The position numbers and the translations under genes were made by a program. From a bacterium (GTDB lineage Bacteria; SZUA-79; Acidulodesulfobacterales; Acidulodesulfobacteraceae), in contig QIJE01000026.1 in the NCBI GenBank assembly GCA_003232385.1, positions 1 through 49,964 of the forward strand: a stretch of DNA of 49,964 bases. Direction: 5' to 3'. Below, piece by piece: positions 1 to 49,964 of this stretch (position 1 is its first letter; each line of letters begins with the position of its first letter). The notes below the pieces were generated by a model. That model saw only the letters and a list, made by a program, of their open reading frames with translations. It did no database searches and was not told the origin of the DNA.

Positions 1-584
1 ATTCCCTTATCGTAGTCGTTAAAATACGCGTTTCTCGAGCTCATTGCAAGCCCGCATTTTTCTCTAACCGTTTTTACCGGAATGACTTTTACGTCAAGGA
101 AAAAATCCTCCGCCGCCTTTCTAATCAATATGTATTGTTGATAATCCTTAAGTCCGAAAAAGGCGAAATTAGGCGTTATTATGCAAAACAGTTTCATTAC
201 TATAGTAAGCACACCCCTAAAGTGATCGGGCCTGAACAAACCGCAAAGCCGGTTGGAATACTCGGGATTAATCATAAACGTAGCACTATTTTCGACTATA
301 TCCGCCGTCGGATGAAATAGATATTTTATGCCTAAATTTTTTAATATTTCGACGTCCCTCTCGTAATCTCTCGGGTAGCTATCGTAATCTTCATCGGGAG
401 CAAATTGCATCGGGTTGACGAATATGGAAACGATCGCTTCGCCGTATTTTTTACCCTCTTCGATAAGCCTTATATGCCCTTCGTGAAGTTTGCCCATTGT
501 GGGAATAAAAGAAACCGATCTTGAAGACTTTTTTAAACCCCCGGAAATCCTCTTCATTTCGGCTATATTCGTTATTATTTTCAT
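1..584 (-). CDS. panC: Pantoate--beta-alanine ligase, C-terminus cut by window edge
   Basis: It joins pantoate and beta-alanine with ATP to make pantothenate, the last step of vitamin B5 synthesis, in the cytoplasm. The visible protein has the nucleotide-binding IPTMGKLHEGH segment (consensus PTMGxLHxGH), VNPMQF, the FFGLKDYQQ segment and SSRN, all in the family order. The ATG at 584 overlaps the TGA of the upstream amidohydrolase gene in an ATGA arrangement, which indicates translational coupling in one operon with panD, whose product supplies beta-alanine. About 194 codons are present; the family is about 280 residues, so the rest lies beyond the left edge. The frame has no stop up to the edge. 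Identification is secure from the motifs. Confidence 0.95.
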   Translation of the reverse strand, partial: MKIITNIAEMKRISGGLKKSSRSVSFIPTMGKLHEGHIRLIEEGKKYGEAIVSIFVNPMQFAPDEDYDSYPRDYERDVEILKNLGIKYLFHPTADIVENSATFMINPEYSNRLCGLFRPDHFRGVLTIVMKLFCIITPNFAFFGLKDYQQYILIRKAAEDFFLDVKVIPVKTVREKCGLAMSSRNAYFNDYDKG

Positions 585-1864
585 CGGATAACCCTTCCGT
601 TTATTATAACGTTGATTATATCTGTTTTTTTAAGCGACAATATAGTGTCATAAATATTACCCTCGTTTATTTCTATGTTTTTACCGACTTTAAAAACGAC
701 GAAATCACAGCTGCATGCAGATTTTAACATACCCGTAACATTCGGAAAAGAAAGCGCTCTCGCCCCATTGACCGTAGCCATCAAAAACAGGTCTTTAGAC
801 GAAACGTCGGCATGTATCTTTTTTGCATATCTAAGCTCATCTAGAATACTCAAAGACCTGTTTGAATATAGGCTGTCGGTCCCTATCGAGACTGAAATGC
901 CGCTCTCTAAAACCTTTTTTAACGGAAGCTTTTTTGAATTAAAAAAAGCATTGCTCCTCGGACAGTGAATTATGCCGGCTCCAGAATTTTTTATAATTTC
1001 GATATCTTCATCGTTAATCTCGTTGGCATGAATTATTGATACATCTTTATTTAAAATTTTTAAATAATTTAAATAAGATATGGGAGTCGAAAACGTCTTT
1101 GATGGTTTAGAAAATTTACTCAGCTTAAATGCCGGCAAAAGATTAACGGCAATATCCCCGCCCATATCGGATATGAATTGAGCTTCAGCCGAATGTTCCG
1201 ATGCGTGAACCACCATTTTAAGTCTTATTTTTAAATTTTCTTTTATTATCTCTTTAAACAATTTTTCCGAAACGGAATATACGGAATGGGGTGAGATACC
1301 GGCTGAAAAGTAACCCCCGTTTTCCTTGACGGTATTTACGTATCGCCTATAAAATACCTTAAATTCGCTTATTCTCTCAGGCGCGTAATCCGGGTCGATG
1401 CCTCTAATTTCGATAAACCCCTTAACCTTAGGGATAAGTTTAGACTTTAAAAGCAAATCGTCTGTATTATAGAATGAACCCTGCTCTATTATATCACCTA
1501 TAAGCGTAGTGCCGCTTTCAATAAAATCTTTAAACGCCTTCAGCCTAAGCCTATTTTTGGCGGCAACGTCAAGAGATTTTCTTCTCTCCGTTAAAGAAGC
1601 AACCCATTTAGAAAATATTTTAGGCGTTTTATCATCCGGCTTAAAGGTGAGGTCGGTATGGGTATGGGAGTTGATGATACCCGGTATAATCAGCGTTTTA
1701 AAACCCGATGTCGATTTATCGACAAATTGATTTCTGCCGCTATTTTTACGAACGGATAAAATTTTACCCGATGTCTCGTCCGCTATAAGTTCGCCGTTTT
1801 TTACAAATGGCGGAGAAGAAAAAGGCGATGTAAAAATATAATCGGCAAAATACTTCTTGACCAA
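581..1864 (-). CDS. Amidohydrolase of the TrzA/MtaD deaminase type
   Basis: This is a metal-dependent amidohydrolase of the group that deaminates adenosine- or aminofutalosine-type compounds and related purines or triazines. The N-terminal half carries the metal ligands in GIINSHTHTDLTF. HASEHSAEAQF, IHANEINDEDIEII and IGTDSLYSN supply the later His and Asp residues in family order. The length (427 aa) is typical. The start is a TTG two bases after the panD stop; its last four bases overlap panC. Lying between panD and panC suggests co-transcription, but no known pantothenate step needs it. S-adenosylhomocysteine or methylthioadenosine deaminase, or aminodeoxyfutalosine deaminase of the alternative menaquinone route, are the best alternatives; sequence alone does not choose between them. 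Confidence 0.8.
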   Translation of the reverse strand: MVKKYFADYIFTSPFSSPPFVKNGELIADETSGKILSVRKNSGRNQFVDKSTSGFKTLIIPGIINSHTHTDLTFKPDDKTPKIFSKWVASLTERRKSLDVAAKNRLRLKAFKDFIESGTTLIGDIIEQGSFYNTDDLLLKSKLIPKVKGFIEIRGIDPDYAPERISEFKVFYRRYVNTVKENGGYFSAGISPHSVYSVSEKLFKEIIKENLKIRLKMVVHASEHSAEAQFISDMGGDIAVNLLPAFKLSKFSKPSKTFSTPISYLNYLKILNKDVSIIHANEINDEDIEIIKNSGAGIIHCPRSNAFFNSKKLPLKKVLESGISVSIGTDSLYSNRSLSILDELRYAKKIHADVSSKDLFLMATVNGARALSFPNVTGMLKSACSCDFVVFKVGKNIEINEGNIYDTILSLKKTDIINVIINGRVIR

Positions 1865-1866
1865 AG

Positions 1867-2226
1867 CTATTTTACCGCATCTTTTATGCGGTTCTTTTCG
1901 TCAACGTAAATTAATGCGGGTTTAAAGTCATTTAGTTCGTCTTCATCATAAAGTCCAAAGGTAGCAATGATTATAATGTCTCCCGTCCGAACCAAACGAG
2001 AGGCCGCCCCGTTGACTATGACGTCTCCGGAATGTCCGACGGAGGGAATCGCATATGTCTCTAATCGATTGCCGTTATTTATATCCCAGATGTTAACCTT
2101 TTCGTAAGGAAGAATGCGGGCTTTTTCCAACAGATCCTCGTCAATGGAGATAGAACCCTCATACTCAAGATTTGCATCCGTTACTTTAGCCCTGTGAATC
2201 TTAGATTTGAGTAATATTCTATACAT
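1867..2226 (-). CDS. panD: Aspartate 1-decarboxylase
   Basis: It decarboxylates L-aspartate to beta-alanine for pantothenate synthesis. The proenzyme cleaves itself between Gly and Ser to create the pyruvoyl cofactor, and the YEGS site is visible near residue 23-26 (LEYEGSISID). Other family signatures are the opening MYRILLKSKIHRAKVT, the VNGAASR segment and IIIATF. The length of 119 aa is normal. It is separated from the preceding nucleotidyltransferase gene by 27 bases and from the following amidohydrolase gene by 2 bases, so it looks like part of one minus-strand operon that ends in panC. Confidence 0.96.
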   Translation of the reverse strand: MYRILLKSKIHRAKVTDANLEYEGSISIDEDLLEKARILPYEKVNIWDINNGNRLETYAIPSVGHSGDVIVNGAASRLVRTGDIIIIATFGLYDEDELNDFKPALIYVDEKNRIKDAVK

Positions 2227-2253
2227 AATGCCATATATATATTATCTTTATAT

Positions 2254-3081
2254 TTAACAGGCGTTATCTCTGCAGATTTTCATAACGTCGCTTTTAATCT
2301 CCATCTCCATTTCTTCGCGTATTTTGGCTGTTTTTTCCTCTAACAAATCTATTTTGCTCTCAACGGAAGCACTCAATATGCCGCTCATTTTTTCTTGAAT
2401 AATTTCCATATAGTCATCCTTAGAAATCTTCTTCTCGTTTATCTCCAATAAATAATCTTCAAAATCCTTATAGACGGAATTTCTGCTTACCGCAAAAGAA
2501 AATTCGCCGGTTTTAACGTAATTATCCAATAAGAAAAGGATCCTTAGGGAGTTTATCGCCTCTTTAATATCGTATCCGTGTGTTTCTTTGTATTTTAAGG
2601 TATTAGAGGTATATAATCCCTTTTCCACATTTAATTTCTTGTTGCCGGCTATACCCGTAAGGGCATTGAGATTTCTCCTGAAATTTATTAATATAAAATT
2701 TTTTACCATATTAAGCATTTGCGAATTTTTTATTTTTAAGACTTTAGAGTCCTTAACTTCAAAAATAGTTTCGCAAATTATAGGCTCTATAAATTTTACA
2801 TTGCCTTTCATTGCATGACCGATATACTCGTTTATCGGCGTTATAAAGTAATCGTACTCCTTTTCTATAACGGAAAATCTCTCAAATTTATTATTATAAA
2901 AATTATCGAATGTCGGATAATAAACGATACAAAAATCGATATCGCTTTTATCGGTCTGCAAATTATAATTCATAGAACCGTAAAAACAGATAAAAGCAAT
3001 ATTTAGGTTTGAAACCTTTTTTTCTATGATGTCCTTAAATACTTGAGATTCCGCAAAAGCATCGAAACCGTTAAAATTCAT
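2254..3081 (-). CDS. Predicted nucleotidyltransferase (Pol beta superfamily, YcgL/RlaP-like)
   Basis: The N-terminal third has the nucleotidyltransferase signature FYGSMNYNL followed by KSDIDFCIVYYP, i.e. the GS and DxD motifs that bind the nucleotide and metal. Most of the remaining sequence is helical and rich in Lys, Glu and Ile, with no further domain I recognise. The layout resembles the lone predicted nucleotidyltransferases also found in phages (COG3541-like), which are distinct from the small MNT toxins because of the long C-terminal part. It is the first gene of the minus-strand group leading into panD, 27 bases away. The substrate is unknown. Confidence 0.65.
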   Translation of the reverse strand: MNFNGFDAFAESQVFKDIIEKKVSNLNIAFICFYGSMNYNLQTDKSDIDFCIVYYPTFDNFYNNKFERFSVIEKEYDYFITPINEYIGHAMKGNVKFIEPIICETIFEVKDSKVLKIKNSQMLNMVKNFILINFRRNLNALTGIAGNKKLNVEKGLYTSNTLKYKETHGYDIKEAINSLRILFLLDNYVKTGEFSFAVSRNSVYKDFEDYLLEINEKKISKDDYMEIIQEKMSGILSASVESKIDLLEEKTAKIREEMEMEIKSDVMKICRDNAC

Positions 3082-3229
3082 TTATTGCCTTTTTATTAAT
3101 TCGCAGGATTTGCGAGATATTTTTTTGATTTGATTTCTGTTAATTTTATTATTTATGACTATATTATACTACAATGAGAAGTCGGGTGTCAAAGCAAAAA
3201 TAGACGCTGCACCGTCTCCCCGCATTGCG

Positions 3230-4711
3230 CTAAGCCCATTTAAGCGATTTAGATACCGCCTTTTTCCACATGCCGTAATAGTTCTTCCTAATTTTATCGT
3301 CCATAGCAGGATTATATGATTTCTCTATTTTTTTGAGATTATAAAAACTGCGTGCAGTCCAAAAACCCGTAGTTGTCGCACTTAAGCCGGCAATCCCGAG
3401 AGCGGTCATTTCCGTAAAAAATGTTTTTTCGACAACCATATTTAGAATATCGGATTGAAACTGCATCAAAAAATCGTTTTCACTTGCCTTTCCGTCGACC
3501 CTCAACTTATACCCGGATAAATTAATCTCACCCCCGAGGGCATTTTTAAACTCTGCAATAACATCCATAGTCTGATATGCCAACGATTCCAACGCCGCCC
3601 TTACAATATGATCTTTAGTGGCGGCACCGGTTAAACCTATAATGAGAGCCCTCGCATCTGCATCCCATAAAGGAGCTCCGAGACCGGTTAGTGCAGGGAC
3701 AAAATAAACCCCGCCGTTAGAATCCAATTTTTTTGCAATATCGGAAGATTCGCCCAAGGAGTTTATAAAATTCAAATTATCTTTTACATAGCGAATAATG
3801 GAGCCACCGGTAAAAATGCTGCCCTCTAAGGCATAATGCGGCAGTTTATCTATTTTCCAGGCAATCGTCGAAACCAACTTATCGGAGTCATAAATCTTGC
3901 CTCCGGTTTCAATCATAACAAACAGCCCCGTCCCGTAGGTATTTTTTATAATGCTTTTTTCAAAACCGCAGCGCGCGAAAAGCGAAGCCTGCTGATCGCC
4001 TAAAATCCCGATTATCGGCAAGGACTTTCCGGTTATTATTTTTTCCGCATATCCGAAATTAAAATTACTGTCATAAACTTTCGGGAGAATCGACTCGGAA
4101 ACGCCGAAAATTTTAAGAAGCTCCGCGTCATAATCCAACGTCTTTATATTGTACAATAATGTTCTTGAAGCATTAGAATGATCCGTTGCATGGATTTTTC
4201 CACCCGTCAGGTGCCATAAAACCCAGCTATCGACGGTTCCAAAGGCTATTTCTCCTTTTTCAACCGAGTTTTTAACACCGGCAACGTTATCCGTTATCCA
4301 CTTAATTTTAGTCGCGGAAAAATACGGGTCCAAAAATAAACCCGTTTTTTCTTTCACGAGTTTGCCGTATTCGGATAAGTCCCTGCAAATATTAGCCGTT
4401 CTCCTGCACTGCCAATTTATCGCATTATAAACCGGTTTTCCCGTTTTTCTGTTCCACAATATTACGGTTTCTCGTTGATTCGTAATTCCTATAGACGTAA
4501 TTTCATAAGAGCTGCATTTTTCAATTATTTCTTTAAGGACTTTGACAGCCGAATTTAAGATATCGTACGGATTTTGTTCGACCCATGCGGGTTTAGAATG
4601 AATCGGAAAAAATTCAGAATACGAAGCGCAAATAACATCGGCGTTTTTATCGAAAGCAATTGCCCTGCTTCCGGTTGTACCGAGGTCTAATGCGATTACC
4701 GTTTTTTCCAT
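3230..4711 (-). CDS. glpK: Glycerol kinase
   Basis: A FGGY-family sugar kinase that phosphorylates glycerol to glycerol 3-phosphate. The N-terminal ALDLGTTGSRAIAFD is the phosphate-binding motif, ITNQRETVILWNRKTGKP and INWQCRRT are glycerol-kinase specific, and the C-terminal half has TGLGAPLWDADARA and the adenosine-binding segment. The length of 493 aa matches the family (about 500). It is 9 bases downstream of rsmA in the tsaD-rsmA-glpK run. No glycerol facilitator or glycerol-3-phosphate dehydrogenase lies in the window, so its role may be phospholipid precursor supply as much as glycerol use. Confidence 0.95.
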   Translation of the reverse strand: MEKTVIALDLGTTGSRAIAFDKNADVICASYSEFFPIHSKPAWVEQNPYDILNSAVKVLKEIIEKCSSYEITSIGITNQRETVILWNRKTGKPVYNAINWQCRRTANICRDLSEYGKLVKEKTGLFLDPYFSATKIKWITDNVAGVKNSVEKGEIAFGTVDSWVLWHLTGGKIHATDHSNASRTLLYNIKTLDYDAELLKIFGVSESILPKVYDSNFNFGYAEKIITGKSLPIIGILGDQQASLFARCGFEKSIIKNTYGTGLFVMIETGGKIYDSDKLVSTIAWKIDKLPHYALEGSIFTGGSIIRYVKDNLNFINSLGESSDIAKKLDSNGGVYFVPALTGLGAPLWDADARALIIGLTGAATKDHIVRAALESLAYQTMDVIAEFKNALGGEINLSGYKLRVDGKASENDFLMQFQSDILNMVVEKTFFTEMTALGIAGLSATTTGFWTARSFYNLKKIEKSYNPAMDDKIRKNYYGMWKKAVSKSLKWA

Positions 4712-4720
4712 AGAATGATT

Positions 4721-5572
4721 TTATCCCCTGTTCTTTAAATAGTCGTCGTACCCCTTTGCGGCATTTATAAATTCTACCGTTGTCAACTCCTGTGGTCTTT
4801 TGTTTAAATCTATATTTAATTCCGTAAAAATTTTATTTTTTATGTCCGGAGGCATTTCAAAAAAAGATGCATATATCGAATTTTTAAGTTTTTTTCTCCT
4901 ACATTTAAAAGTTTGATGGACAAAATGGCTAAAAAACGGTGTGTTTGCCGCCCATATAAAATCTTTATCGGCATGATATCTCGGATTTAGCCTCAAAACG
5001 GTCGAGTCGACCTTGGGGGCCGGATTGAAATTGGATTTGTCAACGTCTAAAAGCTTAGTTATTTCAAAATTTATATCCATTATTACGCTTAAGGCTCCTC
5101 TTTGCGAGTCATTCTCTTTAGCGCATAGTCTTCCGGCAAATTCTTTCTGAAACATAAGCGTTAAATCTGCAATGACTTCCTTCTCCCGTATAAATCTATC
5201 CATAATGGGACTGGAAATTTCATATGGAAGGTTAGAAACCACCCTTATTTTAGGAGATAGTTTAAAACTTAAGCCCCTATAATCATACTTTAAGGCGTCT
5301 TCGTTTACAATATTTATTCCGTTATGCTTCGTATTATTAATACTATCGCTAATATGAAATTTTCCCTTAATAAAATTAAAGTAGAAGGGGTCTATCTCAA
5401 TCATCGTAAACGTTTTTGTATTTCCGATAATCAATTCCGTCAGTATGCCCTCTCCAGGACCTATTTCAAGAACGTCGTCTTCAGCGGAAAAATTGCAGAT
5501 GTCTATAATATTCCGCGCTATTTTCTTATTTATTAAAAAATTCTGCCCTAAAACCGCTTTTCTATAACTCAT
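4721..5572 (-). CDS. rsmA: 16S rRNA dimethyladenosine transferase
   Basis: It dimethylates two adjacent adenines near the 3' end of 16S rRNA, using S-adenosylmethionine, during small-subunit assembly. Motifs are the opening LGQNFLINKKIARNII, the SAM loop VLEIGPGEGILTELI, the catalytic VSNLPYEISSPI (NLPY), and FKCRRKKLKNS near the C-terminus. I place the start at the ATG at 5572, where it overlaps the tsaD TGA as ATGA; a start at 5581 would add three residues. This gives 283 aa, normal for the family. It is translationally coupled to tsaD upstream and followed closely by glpK. Confidence 0.95.
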   Translation of the reverse strand: MSYRKAVLGQNFLINKKIARNIIDICNFSAEDDVLEIGPGEGILTELIIGNTKTFTMIEIDPFYFNFIKGKFHISDSINNTKHNGINIVNEDALKYDYRGLSFKLSPKIRVVSNLPYEISSPIMDRFIREKEVIADLTLMFQKEFAGRLCAKENDSQRGALSVIMDINFEITKLLDVDKSNFNPAPKVDSTVLRLNPRYHADKDFIWAANTPFFSHFVHQTFKCRRKKLKNSIYASFFEMPPDIKNKIFTELNIDLNKRPQELTTVEFINAAKGYDDYLKNRG

Positions 5573-6609
5573 AATTCCCATGAAGAATCTGCATTAATAT
5601 TTAAAAACTCTTCTTTATTTTTGACCGGGTCTATAGCCTGTTTAAAAAAACCGGCATATCCTATCATTGCGGCATTATCGGCGGAAAGAGAAATGGACGG
5701 GAAAAGTACTTTTACCCCCTTCTTCCTTTCGTATTCCGCAAAAATAGTCCTTATTCTCGAATTTGCGGAAACACCCCCCGAAACGATTACGTTATCTATT
5801 TCATACATATCGCAGGTATCTGCAATTTTTTTATAAAGAACCTTTGCTACCGCCTCCCTGACGGATGCCGCAATATCGCAAATAGTATCTTGCTTTATTT
5901 TGCCGGGACCGCCGAGGTTATTTATCGTAGAAATAACGGCGGTTTTAAGCCCGCTAAAACTCATATCAAGATTATGACTGTGCAGCATGGGGAGGGGGAA
6001 TTTAAATGCATCTTTGTCGCCTTTTTCTGCAAGCTTGTCGATAGTTCCACCCCCGGGGTAACCGAATCCGAGATGATTGGAGACCTTGTCGAAAAGCTCT
6101 CCACAGGCGTCGTCTCTTGTCCTGCCGACAAGCTTTATGTCCGAATGAGATTTTACGAGATAAATATGCGTATGCCCTCCTGAAATAACCAATGCAATAA
6201 AAGGAAATATTTCCGGATTTTCTAAAAAAGGACTAAATATATGCCCCTCTATATGGTTTACCTTGACTAACGGAATATTCAACGCAAAAGATAAGGTTTT
6301 TGCTTCCATAAGCCCTATGAGCAACGAACCTATAAGCCCCGGACCCGTTGTTGCCGATATAATATTTACATGCTTTAAATTTACTCCGGATTCCTCAAGC
6401 GCAATTCTTAATGCCGGCAGAGAGGCTTTAACATGATTCCTTGAAGCAAGCTCGGGAACTACGCCGCCGTAAATGCCGTGTACAAAATCCTGCGAATAAA
6501 TTATATTAGAAAGTATCTTTACGCCTCTCTCGTTTTTTAGAAGAACGGAACACGAAAAATCATCGCAACTGGATTCAAATGCCAAGTTAATAATTTCAGT
6601 ATTATTCAT
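5569..6609 (-). CDS. tsaD: tRNA N6-threonylcarbamoyladenosine synthase subunit TsaD
   Basis: TsaD transfers threonylcarbamoyl to A37 of tRNAs that read ANN codons, working with TsaB and TsaE. The metal-binding histidines appear in VNHIEGHIFSPF, preceded by ELASRNHVKASLP and followed by VISGGHTHIYLV; FDKVSNHLGFGYPGG and IVSGGVSANSRIR are also family signatures. The N-terminal ESSCDD is a slight variant of the usual ESSCDE. The start is taken at the ATG at 6609 rather than the TTG just before it, giving about 346 aa, the normal length. It heads the tsaD-rsmA-glpK group. Confidence 0.96.
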   Translation of the reverse strand: MNNTEIINLAFESSCDDFSCSVLLKNERGVKILSNIIYSQDFVHGIYGGVVPELASRNHVKASLPALRIALEESGVNLKHVNIISATTGPGLIGSLLIGLMEAKTLSFALNIPLVKVNHIEGHIFSPFLENPEIFPFIALVISGGHTHIYLVKSHSDIKLVGRTRDDACGELFDKVSNHLGFGYPGGGTIDKLAEKGDKDAFKFPLPMLHSHNLDMSFSGLKTAVISTINNLGGPGKIKQDTICDIAASVREAVAKVLYKKIADTCDMYEIDNVIVSGGVSANSRIRTIFAEYERKKGVKVLFPSISLSADNAAMIGYAGFFKQAIDPVKNKEEFLNINADSSWEL

Positions 6610-6643
6610 CAACCGTTAAATAATATTTAATACTTCTCTTTTT

Positions 6644-7462
6644 TTATTTAGAAAGCCCTTTGAGCGCCTTCGCAGAAAGTTCGGCGGCTTTTGTTCCGGA
6701 ATAATTAGAGATAACCTGACGAAATAAAATAGCGGCGTCGGATGGATCGGAAACCTTAAAAAAACCTACTCCCTGAAGGTATATAGCCATAGGAACATTG
6801 TGATTCTTCGGATAAACCTGAGAAAACTTATGGAATTCAAGTATCGAAACGGGGTACTTTTTCAGGTTAAAATTTGCCCGGGCTTGATAGAAGAAGGCAT
6901 CCGCCGTATAAGCGGATTGCGGATACTTATTTATAAATTTATTTAACGCCTTAATTGCTTTTGTATAATTTTTTTTATTGTAAACAGACATGGCCTTTTT
7001 AAAATCAAGCTCCGTTAAATTTTCTTTTTTTACGACAGGTGCTTTCTCTATCTTTTTTGCGATAACCTTTTTCGGCAAAACAGGTTGTGTTTCAGCCGGC
7101 TTTGGTAATTTCACCAATTTCCTATTGACGATTAAGCGATACTCTTCAAATTTTTTCTGTAAAATACCGAGATTATGAGATTCTTTTTCATATTTTCCGT
7201 AAATGTCGCTGACTTTAGAGTTTAAACCGGATATCTGCACCCCGTGTTTCGCCAAATTTAATTGCACTCCATGGAGCTCTTGCTCTAAATATTTATTATT
7301 TTGCGACAACTTAGCCGTTTTTTTATTAAGCATTTTTACCTGAATATTTAAGTGGCGCACCATGTCCGGTTCTATGGGCGTGCAACCGGATAAGGCAAAT
7401 GAAACAAGCAACAAAGAAGTTATGGTGAAAATAGAAACCTTAAAAATATTTTTACGATTCAT
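6644..7462 (-). CDS. cpoB: CpoB/YbgF-like Tol-associated periplasmic TPR protein, predicted lipoprotein
   Basis: CpoB is the periplasmic protein at the end of tol-pal operons that coordinates peptidoglycan synthesis with outer-membrane constriction. The start ATG at 7462 has an AGGGGAA ribosome site. The N-terminus is a signal sequence ending in a lipobox (FALSGCTP), so this copy looks lipid-anchored, whereas many CpoB proteins are soluble. A coiled-coil stretch follows (about residues 35-110), then a linker rich in Pro and Lys, then tetratricopeptide repeats from about residue 150 (KAMSVYNKKNYTKAIKALNKF, then YPQSAYTADAFFYQARANF). It is the last gene of the tol operon, directly after tolB with no pal between them. 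Confidence 0.85.
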   Translation of the reverse strand: MNRKNIFKVSIFTITSLLLVSFALSGCTPIEPDMVRHLNIQVKMLNKKTAKLSQNNKYLEQELHGVQLNLAKHGVQISGLNSKVSDIYGKYEKESHNLGILQKKFEEYRLIVNRKLVKLPKPAETQPVLPKKVIAKKIEKAPVVKKENLTELDFKKAMSVYNKKNYTKAIKALNKFINKYPQSAYTADAFFYQARANFNLKKYPVSILEFHKFSQVYPKNHNVPMAIYLQGVGFFKVSDPSDAAILFRQVISNYSGTKAAELSAKALKGLSK

Positions 7463-7603
7463 AACTTGTTCCCCTATAAAAACAATTATATATATATTAT
7501 CTGCATAATTACATGCGATATGCACGGCTGTACATAGACCACACTATATTAAATCTATCATATAAAGCGATATTTTTCAATAAATCAGATGGCAAATTCA
7601 ATA

Positions 7604-8959
7604 TCAATAGAGCGACTTTAGCGTCCATCCGGCATCGGAATAATTTTGCATCTCCGGAAATATTTCCGGCATAAACCTAACCATACCGCTTCCGTTAATG
7701 TCTATCATGTACAACTCCTGCCTTCCCTCCGTCTCGGTATTGAAGGTAATAATTCTTGAATCCCTCGTCCATGCCGGATGTTCCGCGCTGTAAAGAGTGT
7801 TTGTTATCCGCCTTTCGCCTGAACCGTCCGGGTTCATGATATATACCTGAAGAACTCCGTTTACAAAAGAATCGAAGGCTATTTTTTTACCGTTCGGCGA
7901 CCATGCGGGACTCGTATTGTAATAACTGCGATTATAGGTAATTCTATGCTGATTGCTGCCGTCTGAATTCATAACGTAGATTTGAGGACTACCCCCCCGA
8001 TCGGAAACAAAGGCTATCCTATTTCCGCTCGGAGAAAACGACGGAGAAATATTTATGCCCTCCATATCGGTTAATCTTTTCAGGTCTTTCCCGTCCGGAC
8101 GTATGGTATAAATCTCGGTATCATAGTGATTAGGGGTAAGCGCGATTGCCAATTCATTACCCTTAGGCGACCAGCTCACGTAATCGGCCGGCCCCGGAAG
8201 GTTCATTTTTTCAGTAATCCCGGATGCAAGATTTTTTATAAAAATAGCGGGATCTCCGTCTTTGAATGAAATATATGCAACCCTATCGCCGCTCGGCGAG
8301 GGAGAAGGAAAAATATTTATTGTTTTGTCGCTCGTAATTCTTTTTACCTTGTGTCCCCCGAAATTCATCATAAAAATATTCTTGGAACCATTATTTTCTC
8401 CCACAAAAAACACCTTCGTAGTAAACGGTCCGTTTATACCAGTTAAAAACTTTACTACGCCGTCGGCAAATTCGTTCGCAAGAAATCTATATTGACCGTC
8501 CGTGCCTTCGAGTTTTTCGGAAAACAGCAACCTCCTTGTATATATGCTTATAAGATTAGCTTTCATTTTTATAATACCGTCCGAGGTTTCATACTCACCC
8601 CTTATCAAATACTGAACATTCAATACGCTCCAATCGGAATAGATTACCATAGAAGCATTTACCGGCGCCTTTTGAGGATTTTCAAGATACAAAAGCGGGT
8701 TTACTGTATGAAAGTATCCTATTACCGAAAGGTCGCGCCTTATTATGCGGGCTATCTTTTTTGCGATATTTTGATGCTGCCCGTAAGTAGAATTATTTTT
8801 AAAATCCGGCACGGCAACGCGAATTTTTTTAATTCCGACGGCATAAATATTTATATACACCTTTCCATAAGAGTTTACCGGAGATAAAAAAAATAAACCG
8901 CAAGAAAATAACAGCAATAAGAGACCGGAATATAAACCCGAACGTTTCAATTTATCCAT
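7604..8959 (-). CDS. tolB: Tol-Pal system protein TolB
   Basis: TolB is the periplasmic beta-propeller protein that normally shuttles between TolA and Pal. An N-terminal signal sequence (LYSGLLLLLFSCGLFFLSP) precedes the TolB N-domain (IRVAVPDFKN, then a DLSVIGYF segment). From about residue 190 there are repeated propeller blades with SPSPSGDRVAYISF, SFSPSGNRIAFVSDRGG and PAWSPNGKKIAFDSF. The length of 451 aa is typical. It follows the TolA-like gene after a 71-base gap and precedes cpoB. No OmpA-like Pal gene is present, so its usual outer-membrane partner must be encoded elsewhere or replaced. Confidence 0.94.
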   Translation of the reverse strand: MDKLKRSGLYSGLLLLLFSCGLFFLSPVNSYGKVYINIYAVGIKKIRVAVPDFKNNSTYGQHQNIAKKIARIIRRDLSVIGYFHTVNPLLYLENPQKAPVNASMVIYSDWSVLNVQYLIRGEYETSDGIIKMKANLISIYTRRLLFSEKLEGTDGQYRFLANEFADGVVKFLTGINGPFTTKVFFVGENNGSKNIFMMNFGGHKVKRITSDKTINIFPSPSPSGDRVAYISFKDGDPAIFIKNLASGITEKMNLPGPADYVSWSPKGNELAIALTPNHYDTEIYTIRPDGKDLKRLTDMEGINISPSFSPSGNRIAFVSDRGGSPQIYVMNSDGSNQHRITYNRSYYNTSPAWSPNGKKIAFDSFVNGVLQVYIMNPDGSGERRITNTLYSAEHPAWTRDSRIITFNTETEGRQELYMIDINGSGMVRFMPEIFPEMQNYSDAGWTLKSLY

Positions 8960-9030
8960 ATTGTTCCCCTTTTATTTGTCGTATTGTACGATATATATCG
9001 TATCATATTCATGAATTAATTTACGATCTG

Positions 9031-9798
9031 CTATCTCATTTTCAATATTTCCTTAGGATTAAAACGTATTAACGCCCCCTCGCCTGCATTTTTAGAATTA
9101 ACGTATTTCATGAATCCGTCAGGGGGGGGAGGCAAGGGGCTTGACAGCTTAACGGCTTCTATCGATTGTGCATCGAAATAACCGCTGCCCGAAGACTTAA
9201 CGAGCCTGACGCCGAAAATACGACCCGATTCGGATATTTGAAAAGCTACAATAGATTTATAGTGCAAATATTTGACAAGCGATATATTAAAATTAGATAT
9301 TATAGTGGAAGCTATTTTATTAACGTAACCCTGAAACTTGTGAATATTACCTCTTATTAAAGATTCCTGCATCCTGCTATAAATATTATTCAGGCTTACC
9401 CTATTTTTTAATCGGGTATAAGCGCCGGAACTCACGATGGGGATCGGGGCAGGAGCAACGACTTCGGTCGGCATGGAATGAAGACGCTTGGTCTGTTTGA
9501 CCTTAACGGAAACATGTTTTTTACCGGAAACGGCTCGCCGTACCTTAACGCGAAAAACTTTATGAACAACGCGAATATGCCTGGTAATCTTATGTCTATG
9601 CGGATAGATTATTCGCCTAACCGAAGCGGGAGGCCCCGGGACCCTGTTTACTACACTCACGACTACGTTCGAACCTATAGACTGAATTTCAGGTATATAT
9701 CTTACGGATAAATAAACTATTAAACCGATCAAAATAATATGAAAAATAACCGAATATATAAAATATATCCCTATGCCCTTGGTATTTTCATTATACAT
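9031..9798 (-). CDS. TolA/TonB-like energy-transducing protein
   Basis: A single N-terminal membrane segment (about residues 10-30) is followed by a basic, Val/Arg/His-rich periplasmic linker. The C-terminal TonB/TolA-type domain contains SIVAFQISESGRIFGVRLVKSSGSGYFD and AVKLSSPLPPPPDGF, the usual pattern of these domains. At 255 aa it lacks the long Ala/Lys-rich helical domain of enterobacterial TolA. Position between tolR and tolB makes TolA the likely role: coupling TolQR proton-motive force to the outer membrane. The name TonB would also fit the C-terminal domain, so I leave the symbol empty. Confidence 0.85.
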   Translation of the reverse strand: MYNENTKGIGIYFIYSVIFHIILIGLIVYLSVRYIPEIQSIGSNVVVSVVNRVPGPPASVRRIIYPHRHKITRHIRVVHKVFRVKVRRAVSGKKHVSVKVKQTKRLHSMPTEVVAPAPIPIVSSGAYTRLKNRVSLNNIYSRMQESLIRGNIHKFQGYVNKIASTIISNFNISLVKYLHYKSIVAFQISESGRIFGVRLVKSSGSGYFDAQSIEAVKLSSPLPPPPDGFMKYVNSKNAGEGALIRFNPKEILKMR

Positions 9799-9806
9799 TA
9801 CGGACC

Positions 9807-10259
9807 TTACCTGCCTGAGCCTGATAGTTTACGATTTGCGGTAACCATCCCTATCTTTGTGATTCCGGCATCTTTTATCGCCGCCATAATGCTTATTATA
9901 TAGCCGTACGAAAGCGAGGAAGCGGCCTTAAGAAATACTTGTTTATCTTTTCTATTTTTATATATAGCAGCAAGCTTTTTGGTCAAAATCGGCAGGCTCG
10001 CCTTGAATTTATTTATATAAATCTCTCCGCTGGATTTTACGGATACGACTATAGTTTTTTCCGGAGCTTTTAAAGGATGAGCGGAGGTAAGCGGCAGATT
10101 AACCTTTATGCCGTGAACCAATATGGGTGCGGTTACCATAAAAATAACCAAAAGCACTAACATCACGTCGACAAACGGCGTGATATTTATTTCCGACATC
10201 AGTTTATAATTGGATGCCGGATTTCTCCTGTCTTCCCTATCATTAAAAGGCGTAAACAT
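9807..10259 (-). CDS. tolR: Biopolymer transport protein TolR/ExbD
   Basis: TolR is the small inner-membrane partner of TolQ, with one membrane segment and a periplasmic domain. The conserved opening INITPFVDVMLVLLVIFMVTAPI holds the essential membrane aspartate (FVDVML), followed by GIKVNLP and the periplasmic fold with IVVSVKSSGEIYIN. The length of 150 aa is typical. It sits 17 bases after tolQ and 8 bases before the TolA-like gene. ExbD is the alternative, but the tolB and cpoB genes downstream decide for Tol. Confidence 0.93.
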   Translation of the reverse strand: MFTPFNDREDRRNPASNYKLMSEINITPFVDVMLVLLVIFMVTAPILVHGIKVNLPLTSAHPLKAPEKTIVVSVKSSGEIYINKFKASLPILTKKLAAIYKNRKDKQVFLKAASSLSYGYIISIMAAIKDAGITKIGMVTANRKLSGSGR

Positions 10260-10276
10260 TTTTTTTATTTCTATTT

Positions 10277-10975
10277 TTATAAGATCTGCCTGTCTATTAT
10301 AGTCATAAATTCGTATGTAAAATCGGCCATTTCATTAACCATTAACCTTACTTTATTGGAATAATAATTGTATGCTATAACGGCGGGAATTGCCGCAAAA
10401 AGACCGGCTGCGGTCGCAATAAGAGAATCGGCAATACCCGGAGCGACTACGGCAAGACCTGCGGTTCCTGCCGCCTGAATACTCTCGAACGACATCATAA
10501 TACCCCAAACGGTTCCGAAAAGACCGATAAAAGGAGCGGTAGAACCGACCGTCGCAAGAAACGGAAGAGAAACTTCAAGTTTTGCGATAGACGAAAGCTG
10601 TGACTTTTTCAAAGCCCTCTCTACGTATGCCAGATTGTCTCCATTTCTTTCCCCGTCCATACCCCTATATTTGCCTGCTTCTCCCGATTTTTTTTTAATA
10701 CTTAAAAGTTCTCTGTAAGTGGCGTTGAACATGGAGGCTATGGGGCTGTAGTCAAACCCTTCCACAGCCGCATATACGTAATCCAACCTTTTGGATTCCC
10801 AAAAAATATCGAGGAACTCTTTGTCTTGCCTTCTCGCCTTACTCAGGTAACGAAGCTTATAAAATATAATCGCCCATGATATTAAGGAGAAGAAAAGGAG
10901 TACGAGAAGAACCGACTTTATTACTATATCCGTGGTGAGAATGTGCGAAAAAATACTCATATTATAATTATTCAA
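10277..10975 (-). CDS. tolQ: Proton channel protein TolQ (MotA/TolQ/ExbB family)
   Basis: TolQ forms the pentameric inner-membrane proton channel that energises TolR and TolA. The protein has an N-terminal membrane segment (about residues 15-37), a cytoplasmic loop, and two C-terminal membrane segments in the conserved block ATVGSTAPFIGLFGTVWGIM followed by GIADSLIATAAGLFAAIPAV. The length is 232 aa. A second ATG five codons in (10960) could also be the start. It is the first gene of the tol operon; a 229-base divergent intergenic region separates it from nrdJ. Confidence 0.94.
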   Translation of the reverse strand: MNNYNMSIFSHILTTDIVIKSVLLVLLFFSLISWAIIFYKLRYLSKARRQDKEFLDIFWESKRLDYVYAAVEGFDYSPIASMFNATYRELLSIKKKSGEAGKYRGMDGERNGDNLAYVERALKKSQLSSIAKLEVSLPFLATVGSTAPFIGLFGTVWGIMMSFESIQAAGTAGLAVVAPGIADSLIATAAGLFAAIPAVIAYNYYSNKVRLMVNEMADFTYEFMTIIDRQIL

Positions 10976-11095
10976 ACGTAAGCGGACAGGCTTTAAGATA
11001 ATTTTATAGTTTATCCCCGTTCCGGGTTTATTTTTTATACTCGTTCTTTAAGATTATAAATCTTTTTAAAACAATTTACAATTTCAAAAATCTTA

Positions 11096-11122
11096 TTGAC
11101 AAAAAAATCATTACAATATATT
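11096..11122 (+). promoter_or_regulatory. Putative sigma-70-type promoter of nrdJ
   Basis: A perfect -35 hexamer TTGACA (11096-11101) is followed after 15 bases by TATATT (11117-11122). The spacing is two bases short of ideal, but the surrounding sequence is very AT-rich and this is the only TTGACA in the intergenic region. The proposed -10 lies inside the first NrdR-like palindrome, as expected for a repressed promoter. Confidence 0.45.
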
Positions 11123-11126
11123 GTAT
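11111..11126 (+). promoter_or_regulatory. NrdR-like box 1 upstream of nrdJ
   Basis: The 16-mer TTACAATATATTGTAT matches the NrdR consensus as I remember it (ACACWATATATWGTGT) at 13 of 16 positions and is itself nearly palindromic. It covers the proposed -10 element of nrdJ. NrdR is the ATP/dATP-responsive repressor of bacterial ribonucleotide reductase genes. Confidence 0.55.
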
Positions 11127-11140
11127 ATAAATATTAATAA

Positions 11141-11156
11141 TACCTACATATTGTGT
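11141..11156 (+). promoter_or_regulatory. NrdR-like box 2 upstream of nrdJ
   Basis: The 16-mer TACCTACATATTGTGT matches the remembered NrdR consensus at 12 of 16 positions, with a perfect right half (ATATTGTGT). Its start is 30 bases after the start of box 1, about three helical turns. Paired boxes on one DNA face are the usual NrdR arrangement, although linkers are more often 15-16 bases than the 14 seen here. Confidence 0.5.
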
Positions 11157-11204
11157 ATAATTTAAAATTATTATCTAAAACATAAAAAATGCCGGGAGGC
11201 AGAT

Positions 11205-13631
11205 ATGAAAAATAAAGCGGATGGACCTGAAGGTAGATTTATGGGAGAGTTTTCCAAAAATGCAATAACGGTTTTAAGGAAAAGATACCTTGCCAAAAAT
11301 GAAAAAGGTGAAATTATAGAAACCGTAACCGAACTATTCAAGAGAGTTGCGAAAAATATTTCGGAGGCAGATTTAAACTACGGAAGAACAGAAAAAGATA
11401 TACAAATAACGGCAGAAAAATTTTTAGAGGAGATGCTGAATCTCCGTTTTCTGCCCAATTCTCCTACTTTAATGAATGCAGGCAGACCATTGCAGCAGCT
11501 TTCCGCCTGTTTCGTTATTCCTATAGAAGATTCCATGGAATCGATATTCGAAACGATAAAAAATACGGCACTAATTCATCAGAGCGGCGGCGGAACCGGA
11601 TTTTCTTTTTCTAATTTGAGACCGAGAAACGACGTCGTACATTCCACTAAAGGCGTATCAAGCGGACCTGTTTCCTTTATGCAGGTTTTTAACAGCGCAA
11701 CGGAAGCAATAAAACAGGGCGGGACAAGGAGGGGGGCCAATATGGGTATTTTAAGAGTGGACCATCCGGACATAATGGATTTTGTAACATCCAAAAAAGA
11801 TACCGCGAGGCTTAACAATTTTAATATTTCCGTTGCTATAACCGAGGATTTTATAGGACACGCCTTAAAAAATGAGGATTATCCCTTAATAAACCCGCGA
11901 AATAATAAGATAGTAAAATATTTGAATGCCAAAAAGGTTTTTGATACGATCGTCGAAATGGCATGGTCAAGCGGGGAACCCGGAATTATTTTTATCGATA
12001 GAATAAATAAACTTAATCCGATACCGAAAGCCGGAAAAATAGAAGCGACTAATCCATGCGGAGAGCAACCCTTGCTTGGGTATGAAGCCTGCAATTTAGG
12101 CTCAATCAATTTAGGAAAATTTATTAAAGGAAAAAATAACGGGTTTAATTTCAAAGAGACAATAGAAAGACTCGAAAAAAAACCGGAAGAAATTTTATCA
12201 TACTATCTAGGACTTATCGATTTCGATATGCTTAAAAAAACGGTTCATACGGCAGTTCATTTCTTAGATAATGTAATAGATAAAAATCATTATCCTCTAA
12301 AGAAAATTGAGCAAATGACGCTCTCCAACAGAAAGATAGGGCTTGGAATTATGGGTTATGCCGACATGCTTTTAAAATTAGAAATACCCTATAACAGCAA
12401 ATTAGCACTTAAAATAGCAGAAAAAATAATGAGTTTTATAGACGAAGAATCCAAATTAAAATCAGAGGAATTAGGTATGTCAAGGGGTAGTTTTGCAAAT
12501 TTTGAAGGCTCGGCCTGGAAAGAAAAAGGCTTTAGCGCAATGAGAAACGGAACGACAACAACTATTGCCCCTACCGGAACCATAAGCATCATAGCCGGCG
12601 CTTCAAGCGGAATAGAACCCTTATTTGCCTTAGCTTATGAGAGACATGTCTTGGATAATCAAACCTTGATAGAAATAGACAAAAACCTTAAGAATTTTTT
12701 AGAAGACACAGGGCTATATTCGGCTAAATTAATTGATTTTATCGTTAAAAACGGTAATTTAGGAAAATCTTACGAAGAGGGACCGGCGGACTTGTTGCCT
12801 AAGGATGTCCATAAATATCTGAGTAAAATATTCATAACTTCCCATGACATTGCGCCGGAATGGCATGTTATGACTCAGGTTGCATTTCAAAAGTTTACAG
12901 ACAATGCCGTCAGTAAGACTGTAAATTTTCCCAACTCGGCAAAAAAAGAGGATATTAAGGAAGTTTATATGCTTGCGTATAAACTTAATTTAAAAGGCAT
13001 AACCGTTTACAGGGACGGCTCTAGGGAGCAACAGGTTTTAACGATCGGCAAAGCGACGGATAAAGGCTCCGGTAACGAGCGAACATGCCCTGTCTGTGGT
13101 TCGACCGATAATATAAAGCAGGTTGTTTCCGATAAAAAAAGCGACAGGCAAATAGAACCGAGAGAAAGGCCGGATATGATACGCGGGGTTACCATTAAAA
13201 CGACGACGGGTTGCGGACCGTTATATGTAACGATAAATTATGACGAAAATGGAAATCCCTTTGAAATATTCAACTCAATAGGCAAGTCCGGCGGATGCGC
13301 TCAATCGCAAACGGAATCGACCGGCAGAATGGTGAGTTTAGCTTTAAGGTCGGGGATAGGCGCTAAAGAAATAATTAACCAGTTAAAAGGAATAAGATGC
13401 AATATTCCTTACGGTTTCGGTGCTAACATAATATATTCGTGCGCCGATGCTATAGGAAAAGCCCTTGAGAAGAGTCTACTCGAACAAGACCATATTGAAT
13501 TAGATAATAACAGCACTCATATCCGTGCCATTCAGGAAAGAGGAGCTTGTCCTTCATGCGGGGGTCCCAATTTAAAACGTGCCGAAGGCTGTACGATATG
13601 CCTTGATTGCGGGTACTCCGATTGCGGATGA
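11205..13631 (+). CDS. nrdJ: Adenosylcobalamin-dependent (class II) ribonucleotide reductase
   Basis: It reduces ribonucleotides to deoxyribonucleotides using adenosylcobalamin as radical source, so it works with or without oxygen. The radical site motif NPCGE is at residues 283-287, inside TNPCGEQPLLGYEACNLGS, and the substrate loop is APTGTISIIAGASSGIEP. An early cysteine in LSACFVIPIEDS is the redox partner. A zinc-ribbon-like segment (CPVCGSTDN) precedes a TSCPD-type domain, and the C-terminus ends in CPSCGGPN...CTICLDCGYSDCG, which probably relays electrons. The length of 808 aa fits the family. GGGAGG lies five bases before the ATG. It is monocistronic, ending at a hairpin. No cobalamin riboswitch is visible upstream. 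Confidence 0.94.
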   Translation: MKNKADGPEGRFMGEFSKNAITVLRKRYLAKNEKGEIIETVTELFKRVAKNISEADLNYGRTEKDIQITAEKFLEEMLNLRFLPNSPTLMNAGRPLQQLSACFVIPIEDSMESIFETIKNTALIHQSGGGTGFSFSNLRPRNDVVHSTKGVSSGPVSFMQVFNSATEAIKQGGTRRGANMGILRVDHPDIMDFVTSKKDTARLNNFNISVAITEDFIGHALKNEDYPLINPRNNKIVKYLNAKKVFDTIVEMAWSSGEPGIIFIDRINKLNPIPKAGKIEATNPCGEQPLLGYEACNLGSINLGKFIKGKNNGFNFKETIERLEKKPEEILSYYLGLIDFDMLKKTVHTAVHFLDNVIDKNHYPLKKIEQMTLSNRKIGLGIMGYADMLLKLEIPYNSKLALKIAEKIMSFIDEESKLKSEELGMSRGSFANFEGSAWKEKGFSAMRNGTTTTIAPTGTISIIAGASSGIEPLFALAYERHVLDNQTLIEIDKNLKNFLEDTGLYSAKLIDFIVKNGNLGKSYEEGPADLLPKDVHKYLSKIFITSHDIAPEWHVMTQVAFQKFTDNAVSKTVNFPNSAKKEDIKEVYMLAYKLNLKGITVYRDGSREQQVLTIGKATDKGSGNERTCPVCGSTDNIKQVVSDKKSDRQIEPRERPDMIRGVTIKTTTGCGPLYVTINYDENGNPFEIFNSIGKSGGCAQSQTESTGRMVSLALRSGIGAKEIINQLKGIRCNIPYGFGANIIYSCADAIGKALEKSLLEQDHIELDNNSTHIRAIQERGACPSCGGPNLKRAEGCTICLDCGYSDCG

Positions 13632-13636
13632 TGTAA

Positions 13637-13687
13637 AAAAGCATCCGATTAAATTTCCGTATCTTACGAAAAAAATCGGATGCTTTT
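13637..13687. terminator. Bidirectional hairpin terminator between nrdJ and a minus-strand gene
   Basis: A 14-base arm AAAAGCATCCGATT (13637-13650) is perfectly complementary to AATCGGATGCTTTT (13674-13687), with a 23-base loop. The A/T ends provide a short U run on either strand, as expected between convergent genes. Confidence 0.75.
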
Positions 13688-13708
13688 AATATTTTGCGAG
13701 AAAAACGA

Positions 13709-14704
13709 CTAGTATGCCAACCCGCGTAAAATCATCTGTTTCAATGAACCTTGAATTGAACCGGGCATTCCCATATGTGTCATAAATGCCCACCATCCGG
13801 CATCGGCAAAATAATACTTCATCCTCCACATTTCTCCAAGTATCGAAACATTAATATGTTTTCCGCTCTTATGAATAAGTATTATTATAGGAAAAGCAGG
13901 GCTATGATCTATCCCCGGATATTTATTTTGAGACGTTGCCCTTACGCCGCTATCAACCCCTATAGACTGCCGTTCGGTGGAATTTCTCGTAACGCCGAGT
14001 TCTATAAATCCCATAGAGGGTTTTTCTATTTTATAGACTAATTGCCATTTTCCTTTATTATGCTTAATACCCTTTAATACCAACTTAGTTATGCTTTTAA
14101 GGTTTACATCGGCACTTTCGGGGTGATTAGAAATATTAACGACGCTTCCAGGGAAAGAACCTCCGCCTATTCCTCCGGGGAATCTTCCATTCCGCATCGG
14201 ACCATACTGGAGGTCGGAAGGCGTCCCGCCGACCGCTTTTCTTATCGCATTTTTTAAACCGTTACTTGCCTTAATCGCATATTTTACGTAAGAGTTTCCG
14301 GAAAAGGTCCTTGCTACGGCAGGTAAATTAATCATGCTGACGACGATTCCGTGATTAGGGGTCGTATAAACCGCCACCTTTAAGGGTAATCCGAAAGCAC
14401 CTAGCGGATAATTGCCGTTATCGACCATGTGTTTATTATAAACCGCGTTTGCAGCAACGACTACGGTCGAAATATAAGTATCGTTTTTAGGAAGTGCGGT
14501 ATTAAAAGTGCCTATTACCTTCCAATCCTTATTGTTAAGAGCCGATTTAACTTTTTTTACTACGGATGAAACATTTCCTGGAACGTTAACGGATATCTGA
14601 GTAAATACGCCGTAAGTTGCCGCAAACACATTGCCCGCCATTAAAAATGTCAGTAAGAAACCTAAAACAAATAATGATAAAAATTTTAATCTTGTTTGCT
14701 TCAT
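13709..14704 (-). CDS. Secreted protein of unknown function
   Basis: I do not recognise the family. The start ATG at 14704 is chosen because GGAGGAG lies six bases before it; the reading frame is open further upstream from a GTG. A clear signal peptide follows (KFLSLFVLGFLLTFLMAGNVFAA, cleavage expected after VFA). The mature part is about 300 aa, rich in Val, Asn and Gly, with a first domain having a faint resemblance to DUF302-like proteins (VKKVKSALNNKDWKVIGTF) and a second half after a Gly/Pro-rich linker (RFPGGIGGGSFPGS). There are no cysteines and no membrane anchors, so a periplasmic or outer-membrane-associated role is likely. It is monocistronic. Confidence 0.75.
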   Translation of the reverse strand: MKQTRLKFLSLFVLGFLLTFLMAGNVFAATYGVFTQISVNVPGNVSSVVKKVKSALNNKDWKVIGTFNTALPKNDTYISTVVVAANAVYNKHMVDNGNYPLGAFGLPLKVAVYTTPNHGIVVSMINLPAVARTFSGNSYVKYAIKASNGLKNAIRKAVGGTPSDLQYGPMRNGRFPGGIGGGSFPGSVVNISNHPESADVNLKSITKLVLKGIKHNKGKWQLVYKIEKPSMGFIELGVTRNSTERQSIGVDSGVRATSQNKYPGIDHSPAFPIIILIHKSGKHINVSILGEMWRMKYYFADAGWWAFMTHMGMPGSIQGSLKQMILRGLAY

Positions 14705-15038
14705 AGTCATCTCCTCCACGTTTTTTCGTAATTTTTTAAGGTTAATTCATATGAATCAATGCCTTAATATTTTTTAACATATTAGAATAAAAAAATCAAT
14801 TACAAATTTTAACTATTTTAAATAAAAACATATGATAATAAAGATATATTAATAATCATATAGATATCGCATAAACGTAAACCCTCATGGTCAACTTTCG
14901 GCTTATCGTCGATATTCTTTTTTAACACTATATATTTGATTTATTTTATTGTATATACCGGCTGTATTTGCAGGTTGTATAATTACCTGTAATCCTACCG
15001 TAAAAGCTAATGTTCAAAACCTGACTTCTTATAGTCTT
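14705..15038. other. AT-rich intergenic region
   Basis: This 334-base stretch separates two minus-strand genes. Next to the secreted-protein gene it holds a ribosome site and a 12-base perfect palindrome ATTCATATGAAT (14745-14756). The middle is more than 75% A+T. Near the thioredoxin-like gene there is a weak inverted repeat (CAGGT at 14971-14975, ACCTG at 14985-14989) that could be a poor terminator. I see no coding sequence. Confidence 0.6.
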
Positions 15039-15347
15039 TTACGGCATATCTAATAATTCTTCGGCTTCTTCCTTGGTGAGAATTCCGACATAGGAGAGTT
15101 TTCCATCAATAATCGTGGACGGAACGCTTCTTATGTAAAGATCAATTGAGATACGCCTTCCCTCAGGATCCGCCACGTCCAACAATCTATAATTAAAATC
15201 TTTTCGCTCATCGTACAGCCTCTTCCACGCATTATCCGCCGGGACACACTCCGAGCACCATTTCGAAACAAGAAGTATAACATCATGCTTTTTCTCATTC
15301 ATATATGCTAATATACCCTCTTTAATCTTGGTAAATTTACTCGTCAA
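15039..15347 (-). CDS. Small thioredoxin-like protein with a CSEC motif
   Basis: A 102-residue thioredoxin-fold protein without signal peptide. The redox motif CSEC (C31 and C34) lies in LLVSKWCSECVPAD, where thioredoxins have WCGPC, and SVPSTII supplies the cis-proline that follows the active site. Secondary structure order (helix, strand VILLVSK, helix, strand YRLLDV, cis-Pro, strand GKLSYVGIL, helix) fits the fold. It lies 10 bases after an LbpA/GcvH-like lipoyl protein gene and is presumably co-expressed. A role in reducing or exchanging thiols with that lipoyl protein is an inference from position only. Confidence 0.75.
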   Translation of the reverse strand: MTSKFTKIKEGILAYMNEKKHDVILLVSKWCSECVPADNAWKRLYDERKDFNYRLLDVADPEGRRISIDLYIRSVPSTIIDGKLSYVGILTKEEAEELLDMP

Positions 15348-15357
15348 ATCCGGCTGA

Positions 15358-15807
15358 TTACTGGCTCGAGCATCTCATGCATTGGATCTGATCCTTAGTT
15401 ATTTTCTCTCTATATTTTTCAACCGCTTCTTTTCCGGTTAAAAGACCGCTTAATTCGTTTAAATCGGATGCCTTTACCTTACTAACCCATGCATCTTCAT
15501 AGGGAGATATATTCAGGAGCAAGGGGTCTTTTAACAGAGCCTCGTTAACCTCTATTATCTCGCCGGAAACCGGAGACGGAATCGGTCCTACCCATTTTCC
15601 ACTTTCTATAGTCGCCGTATTGCCCCTTTTTCGAACCATGCTTCCGACTTTTTTAAATGTTACGTGCAAAATCTTTCCGGCCTGCGTTTGAGCAACATCA
15701 GTCATGCCTAACATCACGATATTGCCGTCTAAAGGCTTTGCCCACACATCTTTTTCGATGTCGTAATATAAATTTTCCGGAAGCTCACAACCCTGTATCT
15801 CTGCCAT
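15358..15807 (-). CDS. Lipoyl-carrier protein of the GcvH/LbpA family
   Basis: A stand-alone lipoyl-domain protein (149 aa) that resembles glycine-cleavage H protein but belongs to the subgroup with ESGKWVGPIPSPVSGEI around the lipoylated lysine (K71). True GcvH usually has ESVKAASD there. The subgroup includes LbpA proteins that carry sulfur intermediates in heterodisulfide-reductase-like (sHdr) sulfur oxidation, and uncharacterised relatives in actinobacteria and deltaproteobacteria. The opening IQGCELPENLYYDIE and the GMTDVAQTQAGKI block fit. The C-terminus is unusual: after the normal KEAVEKYREK end it carries a redox-like CMRC (C143, C146). No gcvT or gcvP lies nearby. The thioredoxin-like gene follows by 10 bases. 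Confidence 0.82.
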   Translation of the reverse strand: MAEIQGCELPENLYYDIEKDVWAKPLDGNIVMLGMTDVAQTQAGKILHVTFKKVGSMVRKRGNTATIESGKWVGPIPSPVSGEIIEVNEALLKDPLLLNISPYEDAWVSKVKASDLNELSGLLTGKEAVEKYREKITKDQIQCMRCSSQ

Positions 15808-15978
15808 TTATTGTCCCTCTCGCCGCATAACCGCACGACTCTCATTGGTTCTGATTATAACGCCTTATCTTAATTCAACCGATACCTAATCTATTATCAG
15901 TAAAATTATACCACAGTTTCTACTTTTTTATTTTTTTGAATTCCGCCGCTATCTCTTCATGCCATATCTTTGTGATAT

Positions 15979-16007
15979 TTGTCATTGCAATAAAATAATT
16001 ATATGAT
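15979..16007 (+). promoter_or_regulatory. Putative promoter of the hemerythrin operon
   Basis: TTGTCA (15979-15984) and TATGAT (16002-16007) are separated by exactly 17 bases, 80 bases upstream of the hemerythrin-like gene. Confidence 0.45.
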
Positions 16008-16023
16008 AAAATTAAGAAAATAC

Positions 16024-16043
16024 AGATATATCATGGTATATCT
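16024..16043 (+). promoter_or_regulatory. Operator-like inverted repeat before the hemerythrin gene
   Basis: AGATATA (16024-16030) and TATATCT (16037-16043) form a perfect 7-base inverted repeat around a 6-base centre TCATGG. It lies about 17 bases after the proposed -10, where a repressor could block initiation. I cannot name the regulator. Confidence 0.4.
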
Positions 16044-16087
16044 ACAGTGTAGGCAACTTAAAATTTTAATAAAAAGGAGTTTTTGCT

Positions 16088-16582
16088 ATGGATACGAATC
16101 TTGACCCGATTATGTCTTTAAGGAGTGAGCATGAAACAGTCAGAGGGGTCTTAAAGAATCTTGACGGATATTTAAAAAAGATAGGTTCAAGCTCATCGGA
16201 TAACCTTAGAAAAAATCTGATAAACCAGCTTGACGAAATAACCTCTTTTATCGATAAAGACTTGGAAACGCATTTTAAAAAGGAAGAAGAGGCTTTATTT
16301 CCGGTTCTCGGAAATTACGTAGGGATAGAAACCGGGCCTATACACGTTATGCTTATAGAGCATGAACAAAGCAGGGAACTTTCTACGGAGTTCAAGACAA
16401 AAATAAGCGATTATCAGACTAACGGAGACTATAATGCTCTTATCGGAGCAGGGAATTCCTTCTCTTTGCTTCTATCGGAACATATAGATAAAGAAGAAAA
16501 TATACTATTTAATATGGCGAGTATGCATCTGTCCGCAGACGAAAAAGACGATATTATGAAAAAGATGCGTACAATAAAGTAG
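16088..16582 (+). CDS. Hemerythrin-like (HHE domain) protein
   Basis: A cytoplasmic four-helix HHE-domain protein that probably binds a di-iron centre and reacts with oxygen or nitric oxide. The ligands are spaced as expected: HETVRGVL near residue 16, HFKKEEEALFP (HxxxE), a middle HEQSREL, and HIDKEENILF (HxxxE). There is no signal peptide or membrane segment. AAAAGGAG lies eight bases before the ATG. It is followed after 28 bases by a double-DUF2249 gene, a pairing often seen with nitrosative-stress functions. Oxygen or iron storage and sensing are alternatives. Confidence 0.85.
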   Translation: MDTNLDPIMSLRSEHETVRGVLKNLDGYLKKIGSSSSDNLRKNLINQLDEITSFIDKDLETHFKKEEEALFPVLGNYVGIETGPIHVMLIEHEQSRELSTEFKTKISDYQTNGDYNALIGAGNSFSLLLSEHIDKEENILFNMASMHLSADEKDDIMKKMRTIK

Positions 16583-16610
16583 ACAAAACAAACAATGAGG
16601 ATGGATAATT

Positions 16611-17153
16611 ATGAAAAACATGGACAACTTAAAAAGGGTTAAACTTGACGTAAGAGATGACATTAAGAATGGCGCCGACCCATTTCAAAAGATTATGACG
16701 GCAGTTAATCAATTAAAGAATGACGAGGTTTTAGATTTGATAAATGATTTCGAACCGTTTCCCCTTTATTCCGTTTTGGAAAATAAAGGATTCGAACATA
16801 CTACGGAAAAAATACCGGAGGGATTCAGAATAATATTTTTCAGGGGAGATAAAACGAAAAAAGAATCCGTTAAGATTTCAGAAGAAGCAGATGAGAACGA
16901 ATTTGCCGACGAAGACTTGAAAAATTTGGCTCATAAAAAAGACATTACGGAATTGGATGCAAGGGGACTTGAACCGCCGCAGCCTCTTCTTAAAATTTTT
17001 GCAATTCTTGAAAACCTGAAAGACGATGATGCACTATACGTAACACACGAGAGAAAACCGATACATTTATACCCGAGACTAAAGGACGCCGGCTATAAAT
17101 TTTTGACAGAAGAAAAAGGGGACGACCTTTATATCATCAAAATATGGAAATAG
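16611..17153 (+). CDS. Protein with two DUF2249 (TusA-like fold) domains
   Basis: Residues about 5-80 (KLDVRDDIKNGADPFQKIM ... EGFRIIFFR) and about 108-180 (ITELDARGLEPPQPLLKIF ... DLYIIKIW) are two copies of the small DUF2249 domain, which has a SirA/TusA-like fold. The second copy has the typical LDARGLEPPQPL opening. No cysteine is present at the TusA active position, so direct persulfide carriage is unlikely. DUF2249 genes usually accompany hemerythrins, NO reductase-like or NnrS-like membrane proteins and DUF59 proteins, all of which are present in this neighbourhood. The exact function is not known. Confidence 0.8.
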   Translation: MKNMDNLKRVKLDVRDDIKNGADPFQKIMTAVNQLKNDEVLDLINDFEPFPLYSVLENKGFEHTTEKIPEGFRIIFFRGDKTKKESVKISEEADENEFADEDLKNLAHKKDITELDARGLEPPQPLLKIFAILENLKDDDALYVTHERKPIHLYPRLKDAGYKFLTEEKGDDLYIIKIWK

Positions 17154-17176
17154 ATCGTTAAACTTCATTGCCGCCC

Positions 17177-18415
17177 TTACCACTCCATAGAAAATATATG
17201 AAGCAAAAGCAATAGGGAGGCAATGAGGAGAATAACGGAAGATATTTTAATCAAATAAAAAAGCCAAATAATTATACCCAATAAAAAAAGCCCGAATATC
17301 AAATATTCAAAATATTTTGCCTGTGTATTAGAAAAAAGTTTGCCGTAAGCCCCTTTCTTTGCTTTTTCAAATACCTTAAGGCTTATCAAAAAGGGAAATA
17401 TTTTATGCAAAAAACCTATAATAACCATACCTGCAAAGCCGAATAGCGCCGTAAATCCAAAATAATAATATATGCCGTAATTAATACTTGCCGTCTTTTC
17501 TGATATAATTATTAATAAAAATCCGATAATAGCTGAAATAATTAAAAATGTAGCGCCGCTAAACAGATAAAAGGTCGTGACGTCAAATTTTTTCTTAAGC
17601 CTTTTTAGCATTAAATTAAAGAATATGAAAGAGTACAGAATCGTTCCTATGCCCAAAAGCCAACCCCCTATATCATTTAAATAAGTATAAACTGCCGTTT
17701 CCGTTCCGAAAAACGACGAAGCCAATAAAAAGATTATACCGCCGTTGATAACCGCCAGATCTGTTTTCCAACTGAGATTGCTTGGGCTTTTAGTCATATA
17801 GAACATAGGAAGAAGCCTATATGAAATAGATATGAAAAGCATAACCACAAAACCGACAAACATAAGGTAAATATGGTCTTTTAACATTCCATAAATATCG
17901 AAACTCGTTTTAAAATAAAACGATAAAGCTAAATATAACCCTACGGACAGACCGATAAAAAGATAGGAATAAGCAAAGGCGATCCCTATAGCGGTATAAT
18001 CCCATTTTTTTACCTTTTTTAAACTTAATAACATATTGAGGTCATACGCCAAAACGGATATAAACAAAAGGATTCCGCCGGAAGCAATCAGAATGGGAAT
18101 AAAATAATACATTCCCACGATAAACAGCAATAAGGATATTACAAAAACATAATAAACCGGAAAAAAAAGCTTTTCATATGCTATTTTTACACCTAATGCC
18201 ACCGGTAAAAGCATATATGAAGCGCCTATGATCGCCATCATCAAAAACCCGAGGGTAAATATATGGGTTAAAGCAATAATATTCGTGTTCATAAAAAAAT
18301 ATACGTTAAAACTTTTTGAATCTAAAAACATTACTATAAAAAAAATAGGCAAAAATATAAGCGCCGTCTTGATGTGTCTTAGTGCTATGTTTATAGAGCT
18401 GTCCGTTGCATTCAT
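17177..18415 (-). CDS. Polytopic membrane protein, NnrS / heme-copper oxidase subunit I-like
   Basis: About 12 hydrophobic segments and about 412 aa if the ATG at 18415 is used (AGGGG ten bases upstream); longer starts would overlap the DUF59 gene. Three similar blocks are visible: ALTHIFTLGFLMMAIIGASY followed by MLLP, LKDHIYLMFVGFVVMLFISI followed by SYRLLP, and FGFTALFGFAGMVIIGFLHK followed by IFP. They resemble the histidine-bearing helices of NnrS-like and CcoN/NorB-like membrane proteins, and the histidines could hold heme. Genes for hemerythrin, DUF2249 and DUF59 around it favour a role in nitric-oxide handling. I cannot assign catalytic residues, so the family name is tentative. Confidence 0.6.
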   Translation of the reverse strand: MNATDSSINIALRHIKTALIFLPIFFIVMFLDSKSFNVYFFMNTNIIALTHIFTLGFLMMAIIGASYMLLPVALGVKIAYEKLFFPVYYVFVISLLLFIVGMYYFIPILIASGGILLFISVLAYDLNMLLSLKKVKKWDYTAIGIAFAYSYLFIGLSVGLYLALSFYFKTSFDIYGMLKDHIYLMFVGFVVMLFISISYRLLPMFYMTKSPSNLSWKTDLAVINGGIIFLLASSFFGTETAVYTYLNDIGGWLLGIGTILYSFIFFNLMLKRLKKKFDVTTFYLFSGATFLIISAIIGFLLIIISEKTASINYGIYYYFGFTALFGFAGMVIIGFLHKIFPFLISLKVFEKAKKGAYGKLFSNTQAKYFEYLIFGLFLLGIIIWLFYLIKISSVILLIASLLLLLHIFSMEW

Positions 18416-18474
18416 GTATTGATTACCCCTATTATTTTTAACTGCAAAGCCTCCGGTTGAAACGCGAGGCGAAG

Positions 18475-18783
18475 TTAATGTGATTTTAGTCTCTTTAATG
18501 CGTCTGTTTTTATCATAGAACGATTCCATGCAGGCTCAAAAACGATATTTACGGTTACACCTTTAACGCCGGAAATATTTTTTAACACCTCTTCCACTTC
18601 ATACTTTATGACATTTCCGATCGGACAAGCCTTTGCAGTTAAGGTCATATCCAAAACAATATTCCCATCTTCATCGGAATTTATCTTATATACGAGTCCT
18701 AAATCGACTATATCTACTCCAAGCTCCGGATCGATTACCCCTTTTAATTCTTTCAGTATATCGTTTTCGTTTATTGTCTTCAT
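18475..18783 (-). CDS. DUF59 (MIP18/SufT-type) protein
   Basis: A DUF59 domain protein of about 102 aa; members assist iron-sulfur cluster assembly or repair. The motif VIDPELGVDIVDLGLVYKI is diagnostic, followed by LDMTLTAKACPIGNVIK with the conserved cysteine, and VNIVFEPAWN. The start ATG at 18783 has GGAG six bases upstream and is preferred to one four codons earlier. It precedes the NnrS-like gene on the same strand with a 59-base gap. A role in maintaining Fe-S clusters under NO stress is inferred from the neighbours. Confidence 0.88.
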   Translation of the reverse strand: MKTINENDILKELKGVIDPELGVDIVDLGLVYKINSDEDGNIVLDMTLTAKACPIGNVIKYEVEEVLKNISGVKGVTVNIVFEPAWNRSMIKTDALKRLKSH

Positions 18784-18920
18784 GATAAACTCCATTATTA
18801 TATAAAATTAACTATTTAAAGTTCTTTATAGTATAAAAGTTTATCAGGTTTTTAACTAAATTGAATTGACTTAAATCAAAATATCTTTAAAAATTACATA
18901 TTATATTTATCGCACCTTTC

Positions 18921-19622
18921 TTAATCGGAAACAACCCTGTTTAATTCGGCTTTTTTAAGAAGTGCTATTACTTCGCCATCATCGGTTTGACTAAAATCCG
19001 AATAAAATTCTCCAACCGCATAAAACTCTTCCGGCGCACTCAAAACTACGATATCATCAGCGGTCCCTTCTAATTCCCTTAGGGTATAGACAGAAGCTAC
19101 CGGAACGGCAATGATAATCTTTTCAGGTTTTTCTTCCTTTAACGCCCCTACGACGACCGCTATTGAGGCCCCTGTTGCAATGCCGTCGTCTACTACTATC
19201 ACGATTTTACCGTAAACATCTATCCTTTTTCTTTCGCTCCTGTAAAACTTTTCTTTTTCCCGTATCTCCCTAAGTTTAATCCCTTTAATTTTATTTATAT
19301 ACTCATCGGACACGCCTATATTGGACAACAATGTTTTATTAAGATAAATTTTAGGGGTTTTACCGTCAACTACTGCCCCTATCGCTAATTCTTCCTGATT
19401 CGGAGCCCCTATCTTTCTTACTATGGCAACGTCAAGGGGCACCTTTAACACGGCGGCAACCTCATAGGCAACAGGCACTCCTCCGCGCAACAGACCTATA
19501 ACAACGGTTCTTCCCGCGCTATATCCATTTTTAAACAATCTTTCCGATAACTCTTTTCCTAAAAGCCTTCCTGCTTCCCTTCTATTTTTAAATATCATAG
19601 CCTTTTCGGGATGATCTCTCAT
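18921..19622 (-). CDS. Predicted phosphoribosyltransferase (COG1926-like)
   Basis: A type I phosphoribosyltransferase fold protein. The PRPP loop is VIVVDDGIATGASIAVVV, and the N-terminal VIGLLRGGVPVAYEVAAVLK and VAIVRKIGAPNQEELAIGAV segments are characteristic of this uncharacterised group, which is distinct from purine and pyrimidine salvage enzymes. At 233 aa it is normal in length. It is flanked by noncoding sequence and transcribed away from tRNA-Lys. The substrate is unknown. Confidence 0.85.
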   Translation of the reverse strand: MRDHPEKAMIFKNRREAGRLLGKELSERLFKNGYSAGRTVVIGLLRGGVPVAYEVAAVLKVPLDVAIVRKIGAPNQEELAIGAVVDGKTPKIYLNKTLLSNIGVSDEYINKIKGIKLREIREKEKFYRSERKRIDVYGKIVIVVDDGIATGASIAVVVGALKEEKPEKIIIAVPVASVYTLRELEGTADDIVVLSAPEEFYAVGEFYSDFSQTDDGEVIALLKKAELNRVVSD

Positions 19623-19868
19623 TCGCCCTCTTAATACGTATATTTTTAAAATAAATTAAAAGGATCATATGAAATATCCGGCGTGATTTTTATCGGGTTT
19701 GTTTCATCAATAGTAAATAAAAAGTCCTTCAAGAAGTTAGCCGAATATTTAATAATATTAGCTTTTTCGCTACAATCCTTCATATATTGGATTATATCTC
19801 AGTTATATCAAAATTTCAAGACGGTGTGACGATGGTCTGTATCGGCATTCGAGGGCGCCTTAAAATGA

Positions 19869-19897
19869 TTGACTAAAAAATATGAATGTTATACAAT
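19869..19897 (+). promoter_or_regulatory. Promoter of tRNA-Lys
   Basis: TTGACT (19869-19874) and TACAAT (19892-19897) with a 17-base spacer lie 30 bases upstream of the tRNA. Confidence 0.65.
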
Positions 19898-19927
19898 TAT
19901 ATCGGTATCAGTCAATTTTTGATATTC

Positions 19928-20003
19928 GGGCTGTTAGCTCAATTGGTAGAGCAACTGACTCTTAATCAGTAGGTCGTCGGTTCGATCCCGACACAGCCCA
20001 CCA
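19928..20003 (+). tRNA. tRNA-Lys (anticodon CTT)
   Basis: A full cloverleaf: acceptor GGGCTGT pairs with ACAGCCC, D arm TAGCTCAATTGGTAGAGC, anticodon stem ACTGA/TCAGT around loop CTCTTAA with anticodon CTT, and T arm GTCGGTTCGATCCCGAC. The discriminator A is followed by an encoded CCA. Length 76. Confidence 0.97.
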
Positions 20004-20375
20004 TTCAAAACCGCAGTAAATAAGGTATTCCGCATTGTTCATAATTGGGGTGGTAAAATGTCAAGAAAGCTTATTAATCATTTCTTGATAAATATTATTA
20101 TCTTTTAGTTGCCGGTAAGGCGGAGATACAAAAGAACGCCTCCATTTGAAAGCTCGCCCATCGTTTTTGAGTATCCCATGATGATTTATTTTAAGCAAGT
20201 TTAACCCCCCCTGAATTTAAGATAATATAACCTAAAAAGACCTTCGCCGGGACTAAGGACGGTTAATTTAATACCGTATTGATCTTAATTATGATATAAT
20301 TTTATGAGTTCCAGTTTGTTCATATTTTTAAAATTTTACACTCGGCAGTAAGTTTGTCGCATATCTATTACTTTA

Positions 20376-21263
20376 ATGATTAACCTTTATAACCCTCAAA
20401 TTTTCTCGTCGATATTTTCTATATTGCTCACGGCTTTTCTTTTAGGAATCATTCACGGATTTACTCCTGACGAACACACATGGCCTATCACCTTTAGTTA
20501 TTCCATAGGCAGCTATAGCACCAAGGGAGGCTTTAAAACAGGGCTTTTATTCTCTGCCGCTTTCACTTTTCAAAGGGCTATAGCCTCGGAACTATCCTAT
20601 TTTGCTTTAGGAAAAATACTTACAAGACCGGATGTAATGCCGATTATATATATATTAGTCGGCATCGTCATGTCTTTTGCAGGGGCATAAAAGAATTTCG
20701 AGTTATTCAAAGGGATAGAACATAATCTATCTAAATTTTTGAAAATTAAATCACACCGGAAAAACGGTAAGGATAAATCGAAACCGATCCCCGTCTATAT
20801 GGTGCTGCTACATGGATTTATTGCAGGATGGGGTACGGGAGCATTCGCTATTATCATTTATACGGTCCTTGCGCCCAAAATGCCGAATGCATATACCGGA
20901 TTTTTACCCGGACTCTTATTCGGAATCGGAACGATGGCAACGCAAATAATGATAGGCATGCTTGCGGGCAGATTTATGGAACGGTTAAAAGTTCCAAAAA
21001 AAGGAATAGCATATATTGCAAAGAGAACATCGGGGTTAACGCTATTTTGGGGAGGATTAGCTTTTATTTTAGCTGCAATATTAGAAATTATTTTCCCGGA
21101 GCTTATTTTGTTAGGATTCATAACCCCTATAAAAATACATAATCTCCACACCCTTGGCATAGGATTCTTTTTAGTAATCTTTATAGTCTTGTTTGTAATG
21201 ATAACGTCTTTTATGAAATCACTCAAATACGTAAAAAACCACAATATGGAATTTACTGCCTAA
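20376..21263 (+). pseudogene. Membrane transporter-like gene interrupted by an in-frame TAA
   Basis: One reading frame runs the whole length but is broken by TAA at 20688-20690; translation after the stop continues without another stop (KNFELFKGIEHNLSKFLKI and onward) to 21263. The intact product would have about 294 residues and six to eight membrane segments. The first part contains HGFTPDEHTWP, a histidine/aspartate motif like those in nickel/cobalt permeases and UreH-like proteins. The second has LLHGFIAGWGTGAF and a C-terminal IHNLHTLGIGFF. A fragment beginning at the in-frame TTG 20739 could be made separately. Nonsense mutation, sequencing error or stop read-through are all possible. 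Confidence 0.6.
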
Positions 21264-21266
21264 CAA

Positions 21267-21363
21267 AAAAATACACCGTTGTCGCAATCCCCTTTTACAT
21301 CGTTTAAGGGATCTGATTATGCTTATGATTAAGCATCCAATTAACCGACAACGGTGTATTTTT
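21267..21363. terminator. Large bidirectional terminator with internal hairpins
   Basis: Two perfectly complementary 18-base arms (21267-21284 and 21346-21363; AAAAATACACCGTTGTCG and its complement) enclose 61 bases. Inside are a hairpin with ATCCC (21287-21291) and GGGAT (21308-21312), and another with ATGCTTA (21319-21325) and TAAGCAT (21330-21336). It separates the broken transporter gene from convergent hsp20; T runs at the arm ends suit termination on both strands. Confidence 0.75.
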
Positions 21364-21393
21364 ATCGGCCGATAAAATTTTTGGCCTCTTTAC

Positions 21394-21834
21394 TTATTTA
21401 ACCTCTATTGCCACCGATTTAGCAGGTTCATTCTTTTTTACAGTTACCTCCAAAATACCGTCTTTCATTGATGCACTTGCCGAAGATGAATCGACGCCGG
21501 AAGGAAGCTCTATATTCCTGCAAAATGCACCGAAACCAATTTCTTTGCGATAATAATCCTCTTTCTTATCTTCCTTTTCCGCTTTATGCTCTCCCTTTAT
21601 CGTAAGCCTGCTTTCATGAATTTCAAGTTTAACCTCATCCCTTGAAACTCCGGGAAGCTCAGCCCTAACAATTATGGAGTCTTCTTTCTCTATGACGTCA
21701 ACCGCAGGCTCCACCGAGCCGGACTCATCATACCCCCATAACTTTTTAACGCTTGTCGGAACAAAATCGGAAAACAATCTTTCAAAATCATTTCTAATGA
21801 CATTTACCGGTTCCCAAATAGAAATATTAGACAT
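21394..21834 (-). CDS. Small heat-shock protein Hsp20
   Basis: An ATP-independent holdase chaperone of the alpha-crystallin family, 146 aa from the ATG at 21834, which has AGGAGG ten bases upstream. The N-terminal arm (SIWEPVNVIRNDFERLFSDF) precedes the alpha-crystallin domain: VEPAVDVIEKEDSIIVRAEL, PGVSRDEVKLEIHESRLTIK, GEH, then GAFCRNIELPSGVDSSSASA and MKDGILEVTVKK. The C-terminal tail is short (KSVAIEVK) without a clean IxI motif. It is monocistronic and has its own promoter. Confidence 0.95.
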   Translation of the reverse strand: MSNISIWEPVNVIRNDFERLFSDFVPTSVKKLWGYDESGSVEPAVDVIEKEDSIIVRAELPGVSRDEVKLEIHESRLTIKGEHKAEKEDKKEDYYRKEIGFGAFCRNIELPSGVDSSSASASMKDGILEVTVKKNEPAKSVAIEVK

Positions 21835-21871
21835 AATCAATCAACCTCCTTTTTTTTCTTCTATTAATTTA

Positions 21872-21899
21872 ATTATAGCACTTATTTTTATAATTTCAA
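21872..21899 (-). promoter_or_regulatory. Promoter of hsp20
   Basis: Read on the minus strand, TTGAAA (21899-21894) and TATAAT (21877-21872) are separated by 16 bases. The base before the -35 makes CTTGAAA, which equals the heat-shock sigma-32 -35 consensus, but the -10 is of the sigma-70 type rather than CCCATNT. Confidence 0.6.
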
Positions 21900-21916
21900 G
21901 TCGGCATATCTTATAG

Positions 21917-24643
21917 TTAAGGTAAAGCAGACGTATGAGGAATTATATTCAGCCGCCTTATAAACTTCTCAATTTCAGTCACTGCAAACCCGGGCAGCAA
22001 GGCCAATATTATAACCGTCCACCACCCGTCAGGAAAAGGATACGTCCTAAATAAAGCATTTCCAAACGGCGTGTAAACTATCAAAAGCATGGCGGCTAAT
22101 GCCGTCCCTACCCCCGCGAGCAACCATTTATTGGAAAACGGATTAAAAGTAAATGCCGAATCATATATCGACCTTGCGGTAATCAAGTATCCTACCTCAA
22201 TTAACTGAACACCGACGAATGCCGCTGTCTGCGCCTGAGTCAGCTTTAATAAGTAATCCGGATCTGATGAAACAGCCTGCGCCGCAAAGTGATAATACAG
22301 CAAAAATCCGGTAGCCGCCATCAGTATAGATACCAAGCTAACCCTTATAATAAACAAACTATTGGCTATTCTTTCTTTGATATCGCGCGGCGGTCCTTCA
22401 AGCAAACCCTTCTCTTTCGGCTCCATCATAAGCGGTATTGTAAAAAAAAGCGAATCCGCCAAATTTATCCAGAGAATATGTATGGGCTCCAACGGAAGAC
22501 GAAGGGTAAACAAGGGAATAAGTGGGGCAAGCGATATTGCGCCCATTATCAATAATGCCTGCCCCACATTCGTAGGAAGCGTATAAATAACGGCCTTCTG
22601 AAAATTATTCCAGGCATGCCTGCCTTCTTCGACTGCGGCAACAATGGTGGCAAAATTATCGTCGGTTAAAATCATGTCCGCCGCTTCTTTGCTTACTTCC
22701 GTACCGGTCACACCCATTGCAATACCAATATCTGCCGCTCTCAAAGCGGGGGCGTCGTTTACTCCGTCACCCGTAACGGCAACAACATTGCCCCTTTTCT
22801 GCATTTGAACGGTGATCCTCAATTTATGTTCAGGGGCAATGCGCGCAAATACGGAAACTTTTTGAACGGCTTCATATAAATCTTCATCACTCATTTCGGA
22901 TAACTCTCTCCCCGTTATTGCCATGTCGCCTTCTTTGATAATTCCTAATTGCCTGGCAATAGCCTTAGCGGTTTCAATGTGGTCGCCCGTCATCATAATA
23001 ACTCTTATACCTGATATCCGACACTTCCTCACCGCTTCAAAAACCTCTTCCCTCGGGGGATCAATCATACCCTGGAGACCCAGAAAGGTAAAACCCTGCA
23101 TATCTTCTATCGTAATTATGGTCTTGTCTTTACTCACGGTCTTGTATGCCATACCGAGAACCCTAAGGGCGTCCGTCGCCATTTCATCAATTGCGGACAA
23201 TACATTCCCTATTTCTACGGAAACGGTTTTTCCATTAATTAATTGATCTCGACATTGCCCCAATATCTTCTCGGGAGACCCTTTGATGTATATTACATTT
23301 CCGTTTTCCGATCGATGCAGCGTGGACATATACCGATGTTCCGATTCAAAAGGTATTTCATCTAAAATAGCCGCCTTATTTTTAATACCGCCCTTAAGTG
23401 CCGATACGACTAACGCTTTTTCCGTAGAATCGCCGATTATATCACGATTATCTTTATCTTCCGACGAAACGGCATTATTACAGAAATAACCTGCCTTTAA
23501 GGTTTCAATCAGTTCTTTCGGTTCATCGGCGGGATCAATCGTCACTCCGTTCAGCGTAAATTCCCCATTAGGTTCATATCCCGCACCCGTTAGACTATAG
23601 TTTCGTCTCCCACTATATATTTTCATAACCGTCATGGCATTCTTGGTGAGCGTTCCTGTTTTGTCGGAACATATTACCGTAGTGCAACCTAGGGTTTCTA
23701 CCGCGGGCAATCTTCTTATCAATGCATTTTTTTTAGCCATCGAAATGGACGCAAAAGCCAAAATGGTTACTATTACGGCAGGTAGCATTTCCGGAATGGC
23801 CGCTACGGCAAGTGAAATAGAAGCAAGAACGGCATATACAAGGATATATTTAAATAATAAGGCTAATAAAAAATTAAGGATAGCAAGTACGGCAACGACA
23901 ATCATCCAGAATCGGGTAAATTCAGTAATTTTACGCATTAAAGGCGTAACGATTTTGCCGGTCTCTTTCATGGATTCGGCGATCTTTCCAAATTCCGTCC
24001 TTGCGCCGGTGGCCGTTACCATCCCCTCCCCATACCCCCTGCTGACAAAAGTACCGCTGAAAACCATACAACGTTGGTCTGCAGGAGACAAATTGTCCGC
24101 GGAAATATGCTCGGTATCCTTATTTGCGGGAACTGATTCTCCGGTAAGCAATGATTCGTCCACCGCAAGATTTCTCGTATTAAACAAACGCAAATCGGCC
24201 GGAATCTTATTGCCGGCTTCAAGTATCACTATATCTCCCGGCACTAATTCTCGTGCAGGTACGGTTATCTTTCGGCCGTTTCTCACGCATAAGCATTCAA
24301 GGACCATCATTTTTTTGAGTGCATTTATAGACGACTCGGCTTTGCCTTCTTGAACAAATCCGATTACGGTATTAATAGCGACGCATAATAAAATAACTGC
24401 CGTTTCCGGCCACTCTTTCAGCGCAGCTGTTGCGAAGGACGTGATTAATAAAACATATACTAAGGGACCACGGAATTGGTTGAGAAACCTGATAAAAGCC
24501 GAGCGTTTTTTAAAGATTAATTCATTATGACCGTACTGTCTAAGTCTGTTACTTACCTCAATATCGGAGAGCCCTGAGGGACTAGAGGTTAGAATTGAGA
24601 AGGTATCGCCTATCGATCTTTTGTACCACTCTATCTCATTCAT
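21917..24643 (-). CDS. Cation-transporting P-type ATPase (P2 type)
   Basis: An inner-membrane ion pump of about 908 aa. Domains in order: N-terminal cation-ATPase domain (residues about 5-70), two membrane segments, actuator domain with DESLLTGESVP, two membrane segments with AIPEMLPAVI, phosphorylation site ICSDKTGTLTKN, nucleotide domain, hinge VAVTGDGVNDAPALRAADIG, and a C-terminal block of about six membrane segments. The PEMLP and M6 sequence (WINLADSLFFTIPL) differ from the typical calcium-pump residues, so the transported ion (Ca, Mg, Na, K or H) is unclear. The start is taken at ATG 24643; a TTG two codons earlier is possible. The gene stands alone. Confidence 0.9.
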   Translation of the reverse strand: MNEIEWYKRSIGDTFSILTSSPSGLSDIEVSNRLRQYGHNELIFKKRSAFIRFLNQFRGPLVYVLLITSFATAALKEWPETAVILLCVAINTVIGFVQEGKAESSINALKKMMVLECLCVRNGRKITVPARELVPGDIVILEAGNKIPADLRLFNTRNLAVDESLLTGESVPANKDTEHISADNLSPADQRCMVFSGTFVSRGYGEGMVTATGARTEFGKIAESMKETGKIVTPLMRKITEFTRFWMIVVAVLAILNFLLALLFKYILVYAVLASISLAVAAIPEMLPAVIVTILAFASISMAKKNALIRRLPAVETLGCTTVICSDKTGTLTKNAMTVMKIYSGRRNYSLTGAGYEPNGEFTLNGVTIDPADEPKELIETLKAGYFCNNAVSSEDKDNRDIIGDSTEKALVVSALKGGIKNKAAILDEIPFESEHRYMSTLHRSENGNVIYIKGSPEKILGQCRDQLINGKTVSVEIGNVLSAIDEMATDALRVLGMAYKTVSKDKTIITIEDMQGFTFLGLQGMIDPPREEVFEAVRKCRISGIRVIMMTGDHIETAKAIARQLGIIKEGDMAITGRELSEMSDEDLYEAVQKVSVFARIAPEHKLRITVQMQKRGNVVAVTGDGVNDAPALRAADIGIAMGVTGTEVSKEAADMILTDDNFATIVAAVEEGRHAWNNFQKAVIYTLPTNVGQALLIMGAISLAPLIPLFTLRLPLEPIHILWINLADSLFFTIPLMMEPKEKGLLEGPPRDIKERIANSLFIIRVSLVSILMAATGFLLYYHFAAQAVSSDPDYLLKLTQAQTAAFVGVQLIEVGYLITARSIYDSAFTFNPFSNKWLLAGVGTALAAMLLIVYTPFGNALFRTYPFPDGWWTVIILALLPGFAVTEIEKFIRRLNIIPHTSALP

Positions 24644-24783
24644 ATCCAATTAGAAATCGTACCGTCTGTATTTAAACTTAAAACAGATAATATCATTGCG
24701 CTTATTCCCAAATGAATTTACATAACTAAATTATACATTACTATTCTGAATTTGGTAATAAATAATATTTTTAAGAATCCGCT

Positions 24784-24811
24784 TTGATTTTTTTTAAGAA
24801 AATAGTATAAT
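24784..24811 (+). promoter_or_regulatory. Promoter of tRNA-Pro
   Basis: TTGATT (24784-24789) and a perfect TATAAT (24806-24811) with a 16-base spacer end 11 bases before the tRNA. Confidence 0.7.
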
Positions 24812-24822
24812 CTATGAAGTAT

Positions 24823-24899
24823 CGGGACGTGGCGCAGCTTGGTAGCGCACCTGCATGGGGTGCAGGGGGTCGCTGGTTCGAATCCAGTCGTCCCGACCA
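24823..24899 (+). tRNA. tRNA-Pro (anticodon GGG)
   Basis: Acceptor CGGGACG pairs with CGTCCCG; D arm GGCGCAGCTTGGTAGCGC; anticodon stem CCTGC/GCAGG around loop ATGGGGT gives anticodon GGG; T arm GCTGGTTCGAATCCAGT; encoded ACCA end. Length 77. Confidence 0.97.
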
Positions 24900-25094
24900 C
24901 TCAACCATAATAATAAAAAGTGATATAGGGGTACAAAAGAAATTATCATTTATCACTTTGGAATATTTAATACCGGAAGGTTAGATGTATCCCATCATAT
25001 CGTGAGCTACCCCAACAGCTAAAGACTGTATCTATTTTTTTTACGATTATCCAATGTCATGAGCGTAGGAAATATCCGATTCGAATCTAATCAC

Positions 25095-25925
25095 TTACTC
25101 GCTATACGCATTACCGATTGTTGCCGGATTACCTGTAAAAATATCCTTATTGTAAATAGCGAAGTATTTTTTTACCCTTTTGTAATATCCGTAATAAAAA
25201 TCGGAAAACAACCTATTCGTACTCTCTGAATAGCTAAGTCTTGCGCTTTTTCCGGCAGAATTTAAAGTCCTATGGGCTAAGGTAGGTCCGGCATTATACG
25301 CAAATAACGCAAACTTCAGATTCTTGAACTCATATAGCAGGCTCAATAAATATCTAACGCCTATTTTTATATTTAAAGACGGATTATACAAATAATTTAC
25401 CGGAAGATATTCCATATATTTCACGTTATAATTAAATTTTTTAGATTTTATGCCGTATTTTTTTATCAAATAAAGACCGGTAACGGGCCTAATCTGCATA
25501 AGCCCTACAGCCCCTTTGTCGGAATAGGAAAAATTATTAAATGAACTCTCGACTCTTATAACTGCCAAAATTAATGCAGGATTTATCTTATATCTTTCTC
25601 CCATATTAAAAATAAGATTAGCAACCTTTTTTTCTTTAACCCCCGAAAGCCCTGAATTGAAAGAGGCTATAATCTTAAAAATACTTACTTTTTCATAATC
25701 TATGCGGATTTTATTTTTAAGCGATTTTATCTCACGTTGCTCTCTTAAATAACCGTGATACATCGGAATAACATAATAATAGGATGAAACCGCCATAAAA
25801 ATCGCAATTGATGCCAATAAAAAATAGGGCAAAAAATACTTAAATTGGATCTTGCTGATTAATTTTTCGAAAAATATTCGTAATTTAACCAAAACTTTTT
25901 TAATTTTCTTCAAAACCTTCCCCAA
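25095..25925 (-). CDS. Membrane-anchored lytic transglycosylase (SLT domain)
   Basis: It cleaves the glycan strands of peptidoglycan. An N-terminal basic segment and one membrane helix (YFLPYFLLASIAIFMAVSSY, about residues 30-50) anchor it, followed by a short linker. The SLT catalytic domain starts near residue 90: LILAVIRVESSFN contains the catalytic glutamate, followed by DKGAVGLMQIRPVT, LYNPSLNIKIGVRYL and FALFAYNAGPT. The length (276 aa) suits an MltC/Slt-like short enzyme. The start is a TTG at 25925 and is uncertain; GGGGAAGG lies just inside the frame, so translation may begin a few codons later. Confidence 0.9.
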   Translation of the reverse strand: MGKVLKKIKKVLVKLRIFFEKLISKIQFKYFLPYFLLASIAIFMAVSSYYYVIPMYHGYLREQREIKSLKNKIRIDYEKVSIFKIIASFNSGLSGVKEKKVANLIFNMGERYKINPALILAVIRVESSFNNFSYSDKGAVGLMQIRPVTGLYLIKKYGIKSKKFNYNVKYMEYLPVNYLYNPSLNIKIGVRYLLSLLYEFKNLKFALFAYNAGPTLAHRTLNSAGKSARLSYSESTNRLFSDFYYGYYKRVKKYFAIYNKDIFTGNPATIGNAYSE

Positions 25926-26252
25926 AATATTTCAAAAATTGACTATAATAATATCTAATTTACTCAAAAATAAACAAAAACATAACTTTTACTTAAAATT
26001 TAACCACAATTTGCAATAAAAGTCAAATTTACGTAATTTTTTGCTTAAAAATATGAATATAATCAGACTGAAAAAATTATGCAAAAATCAATAATTTTTA
26101 TGTTACTTTAAAAAATTATTTTCTTGCTATTTGTTTTTAAAAATGATAAATTTGAAAATAAAATTTGGTTGACCTGTTGAAAATTAGTAGGGACTGGTTT
26201 ATTTTCTTAATTTTAACAAAATTATTTAAACTTTTTAAAAAGGAGAACTAAA
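25926..26252. other. Very AT-rich divergent intergenic region
   Basis: This 327-base region between the lytic transglycosylase and the DsrE-like gene is close to 80% A+T, with many A and T runs (for example around 26065-26150). It contains a promoter-like pair for the plus-strand gene. I see no RNA gene or further reading frame. Confidence 0.6.
26177..26205 (+). promoter_or_regulatory. Possible promoter of the DsrE-like gene
   Basis: TTGAAA (26177-26182) and TATTTT (26200-26205) are 17 bases apart, 47 bases upstream of the start codon. The very AT-rich DNA upstream could act as an UP element. Confidence 0.4.
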
Positions 26253-26723
26253 ATGGCTGATCAAACTAAAATGGCTATTATTTCCATTCACGGAACGCTG
26301 GATATGGCTTATCCGCCACTTATTCTTGCTTCTACGGCTGCAACGATGGATATCGAAAGCACGATATTTTTTACTTTTTATGGTCTGTCAATCTTAAAAA
26401 AAGACGCCGGAGAAAAACTCAAAGTAGCTCCGATTGCTAATCCGGCCATGCCTATGCCTGTTCCTAATATTATCGGCACATTGCCCGGAATGACTTCAAT
26501 GGCTACATCCATGATGAAATCAATGATTAAGAAAAATGGGGTCGCAACGGTTCCCGAGCTTATTTCCTTGTGTCAAGAAACAGGGGTCAGGTTGATTGCA
26601 TGTCAAATGACAATGGACCTTTTTAACTTTAAAAAGGAAGATATGATTGACGGAGTGGAATATGCGGGGGCAGCATCATTTGTAGAATATGCCGCTAAAT
26701 CTCAAATTCATTTATCGTTTTAA
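26253..26723 (+). CDS. DsrE/DsrF-like family protein (DsrE2-type)
   Basis: A 156-aa protein of the DsrE/F superfamily, whose members carry sulfur as a cysteine persulfide in sulfur oxidation, tRNA thiolation or stress responses. The fold signature KMAIISIHGTLDMAYPPLIL at the N-terminus and VRLIACQMTMDLFNF near the C-terminus match the DsrE2/peroxiredoxin-like subgroup. C117 in ACQMTMD is the expected active cysteine; C107 (SLCQETG) precedes it. A long hydrophobic middle (residues 60-95, rich in Met and Pro) is also typical. A strong terminator follows, so it is monocistronic. Sulfur transfer is inferred from the family. Confidence 0.85.
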   Translation: MADQTKMAIISIHGTLDMAYPPLILASTAATMDIESTIFFTFYGLSILKKDAGEKLKVAPIANPAMPMPVPNIIGTLPGMTSMATSMMKSMIKKNGVATVPELISLCQETGVRLIACQMTMDLFNFKKEDMIDGVEYAGAASFVEYAAKSQIHLSF

Positions 26724-26778
26724 GCATAAATCCAAACTGAATAACGACGATAATTACAATAGCAAAAATTTTAGGGGG

Positions 26779-26810
26779 AGCCTCTGTTTAATCGCAGGGG
26801 CTTTTATTTT
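26779..26810 (+). terminator. Rho-independent terminator after the DsrE-like gene
   Basis: AGCCTCTG (26779-26786) pairs with CAGGGGCT (26795-26802) with one G-T pair and an 8-base loop, followed by TTTATTTTT. Confidence 0.85.
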
Positions 26811-26812
26811 TA

Positions 26813-26841
26813 TTGACACTTTTTCAAAAATTAAGTATAAT
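26813..26841 (+). promoter_or_regulatory. Consensus sigma-70 promoter of the ArsR-family gene
   Basis: A perfect TTGACA (26813-26818), a 17-base spacer and a perfect TATAAT (26836-26841). It begins directly after the preceding terminator and leads to the regulator gene starting at 26937. Confidence 0.85.
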
Positions 26842-26853
26842 AAAACCATTAAC

Positions 26854-26879
26854 ATATATGAATATTTATATTTTTATAT
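26854..26879 (+). promoter_or_regulatory. ArsR/SmtB-type operator (12-2-12) at the regulator's own promoter
   Basis: The left half ATATATGAATAT (26854-26865) and right half ATATTTTTATAT (26868-26879) form a 12-2-12 inverted repeat with 10 of 12 complementary positions. It lies just downstream of the -10, where binding would block transcription. The half-site agrees with that of the palindrome at the arsB promoter. Confidence 0.55.
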
Positions 26880-26936
26880 GGACTTTGTATGATAATTAAT
26901 GATAATTTTTGTTTTATTTTTGACGAAAGAGTAATT

Positions 26937-27212
26937 ATGAATAACAGAAACGAGGAATCCTATATTGCCGAAGCAGAACTTCTTAAAACACTGGGACACC
27001 CCATAAGGCTTAAAATAATAGAAGTGTTGATAGATAACAAATCCTGCGTAAAAAATATATGGGCGGCATTGGGACTTCCTCAGGCAACAGTTTCACAACA
27101 TCTTGTTTCTCTCAAAAACAAAGGGATAGTTCGCTCTAAACGGGATGGAGTAATGATGTGTTATGAACTTAGCGACAAACGGATCGAAAAAATATTTGAA
27201 TATTTAAAATAA
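26937..27212 (+). CDS. ArsR/SmtB-family transcriptional repressor
   Basis: A small winged-helix repressor (91 aa from the ATG at 26937; GAAAGAG lies five bases upstream). LLKTLGHPIRLKIIEVL is the family opening and LGLPQATVSQHLVSLKNKGIV is the recognition helix and wing. Two cysteines are visible: C37 (NKSCVKNIW) at the position of the alpha-3 metal site, where classical arsenic sensors have ELCVCDL, and C75 in the wing (GVMMCYELSD). The classical CVC pair is absent, so the inducer may be arsenite bound by an unusual cysteine set, another metal, or a sulfur species. The operator at 26854-26879 suggests autoregulation, and the arsB palindrome suggests a second target. Confidence 0.88.
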   Translation: MNNRNEESYIAEAELLKTLGHPIRLKIIEVLIDNKSCVKNIWAALGLPQATVSQHLVSLKNKGIVRSKRDGVMMCYELSDKRIEKIFEYLK

Positions 27213-27343
27213 GGCGATAACGGCGATTAGGCAGCAAAAACTATATCGCTGACGCTACGTTATCTTTATGAAAATTATTCCTATACACGTATCAAATTAA
27301 GATAAAAACAAGATGTGGAATAGGGAAAGGAGTGTATTTAAAT

Positions 27344-27553
27344 ATGCCTATATACGAATATGAATGTAAAAAGTGCGGAAAAATATTCGAAATTTATCAG
27401 AGACTCAGTGAAAAAAGCGAAGACGTTAAATGTCCTGCCTGCGGAGCAGAGAAGCCGGAGAAAAGAGTAAGCTCTTTTAGTAGTCTTGGAAATAACGAGT
27501 ATTCTTCCAACTCGGGCTCATGCGGAGGCGGACAGAGTAGCGGTTTTGGCTGA
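27344..27553 (+). CDS. FmdB-family zinc-ribbon protein
   Basis: A 69-aa protein that starts PIYEYECKKCGKIFEIYQRL and continues VKCPACGAEKPEKRVSSFSS, giving the two CxxC pairs of a zinc ribbon. The C-terminus is Gly/Ser-rich with one further cysteine (GSCGGGQSSGFG), as in many FmdB-like regulators. I choose the ATG at 27344 (MPIYEYE is invariant in the family) over an in-frame GTG at 27332; AAAGGAG lies 11 bases upstream. It follows the ArsR-family gene by 131 bases and converges on proS. Its function is unknown. Confidence 0.88.
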   Translation: MPIYEYECKKCGKIFEIYQRLSEKSEDVKCPACGAEKPEKRVSSFSSLGNNEYSSNSGSCGGGQSSGFG

Positions 27554-27595
27554 GCATAAAGAGCGGGCGGTCTGCCTGTTTTTCTATCACTGTCA

Positions 27596-29323
27596 TTATA
27601 AAAAAGTTTCTATCTTTGATAGCTCTCTTACTCTCTCACAAAGGCTTTCGATATTATCGTAAATCTCCTTTGTATTATCTATCCTTATGATAACTTCGTA
27701 TTTTTTTTCTTTAATAGTTCTATTGCCTATAACTATTTTAAAAGGTATCCCTATTAAGTCGATATCTTTCAGCTTGATGCCGGGAGATAATTTCCTGTCG
27801 TCGTAAAGGACGTCTATTCCCATATTCATTATATTTTTATAAATACTTTCGGAAAGAGCGACTATTTGTTCATTGCCCATATTAAGGGCAACAACCGCCA
27901 CCGTAAACGGACTCAATGCAACCGGAAGATTTATTCCAAATTCGTCGGAAAAAACCTCTATGAGCGTTTGCAGTGTCCTCCCCACGCCGATTCCGTAACA
28001 ACCCATAACAAAAAACTTGGATTTTCCTTTTTCATCTAAGAATTTTGCATTTAAAATGCGCGAATACTTATCTCCCAGTTTAAAGATGTGTCCCAATTCT
28101 ATAGAGTTTTTAATTTTTAGATCTCCCGAACACTTTATGCACTTATCTCCAACTTGAACGCTTCTTATATTTGCCACCACATCGGGAATAAAATCCCTGC
28201 CCGGTTTTACGTTTGCCATATGGGTATCCTTTTCGTTAGCCCCGGTTATCCAGTATTCCGAATTATTAATCTCCTCGTCTATAACAATCACCGAGCCTTT
28301 CTTTAACCCGAACGGACCGGCAAAGCCGCATGGCGCTCCGGTTATACTTTCTACTTTGCTTTTTTCTGCAAGAAATAAGTTTTTAACGCCGGCAGCTTTT
28401 TTCAGCTTGCGTTCGTTTATTTCCCTATCTCCCCTAACAACCCCCGCGATAAATCCCGATTCCGTCTCGTAAATAATAGTTTTTGCAAAATAAGTTTTAT
28501 TCAGCTTGAGGTATTCGCCAACTTCCTCAACCGATTTTTTATCTGGTGTAAACAATTTAGTCATTTTGGGCTGCCTACACGATCCGATGGGATCCTGACG
28601 ATCGCTTATAGAATCGGCTTCGTCTATGGAGACGGCATATCCGCAATTTTCGCAAATAACTATTTTGTCCTCTCCATACTCGGAGAAAACCATAAGCTCT
28701 TCAGAATAACTCCCTCCGATTTCTCCCGCCTCTGCCTTGATAAATTTAAAATCAAATCCGAGCCTTCTGAATATATTTTCATAAGCATGCTTCATCTTTT
28801 CATAGCTTACGTTTAAACCTGCTTCGTCCCGATCAAAACTATAAGCGTCCTTCATAATAAATTCCTTAGCCCTCATCAGACCGAATCTAGGACGCATCTC
28901 ATCTCTAAACTTAAGGTGTATCTGGTATAATGTCATGGGTAGTTCTTTGTATGATTTTACATTTTTTTTAACCAAATCCGTTATAACCTCTTCATAAGTA
29001 GGCGCAAGACAGAAACCCCTATCCTGTCTATCCTTAAACCTCAGCAGTTCTCTTCCGTAGTCCTCGTCCCTACCCGACTCTTTCCATAAATCTAAGGGTT
29101 GAACAAACGGCATAGAAAGCTCTATTGCTCCGGCGGCACTCATTTCCCGTCTTATTATCTCTTCCAACTTTTTAAGGCTTTTATAACCAAGCGGCAGATA
29201 AATATAAACACCCCCGGCAAGCTGCCTTATATAACCCGCTCTTAAAAGTAATTTATGGCTTTTAAGGACGGCCTCCCTAGGGTCTTCTTTTAATGACGGT
29301 ATAAAAAACTCCGAATATCTCAT
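27596..29323 (-). CDS. proS: Prolyl-tRNA synthetase (bacterial type with editing domain)
   Basis: It charges tRNA-Pro with proline. The start ATG at 29323 has GAGGT just upstream, and MRYSEFFIPSLKEDP is the family N-terminus, giving 575 aa. Class II motifs are visible: motif 2 around LYQIHLKFRDEMRPRFGLMR followed by KEFIMKDAYSFD, and motif 3 near GCYGIGVGRTLQ. The insertion that hydrolyses Ala-tRNA-Pro occupies about residues 240-390 (TYFAKTIIYETESGFIAGVVRGD, GPFGLKKGSVIVIDEEI). The C-terminal anticodon-binding domain begins near FTVAVVALNMGNEQIV. It follows ispG by about 45 bases, a common pairing in proteobacteria. Confidence 0.96.
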   Translation of the reverse strand: MRYSEFFIPSLKEDPREAVLKSHKLLLRAGYIRQLAGGVYIYLPLGYKSLKKLEEIIRREMSAAGAIELSMPFVQPLDLWKESGRDEDYGRELLRFKDRQDRGFCLAPTYEEVITDLVKKNVKSYKELPMTLYQIHLKFRDEMRPRFGLMRAKEFIMKDAYSFDRDEAGLNVSYEKMKHAYENIFRRLGFDFKFIKAEAGEIGGSYSEELMVFSEYGEDKIVICENCGYAVSIDEADSISDRQDPIGSCRQPKMTKLFTPDKKSVEEVGEYLKLNKTYFAKTIIYETESGFIAGVVRGDREINERKLKKAAGVKNLFLAEKSKVESITGAPCGFAGPFGLKKGSVIVIDEEINNSEYWITGANEKDTHMANVKPGRDFIPDVVANIRSVQVGDKCIKCSGDLKIKNSIELGHIFKLGDKYSRILNAKFLDEKGKSKFFVMGCYGIGVGRTLQTLIEVFSDEFGINLPVALSPFTVAVVALNMGNEQIVALSESIYKNIMNMGIDVLYDDRKLSPGIKLKDIDLIGIPFKIVIGNRTIKEKKYEVIIRIDNTKEIYDNIESLCERVRELSKIETFL

Positions 29324-29367
29324 GTTTACCTCATAAAAATAATTAAAATATACCAACCGTATATTAT

Positions 29368-30451
29368 CTAAAAAAGCATGGAATCCAAAGAAATCTTTTC
29401 TCCGGTAATATTTTCTACTTCCTTTATTAATACGTCGAATATTTCTTTATTGTCGTACCTGCCTATAATTTTGCCTTTAGAAAATAGAACCGATTTTTCT
29501 TTTCCTCCAGCAATACCGACATCCGCATGCATAGATTCACCGGGACCGTTCACTCGCAACTTTTATATTCGACTTTATCTTAGCGGAAACTCTCTCAAAA
29601 TCCCTTGCTATCTTGACGATATCTATCTCTGTCCTTCCGCAAGTCGGGCAGGATAAAAGTTGGACGCCTCCGCTCCTTAAGCCTAAATCCCTCAAAATAT
29701 GATAAGCGACAATAACTTCCGTAACGGGGTCATCGCTTAAAGAAACCCTTACGGTATCCCCTATCCCTTTATAAAGTAAAATACCTATTCCTACTCCGGA
29801 TTTTACGGTTCCCGAGAGGACCGTTCCCGACTCGGTTATACCTATATGAAACGGATAATCGACCTTTTCCGCAAGCAGCTCGTATCCCCTTATCGTCGTT
29901 AAAATATCGGTAGATTTTAACGATATTTTTATGTCATAAAAAGATTCATCTTCTAAAATGTTAATATGTTTAAGGGCACTATCAACCATTGCTGCGGCAA
30001 AATCTCCCCTATTCTTTTCGAGCAAGCCTTTTTCCAAAGATCCGGAATTAACCCCTATCCTTATCGGAATTGCCCTATCCTTACATGCGGCAACAACTTC
30101 TTTTACTTTCTTTTTATCCCCGATATTCCCCGGATTAATCCTTAAACCGCTAACTCCTGCTTCTAAAGAAGCCACAGCAAGTTTATGGTCAAAATGAATA
30201 TCTGCAACTATAGGCACCTTAACCTGTTTTACTATCTCTCGCAAAGACCTTACGGCATTATCCGTATTTACGGCGATTCTAACTATTTCGCAGTTGTAAT
30301 CCTCTAAATCTTTGATTTGCCTTACCGTGGAAGGAACATCTTCGGTAATAGTGTTTGTCATGGATTGAACGCTTATAGGTGCATCCGAACCGATTGAAAC
30401 ACCGCCTATTTTAATTGTCCTGGAGGGTCTCCTTTGATTTTTAATTTCCAA
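29368..30451 (-). pseudogene. ispG: 4-hydroxy-3-methylbut-2-enyl diphosphate synthase, frameshifted and missing the third Fe-S cysteine
   Basis: IspG makes HMBPP in the MEP isoprenoid pathway with a 4Fe-4S cluster. The N-terminal TIM barrel is complete (APISVQSMTNT, VADIHFDHKLA, GLRINPGNIG), and the first two cluster cysteines are in LLSCPTCGRTEID. At 29554 the frame breaks: after SNIKVA the reading runs SERSR-stop (29537), while the other frame continues VNGPGESMHADVGIAGGKE to 29368. Family members read close to IKVAVMGCVVNGPGE, so about 14 bases encoding VMGCV are missing, including the third cysteine ligand. The conserved glutamate (PGE) survives out of frame. It may be an assembly error or a true lesion; proS follows in the usual order. 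Confidence 0.85.
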
Positions 30452-30531
30452 ACCGATATGCCGTCGTAATCATCTTAAATTTTATATAGCAAGTTTATAA
30501 TAATATATTATAATCAATAATTTTTATCTAT

Positions 30532-30930
30532 TTATTTTTTTAATGAATATAGGTACGACATAAGTGCTTTAATATCAGACTTAGAAATGTAATTATAGGA
30601 CGGCATAATGGCATAATAGACCCTGTCGTTTATTTTAATCTTGGAACCCACCTTGAAATGAACCCGTGAATTTTCGATCTGAGCAAGCGTCCACCGATAG
30701 CTTTTGCCTTTATTTCCATAATTAGACAACGAAGGGCCGAGCGTTCCGCCTATCCCGTTTATGGCATGACAATCTATGCAATTGTAATAGTTAAAAAAAT
30801 ATTTTCCCCCGCTATTCCGATTATAATATGAATACGCAAGCTTAGGATATGCCAAATAAAATGAGAATATTGACAAAACCAAAAATAACGCAACGAATAG
30901 AAATATTTTGCCTGTGTTTTTAATATTCAT
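30532..30930 (-). CDS. Membrane-anchored monoheme cytochrome c
   Basis: A 132-aa class I-like cytochrome c with an uncleaved N-terminal membrane helix (about residues 8-28) and one heme site CIDCH (C51, C54, H55) in YNCIDCHAINGIGGTLGPSL. The likely distal methionine is in YAIMPSYNYISKSD. It is closely similar in pattern to the cytochrome at 38011-38463 (both CxxCHAIxGxGGTxGPxLS, QI, HFKxGS, VIMPxY or AIMPxY). It lies 24 bases after the EmrA-like gene on the same strand, so it may be co-expressed with that export module; the connection is unexplained. Function as an electron carrier to an oxidase is expected. Confidence 0.9.
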   Translation of the reverse strand: MNIKNTGKIFLFVALFLVLSIFSFYLAYPKLAYSYYNRNSGGKYFFNYYNCIDCHAINGIGGTLGPSLSNYGNKGKSYRWTLAQIENSRVHFKVGSKIKINDRVYYAIMPSYNYISKSDIKALMSYLYSLKK

Positions 30931-30954
30931 TTTATATTGTTATATGTTAGTTAT

Positions 30955-32127
30955 TTACTTAATGAATTTATCTTTAGATTTTATTTTAGCCGTATTTATA
31001 GTCACTTCAACCATCATTCCGGGCTTTAAAATATGTCCGTAGTCGTTCAGGATCTCGATTCTTACCGGAAGCCTGTGTGTTACTTTGGTAAATGTTCCGG
31101 ACGGATTATTCGTCGGAATCAATGCGAACTTAGACGTACTGACGGATCCGACAAATTCTACCCTCCCCTTAAAAACCCTGCCGGGAAAAGAATCCACGAT
31201 AACCTTGACAAGATCACCCTTCTCAATATTTTCGATAACGGTCTCTTTTACATTAGCCGTAATCCACACGTTTTTTAAATTATTTTCTATGATTATCGGC
31301 GTACCCGGCGTAACATATTCCCCTATATAAGACATCTCTTTGGCTACGACTCCGTTTATCGGGGAACGTATAAAGGTATTTTTGTAATCGGCAAGGGCAA
31401 CCTCGTATGCGGCTTTAGCAATTTTAACGTTTGCTTCGAGCGGTTTAAGGGTAGTCAGATTATTAGCGGCTATATTGTTCTTCATATAGCTTGACTGGAA
31501 ATAGTTCCTTTTAGCGGTTCCAAGGGCTGATACCGCAGCAAGGTAAGCCTGTTTAGATATCAGATATGCCGTCCTGATAGAATCAAATTGTTGCTTAGTA
31601 ATAAATTCTTTCTTTAAAAGCAATAAGTCTCGCTTGTAATCTCTTCTATTTAATTCGTATGTAAGCTTTGCCTTCCCGAGGTCGGCTAAAGCCGTTTTAT
31701 ACGCAAGCTTAGAAAGATAAAAAGAATTATAATTAGTTCCGATAAATCCGGCAATATCCGCGCCGGCACTAAAAAGTTTTGCACTTGCAAGTTTGTAATA
31801 GGCTCTTGCCTGAAGCATTGCGGGATAATATGCAGAACCGTCTATTCTTGCAACGAGCTCACCCTTTTTAACGAACTCGTTCTTATGGACATAGACAGCC
31901 TTGATATTCCCGGGAACCATTGTACTTACGGAAATCAAATGCCCGTTAATTTCCGCGTCTTCAGTGTATACATGCGTAAGCCCTAAAAGATACCACCTAA
32001 AAACAAATATACCTCCCACTATTGCAAACAAAAATATAATAGAAGCTATAGTAATATTTCTTTTGGTAAATTTAGTACCCGCGGTAACTGAATCATTCTC
32101 CTCGGCTTTCTCATCATCTTTGTCCAT
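30955..32127 (-). CDS. HlyD/EmrA-family periplasmic adaptor (membrane fusion) protein
   Basis: The periplasmic adaptor of a tripartite efflux or secretion system. A charged N-terminus precedes one membrane helix (ITIASIIFLFAIVGGIFVFR, about residues 25-45). The lipoyl half-motifs are STMVPGNIKAVYVHKNEFVK and IRSPINGVVAKEMSYIGEYV, with a long alpha-hairpin between them (about residues 95-225) and a beta-barrel domain afterwards (VWITANVKETVIENIEKGDL). The 390-aa length fits EmrA. It lies 66 bases after the TolC-like gene, but no EmrB-type permease or ABC transporter gene is present in the window. Confidence 0.92.
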   Translation of the reverse strand: MDKDDEKAEENDSVTAGTKFTKRNITIASIIFLFAIVGGIFVFRWYLLGLTHVYTEDAEINGHLISVSTMVPGNIKAVYVHKNEFVKKGELVARIDGSAYYPAMLQARAYYKLASAKLFSAGADIAGFIGTNYNSFYLSKLAYKTALADLGKAKLTYELNRRDYKRDLLLLKKEFITKQQFDSIRTAYLISKQAYLAAVSALGTAKRNYFQSSYMKNNIAANNLTTLKPLEANVKIAKAAYEVALADYKNTFIRSPINGVVAKEMSYIGEYVTPGTPIIIENNLKNVWITANVKETVIENIEKGDLVKVIVDSFPGRVFKGRVEFVGSVSTSKFALIPTNNPSGTFTKVTHRLPVRIEILNDYGHILKPGMMVEVTINTAKIKSKDKFIK

Positions 32128-32193
32128 TTAATCCAACCGTGCTATATTTTTAACCGTCTATCAATTATAAATCTCCTGTTGTAATTTACAGAA

Positions 32194-33576
32194 TCAATTA
32201 AACCTATCCTCTGTCAAGTTTACAAGTTTTTCTTTGAACGAACCCGTCAGCCTTCTTAGTCCTAAAACGGACTTATCATAACTTAATCCGGCAGATAAAA
32301 AATTATGTCTTGCTTTAGTTAACTCCGCCATAGCGGTTACAACATCTACGCTTGTCGCAACGCCTGCCTTATACTCTTCTTCTACGAGTTCATAATTTTT
32401 AGATGCAAATTTCTCTTCATGTTTAAGCGTAATCACTTCATATTTAAGATTTTGAATATTATAAAACTCCGATATAACCCGCGCCTTTAAATTCCGTTTT
32501 GCCTGGGTCGTATTGTACATAGATTGATTCGCCGCCGAACGTGCTTTTTCTATGGAAACTATTCTCGTTGAACCCTGAAATATCGGCATAGTCAATGTCG
32601 CACCGGCAGTCCAGAAACTTAGCGAACCGTCCGGTATAAAACGGCTGTTCGAGAGCGCATTATAGGAAGCGGTGAAGTTAATAGTGGGAATATATTGCGA
32701 TTCGTAATATAGGGTCTTATCGTCGGCAGCCTTTTTGGCAAATTTTAAAGCCTTTAATCCGGAATTGTTTTTATATGCCGATGCGATGTAGGTTCTTAAC
32801 GGCGCCTTTTTGAAAACAGGCTCGGACGGTTTTACGACCCCGAAGTATCGGCTTATACCGAGAAGTGCGGCGAGATCGGCCTTTACCGTCTTTAATGCAT
32901 TTTTTGAGCTTAACAACTGTTGTCTTGCGGCATAAAATTGAGACTTCGCTTGAAGAACATCGGTAACTATAGCAAGCCCCGCTCCAAGTCTGGCCTCTGA
33001 CAGTCTAAGATGTGTTTTTGCCTCACTTAAAGTCTTACTGTCCGCCTTAATCAAACTTAAGTCGTTTATAACGGTATAGTAATCTACCGCCACATCGTAA
33101 AGTGTTGCGGAGGATACGTTATTAAGATTCATCTTATTGAAAGCTATCATATTTTGCGCCGCCCGATATGCCGGAATTGCTCCTATGTTAAGAATGGGTT
33201 GGCTTAACATGAAACTATATTCATAATTCGGATATAAAAACGAAAAGGTACCGCTACTTGAAGACGACGAGGGAGCCGCAGGCGAATTAAAATGCATTCT
33301 TTGGTCCTTATATATAAGCCGGATATTCGGCAATATCATACCGACGGCAGACCATTTTAAAAGCGTAGATTGATAATAACTCTCTTTTGTAGCCTTTATA
33401 GTGTCGTTACGATGAGCCGCAAGAATATAAGCATCATTCAGTGTAATAACGCGCAAAGGCCTTATATGAAATGCAAGGGCATCATTACTGCCGAAGCCCG
33501 ATAAATACGATAGGCAAAACAAGAAGAAGACAGAAAATAAAAAAAAACGGAAAAGATGAGAGATTTTACTGTTCAT
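32194..33576 (-). CDS. TolC-family outer-membrane efflux protein
   Basis: The outer-membrane channel of a tripartite export system, 460 aa. The N-terminus is a signal sequence (FFLFSVFFLFCLSYLSGFG). Two outer-membrane efflux repeats follow, each with long amphipathic helices: LRVITLNDAYILAAHRNDTI, AKTHLRLSEARLGAGLAIVT, then IVSIEKARSAANQSMYNTTQ and KNYELVEEEYKAGVATSVDV. The SxxxxxxGxATxxDV pattern in the second repeat is typical. Downstream are the EmrA-like adaptor and a cytochrome c gene on the same strand. Confidence 0.92.
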   Translation of the reverse strand: MNSKISHLFRFFLFSVFFLFCLSYLSGFGSNDALAFHIRPLRVITLNDAYILAAHRNDTIKATKESYYQSTLLKWSAVGMILPNIRLIYKDQRMHFNSPAAPSSSSSSGTFSFLYPNYEYSFMLSQPILNIGAIPAYRAAQNMIAFNKMNLNNVSSATLYDVAVDYYTVINDLSLIKADSKTLSEAKTHLRLSEARLGAGLAIVTDVLQAKSQFYAARQQLLSSKNALKTVKADLAALLGISRYFGVVKPSEPVFKKAPLRTYIASAYKNNSGLKALKFAKKAADDKTLYYESQYIPTINFTASYNALSNSRFIPDGSLSFWTAGATLTMPIFQGSTRIVSIEKARSAANQSMYNTTQAKRNLKARVISEFYNIQNLKYEVITLKHEEKFASKNYELVEEEYKAGVATSVDVVTAMAELTKARHNFLSAGLSYDKSVLGLRRLTGSFKEKLVNLTEDRFN

Positions 33577-33705
33577 AGTTTATTTAATGTTTATTCGCTA
33601 AAAAGCATTAAATTAAAAACGTTTGTCACTATGGTTTATTGTAACTGCTTAAAGGTTGTAAGTCAATATTTTTCTATTTAATCGATGCCATTGCTCGGAA
33701 CTATC

Positions 33706-34395
33706 TCATTTTATGCCGGTTATCACAAAACCTACATGAAAAGGCAGGTTTTTAATCTTTAGATCTCTAAATCCCTTGCCCGCTAAAATATTCAGCATCT
33801 CGTTTCTATCAAAAGCCATTATGCTGTATGTCAACCAATTATATGCATTTTTATTTATAATCGAACCTAAAAATCTAATAATAAAAAAGTATATTTCGAA
33901 AAATATCTTAGAAATTTCATTCTGGGGCTTACCCATTTCCAACAATATAAATTTTCCGCCCTTCTTTAAAATCCTTTTTAACTCTTCGGCAAAAACTTCA
34001 GTATCATCGATATTCCTGAGCAAGAATCCCGCAGTCACGACATCGTAGCTGCAACAGGGCTCATCAAGTCTCATGGCATCTTCAATTTTAACGCATATAT
34101 TGGCTATTCTTTTTCTCTTTATCTTATTCCTGGCTATGTTAAGCATATCTTCGTTAAAATCTACGGCGACTATTTCAACCTGCTTTTTAACTCTCTTTGC
34201 CTTCTCGGCAATATCTATTGCGATAGAACCTGTTCCGGTAGCGACATCAAGTATTTTATAGTCGGTTTTTTCTACCATAGCCTCCCCCGCAACAATCTTT
34301 CGCCATATTCCGTCTATTCCTAAACTAAATAAATGCCCCATAAAATCATAAACATTAGCGATAGAAGAAAAAATACCATTGATATTTTCCGACAT
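33706..34395 (-). CDS. ubiE: UbiE/MenG-family quinone C-methyltransferase
   Basis: A SAM-dependent methyltransferase of 229 aa that acts late in menaquinone or ubiquinone synthesis. Signatures are FSSIANVYDFMGHLFSLGID followed by WRK, the SAM loop ILDVATGTGSIAIDIA (usual consensus DxAGGTGD; the last Gly-Asp is replaced here by Ser-Ile), VDFNEDMLNIAR, YDVVTAGFLLRNI and KGGKFILLEMGKP. It is transcribed away from the cytochrome c maturation genes, which also belong to respiration. Whether the quinone is mena- or ubiquinone cannot be told from this gene. Confidence 0.88.
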   Translation of the reverse strand: MSENINGIFSSIANVYDFMGHLFSLGIDGIWRKIVAGEAMVEKTDYKILDVATGTGSIAIDIAEKAKRVKKQVEIVAVDFNEDMLNIARNKIKRKRIANICVKIEDAMRLDEPCCSYDVVTAGFLLRNIDDTEVFAEELKRILKKGGKFILLEMGKPQNEISKIFFEIYFFIIRFLGSIINKNAYNWLTYSIMAFDRNEMLNILAGKGFRDLKIKNLPFHVGFVITGIK

Positions 34396-34599
34396 ATTAT
34401 TGTGTCCTCCCTATTTTCAACCTTTTTTTACATTATAGTAAATCTTAACGGATTTTTACAACAACGGAAGTTGAATTTCAAGGCTTTACTTCGATTTGCG
34501 GGCGTTGAAAATTTATAGGATTGACACCGCCGTTTATTCGTAGTAACATTGAGGGCAAGATGAAAAAAGTCTATACGGATAAGGAAGGGAGCGTTTAAC

Positions 34600-34995
34600 G
34601 TGTCTTTAAAGAGATATTTATATGTTGCATTTTTTGTTTTATCTTTCCTGAGTATAACTTATTTAATATGCGCAACCGACCTGAGTTATGCTTATCCGGC
34701 GTCTTCGGGTATAGGACTTTCTGCCGAAATATATCATTCGAAAAAACCGATAACTATTCAAAACAGATCGGCCTTGAAGAATTCCATATTTTACGCTTTA
34801 TTTAGTTCGAGCAGCGAACACTTGCAACAAATCCAATCAATATGCGGCATAGAATGCCAAAATATATTCACGAATATATTTGACTCTACCGGCAATTTCG
34901 GCGCAACTTTTATGCTTATCTTTTTACTGTATATTTTTCTTCAAAAACTCTTAATATTTCCCATAAATCATCCCCCTAAGTTCCTTTCTGTTTAA
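34600..34995 (+). CDS. Small membrane protein of unknown function upstream of the ccs genes
   Basis: I do not recognise it. The start is a GTG with GGAAGGGAG nine bases upstream. A signal or anchor segment covers about residues 8-26 (VAFFVLSFLSITYLIC), a second hydrophobic segment covers about 103-120 (FGATFMLIFLLYIFLQ), and between them lies an about 75-residue periplasmic loop with one CGIEC pair (residues near 84-88). The end is basic with Pro. It precedes tlpA by 122 bases on the same strand, so a redox or structural role in cytochrome c maturation is possible but only inferred from position and the cysteine pair. Confidence 0.6.
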   Translation: MSLKRYLYVAFFVLSFLSITYLICATDLSYAYPASSGIGLSAEIYHSKKPITIQNRSALKNSIFYALFSSSSEHLQQIQSICGIECQNIFTNIFDSTGNFGATFMLIFLLYIFLQKLLIFPINHPPKFLSV

Positions 34996-35117
34996 TCTAT
35001 GTAATCTAAGTGTAAGCTTTTAACTTGTTATCATAATGTTTATACCGTCTGCAATCTCATATGAGCTATAAACTTAGCCGTGCGGTTATGCGGCGGTAAA
35101 AAAAGAAGGAGGTTATA

Positions 35118-35678
35118 ATGAATAAAAATTCTAAACGGACGACCAAAATAATAATTTTTATAATTGCCGTTATTGCAGCATCCATTTTAGCGATTAAGTT
35201 TTCAGGCTTAATGAAAAACACTAAAATAACTAAATCGGGCAGGGAAACTCTTGCCCCTCAATTTTCCGTTAAAAGTATTAATTATCCGGGAATGATTCTG
35301 TCTTTAAAAAAATTCAGGGGTAAGATTATTCTCATCAATTTCTGGGCTACATGGTGTCCTCCGTGCAGGGATGAAATGCCGAGGCTTGAAAAATTTTATA
35401 AATCGCATAAAAAGGACGGCTTCGTAATCTTCGGTCTCTCTGTTAACAATAGTGGACCGGTAGCGGTGCTTAATTTCATAAAGACCTTTAAGGGGGGTAT
35501 AGTCACATATCCGATAGGAATGGCCACCCCCGGTATATCTAAGGCTTACGGCAATATTTACGAGATACCGCAGTCCTTTATAATAAATAGAAAAGGGATT
35601 GTTGTTACCCATTTTACGGGAGAACTGCCACCGGGTTTTCTGAGTTACGAGTTTAAAAAAATTAATAAAAAAATATAA
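35118..35678 (+). CDS. TlpA/ResA-like membrane-anchored thiol:disulfide oxidoreductase
   Basis: A periplasmic thioredoxin-like protein of 186 aa with an N-terminal anchor (IIIFIIAVIAASILAIKFSG). The active site is NFWATWCPPCRDEMPRLEKF, and IPQSFIINRKG provides the cis-proline. In System II cytochrome c biogenesis, such proteins reduce the CxxCH cysteines of apocytochrome c before heme attachment. An AGGAGG ribosome site precedes the ATG. ResB follows after 11 bases and CcsA after that, giving a compact resA-resB-ccsA order. No CcdA electron donor is visible in the window. Confidence 0.92.
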   Translation: MNKNSKRTTKIIIFIIAVIAASILAIKFSGLMKNTKITKSGRETLAPQFSVKSINYPGMILSLKKFRGKIILINFWATWCPPCRDEMPRLEKFYKSHKKDGFVIFGLSVNNSGPVAVLNFIKTFKGGIVTYPIGMATPGISKAYGNIYEIPQSFIINRKGIVVTHFTGELPPGFLSYEFKKINKKI

Positions 35679-35689
35679 CGAGGTAGCGT

Positions 35690-37105
35690 ATGAAGCTTAT
35701 AATCGTCATTTTATCAAAGTTGAAAAGGCTTTTTTCTTCCGTAAAATTGGCTATGGTTTTATTTATTTTAATTTCGGCAGTATCTATAATAGGTACTATT
35801 ATAGAACAGGGCGAACCTTTAGTGGTGTATAAAACGGCATACGGTCCGTTTTTCTTCAATATATTTTACGGACTCGGTTTTTTAAATGTTTACCGTTCAT
35901 GGTATTTCGTAGCTTTAGGCGGCTTATTTGCCGTCAATTTGATTGTATGCTCCATAGACAGGATACCTAATACCCTTAAAACCATCTTTAACCCCGACCC
36001 GTCCTTTTCGAATACCCCTTCAAACGACGCCAAGGAAGGGAAATCTAAAAAGACAAAATATTATAGTTTAGATTCTTCAAAAAGCCGAGAAGAGGTATTG
36101 TCTATATCGAAAAATATGTTTTCAAAGAAATTCGGCAAGCCCAAGGAAAAATATGACGGCAAACGATCTGAACTGTATTTTTCTAAAAACGGGATATTCC
36201 GTCTGTCTCCCTACGCGGTTCATTTAGCTATAATAATCATAATATTCGGAGTAATTTTAAATATTACTCACGGATTTAGGTCGTACGTGAATATCAATGA
36301 AGGGCTGTCAACCGGTTATTCGTATATGTTGAGCGATAAGAACAGAAACGGAAAACCCGTTAAATTGCCGTTTAAAATAAGGCTTGATAAATATACGACA
36401 AAGTATTACAAGGACGGAGTACCCGAGGCTTATATTAGTAAATTGAGTATAATCAAGAACCATAAGGTAGTCCTTACAAAATCAATACGGGTAAACCACC
36501 CCCTTACGTATGACGGACTCACTATATATCAGGTAAGCTACGGGCACTACTTGCCTTCGGCCGCCAGATTACTTTTAGTGAATATAGGGGGCACTCATTT
36601 CAAGAAGCGTACGGTCTTTGCCGAACCGGGAACATTATACGATACGGGTATAAAGGGATTGAAATTTAAATTTAGCCCCTTAAGAAACTCCGGTAAAAAT
36701 AAAATGCCGTTTTATATATCTTTATATAAAAACGAGAAGCACTTGAGAAATCTTAATTTTTTAGAACATCCGGGTATTGCGGGGGCACATAAGTTTCCTT
36801 TAATACTTGCGACGTATAAGAAAAAGCTTGCTTTCATATTCGCAGGGGTAAAAGTATATAATTACAGCGGTCTGGAGATAGCTAAAAACTCGTACACATG
36901 GATTATCTGGATAGGCTCTATTTTCATGATTATTTCATTATTCTTCTCTTTTTACTTTAATCATAAAACGATACGGATGAAAATTTATCCTTCGGAAAAC
37001 GGGGAAGGAAGTACGACGGAAATTTTAATGGGTTCCCATAAAAAATCAATCTCATATTACGATAAAATTGATAAAACAATAACCGAATTTAAAAATTATA
37101 TTTAA
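35690..37105 (+). CDS. resB: Cytochrome c biogenesis protein ResB/Ccs1
   Basis: A membrane subunit of the System II cytochrome c synthetase, 471 aa. Three N-terminal membrane segments (KLAMVLFILISAVSIIGTII, then the FYGLGFLNVYRSWYFVALGG region, and AVHLAIIIIIFGVILNI) are followed by a large periplasmic domain and a C-terminal membrane helix (YTWIIWIGSIFMIISLFFSF). The LxSxKLAxxLFxxI opening, GTIIEQGEP and VNHPLTYDGLTIYQVSYG are family signatures. It lies between tlpA and ccsA with gaps of 11 and 19 bases, so the three form an operon. Confidence 0.93.
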   Translation: MKLIIVILSKLKRLFSSVKLAMVLFILISAVSIIGTIIEQGEPLVVYKTAYGPFFFNIFYGLGFLNVYRSWYFVALGGLFAVNLIVCSIDRIPNTLKTIFNPDPSFSNTPSNDAKEGKSKKTKYYSLDSSKSREEVLSISKNMFSKKFGKPKEKYDGKRSELYFSKNGIFRLSPYAVHLAIIIIIFGVILNITHGFRSYVNINEGLSTGYSYMLSDKNRNGKPVKLPFKIRLDKYTTKYYKDGVPEAYISKLSIIKNHKVVLTKSIRVNHPLTYDGLTIYQVSYGHYLPSAARLLLVNIGGTHFKKRTVFAEPGTLYDTGIKGLKFKFSPLRNSGKNKMPFYISLYKNEKHLRNLNFLEHPGIAGAHKFPLILATYKKKLAFIFAGVKVYNYSGLEIAKNSYTWIIWIGSIFMIISLFFSFYFNHKTIRMKIYPSENGEGSTTEILMGSHKKSISYYDKIDKTITEFKNYI

Positions 37106-37124
37106 GCCTATAGGGAGATTAAAA

Positions 37125-38003
37125 ATGATTCACGCGAATATTGCAAGTTTAGACGGTTCTTTGTACTTTGCTATTTCATTGTTTTTAATAGCTTTATCTT
37201 TTGCGGGTTATTTAATCTACATATTAAGCAACGGCAAGAAAATATTTGCAAAGATATCTTTGGCTGTCTTAATACTGACTTTCGCCCTTCAAACTTTTGC
37301 CTTTACCGTAAGATGGCTGTACTCTTATAAAATAGGCATTGACATGCCGCCTTTGGTAGATCTTTATGATTCCTTGGTACTTTTCTCATACGTTATCATT
37401 CTGGGTTTTATTTTACTAAGGACTTTTTACGACTTTGACGCGTTAGGATTGATTATAACGTTTATTGCCGGAGCCGCTTTAACGTTTGCTACTTTTTCTC
37501 CGCTTTCATCCAGCATAATCGAACCGGGGCTTCCGGCTTTAAAGAGCTACTGGATACTCTATCATATATTAGCGCTTTTTCTGGCTTACGGTGCTTTTGC
37601 AACGTCTTGCGGGCTTGGCGTGCTTTTCCTGATAAAATTTAATAAAGAAAAGAATCCTCAAAAAAAGGAAAATCGCTTTTTAAGGCTTATTCCTTCAAGT
37701 AATATTTTAGATGAAGCTATTTATAAAACCATTATTTTCGGATTTCTTCTTGATACCATCGGAAACGTTATAGGTGCGGCTTGGGCAGACAATGCATGGG
37801 GAGGCTACTGGAGCTGGGACCCCAAGGAAACATGGGCGTTGGTAACATGGCTTATCTATGCACTTTTTTTACACGCAAAAATTACGAGGGGCTGGACGGA
37901 AAAAAGAATGGCATGGATAGCCGTTATAGGATTCTTTATCCTAATATTTGCTTATCTCGGGGTCGATATTCTTTTGCCGGGTCTTCACTCCTATGCATCA
38001 TAG
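37125..38003 (+). CDS. ccsA: Cytochrome c biogenesis protein CcsA/ResC
   Basis: The heme-handling membrane subunit of System II cytochrome c maturation, 292 aa with about eight membrane segments. The tryptophan-rich WWD-type motif is WGGYWSWDPKETWALVTWLI, and histidines that ligate heme are in LYHILALFLAYGA (near residue 146), in LFLHAKITRG and near the C-terminus (LLPGLHSYAS). It exports heme and joins it to apocytochrome together with ResB, encoded 19 bases upstream. It converges on a cytochrome c gene whose stop lies 7 bases from its own. Confidence 0.94.
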   Translation: MIHANIASLDGSLYFAISLFLIALSFAGYLIYILSNGKKIFAKISLAVLILTFALQTFAFTVRWLYSYKIGIDMPPLVDLYDSLVLFSYVIILGFILLRTFYDFDALGLIITFIAGAALTFATFSPLSSSIIEPGLPALKSYWILYHILALFLAYGAFATSCGLGVLFLIKFNKEKNPQKKENRFLRLIPSSNILDEAIYKTIIFGFLLDTIGNVIGAAWADNAWGGYWSWDPKETWALVTWLIYALFLHAKITRGWTEKRMAWIAVIGFFILIFAYLGVDILLPGLHSYAS

Positions 38004-38010
38004 ATAAATT

Positions 38011-38463
38011 TTATTTAAGCGATTCAAGATATTTTGAAATGGTTATAACCTGCGATTTAGGCATATGTTCATAATTAGGCATTATGACCGGATAAGTTTT
38101 GCCGTTAATCGTAACGATGGAGCCGCGTTTAAAATGTGCCGACGGATATGCTATCTGGGTAACAATCCATGGGAAACTTCTTTTTGAACCTATATGAGAG
38201 AGATCCGGCCCCATCGTTCCGCCGGAACCCTTAATCGCATGGCACCTGATGCATCCGTTGGCCCTAAATAATTTATACCCTTTCGGACCGGAACCGACAT
38301 ACGCGCTGCCGCTGAATCCGCCGCCCATCATGCCCATCATTCCACCGCCTATCATACTCGTAATGCCACCCGCCATTTGCGCCAATTTTCCGGATGAATA
38401 TAGATATGTTCCCAACCCGACCGTTAAAACGACAAGGGCAATCAGGACCAATATTTTTTTCAT
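38011..38463 (-). CDS. Membrane-anchored monoheme cytochrome c with Gly/Met-rich linker
   Basis: A 150-aa cytochrome c with an N-terminal membrane helix (residues about 4-22), a Gly/Met-rich linker (residues 30-62, with MMGMM repeats) and one heme site CIRCH (C71, C74, H75) in GCIRCHAIKGSGGTMGPDLS. YPVIMPNYEHMPKSQ probably supplies the methionine ligand. It is a paralogue of the cytochrome at 30532-30930, and differs mainly in the linker, which may give reach or bind metal. It lies convergent to ccsA, the maturation gene, but in its own transcription unit. Confidence 0.9.
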   Translation of the reverse strand: MKKILVLIALVVLTVGLGTYLYSSGKLAQMAGGITSMIGGGMMGMMGGGFSGSAYVGSGPKGYKLFRANGCIRCHAIKGSGGTMGPDLSHIGSKRSFPWIVTQIAYPSAHFKRGSIVTINGKTYPVIMPNYEHMPKSQVITISKYLESLK

Positions 38464-38539
38464 TTCATTTCCCCTTCAAATTCTAAATTTAAGTTTATAA
38501 AAAATTATAACATTTACCGATATGCATAGGGAAAGATTA

Positions 38540-38569
38540 TTGACTCGCGGGATATATTTATGCTAATAT
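38540..38569 (+). promoter_or_regulatory. Promoter of arsB, extended -10 type
   Basis: TTGACT (38540-38545) and TAATAT (38564-38569) are 18 bases apart; TG at 38561-38562 makes an extended -10 (TGCTAATAT). Confidence 0.6.
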
Positions 38570-38570
38570 A

Positions 38571-38594
38571 TTATATGAATATATATTCATATAA
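38571..38594 (+). promoter_or_regulatory. 24-bp perfect palindrome at arsB, ArsR/SmtB-type operator
   Basis: The half-site TTATATGAATAT is followed immediately by its exact complement. The core TGAA-N6-TTCA is the pattern expected for ArsR/SmtB-family operators. It begins one base after the proposed -10 and ends 20 bases before the start codon, an ideal position for a repressor. Confidence 0.7.
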
Positions 38595-38614
38595 TAATCA
38601 AATATGAGGGCACC

Positions 38615-39922
38615 ATGCATTTTCAAGGTTATTTAATCGTTTCTTCTATTACAATATTCTTATTTACCCTTTTCCTGATAGTTAAAAAACCTTATAACAT
38701 AGGAATAGGGTACAGTGCCGTCATAGGAGCGGTCTTAGCCTTCATTTTTAACGTAATAGCCGTTAAAGATATTATAAAGGTCTTTGACATAGTCTGGGAT
38801 GCTACGTTTACTTTTGTCGCTATTATTATAATTTCCATTATACTTGACGAAATCGGTTTTTTCGAATGGGCAGCCCTCCATATGGCAAGATTTGCCGGTG
38901 GTAGCGGAAAGAAAATGTTTGTTTACGTAATTATTCTCGGCGCTTTAGTTGCGGCATTTTTTGCCAATGACGGAGCGGCGCTTATAATAACGCCCATAGT
39001 TTATGAAAAAATGAAAGCCCTCAAGTTTAATAGAAAAAATATGCTTCCGTTCATCATGGCAGGCGGGTTCATCGCCGATGCCGCAAGCATTCCGTTTAAG
39101 ATTTCCAATCTGGTAAATATCGTTTCGGCAGACTACTTTAATATAGGTTTTTTCACTTATTTTATGGATATGTACTTGCCTGATTTATTTTCTATAGCTG
39201 CATCAATGCTCATTTTATACCTTTTTTTCAGAAAAGATATCCCCAAAAGTTACGACGTTAAATTATTGAAAAATCCTAAAGACGCAATTAAGGATATACG
39301 CCTCTTCAAACTCTCCTTTTTAATATTAGCGCTTCTTCTCGGAGGCTATTTTTTAAGTGAATTTTTACGTTTACCGGTTTCTATCTTTGCTGCTGCCTTT
39401 GCCGCAATATTCATCTTCCTATCGCTTAGAAGCCCTGCGGTCAACGTAAAAGCCGTTTTTAAGAATGCTCCATGGAATATCGTCGTGTTTTCCCTCGGTA
39501 TGTATCTCGTAGTTTTCGGATTAAAAAACGCGGGATTAACATATTTGCTCGGAAAATCCATCGCTTATTTTGCCGGCTTTGGGGGGCTCATTCTTACGAT
39601 TTACACGGGATATTTGGCGGCATTTATATCTTCAATTATGAATAATATGCCTACCGTTATGATAAACTCGCTCGCAATTCATTCGGCAGGCCTTAAACCG
39701 ACGATGTTCAAACCGGCGGTTTACGCCAATGTTATAGGGAGCGATTTGGGCCCTAAATTAACGCCGATAGGCTCCCTTGCGACACTTTTATGGCTCAACG
39801 TTCTTGAAAAAAAGGGAATAAAAATCAGCTGGGGATATTACATGAAAGTCGGATTTATTATAACTATACCCGTACTTTTTATCACCCTGCTCAGTCTATA
39901 CTTGAGACTATTTCTGTTTTAA
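38615..39922 (+). CDS. arsB: Arsenite efflux permease ArsB
   Basis: It expels arsenite (and antimonite) across the inner membrane, driven by the proton-motive force. The 435-aa protein has about 12 membrane segments and follows the enterobacterial ArsB pattern closely: FDIVWDATFTFVAIIIISII, LDEIGFFEWAALHMARF, AAFFANDGAALIITPIVYEK, FIADAASIPFKISNLVNIVS and FRKDIPKSYDVKLL. It stands alone: no arsA, arsC or arsR is adjacent. An ArsR-family gene lies 12 kb away with a matching operator. Confidence 0.95.
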   Translation: MHFQGYLIVSSITIFLFTLFLIVKKPYNIGIGYSAVIGAVLAFIFNVIAVKDIIKVFDIVWDATFTFVAIIIISIILDEIGFFEWAALHMARFAGGSGKKMFVYVIILGALVAAFFANDGAALIITPIVYEKMKALKFNRKNMLPFIMAGGFIADAASIPFKISNLVNIVSADYFNIGFFTYFMDMYLPDLFSIAASMLILYLFFRKDIPKSYDVKLLKNPKDAIKDIRLFKLSFLILALLLGGYFLSEFLRLPVSIFAAAFAAIFIFLSLRSPAVNVKAVFKNAPWNIVVFSLGMYLVVFGLKNAGLTYLLGKSIAYFAGFGGLILTIYTGYLAAFISSIMNNMPTVMINSLAIHSAGLKPTMFKPAVYANVIGSDLGPKLTPIGSLATLLWLNVLEKKGIKISWGYYMKVGFIITIPVLFITLLSLYLRLFLF

Positions 39923-40017
39923 AGCGTATTCCGCTTTCCTTATCGGCTTCGATTTAATCTTGTTTAGTGCTATAATACCGCAATGTATCCTATATATTAA
40001 TTGAATCAACAGGGATT

Positions 40018-42459
40018 ATGGACGATATTAAAAACGGGACGCCTAAAACGATTTCCGGGGTTATAAAAAGGGTTATATTCCAAAACGCCGAAAACGGATT
40101 TACTATTCTGAATATATTGTCAAACGGCAGATTTATAACCGCATCCGGCATTTTTTTCGAAAAACCCCTTTCCGATTCAAAAGTAAAACTGACGGGAGAA
40201 TTTATCCACCACAAAAAATACGGATATCAATTTAACTTCAACCGCTATGAAATATCGCTGTCAAATACCGAATCGGCAATAATAGATTATTTATCTTCTA
40301 ATATTTTTAAGGGAATCGGAAAGTTTACGGCAAAACAAATTTATGAAAAATTTAAAGAAAAAACGCTGGACATAATAGATAATGAACCCGAAAAACTCAA
40401 AGAGGTGAACGGGATAGGCTCGGTCAAACTTTCCACTATTCTCGACGGACTTAAGGAAAGCTACGGCCTAAGGAAGACTGTAATGTTTTTTAAGCCATAT
40501 CAGTTTAGTGACTATCAGATTAAAGCCGTTTATAATCAGTTTAAAGATAAGGCTGTTGCGATAGCCGAAGAAAATCCGTTTCTATTCACTGAAATCAAGG
40601 GTATAGGTTTTAAAAAAGCCGATATAATGGCTGAAAAACTTGGAATAAAAAAGAATGACCCCAATAGAATCAAAGAAGCCGTAAAGTATATCATCAATCA
40701 AATTTGCGAAAATTCCGGAAATTGCTATGTCTATTATAGGCATATTAAAGACGGGCTTAAGGAAGTAATAGAAGACGTAGATGTGAATGAATCCGAACTG
40801 AAGGGTTATTTAAACGATTTAATCATAGAAAAAAAGATATTAACCGATAATAAAGATATATCCGTATCCGCTGTTTCAAACGGTAATATTGAGAATGACG
40901 CCGTGTCTGATTTAAACGATGTTAAAAGCAATGCGATAAATCTTCTAAGGATATATCCTCCGATTTTTTATTACTCCGAGATAGGTATAGCAAAAGAGTT
41001 AAAGAGACTAACGGCTGAGGACAATTTTAATAAAATTCAGCCGGCTGAAGGACTCAAAAAGTTCATCGATTCGCAGGAAAATAAAATGTCTCTTACCGAA
41101 GAACAAAAAACTGCCGCATTGAATGCCTTAAGGCATAAGATATCCATAATATCTGGAGGCCCCGGAACCGGAAAATCTACGATAATAAAGACTATTACGG
41201 GTTTATTCGACGGAAAGAGAACGGCCTTGACTTCATTATCGGGGAAAGCGGCACAAAGGCTCTCGGATATTATAAACGCAAACAACAAAAATAAAAACAA
41301 ACCGTATAAAAATAATCTTGATATATCAACTATACACAGGCTTTTAAAAGCGCAATACGATAGGCAAACTAATGAATCTTTTTTTACTTATAACGAAAAC
41401 AACAGATTGCCGCACGATCTTATAGTGATAGACGAAATGAGCATGACAGACGTGATTATCTTTTATAAACTGTTAAAAGCCGTGAAAGACGGCGCTACTC
41501 TGGTTTTAGTGGGAGACGCCAACCAAATTCCGTCCGTCAGTCCCGGCAATGTTTTGAAAGATTTAATATATCCGGATGCATTTTTTCCGGTTACGTTTTT
41601 GACTAAAGTATTCAGGCAAAATGAGGGCGGCTTAATAAATTTAAATGCCCACAATCTGTTAAATAATAATAGGTTTATTACCGACAAAACGGGGAAAGGC
41701 AAGAAGGAATTCACTATTAAGTATAAGAAAGGTTACGACACGGCGGTAACCGGTAAAAGCGAGCTATTAAACGATTTCATCCTGTTCGTTAAAAAAGTAA
41801 GGGATAAAAGAACTAAAGGAACAAGTAAACAGAATGACGATGGTCCGGCTGAACCTAAAGTTTTTGATGATATCCAGGTTCTGACCCCCATGAGAAGGGG
41901 TGAACTTGGTTATAATAATTTAAACAATATATTGCAGGATATATTTAACCCGTCAGGTATGCCGGCTAACGATACCGCAGAACCCGGCGGAATTTTTATC
42001 TGCAACGGAACGCAATTTAGACTTCACGACAGAGTGATTCAGAGGAGAAATAATTACGACTTGGATGTATTTAACGGCGATGCGGGATACATTTGCAGTA
42101 TAGATCATACGGAAAAAACTTTATCGGTAGATTTTTCCGGAACATTCAACAAGATTGCGTCAAACGATACCAAAAAAATAATAAAATACGATTTTTTAGA
42201 TGTTTACGAAAATATAATGCTGTCATATGCCCTTTCAATTCATAAGGCTCAGGGTAGCGAGTTTGACAATGTAATAGTTTTATTTCATCAGGCGCATTAT
42301 TTGATGCTGAAGAAAAATTTATTATACACGGCTATTACCCGCGGTAAAAAAAATGTGGTTATTTTCGGAACATTCAAGGCTTTCGGTATTGCAATGAACT
42401 CAAAGGAAGAAAAGAGAAACACCGGATTAAGAGACAGAATACGAACTCTCTTTCTTTAA
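40018..42459 (+). CDS. recD2: RecD2-family ATP-dependent DNA helicase
   Basis: A RecBC-independent 5'-3' helicase of superfamily 1, 813 aa. The N-terminal part holds an OB-like domain (ISGVIKRVIFQNAENGFTIL) and helix-hairpin-helix repeats (FKGIGKFTAKQIYEKF, EVNGIGSVKLSTIL, EIKGIGFKKADIMAEKLG). The helicase core has Walker A GGPGTGKST at residues 380-388, Walker B LIVIDEMSM, GDANQIPSVSPGNVL, a late SYALSIHKAQGSEFDNVIVL and LLYTAITRGKKNVVI. The start codon is preceded by CAGGGATT, a weak ribosome site. It lies between arsB and the restriction-modification pair and acts in DNA repair or replication. Confidence 0.94.
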   Translation: MDDIKNGTPKTISGVIKRVIFQNAENGFTILNILSNGRFITASGIFFEKPLSDSKVKLTGEFIHHKKYGYQFNFNRYEISLSNTESAIIDYLSSNIFKGIGKFTAKQIYEKFKEKTLDIIDNEPEKLKEVNGIGSVKLSTILDGLKESYGLRKTVMFFKPYQFSDYQIKAVYNQFKDKAVAIAEENPFLFTEIKGIGFKKADIMAEKLGIKKNDPNRIKEAVKYIINQICENSGNCYVYYRHIKDGLKEVIEDVDVNESELKGYLNDLIIEKKILTDNKDISVSAVSNGNIENDAVSDLNDVKSNAINLLRIYPPIFYYSEIGIAKELKRLTAEDNFNKIQPAEGLKKFIDSQENKMSLTEEQKTAALNALRHKISIISGGPGTGKSTIIKTITGLFDGKRTALTSLSGKAAQRLSDIINANNKNKNKPYKNNLDISTIHRLLKAQYDRQTNESFFTYNENNRLPHDLIVIDEMSMTDVIIFYKLLKAVKDGATLVLVGDANQIPSVSPGNVLKDLIYPDAFFPVTFLTKVFRQNEGGLINLNAHNLLNNNRFITDKTGKGKKEFTIKYKKGYDTAVTGKSELLNDFILFVKKVRDKRTKGTSKQNDDGPAEPKVFDDIQVLTPMRRGELGYNNLNNILQDIFNPSGMPANDTAEPGGIFICNGTQFRLHDRVIQRRNNYDLDVFNGDAGYICSIDHTEKTLSVDFSGTFNKIASNDTKKIIKYDFLDVYENIMLSYALSIHKAQGSEFDNVIVLFHQAHYLMLKKNLLYTAITRGKKNVVIFGTFKAFGIAMNSKEEKRNTGLRDRIRTLFL

Positions 42460-42577
42460 CTATAGACGCCTGTTCGAAAAAATTAGAACAGATTTTGTCC
42501 AAAACCGATAAAACTCACAGAGCGGGCGGAAGGCGACCTTTTCGAAATTCATACAACAAAAATAATTTATAATCTTA

Positions 42578-43498
42578 TTATTTCAATAAAAATTCCAAAA
42601 TACCTCTTTCAAGCATTGTGAGATTGAAAAGATAATCGTTGTGATCAAAGGTTTCTCGTAACGGCTTTGCCGTCGTTTTCCAGCCGTTACCGTCCGTGAT
42701 CCAGAAAAACTTAAATTCATCTTTCAAGACATCGGATAAATTGCGATATTCTCCCGCTGTTGATTTTAACTTTGAACCGCCGCCACCGTAAAAATTGGTT
42801 TCAATTATAAATAATTCTTTTCCGTTATCAATCACAAAATCATAACGGCGCGATGACTTATCAATCGGTACGTCATAAGCAAGTTCACTTTTGATTTTAT
42901 CGGCATTGGCTTCTTTCAAATATTTAAAATTATTTTTCTCACAAACATCTTTAATAAATATCTCAACGATATTTTCCATTGCGTGACCGCTACGATTTTT
43001 TCGTCCGTTACTATCAAGCCCGGCTTCGACACCGATCATGTAATCAACGAGATTTTTTATTTTCTTATTCGTGATCAAACCCTTCAGTTCTGTTTTTTCT
43101 ACAAATCGCAAATATTTTTCTATATCTTCATCGGAAATATCTTTTTTGGAAAAATCATAATTTTCATAAACAAGCTTTTTGTTTTGATACTCAACAAGAA
43201 TATTGAATTTTTTGGTATTCTGTCCGTCTCTGACAACCAAAGCAGGAATAACTTTTGCAATGCTCGGATTTTCTTTGAGCAAAAACCTAAACTCCTCATC
43301 AAAATTATCTTTACCGATTAAGTAATTTAGGTTATTCAAAGCAACCTCGATTTGTTTCGTATTAGTAAAAACCTTTTCCCAATTCACAAAATATGACCAC
43401 ATTGTATTGCTTGGTTTTAAATTTGAAATAAGAAAATCAAAAACTTGATCTTCCGTGTCGCAATTCAACGCTGTTTTGTAAAATTTTAAGCTTTTCAT
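42578..43498 (-). CDS. Type II restriction endonuclease, DpnII/MboI family
   Basis: A 306-aa relative of R.DpnII, which cuts unmethylated GATC. Long stretches follow the DpnII pattern: MWSYFVNWEKVFTNTKQIEV, DYMIGVEAGLDSNGRKNRSG, HAMENIVEIF, RYDFVIDNGKELFIIETNFY, GGGGSKLKSTAGEYR, FWITDGNGW and RETFD. The acidic residues in FDFVI and IIETNFY-like segments form the nuclease core. GATC specificity is inferred from the family. It is two bases downstream of the methyltransferase gene and probably co-transcribed with it. Confidence 0.93.
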   Translation of the reverse strand: MKSLKFYKTALNCDTEDQVFDFLISNLKPSNTMWSYFVNWEKVFTNTKQIEVALNNLNYLIGKDNFDEEFRFLLKENPSIAKVIPALVVRDGQNTKKFNILVEYQNKKLVYENYDFSKKDISDEDIEKYLRFVEKTELKGLITNKKIKNLVDYMIGVEAGLDSNGRKNRSGHAMENIVEIFIKDVCEKNNFKYLKEANADKIKSELAYDVPIDKSSRRYDFVIDNGKELFIIETNFYGGGGSKLKSTAGEYRNLSDVLKDEFKFFWITDGNGWKTTAKPLRETFDHNDYLFNLTMLERGILEFLLK

Positions 43499-43500
43499 AA

Positions 43501-44358
43501 TTATTTTTTAGAAAATTCCTTTTTCATATTTTCGTCTAATTCTTCAAATCGCTTGATTGATAAATCAAGGTATTTTTTTTCATTATCTATCCCGATAAAT
43601 TCTCGCCCAAACAAATACGCCGCCAATCCTGTTGTGGAGCTTCCCGTAAACGGATCGAGAATTACATCGCCTTTGTTTGTACTTGCTAAAACAACCCTTT
43701 TTAATAATTCCACTGACTTTTGTGTTGGATGTTTACCGAAAGTTTTTTCAATTCTTTGCGGTGTGTTTATTGCCCAAACGCTGCGCATTTGTTTTCCTTT
43801 CTCGTGCAAGATCTCATGACAATCTTTTTCGCCGCAATGCTTACATTTAATTTCTTTTCGGTAGTTGTTTTCCCAATCAACCATAGTCTTATAGTTGAAA
43901 GTATGCTTTTCTTTCTTTTCCTTTCTTGCCCAAATCAAAGTTTCATGGCTTGCAGTAAAAAAGCGGCAACTTAAATTTGGCGAGGCATTCGGTTTGAACC
44001 ATACTATATCATTAAGAAAATGAAACTCATTCATTTCTAAGGCGAAGCCGCACTGATAAATTGAGTGATAAGTCCCGCTTATCCAAATTGTGCCGTTCGG
44101 CTTCAAAACTCGCCGACACCCCTTGATCCATTCATTGTGAAATTCAAAATTATTTTTTGTCCCATTGCTCAAATCCCAATTGCCCTTTTTTACACTGACC
44201 ATCTTTCCGTTTTGGCAACTAAAAGATCCACTGGATAAAAAATAGGGTGGGTCAGCAAAAATCATATCAACAGAATTTTCCGGAACTTCTTTTAGAAATT
44301 CCGAAGTATCTGCTTGATACAAGGTAAAATTCGGTTTTTTGTAATATGGTTTTCTCAT
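43501..44358 (-). CDS. DNA adenine methyltransferase, DpnA-like
   Basis: A 285-aa DNA methyltransferase of the beta type, protecting host DNA from the DpnII-like nuclease encoded next to it. The catalytic motif is DMIFADPPYFLSSG near residues 32-44, followed by VSVKKGNWD, FHNEWIKGCRRVLKPNGTIW and ISG. The SAM motif is at the C-terminal side (DPFTGSSTTGLAAYLFGREF and IGID). KHPTQKSVELLKRVV is also typical. A zinc-knuckle-like insertion, CKHCGEKDC, lies near residue 175. It closely resembles M.DpnA, but the second enzyme of DpnII systems (DpnM) is not present. Confidence 0.93.
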   Translation of the reverse strand: MRKPYYKKPNFTLYQADTSEFLKEVPENSVDMIFADPPYFLSSGSFSCQNGKMVSVKKGNWDLSNGTKNNFEFHNEWIKGCRRVLKPNGTIWISGTYHSIYQCGFALEMNEFHFLNDIVWFKPNASPNLSCRFFTASHETLIWARKEKKEKHTFNYKTMVDWENNYRKEIKCKHCGEKDCHEILHEKGKQMRSVWAINTPQRIEKTFGKHPTQKSVELLKRVVLASTNKGDVILDPFTGSSTTGLAAYLFGREFIGIDNEKKYLDLSIKRFEELDENMKKEFSKK

Positions 44359-44876
44359 AAGTTTATTTTAATAAATCGTAAACGTTTGTTAATGTTGTGC
44401 AGGGAAGATCCGCTTTTCTCGCTAAAAAGTCTTGCATCAATCTTTTTTTGCTCGGATTTTATTTATTTTATACCCAATATTCATACAATTATTGTTTTGA
44501 CTTTTCATAATTTCCGAAGAAAGTATGACAGCATTAGTGCGTAAGGTATTGTTACCTTTCATTTACATGATAACGTGAATGATATCTTTACTCAACAGTT
44601 TTATCTAAAAATCTCTGTCGTTGCGTTCGCAAAGCGAGCGTGGAGGCAAAAGGGCGAAGATATCTCTCCTTTTTGCTATTCAAATTAGAGCATTGCCACA
44701 CTTCTTTGGTTCGCCGTAGCTTAGCGGAGACGAGCGAAAATGCGCCGACAGAATTAGCACTTTCCGTTCCTATCGTACGAAGAAGTTTGAAGTTACCAAG
44801 TGCGCTGTACGTGATGAGCCTGTCACCGCAGTGACAGGAAGAAACAAATCTTTCCAAAAACGTTGAGATTATAAAC
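44359..44876. other. Intergenic region with compositional shift next to tRNA-Ser
   Basis: The part beside the methyltransferase gene (44359-44590) is AT-rich and shows no gene. The part 44600-44870 is clearly richer in G+C (about half by eye) and contains short inverted repeats, including the perfect hairpin CCTGTCAC-CGCA-GTGACAGG (44819-44838). The open frame that crosses it on the minus strand begins inside tRNA-Ser and is spurious. It may be transferred or rearranged DNA next to the tRNA. Confidence 0.5.
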
Positions 44877-44971
44877 TGGCGGAGAGAGAGGGATTCGAAC
44901 CCTCGGTACATCTATTAGGACATACATTCGCTTAGCAGGCGAACGCCTTCGACCAGCTCGGCCATCTCTCC
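44877..44971 (-). tRNA. tRNA-Ser (anticodon GCT)
   Basis: Acceptor GGAGAGA pairs with TCTCTCC; D arm GGCCGAGCTGGTCGAAGGC; anticodon stem TTCGC/GCGAA around loop CTGCTAA gives GCT; a long variable arm follows (about 44905-44928), typical of serine tRNA; T arm GAGGGTTCGAATCCCTC; encoded GCCA end. Length 95. Confidence 0.95.
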
Positions 44972-44992
44972 TTTAACTTTTATTCACATAAT

Positions 44993-45021
44993 AATATAAC
45001 ATTAGAATATTAATTATTCAA
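44993..45021 (-). promoter_or_regulatory. Promoter of tRNA-Ser
   Basis: On the minus strand TTGAAT (45021-45016) and TATATT (44998-44993) are 17 bases apart, 21 bases before the tRNA. Confidence 0.55.
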
Positions 45022-45063
45022 GTGCAATAAACGAAGCGATAAAAACGGTAAATAATCCCTCTT

Positions 45064-46299
45064 TTAGACCATATTCGTTTTTTTAACGTTCTCAAGATAC
45101 ATCAGAGCAACGGTATCTATTTCAAAAATATCTCTTATCGAGGCGGAAGGATTAATTTTTTTTAGAATAATATCGGCCGAAACATAGTCGTTTTTACCAT
45201 ACTTTTCCATAAATTCTACTAAATCCCCAAGTCTGCCGTTATGTTCCGTTAATGCCTCATGAATTATCGTATCAATATTTATTTTATCAAGTAAATCTTC
45301 CAGCGATATTCCCAGAACAACATTGACCAAGGAGAGCATTCCCGTCAGAAAAGCCTTGTCGGAAAGGTCTTTACCTATATATTTTTTGCATATATCTTCC
45401 ATCATCTTCCCTTTAATCACGGCGCTTTCCAATAAGGGGTCCGATCTGAAATCACTTTTTTTGGAAGCAAGGATTATGGTGAGTATCCATCGGGAGATAT
45501 TATCATACCCTAAAAGTGCAATAGCCTGTTTAACGGAAGATATTCTTACTATAAATTCGTAAGCCACGGAGTTAATGAGCGTAAGAAGCCTATAAATGAG
45601 GTCTGGCGTCATTTTAAACAATGCCTCTATCTCTTTTATATTTGCATTAGACTGAAAAGCATTGAATATATCAATCAACATCATATAGTCCGGGTCTAAA
45701 GTCGAGGATGAAAGCACCGTGGGTTTTTGAAAAAAATAGCCCTGAAATAGATTAAAACCAATGTCCTTGTAAAATTGAAAATCTTCGTATATTTCGACCT
45801 TTTCGGCTATAAATTTTATTCCGTAATCCTTGAATAATAAAAGCATTTCCTTTATTTCCGCCTTCGAATACTGCAAAACATCTAATTTCACGTAATCGGA
45901 CAGCCGAAGAAGGGGCTCCCATGCCTCGCTGTAAACGAAATCGTCTAAGGAGATGCCGAAACCATAGTCTTTAAACTCTTTTATGATAGAAACGGCATCG
46001 TTGTCTATTCTGCTCGTCTCTAATATCTCTAAAATGATATCATCCTTGGGCAATAATTGAATCATGCCTGTTTCTAAAACATCCGGGGTTACATTAATGA
46101 ATGCAGGCTTTTCGCCCATCAATGTTTTGATGCCGATATCGTATATATTTTCCAATACATTTGCGGTAGCACTCAAATTATCGGATACCGATATATCGGC
46201 AAAATTTTCAGCAGTTTTCCTAAACAAAAACTCATAACCGAATATACTTTTATCGCCGTTTATAATGGGCTGCCTTCCGATAAAAATTGACTTTTTCAC
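45064..46299 (-). CDS. HDOD-domain signalling protein with degenerate EAL domain
   Basis: A 411-aa protein with the YuxH/CdgJ arrangement. Residues about 1-200 are an EAL-like domain (FIGRQPIINGDKSIFGYEFL, then ISLDDFVYSEAWEPLLR and FIAEKVEIYEDF). The catalytic EAL is replaced by EFLFR and several metal ligands are missing, so cyclic-di-GMP hydrolysis is unlikely. Residues about 205-400 are an HDOD domain (TPDLIYRLLTLINSVAYEF and IALLGYDNISRWILTIILAS). Such proteins regulate motility, surface behaviour or stress in proteobacteria, acting through protein contacts. It is separate from the pyruvate kinase gene by 19 bases, on the same strand. Confidence 0.9.
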   Translation of the reverse strand: MKKSIFIGRQPIINGDKSIFGYEFLFRKTAENFADISVSDNLSATANVLENIYDIGIKTLMGEKPAFINVTPDVLETGMIQLLPKDDIILEILETSRIDNDAVSIIKEFKDYGFGISLDDFVYSEAWEPLLRLSDYVKLDVLQYSKAEIKEMLLLFKDYGIKFIAEKVEIYEDFQFYKDIGFNLFQGYFFQKPTVLSSSTLDPDYMMLIDIFNAFQSNANIKEIEALFKMTPDLIYRLLTLINSVAYEFIVRISSVKQAIALLGYDNISRWILTIILASKKSDFRSDPLLESAVIKGKMMEDICKKYIGKDLSDKAFLTGMLSLVNVVLGISLEDLLDKINIDTIIHEALTEHNGRLGDLVEFMEKYGKNDYVSADIILKKINPSASIRDIFEIDTVALMYLENVKKTNMV

Positions 46300-46318
46300 T
46301 ATCTGTACCCCTACACGG

Positions 46319-47794
46319 CTATTTCATTTTAATTATTTTTATAAAATCAGTAGAACCCGGTTCGCCGATAGGCACTCCGCCGGTCAGTATTGCATAATTC
46401 GGAGATTTATTTTTTCCGATATTTGCAAACCTGTCTTTAGCCAAATTAATTACATCTTTTAAATTAATAGTTTCGTCCGCTATACCCTCCATGACTATAC
46501 ATATAACACCGTAATTTAAAGACAGCCTCCTCTTGACTCTCTCATTGGGAACTACAGCCAAAATGGGCGCATAGGGCTTTAACGACGATATTAAATTAGC
46601 CGTATAACCCGACCTTGTTATCGCCACTATAACGGAACCGCCTAAGAGTTTGGAAGCCGTAACCGCCGTTTCTGCGATTATAGATGAAACATCCGCTACA
46701 CTTTTGCGGTCTTTATTATTACCGTCGCTGCCGCAATTATTGTTTAGACCGTGATTAATCTTATTAAAAATATCGCTGTTTTCGGTAGCCGTTATTATTT
46801 TAGACATGTAACGGACGGTCAAAGCGGGGTGCTTGCCGATAGCGGTCTCTTCGGATAACATTACAGAATCCGTCCCGTCAAAAATGGCATTAGAAACATC
46901 CGTGACCTCCGCCCTTGTCGGAGATTCGTTTTCGACCATAGATAGAAGCATCTGCGTTGCCGTTATAACCGGTTTTTTATAAAAACCGGCAACCGATATT
47001 ATATTTTTCTGCTCAATCGGTATATTTTCTACCGGAGCCTCTACCCCCAGGTCTCCTCTTGCAACCATAATAGCATCGGCAACCCCTGCTATTTTTTTAA
47101 TATTCCTTACCGCCTCTAATTTTTCTATTTTTGCGATTATCAAAAAATCTTTTTCGGGATAGTTTTCTTTTAAGAAATTTTTTACCGATAAAATGTCCTC
47201 CGGTTTCCTTACGAAAGAAACGGCAAACATATCCACATCATGCTCCGCTCCGAATCTCAAATACTTCATATCTTTTTCGGTAACGGAAGGAATGCTTAAA
47301 ACTGCGTCGGGAAAATTTACACCCTTTTCCGGCTTAAGGGTGCCGGGGGTTAAAACCTCTGACAAAAGCTCGTATTCACTTATCTTGTCTATAATTTTCA
47401 GCTTTATCTTTCCGTCGTCTATATAAACCAAACTATTCGGCTTTATATCTTTGCCGAGATACGGATAATCTATAAATATCGTTTTGCCGTCGGATATGAC
47501 ATGTTTTCCGGTCAATATTATCTTGGCGCCTTTATTGAGAAAAATTTCTTCTTTGGATAATCCGCCTATTCTAATTTTAGGTCCGGGCAGGTCAATCAAA
47601 ATACCTGCGTCTAAAGATATCCCTCTTATATTCTTTATAAGTTTGGCAAAAAAAACAGGGTCTCCGTGAGAAAAATTTAATCTTAAGACATTTGCACCGT
47701 TTTTTATAATATTCTTAATAGTAGTTTTATCTGCGCTTGCCGGTCCTAAAGTGGCGACTATTTTTACTTTCTTGCTTCCGAACAACACATGCAT
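46319..47794 (-). CDS. pyk: Pyruvate kinase
   Basis: It converts phosphoenolpyruvate and ADP to pyruvate and ATP at the end of glycolysis. Motifs include KIVATLGPASADK, VLRLNFSHGD, FLIIAKIEKLEAVRNI with the catalytic lysine, MVARGDLGVEAPVENIP and TATQMLLSMVENESPTRAEV followed by DVSNAIFDGTDSVMLSEETA. The C-terminal regulatory domain is present (AVTASKLLGGSVIVAITRSG). At 491 aa it is slightly long; an Asn/Asp-rich insertion (NNNCGSDGNNKDRKS) near residue 350 explains this. Its ATG overlaps the fxsA stop by one base. Confidence 0.96.
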   Translation of the reverse strand: MHVLFGSKKVKIVATLGPASADKTTIKNIIKNGANVLRLNFSHGDPVFFAKLIKNIRGISLDAGILIDLPGPKIRIGGLSKEEIFLNKGAKIILTGKHVISDGKTIFIDYPYLGKDIKPNSLVYIDDGKIKLKIIDKISEYELLSEVLTPGTLKPEKGVNFPDAVLSIPSVTEKDMKYLRFGAEHDVDMFAVSFVRKPEDILSVKNFLKENYPEKDFLIIAKIEKLEAVRNIKKIAGVADAIMVARGDLGVEAPVENIPIEQKNIISVAGFYKKPVITATQMLLSMVENESPTRAEVTDVSNAIFDGTDSVMLSEETAIGKHPALTVRYMSKIITATENSDIFNKINHGLNNNCGSDGNNKDRKSVADVSSIIAETAVTASKLLGGSVIVAITRSGYTANLISSLKPYAPILAVVPNERVKRRLSLNYGVICIVMEGIADETINLKDVINLAKDRFANIGKNKSPNYAILTGGVPIGEPGSTDFIKIIKMK

Positions 47795-48279
47795 TATTTT
47801 TCCTTCTTCTTATCATTGAAAGGTAATGAAATGAAAGTAAACGTTTTATCCTTAACGTCATAACTTTCGTTTTCATTGCGGCTTTGATATGTATTATAGG
47901 TAAAACGGCCGGAAAACTTGTTTTTTAAATATTTCAATATCATATATATAAGATAATAATTTAAAAACGGAATTAAAAAAAATATAGCAATAAAATCCGT
48001 GACAAACCCGGGCATGAGAAATAGAATTCCGGATATGAAAAAACTTGCCGACCTGATTAAATTCTTACCGGTAGGCCTGCCGTTGGAATAATCAATAACG
48101 GCATCTTGGAAAGAAGTGCTTTTTATCTTTTTTGCAATCATATATCCTACTATGCTAAAAAATATTAATAAGAAAGCGGCGAAAAAAAACCCTATCTTTA
48201 TAGATACCTCCACGAATACATAAATTTCGACAAATAAATAAATTAAAATAGTGAAAAATATCTTTGCTAAAATATTCAT
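47794..48279 (-). CDS. fxsA: FxsA-family membrane protein
   Basis: A small cytoplasmic-membrane protein of unknown biochemical role; E. coli FxsA affects exclusion of phage T7 by F plasmids. The start is taken at the ATG at 48279, because upstream codons of the open frame have no family resemblance; an ATG at 48297 is an alternative. Segments typical of the family are FVEIYVFVEVSIKIGFFFAA, AVIDYSNGRPTGKNLIRSAS and FFISGILFLMPGFVTDFIAI followed by FFLIPF. About four membrane helices are followed by a charged tail. The stop overlaps the pyk start by one base, so the two are translationally coupled. Confidence 0.85.
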   Translation of the reverse strand: MNILAKIFFTILIYLFVEIYVFVEVSIKIGFFFAAFLLIFFSIVGYMIAKKIKSTSFQDAVIDYSNGRPTGKNLIRSASFFISGILFLMPGFVTDFIAIFFLIPFLNYYLIYMILKYLKNKFSGRFTYNTYQSRNENESYDVKDKTFTFISLPFNDKKKEK

Positions 48280-48396
48280 ATAGTTATTATATAACATATC
48301 GTAATTGTTTGCAAAACTTCTACGGCGACTACAGTAAAAATAAACTATCTCGCTTTCTCTTGTCAATCCGTTAATATTTGAATAGGTATTTAAGGA

Positions 48397-48483
48397 ATTG
48401 CAATAAATATAAATATTATCTATAATGAGTTTGATTAAACCAAGTAATAGCTATTTATAATTAAATTGTAATAAATATAAATA
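48397..48483. repeat. 19-base near-perfect direct repeat
   Basis: ATTGCAATAAATATAAATA (48397-48415) recurs at 48465-48483 with a single change (C to T), 68 bases apart. Both copies lie upstream of the heme-sensor-like gene. Confidence 0.6.
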
Positions 48484-48490
48484 GATTAAT

Positions 48491-48517
48491 ATTTATGCAT
48501 GCGAAGCATGCGTAAAT
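48491..48517. repeat. 12-bp hairpin with GAA triloop
   Basis: ATTTATGCATGC (48491-48502) and GCATGCGTAAAT (48506-48517) pair along 12 positions (one G-T) around the loop GAA. No T run follows, so it is not a simple terminator. It is 57 bases upstream of the heme-sensor-like gene. Confidence 0.6.
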
Positions 48518-48573
48518 AATCAACTAAAGTTTAGCGCAGACTATCATCGTAGAAAATAAAAATCGGGGGGATT

Positions 48574-49479
48574 ATGTTTAAAAATCTTTCATTAAAAATG
48601 AAGTTTACCGCAATTATGCTAATCGTCGGTTTTGCTGCAAATATTACGGTCGCGATAGGTGCGTTCTATTACATTCAAAGATTTAGGAAAAATGAATTAA
48701 TACACGAAGCCAATATAATGCTTTTTGCGGAGAAGTCAGTAAGGGGCTATACGGCCGGTGAATTGAGACCGGCCGTTATGAAATCAACCAATAAATTTAT
48801 CATACAGGCGGAATCTGCAACATTCGTATCTTTAGGCGTTGCAAGATTAATTAATAAATTTCTCCCGCACTACGTATACTCCGAACCAACCCTCAATCCC
48901 TTAAATTTAAAAAGCAAGGCAAACAAATTTCAGGAAACAATCATAGCCAAATTCAGGGCGGATCGTTCTTTAAAATCAATCAGCGGCTATCATACGTTTA
49001 ACAATATATCCTATTTTTATGTTATGAAACCGGTTGTAGCCAAGCAAGAATGCATGGCTTGCCACGGTAATCCCGACAATAAATCCTCTATAACTCAAAT
49101 TATAGCGAGAAGATACGGGAGAACTCACGGTTGGGGTTGGAAAGCGGGGACGGTCGTCGGAGCGCTAAATATTTTAGTCCCTACCAAATATATAGATCAG
49201 GCTGCCCTAAAAAACTCTATTATAATAATGGCGGCGATCTTCGTCTTGCCCTTTTTTGCACTTATAATAGCCCTATTTTTTATAAACAAGGCAATAATAA
49301 AGCCTATACACGATATGACCAAATTAGCGGAAGACGTATCCGTCGGAAAATCTAACGAAGATTTCAAGGTGGAAGGAAACGATGAAATAAGCGCTCTTGC
49401 AAAATCATTTAATAGGCTTAAAAAAAGCTATTTAAAGGCGGTTCAACTGTTAACGGAAAAAAATAAAAAGGATAAATAG
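48574..49479 (+). CDS. Heme-binding (Tll0287-like) membrane sensor with HAMP domain and no output domain
   Basis: A 301-aa membrane protein: short cytoplasmic start, membrane helix (residues about 10-32), periplasmic domain of about 175 residues with a c-type heme site CMACH (C160, C163, H164) in VAKQECMACHGNPDNK, second membrane helix (IIIMAAIFVLPFFALIIALF, near 215-235) and HAMP domain (INKAIIKPIHDMTKLAEDVS, NDEISALAKSFNRLK). The periplasmic part resembles the Tll0287-like/DUF3365 sensor domain of chemoreceptors and histidine kinases. The protein stops about 15 residues after HAMP (LLTEKNKKDK), with no kinase, methyl-accepting or cyclase domain. GGGGGG lies before the ATG. It may signal through a partner or be a truncated receptor. 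Confidence 0.85.
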   Translation: MFKNLSLKMKFTAIMLIVGFAANITVAIGAFYYIQRFRKNELIHEANIMLFAEKSVRGYTAGELRPAVMKSTNKFIIQAESATFVSLGVARLINKFLPHYVYSEPTLNPLNLKSKANKFQETIIAKFRADRSLKSISGYHTFNNISYFYVMKPVVAKQECMACHGNPDNKSSITQIIARRYGRTHGWGWKAGTVVGALNILVPTKYIDQAALKNSIIIMAAIFVLPFFALIIALFFINKAIIKPIHDMTKLAEDVSVGKSNEDFKVEGNDEISALAKSFNRLKKSYLKAVQLLTEKNKKDK

Positions 49480-49571
49480 GGACAATCTATACTATTTACG
49501 ATATCATTAATCTATGCCGAAAGTTCAATGCTATTGCGCTAAAACATCGCTAGATCATAAGTAATTTTAAA

Positions 49572-49615
49572 TGGAACCGGCGAGAGGATTGAGCTCCCGA
49601 CATGCCGATTGCCAA
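49572..49615 (-). pseudogene. tRNA-like 3'-half remnant
   Basis: Read on the minus strand, GTCGGGAGCTCAATCCTCTC is a T arm (stem GGGAG/CTCTC, loop CTCAATC, near the TTCRANY consensus). It is followed by GCCGG and TTCCA, like an acceptor strand with CCA. Upstream, TTGGCAA resembles an anticodon loop but the stem does not pair, and no 5' acceptor or D arm exists. The nearest type by memory is a tRNA-Thr 3' half. It is probably a relic. Confidence 0.45.
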
Positions 49616-49773
49616 CCACAAACTGTATTTTAACTCATTGATATTATTAATAAATAATTGTATATTTAAAATACGGCAGTAATAAAACGGCAAAACGACA
49701 TGGGACAATTTTTATGCAAAAATAGATAGCGTTAGGAAAGGGGTATTGTTTTCGTCTATATCTTTTATCGGTA

Positions 49774-49822
49774 AATAAGCCTTGGCGAACTACCTGACTG
49801 CTAAAGACGATTTAGGCTTATT
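49774..49822 (-). terminator. Inverted repeat, possible terminator of the right-edge gene
   Basis: AATAAGCCT (49774-49782) and AGGCTTATT (49814-49822) are perfect complements separated by 31 bases. It lies 15 bases past the stop codon of the gene entering from the right. Confidence 0.35.
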
Positions 49823-49836
49823 GATTCACGGTATCG

Positions 49837-49962
49837 CTACTCCGTAAGCTTTAATTTCGACAGTTCCCGCCGTATTTCTATTGTCTGTCCTATTAATATT
49901 TCCGGTTTTACATTAGGAACAATCAAATTTTCTCGCATTACCGGAACCTGCACCACAAAAAG
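49837..49962 (-). CDS. C-terminal end of an unidentified protein cut by the right edge
   Basis: On the minus strand a frame is open from the window edge to a TAG at 49839-49837. It encodes 41 residues that read like ordinary protein (FVVQVPVMRENLIVPNVKPE then ILIGQTIEIRRELSKLKL). The absence of stops over this length in AT-rich DNA gives modest support. There is too little to identify a family. Confidence 0.4.
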   Translation of the reverse strand, partial: LFVVQVPVMRENLIVPNVKPEILIGQTIEIRRELSKLKLTE

Positions 49963-49964
49963 AG

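Follow-up and report, generated by a model that had tools for sequence, protein, structure and literature searches.

A CxxC-tailed LbpA-like lipoyl protein and its adjacent thioredoxin in Ca. Acidulodesulfobacterales, a candidate dithiol relay

Genes at the lbpA3-trx locus

The window, which is the whole analysed stretch of 49,964 nucleotides, is contig C19 of a genome (G000) of 1.54 Mb that is 95% complete. It carries a gene for a lipoyl protein (lbpA3), a gene for a small thioredoxin (trx), and a hemerythrin gene that diverges from lbpA3 (Table 1). The first-pass annotation had described a lipoyl protein with a CxxC tail beside a small dithiol protein, and both open reading frames are indeed present on the minus strand.

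Table 1. Features of the lbpA3-trx locus, with positions in the window.
Feature	Position	Strand	Basis
trx (87 aa from ATG; 102 aa from TTG at 15347)	15039-15302	-	Thioredoxin_3; 26/30 family genomes
CSEC active-site codons of trx	15246-15257	-	Sequence and alignment
lbpA3 (LbpA-like lipoyl protein, 149 aa)	15358-15807	-	GCV_H; 81-91% identity across the phylum
CMRC tail codons, C143-C146 of lbpA3	15370-15381	-	Invariant in 11/11 and 20/20 aligned rows
Lys71 of lbpA3, predicted lipoyl site in ESGKWVGP	15595-15597	-	Invariant in alignments
Cys7 of lbpA3, N-terminal LbpA cysteine	15787-15789	-	Invariant in 15/15 LbpA rows
HcpR/CRP-type palindrome between hemerythrin and lbpA3	15972-15985	.	One mismatch to GTGA-N6-TCAC
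Hemerythrin HHE protein, divergent from lbpA3, third part of the conserved unit	16088-16582	+	21/21 loci
DUF2249/TusA-like protein after hemerythrin, less constant	16611-17153	+	12/21 loci

LbpA3 shares with GcvH the fold family and the lipoyl motif: it matches the Pfam family GCV_H (PF01597, 124 bits), and its sequence places the predicted lipoyl lysine in a GcvH-type domain (ESGKWVGP), as is characteristic of LbpA. It passes the cut-off of NF002270, a broad NCBIfam model for the GcvH subfamily (119.6 bits, cut-off 117), but falls below the GcvH equivalog model (79.1 bits, cut-off 115.85). Passages of a previous study name two conserved cysteines, one N-terminal and one C-terminal, that set LbpA apart from GcvH (PMC6067878). 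LbpA3 contains three cysteines in all (C7, C143, and C146), the latter two in a tail that reads CMRCSSQ; C143, like C7, is invariant in the 15 aligned LbpA rows, and on sequence grounds C7 and C143 match the published LbpA cysteines absent from GcvH, while C146 is additional. With two or three cysteines in the LbpAs and an LbpA3 score under the equivalog cut-off, these proteins contrast with the separate GcvH, which is encoded in a gcv operon. In the window genome this operon, a gcvT-gcvH-gcvPA-gcvPB run, lies on contig C13, apart from the window, so that LbpA3 has neither the equivalog score nor the gcvT/gcvP company of GcvH. The identification of LbpA3 as a plain GcvH was rejected on these grounds, which agrees with the first-pass view of the protein as LbpA-like; the contrary case envisaged there, that this might be the only H protein of a gcvT/gcvP system, does not apply because the gcv set has its own GcvH. 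The AlphaFold model of LbpA3 reached a pLDDT of only 39.

The trx product matches Thioredoxin_3 (PF13192, 35 bits) and stays below all NCBIfam cut-offs tried. Its start is more probably the ATG at 15302 than the TTG at 15347, because relatives are alike only from about 15302 onward. It contains two cysteines in all, both in its CxxC; the CSEC motif reported earlier is correct for this protein but is the window's own variant, since most relatives have CEEC and some have CAEC. The best sequence match among solved structures is 1fo5, and the predicted structure (pLDDT 55, low confidence) finds thioredoxins as its best PDB matches, so that the CxxC, the conserved proline, which we take to be the cis-proline, and the fold of this low-confidence model all agree with the thioredoxin superfamily. 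In its match to 1fo5, its CxxC, and its conserved proline, trx resembles the archaeal-type thioredoxins MJ0307/MTH807 (PF13192), from which it differs by being tied to an LbpA gene and by its scores against NCBIfam.

The hemerythrin protein resembles RIC/YtfE in that its domain matches the C-terminal part of the RIC model, but it lacks the N-terminal part; the match to TIGR03652 covers the C-terminal domain only (53.6 bits, cut-off 204.7), and not the whole protein as in RIC/YtfE. Further out, the minus strand of the window (17177-18795) encodes a membrane protein that resembles COX1 weakly, below the model cut-off, and a DUF59-type protein, and these two genes stay with the hemerythrin and DUF2249 genes in 10 of 21 loci. 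Two loci (L057 and L067) have two hemerythrins each, one beside lbpA3-trx and the other in the DUF2249 run. On the plus strand (26253-27212) the window also carries a DsrE2-like gene with a gene for an ArsR-type regulator behind it. The first-pass annotation had mentioned this DsrE-like protein alongside the pair; it is encoded in the window (26253-26723, 205.8 bits, NCBIfam cut-off 210), but it lies 10 kb away, outside the conserved neighbourhood and with nothing linking it to the pair, and was rejected as a partner of lbpA3-trx.

Occurrence in the phylum and in other lineages

The phylum examined (the Ca. Acidulodesulfobacterales group) consists of one family with 30 genomes; the relatives are MAGs, one of which is Candidatus Acididesulfobacter diazotrophicus. 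LbpA3 was found in 25 of the 30 genomes, and in all 25 its gene is adjacent to trx on the same strand (one trx is cut by a contig end). In the 26th genome with trx (G019), lbpA3 is reduced to a tail remnant, its last residues standing directly after the end of a ribonucleotide reductase gene (L029, contig C55), which is perhaps a misassembly and otherwise decay. Neither gene is present in G016, G017, G018, and G022; these four genomes also have no close hemerythrin (three have a 52-56% relative and one has none), and they retain sHdrB1 (in G018 just a piece at a contig end). Single-cysteine LbpAs of the phylum have no thioredoxin neighbour where their flanks were read, which in G016, G017, G019, and G022 extended to at most 1.5 kb.

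A contig scan with two stringent peptides, QIQCMRC and [VI][MI]LGMTDV, which more distant CxxC-tailed LbpAs would escape, gave 21 longer loci that probably overlap with the G-labelled genomes and are thus not an independent set. Hemerythrin is present in all 21 loci and trx in 20/20 where the contig extends, while the outer neighbours of hemerythrin-lbpA3-trx vary between genera; hemerythrin, which the first-pass annotation did not mention, is therefore as constant beside lbpA3 as trx is. C7, C143, M144, R145, and C146 are invariant across the phylum. The search alignments comprised 11 of the 25 LbpA3 (A1), 12 of the 26 thioredoxins (A2), and the window with 19 of 21 (A6) or 17 of 20 loci (A7); a further one (A3) includes the window LbpA twice (window and L023). 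Median dN/dS, calculated from 11 genes each and with dS near saturation, is 0.04 for lbpA3, where 35 of 55 pairs gave a finite dS, and 0.06 for trx, where 28 of 55 did.

Outside the family, matches above 110 bits were found only in G102 and G243, from two overlapping domain-wide samples of 291 and 386 genomes. When 72,556 plasmid records were searched by tblastn, 154 had a match, and the best three of these are Acidithiobacillus ferrooxidans plasmids; among the 30 matches listed, all others are GcvH-like at lower identity or coverage. The A. ferrooxidans LbpA has the tail VQCMRCSE and 45% identity to LbpA3 over 148 aa, and the thioredoxin of the same plasmids has a WCPVC motif and 42% identity to trx over 66 aa; used as a query, this thioredoxin matched 3 of the 72,556 records, only those plasmids. 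The gene order there is globin, FAD/2Fe-2S reductase, thioredoxin, hemerythrin, LbpA, DUF2249, hemerythrin, and HdrB-like, with a Crp/Fnr regulator, hcp, and NnrS further along. The two hemerythrins in the plasmid comparison are hardly alike, and the HdrB-like protein is 58% identical to the sHdrB1 of the window genome and 48% identical to the second sHdrB1 of G002. A scan of viral contigs gave 11 pattern stretches and zero relatives.

In the phylum of G243, LbpA was detected at E 1e-30 or better in 10 of 40 genomes. In family f211, the LbpA tail reads CIHC and a small thioredoxin gene with a CSGC, CTGC, or CASC motif stands next to it in all six LbpA genomes, and the two operons read have the order TusA, DsrE, lipoate ligase, DsrE, LbpA, Trx, HdrC1, B1, A, hyp, C2/B2, EtfB, EtfA, with no hemerythrin neighbouring the pair. 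In the sister family f74, LbpA has a single C-terminal cysteine, no thioredoxin is present, and HdrC1 follows directly (4/4). The coupling of tail and thioredoxin thus recurs in two further lineages, and across the cases examined, in three lineages, the CxxC tail and the thioredoxin gene co-occur. The LbpA tree (24 rows) has two changes of tail type, and 33% of bootstrap trees have one change; the CxxC tails may be of single origin, in which case the recurrence would count as one event.

These data bear on one alternative, in which a GcvH paralogue and a thioredoxin, both of the usual kind, are adjacent without a shared task. The Pfam GCV_H and NF002270 matches are in line with it; the 25/25 adjacency while other neighbours shuffle, the recurrence of the pair in A. 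ferrooxidans and f211, the low equivalog score, and the separate gcvT/H/P set all speak against it, and such a coincidence is strongly disfavoured and very improbable. A second alternative concerns the tail. DsrC has a sulfur-carrying C-terminal arm, and the LbpA tail might likewise act as a sulfur carrier in the manner of SoxY and DsrC arms: C143 would hold a persulfide, to be released as sulfide or passed on by C146 or the thioredoxin, which would then be a persulfide reductase or a sulfur acceptor and not the reductant of the lipoyl arm. Part of the previous work likened the C-terminal cysteine of LbpA to the sulfur-binding cysteine of SoxY (PMC6067878), TusA and DsrE genes lie upstream of the f211 pair, and a DsrE-like gene follows trx in two genomes. 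However, single-cysteine LbpAs do without a thioredoxin and TusA/DsrE genes are inconstant beside the pair in the phylum, and we regard the sulfur-carrier role as quite unlikely. The two DsrE-like genes (123-130 aa) stand directly after trx and belong to genus g4: G025 (L031, 1879-2271) and G012 (L035, 1067-1438).

The shared promoter and the sulfur genes of the window genome

The region between hemerythrin and lbpA3 contains GTGA-N6-TCAC exactly in 11 of 25 cases, for which shuffles expect 0.005. These sites and the one-mismatch site of the window all belong to genera g1, g2, g3, and g6, and nothing closer to the palindrome than two mismatches is present in the 12 regions from g4 and g5; one g2 region was read incompletely, and the promoters of L042 and L046 were read to 249 bases. 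According to parts of previous studies, HcpR is an NO-related CRP/FNR-type regulator of Desulfovibrio with the consensus wTGTGAnnnnnnTCACAw (PMC1274295), and the HcpR1 consensus is TGTGA-N6-TCACA (PMC5701242). At the hemerythrin-lbpA3 promoter the left half begins with A or G in place of the outer T, and no FNR/DNR-type TTGAT box is present in these promoters. In whole-genome searches, GTGATNNNNATCACA occurs once each in G002 and G008, both times at the hemerythrin-lbpA3 promoter, and G029 has it there, upstream of nosZ, and within one gene; it is absent from the window genome, and its reversed control has zero occurrences in the four whole genomes. The nosZ gene is present in 4 of 30 family genomes (G000, G008, G011, and G029), and an HcpR-type site precedes it exactly in G011 and G029 and with one mismatch in G008, while none precedes nosZ of the window genome. 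The latter gene (contig C21, 16710-18575; L192) encodes a TAT-type nitrous-oxide reductase above its family cut-off.

Taken together, the unvarying hemerythrin, the gene content of the plasmids, and the HcpR-type site suggest that the module is used at low O2 or with NO. A third explanation takes this further and considers the locus a device against nitrosative or oxidative stress unrelated to sulfur oxidation, in which a chain of dihydrolipoyl dehydrogenase, lipoyl arm, tail, and thioredoxin would denitrosylate thiols or feed hemerythrin in Fe-S repair, in a manner comparable to the mycobacterial Lpd-DlaT-AhpD-AhpC chain. It agrees with the hemerythrin that always adjoins the pair and whose best named model, though under the cut-off, is RIC, with the globin, FAD reductase, hcp, NnrS, and Crp/Fnr genes of the A. 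ferrooxidans plasmids, and with the site common to the module promoter and nosZ; yet the f211 pair lies within an shdr operon without such defence genes, the A. ferrooxidans set contains an sHdrB1-like protein, and 12 of the 25 promoters have no site. A stress device separate from sulfur oxidation therefore seems possible but doubtful.

The first-pass annotation had proposed looking for shdr genes and lipoate ligases of the sLpl type, and both are present in the window genome. A full shdr set, HdrC1-B1-A-hyp-C2-B2, is located on contig C23, outside the window and on another contig than lbpA3; its genes were named from the protein sequences and the gene order of the sHdr set, and B1 and A match Hdr models. 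The genome encodes five GCV_H-like proteins and one weak match, including one on contig C16 beside a lipoate-ligase-like gene and two tandem LbpAs on contig C10, which end in IICKKR and GIKCE and have a single C-terminal cysteine each. The C10 pair is accompanied by an ArsR regulator, LipS1, an sLpl-type ligase, and LipS2, where LipS1 and LipS2 are named by their best models under the cut-offs (222.5 bits against 230 and 208.8 bits against 270). A dihydrolipoyl dehydrogenase exceeds its model cut-off. A second sHdrB1, 46-48% identical, is present in 13 of 30 family genomes; in G002 (L176, 5368-12208) it belongs to a C1-B1-A-C2-B2 set between an ArsR gene and two single-cysteine LbpAs, and the window genome keeps these ArsR and LbpA genes (L007, 12866-14341) without the set between them. 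Contig C1 has a run of HdrC-, HdrB-, and HdrA-like genes with small electron-transfer genes behind it (L052, 1326-8401), separate from the shdr set.

A possible relay between lipoyl arm, tail, and thioredoxin

A partnership between LbpA3 and the thioredoxin is supported by the sequence comparisons. Their steady association suggests that the tail and the thioredoxin react with each other; since the lipoyl arm and the tail are both dithiols and thioredoxins exchange disulfides, the simplest mechanism would be a relay of arm, tail, and thioredoxin that could run in either direction. In this relay, the lipoate carried by Lys71 would serve as the swinging dithiol, C146 added to the LbpA-shared C143 would create a redox-active CxxC on a short tail, and disulfide exchange would connect the tail both to the arm and to the WCxEC of the thioredoxin. 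Where dihydrolipoyl dehydrogenase, the usual route, fails, the thioredoxin would thereby reset the arm, either by reducing it or by clearing adducts formed with sulfur or nitrogen oxides. We infer that LbpA3 is lipoylated, that thiols are exchanged and which way the exchange runs, that the module serves sHdr, and that NO is the trigger. The hemerythrin on the shared divergent promoter and, in several genera, the HcpR/CRP-type candidate site suggest use at low O2 or with NO/N2O.

In the mycobacterial Lpd-DlaT-AhpD-AhpC peroxidase chain, a lipoyl protein also passes electrons to a CxxC protein, but the protein families differ, and here the extra CxxC is on the lipoyl protein itself. Passages of one article describe reactive nitrogen species that hit dihydrolipoyl arms of mammalian dehydrogenases, partly reversibly with DTT, and name thioredoxin as a remover of S-nitrosothiols (PMC9974485). 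In view of this attack on lipoyl arms together with the hemerythrin, plasmid, and HcpR context, a specialised LbpA branch that serves sHdr or a close process, with a dedicated thioredoxin resetting the lipoyl arm by a dithiol relay, is ranked first among the explanations, at a probability of roughly one half. Several observations speak against this explanation. In the phylum the module lies outside the shdr locus, and sHdrB1 is retained by the four genomes that lack the module, which argues against an exclusive service to sHdr. The HcpR-type site is missing from 12 of 25 promoters, nosZ is restricted to 4 of 30 genomes and has no site in the window genome, and the f211 pair has no hemerythrin alongside. 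A dihydrolipoyl dehydrogenase is present, so that a bypass is not forced.

The relay proposed in the first-pass annotation is thus partly supported, with the pair and the CMRC tail conserved throughout the LbpA3 genomes; the regulatory and plasmid context, which that annotation did not include, points to nitrogen oxides. In a stronger version, the private thioredoxin and the CxxC tail together would take the place of dihydrolipoyl dehydrogenase or bypass it and give an NO-tolerant sHdr that couples sulfur oxidation to nitrogen oxides in acidophiles, with hemerythrin guarding Fe-S clusters; this version appears unlikely. The 2018 paper on LbpA itself proposed, in its Discussion, that LbpA is reset by dihydrolipoyl dehydrogenase (PMC6067878).

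LbpA3 resembles LbpA1 and LbpA2 of the sHdr pathway, as described in sections of PMC6067878 and PMC10332631, in being GcvH-like, in its lipoyl lysine and two LbpA cysteines, and in a genome with shdr and LipS1/sLpl/LipS2 genes, but it differs in its second tail cysteine, its own thioredoxin and hemerythrin, and a locus away from shdr in the phylum. A literature search, with most subscription papers outside its scope, found no title or abstract describing an LbpA-thioredoxin pair. The word thioredoxin is absent from PMC6067878 and PMC10332631 and occurs in PMC10451225 in the reference list only, while the thioredoxin passage of PMC11582611 concerns a periplasmic protein. The partnership has therefore apparently not been described before.

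According to part of the study of Tan et al. (2019), gcvH, hdrB2, hdrC2, and sirA were among the top-expressed genes, and gcvH was filed under glyoxylate metabolism (PMC6776010). That gcvH may or may not be lbpA3, and 'gcvH' transcripts in acid mine drainage bacteria are worth re-reading. Tied to an added tail cysteine, the conserved private thioredoxin is a concrete redox-partner candidate for LbpA that can be tested, and the module may link sulfur oxidation with defence against nitrogen oxides in these bacteria.
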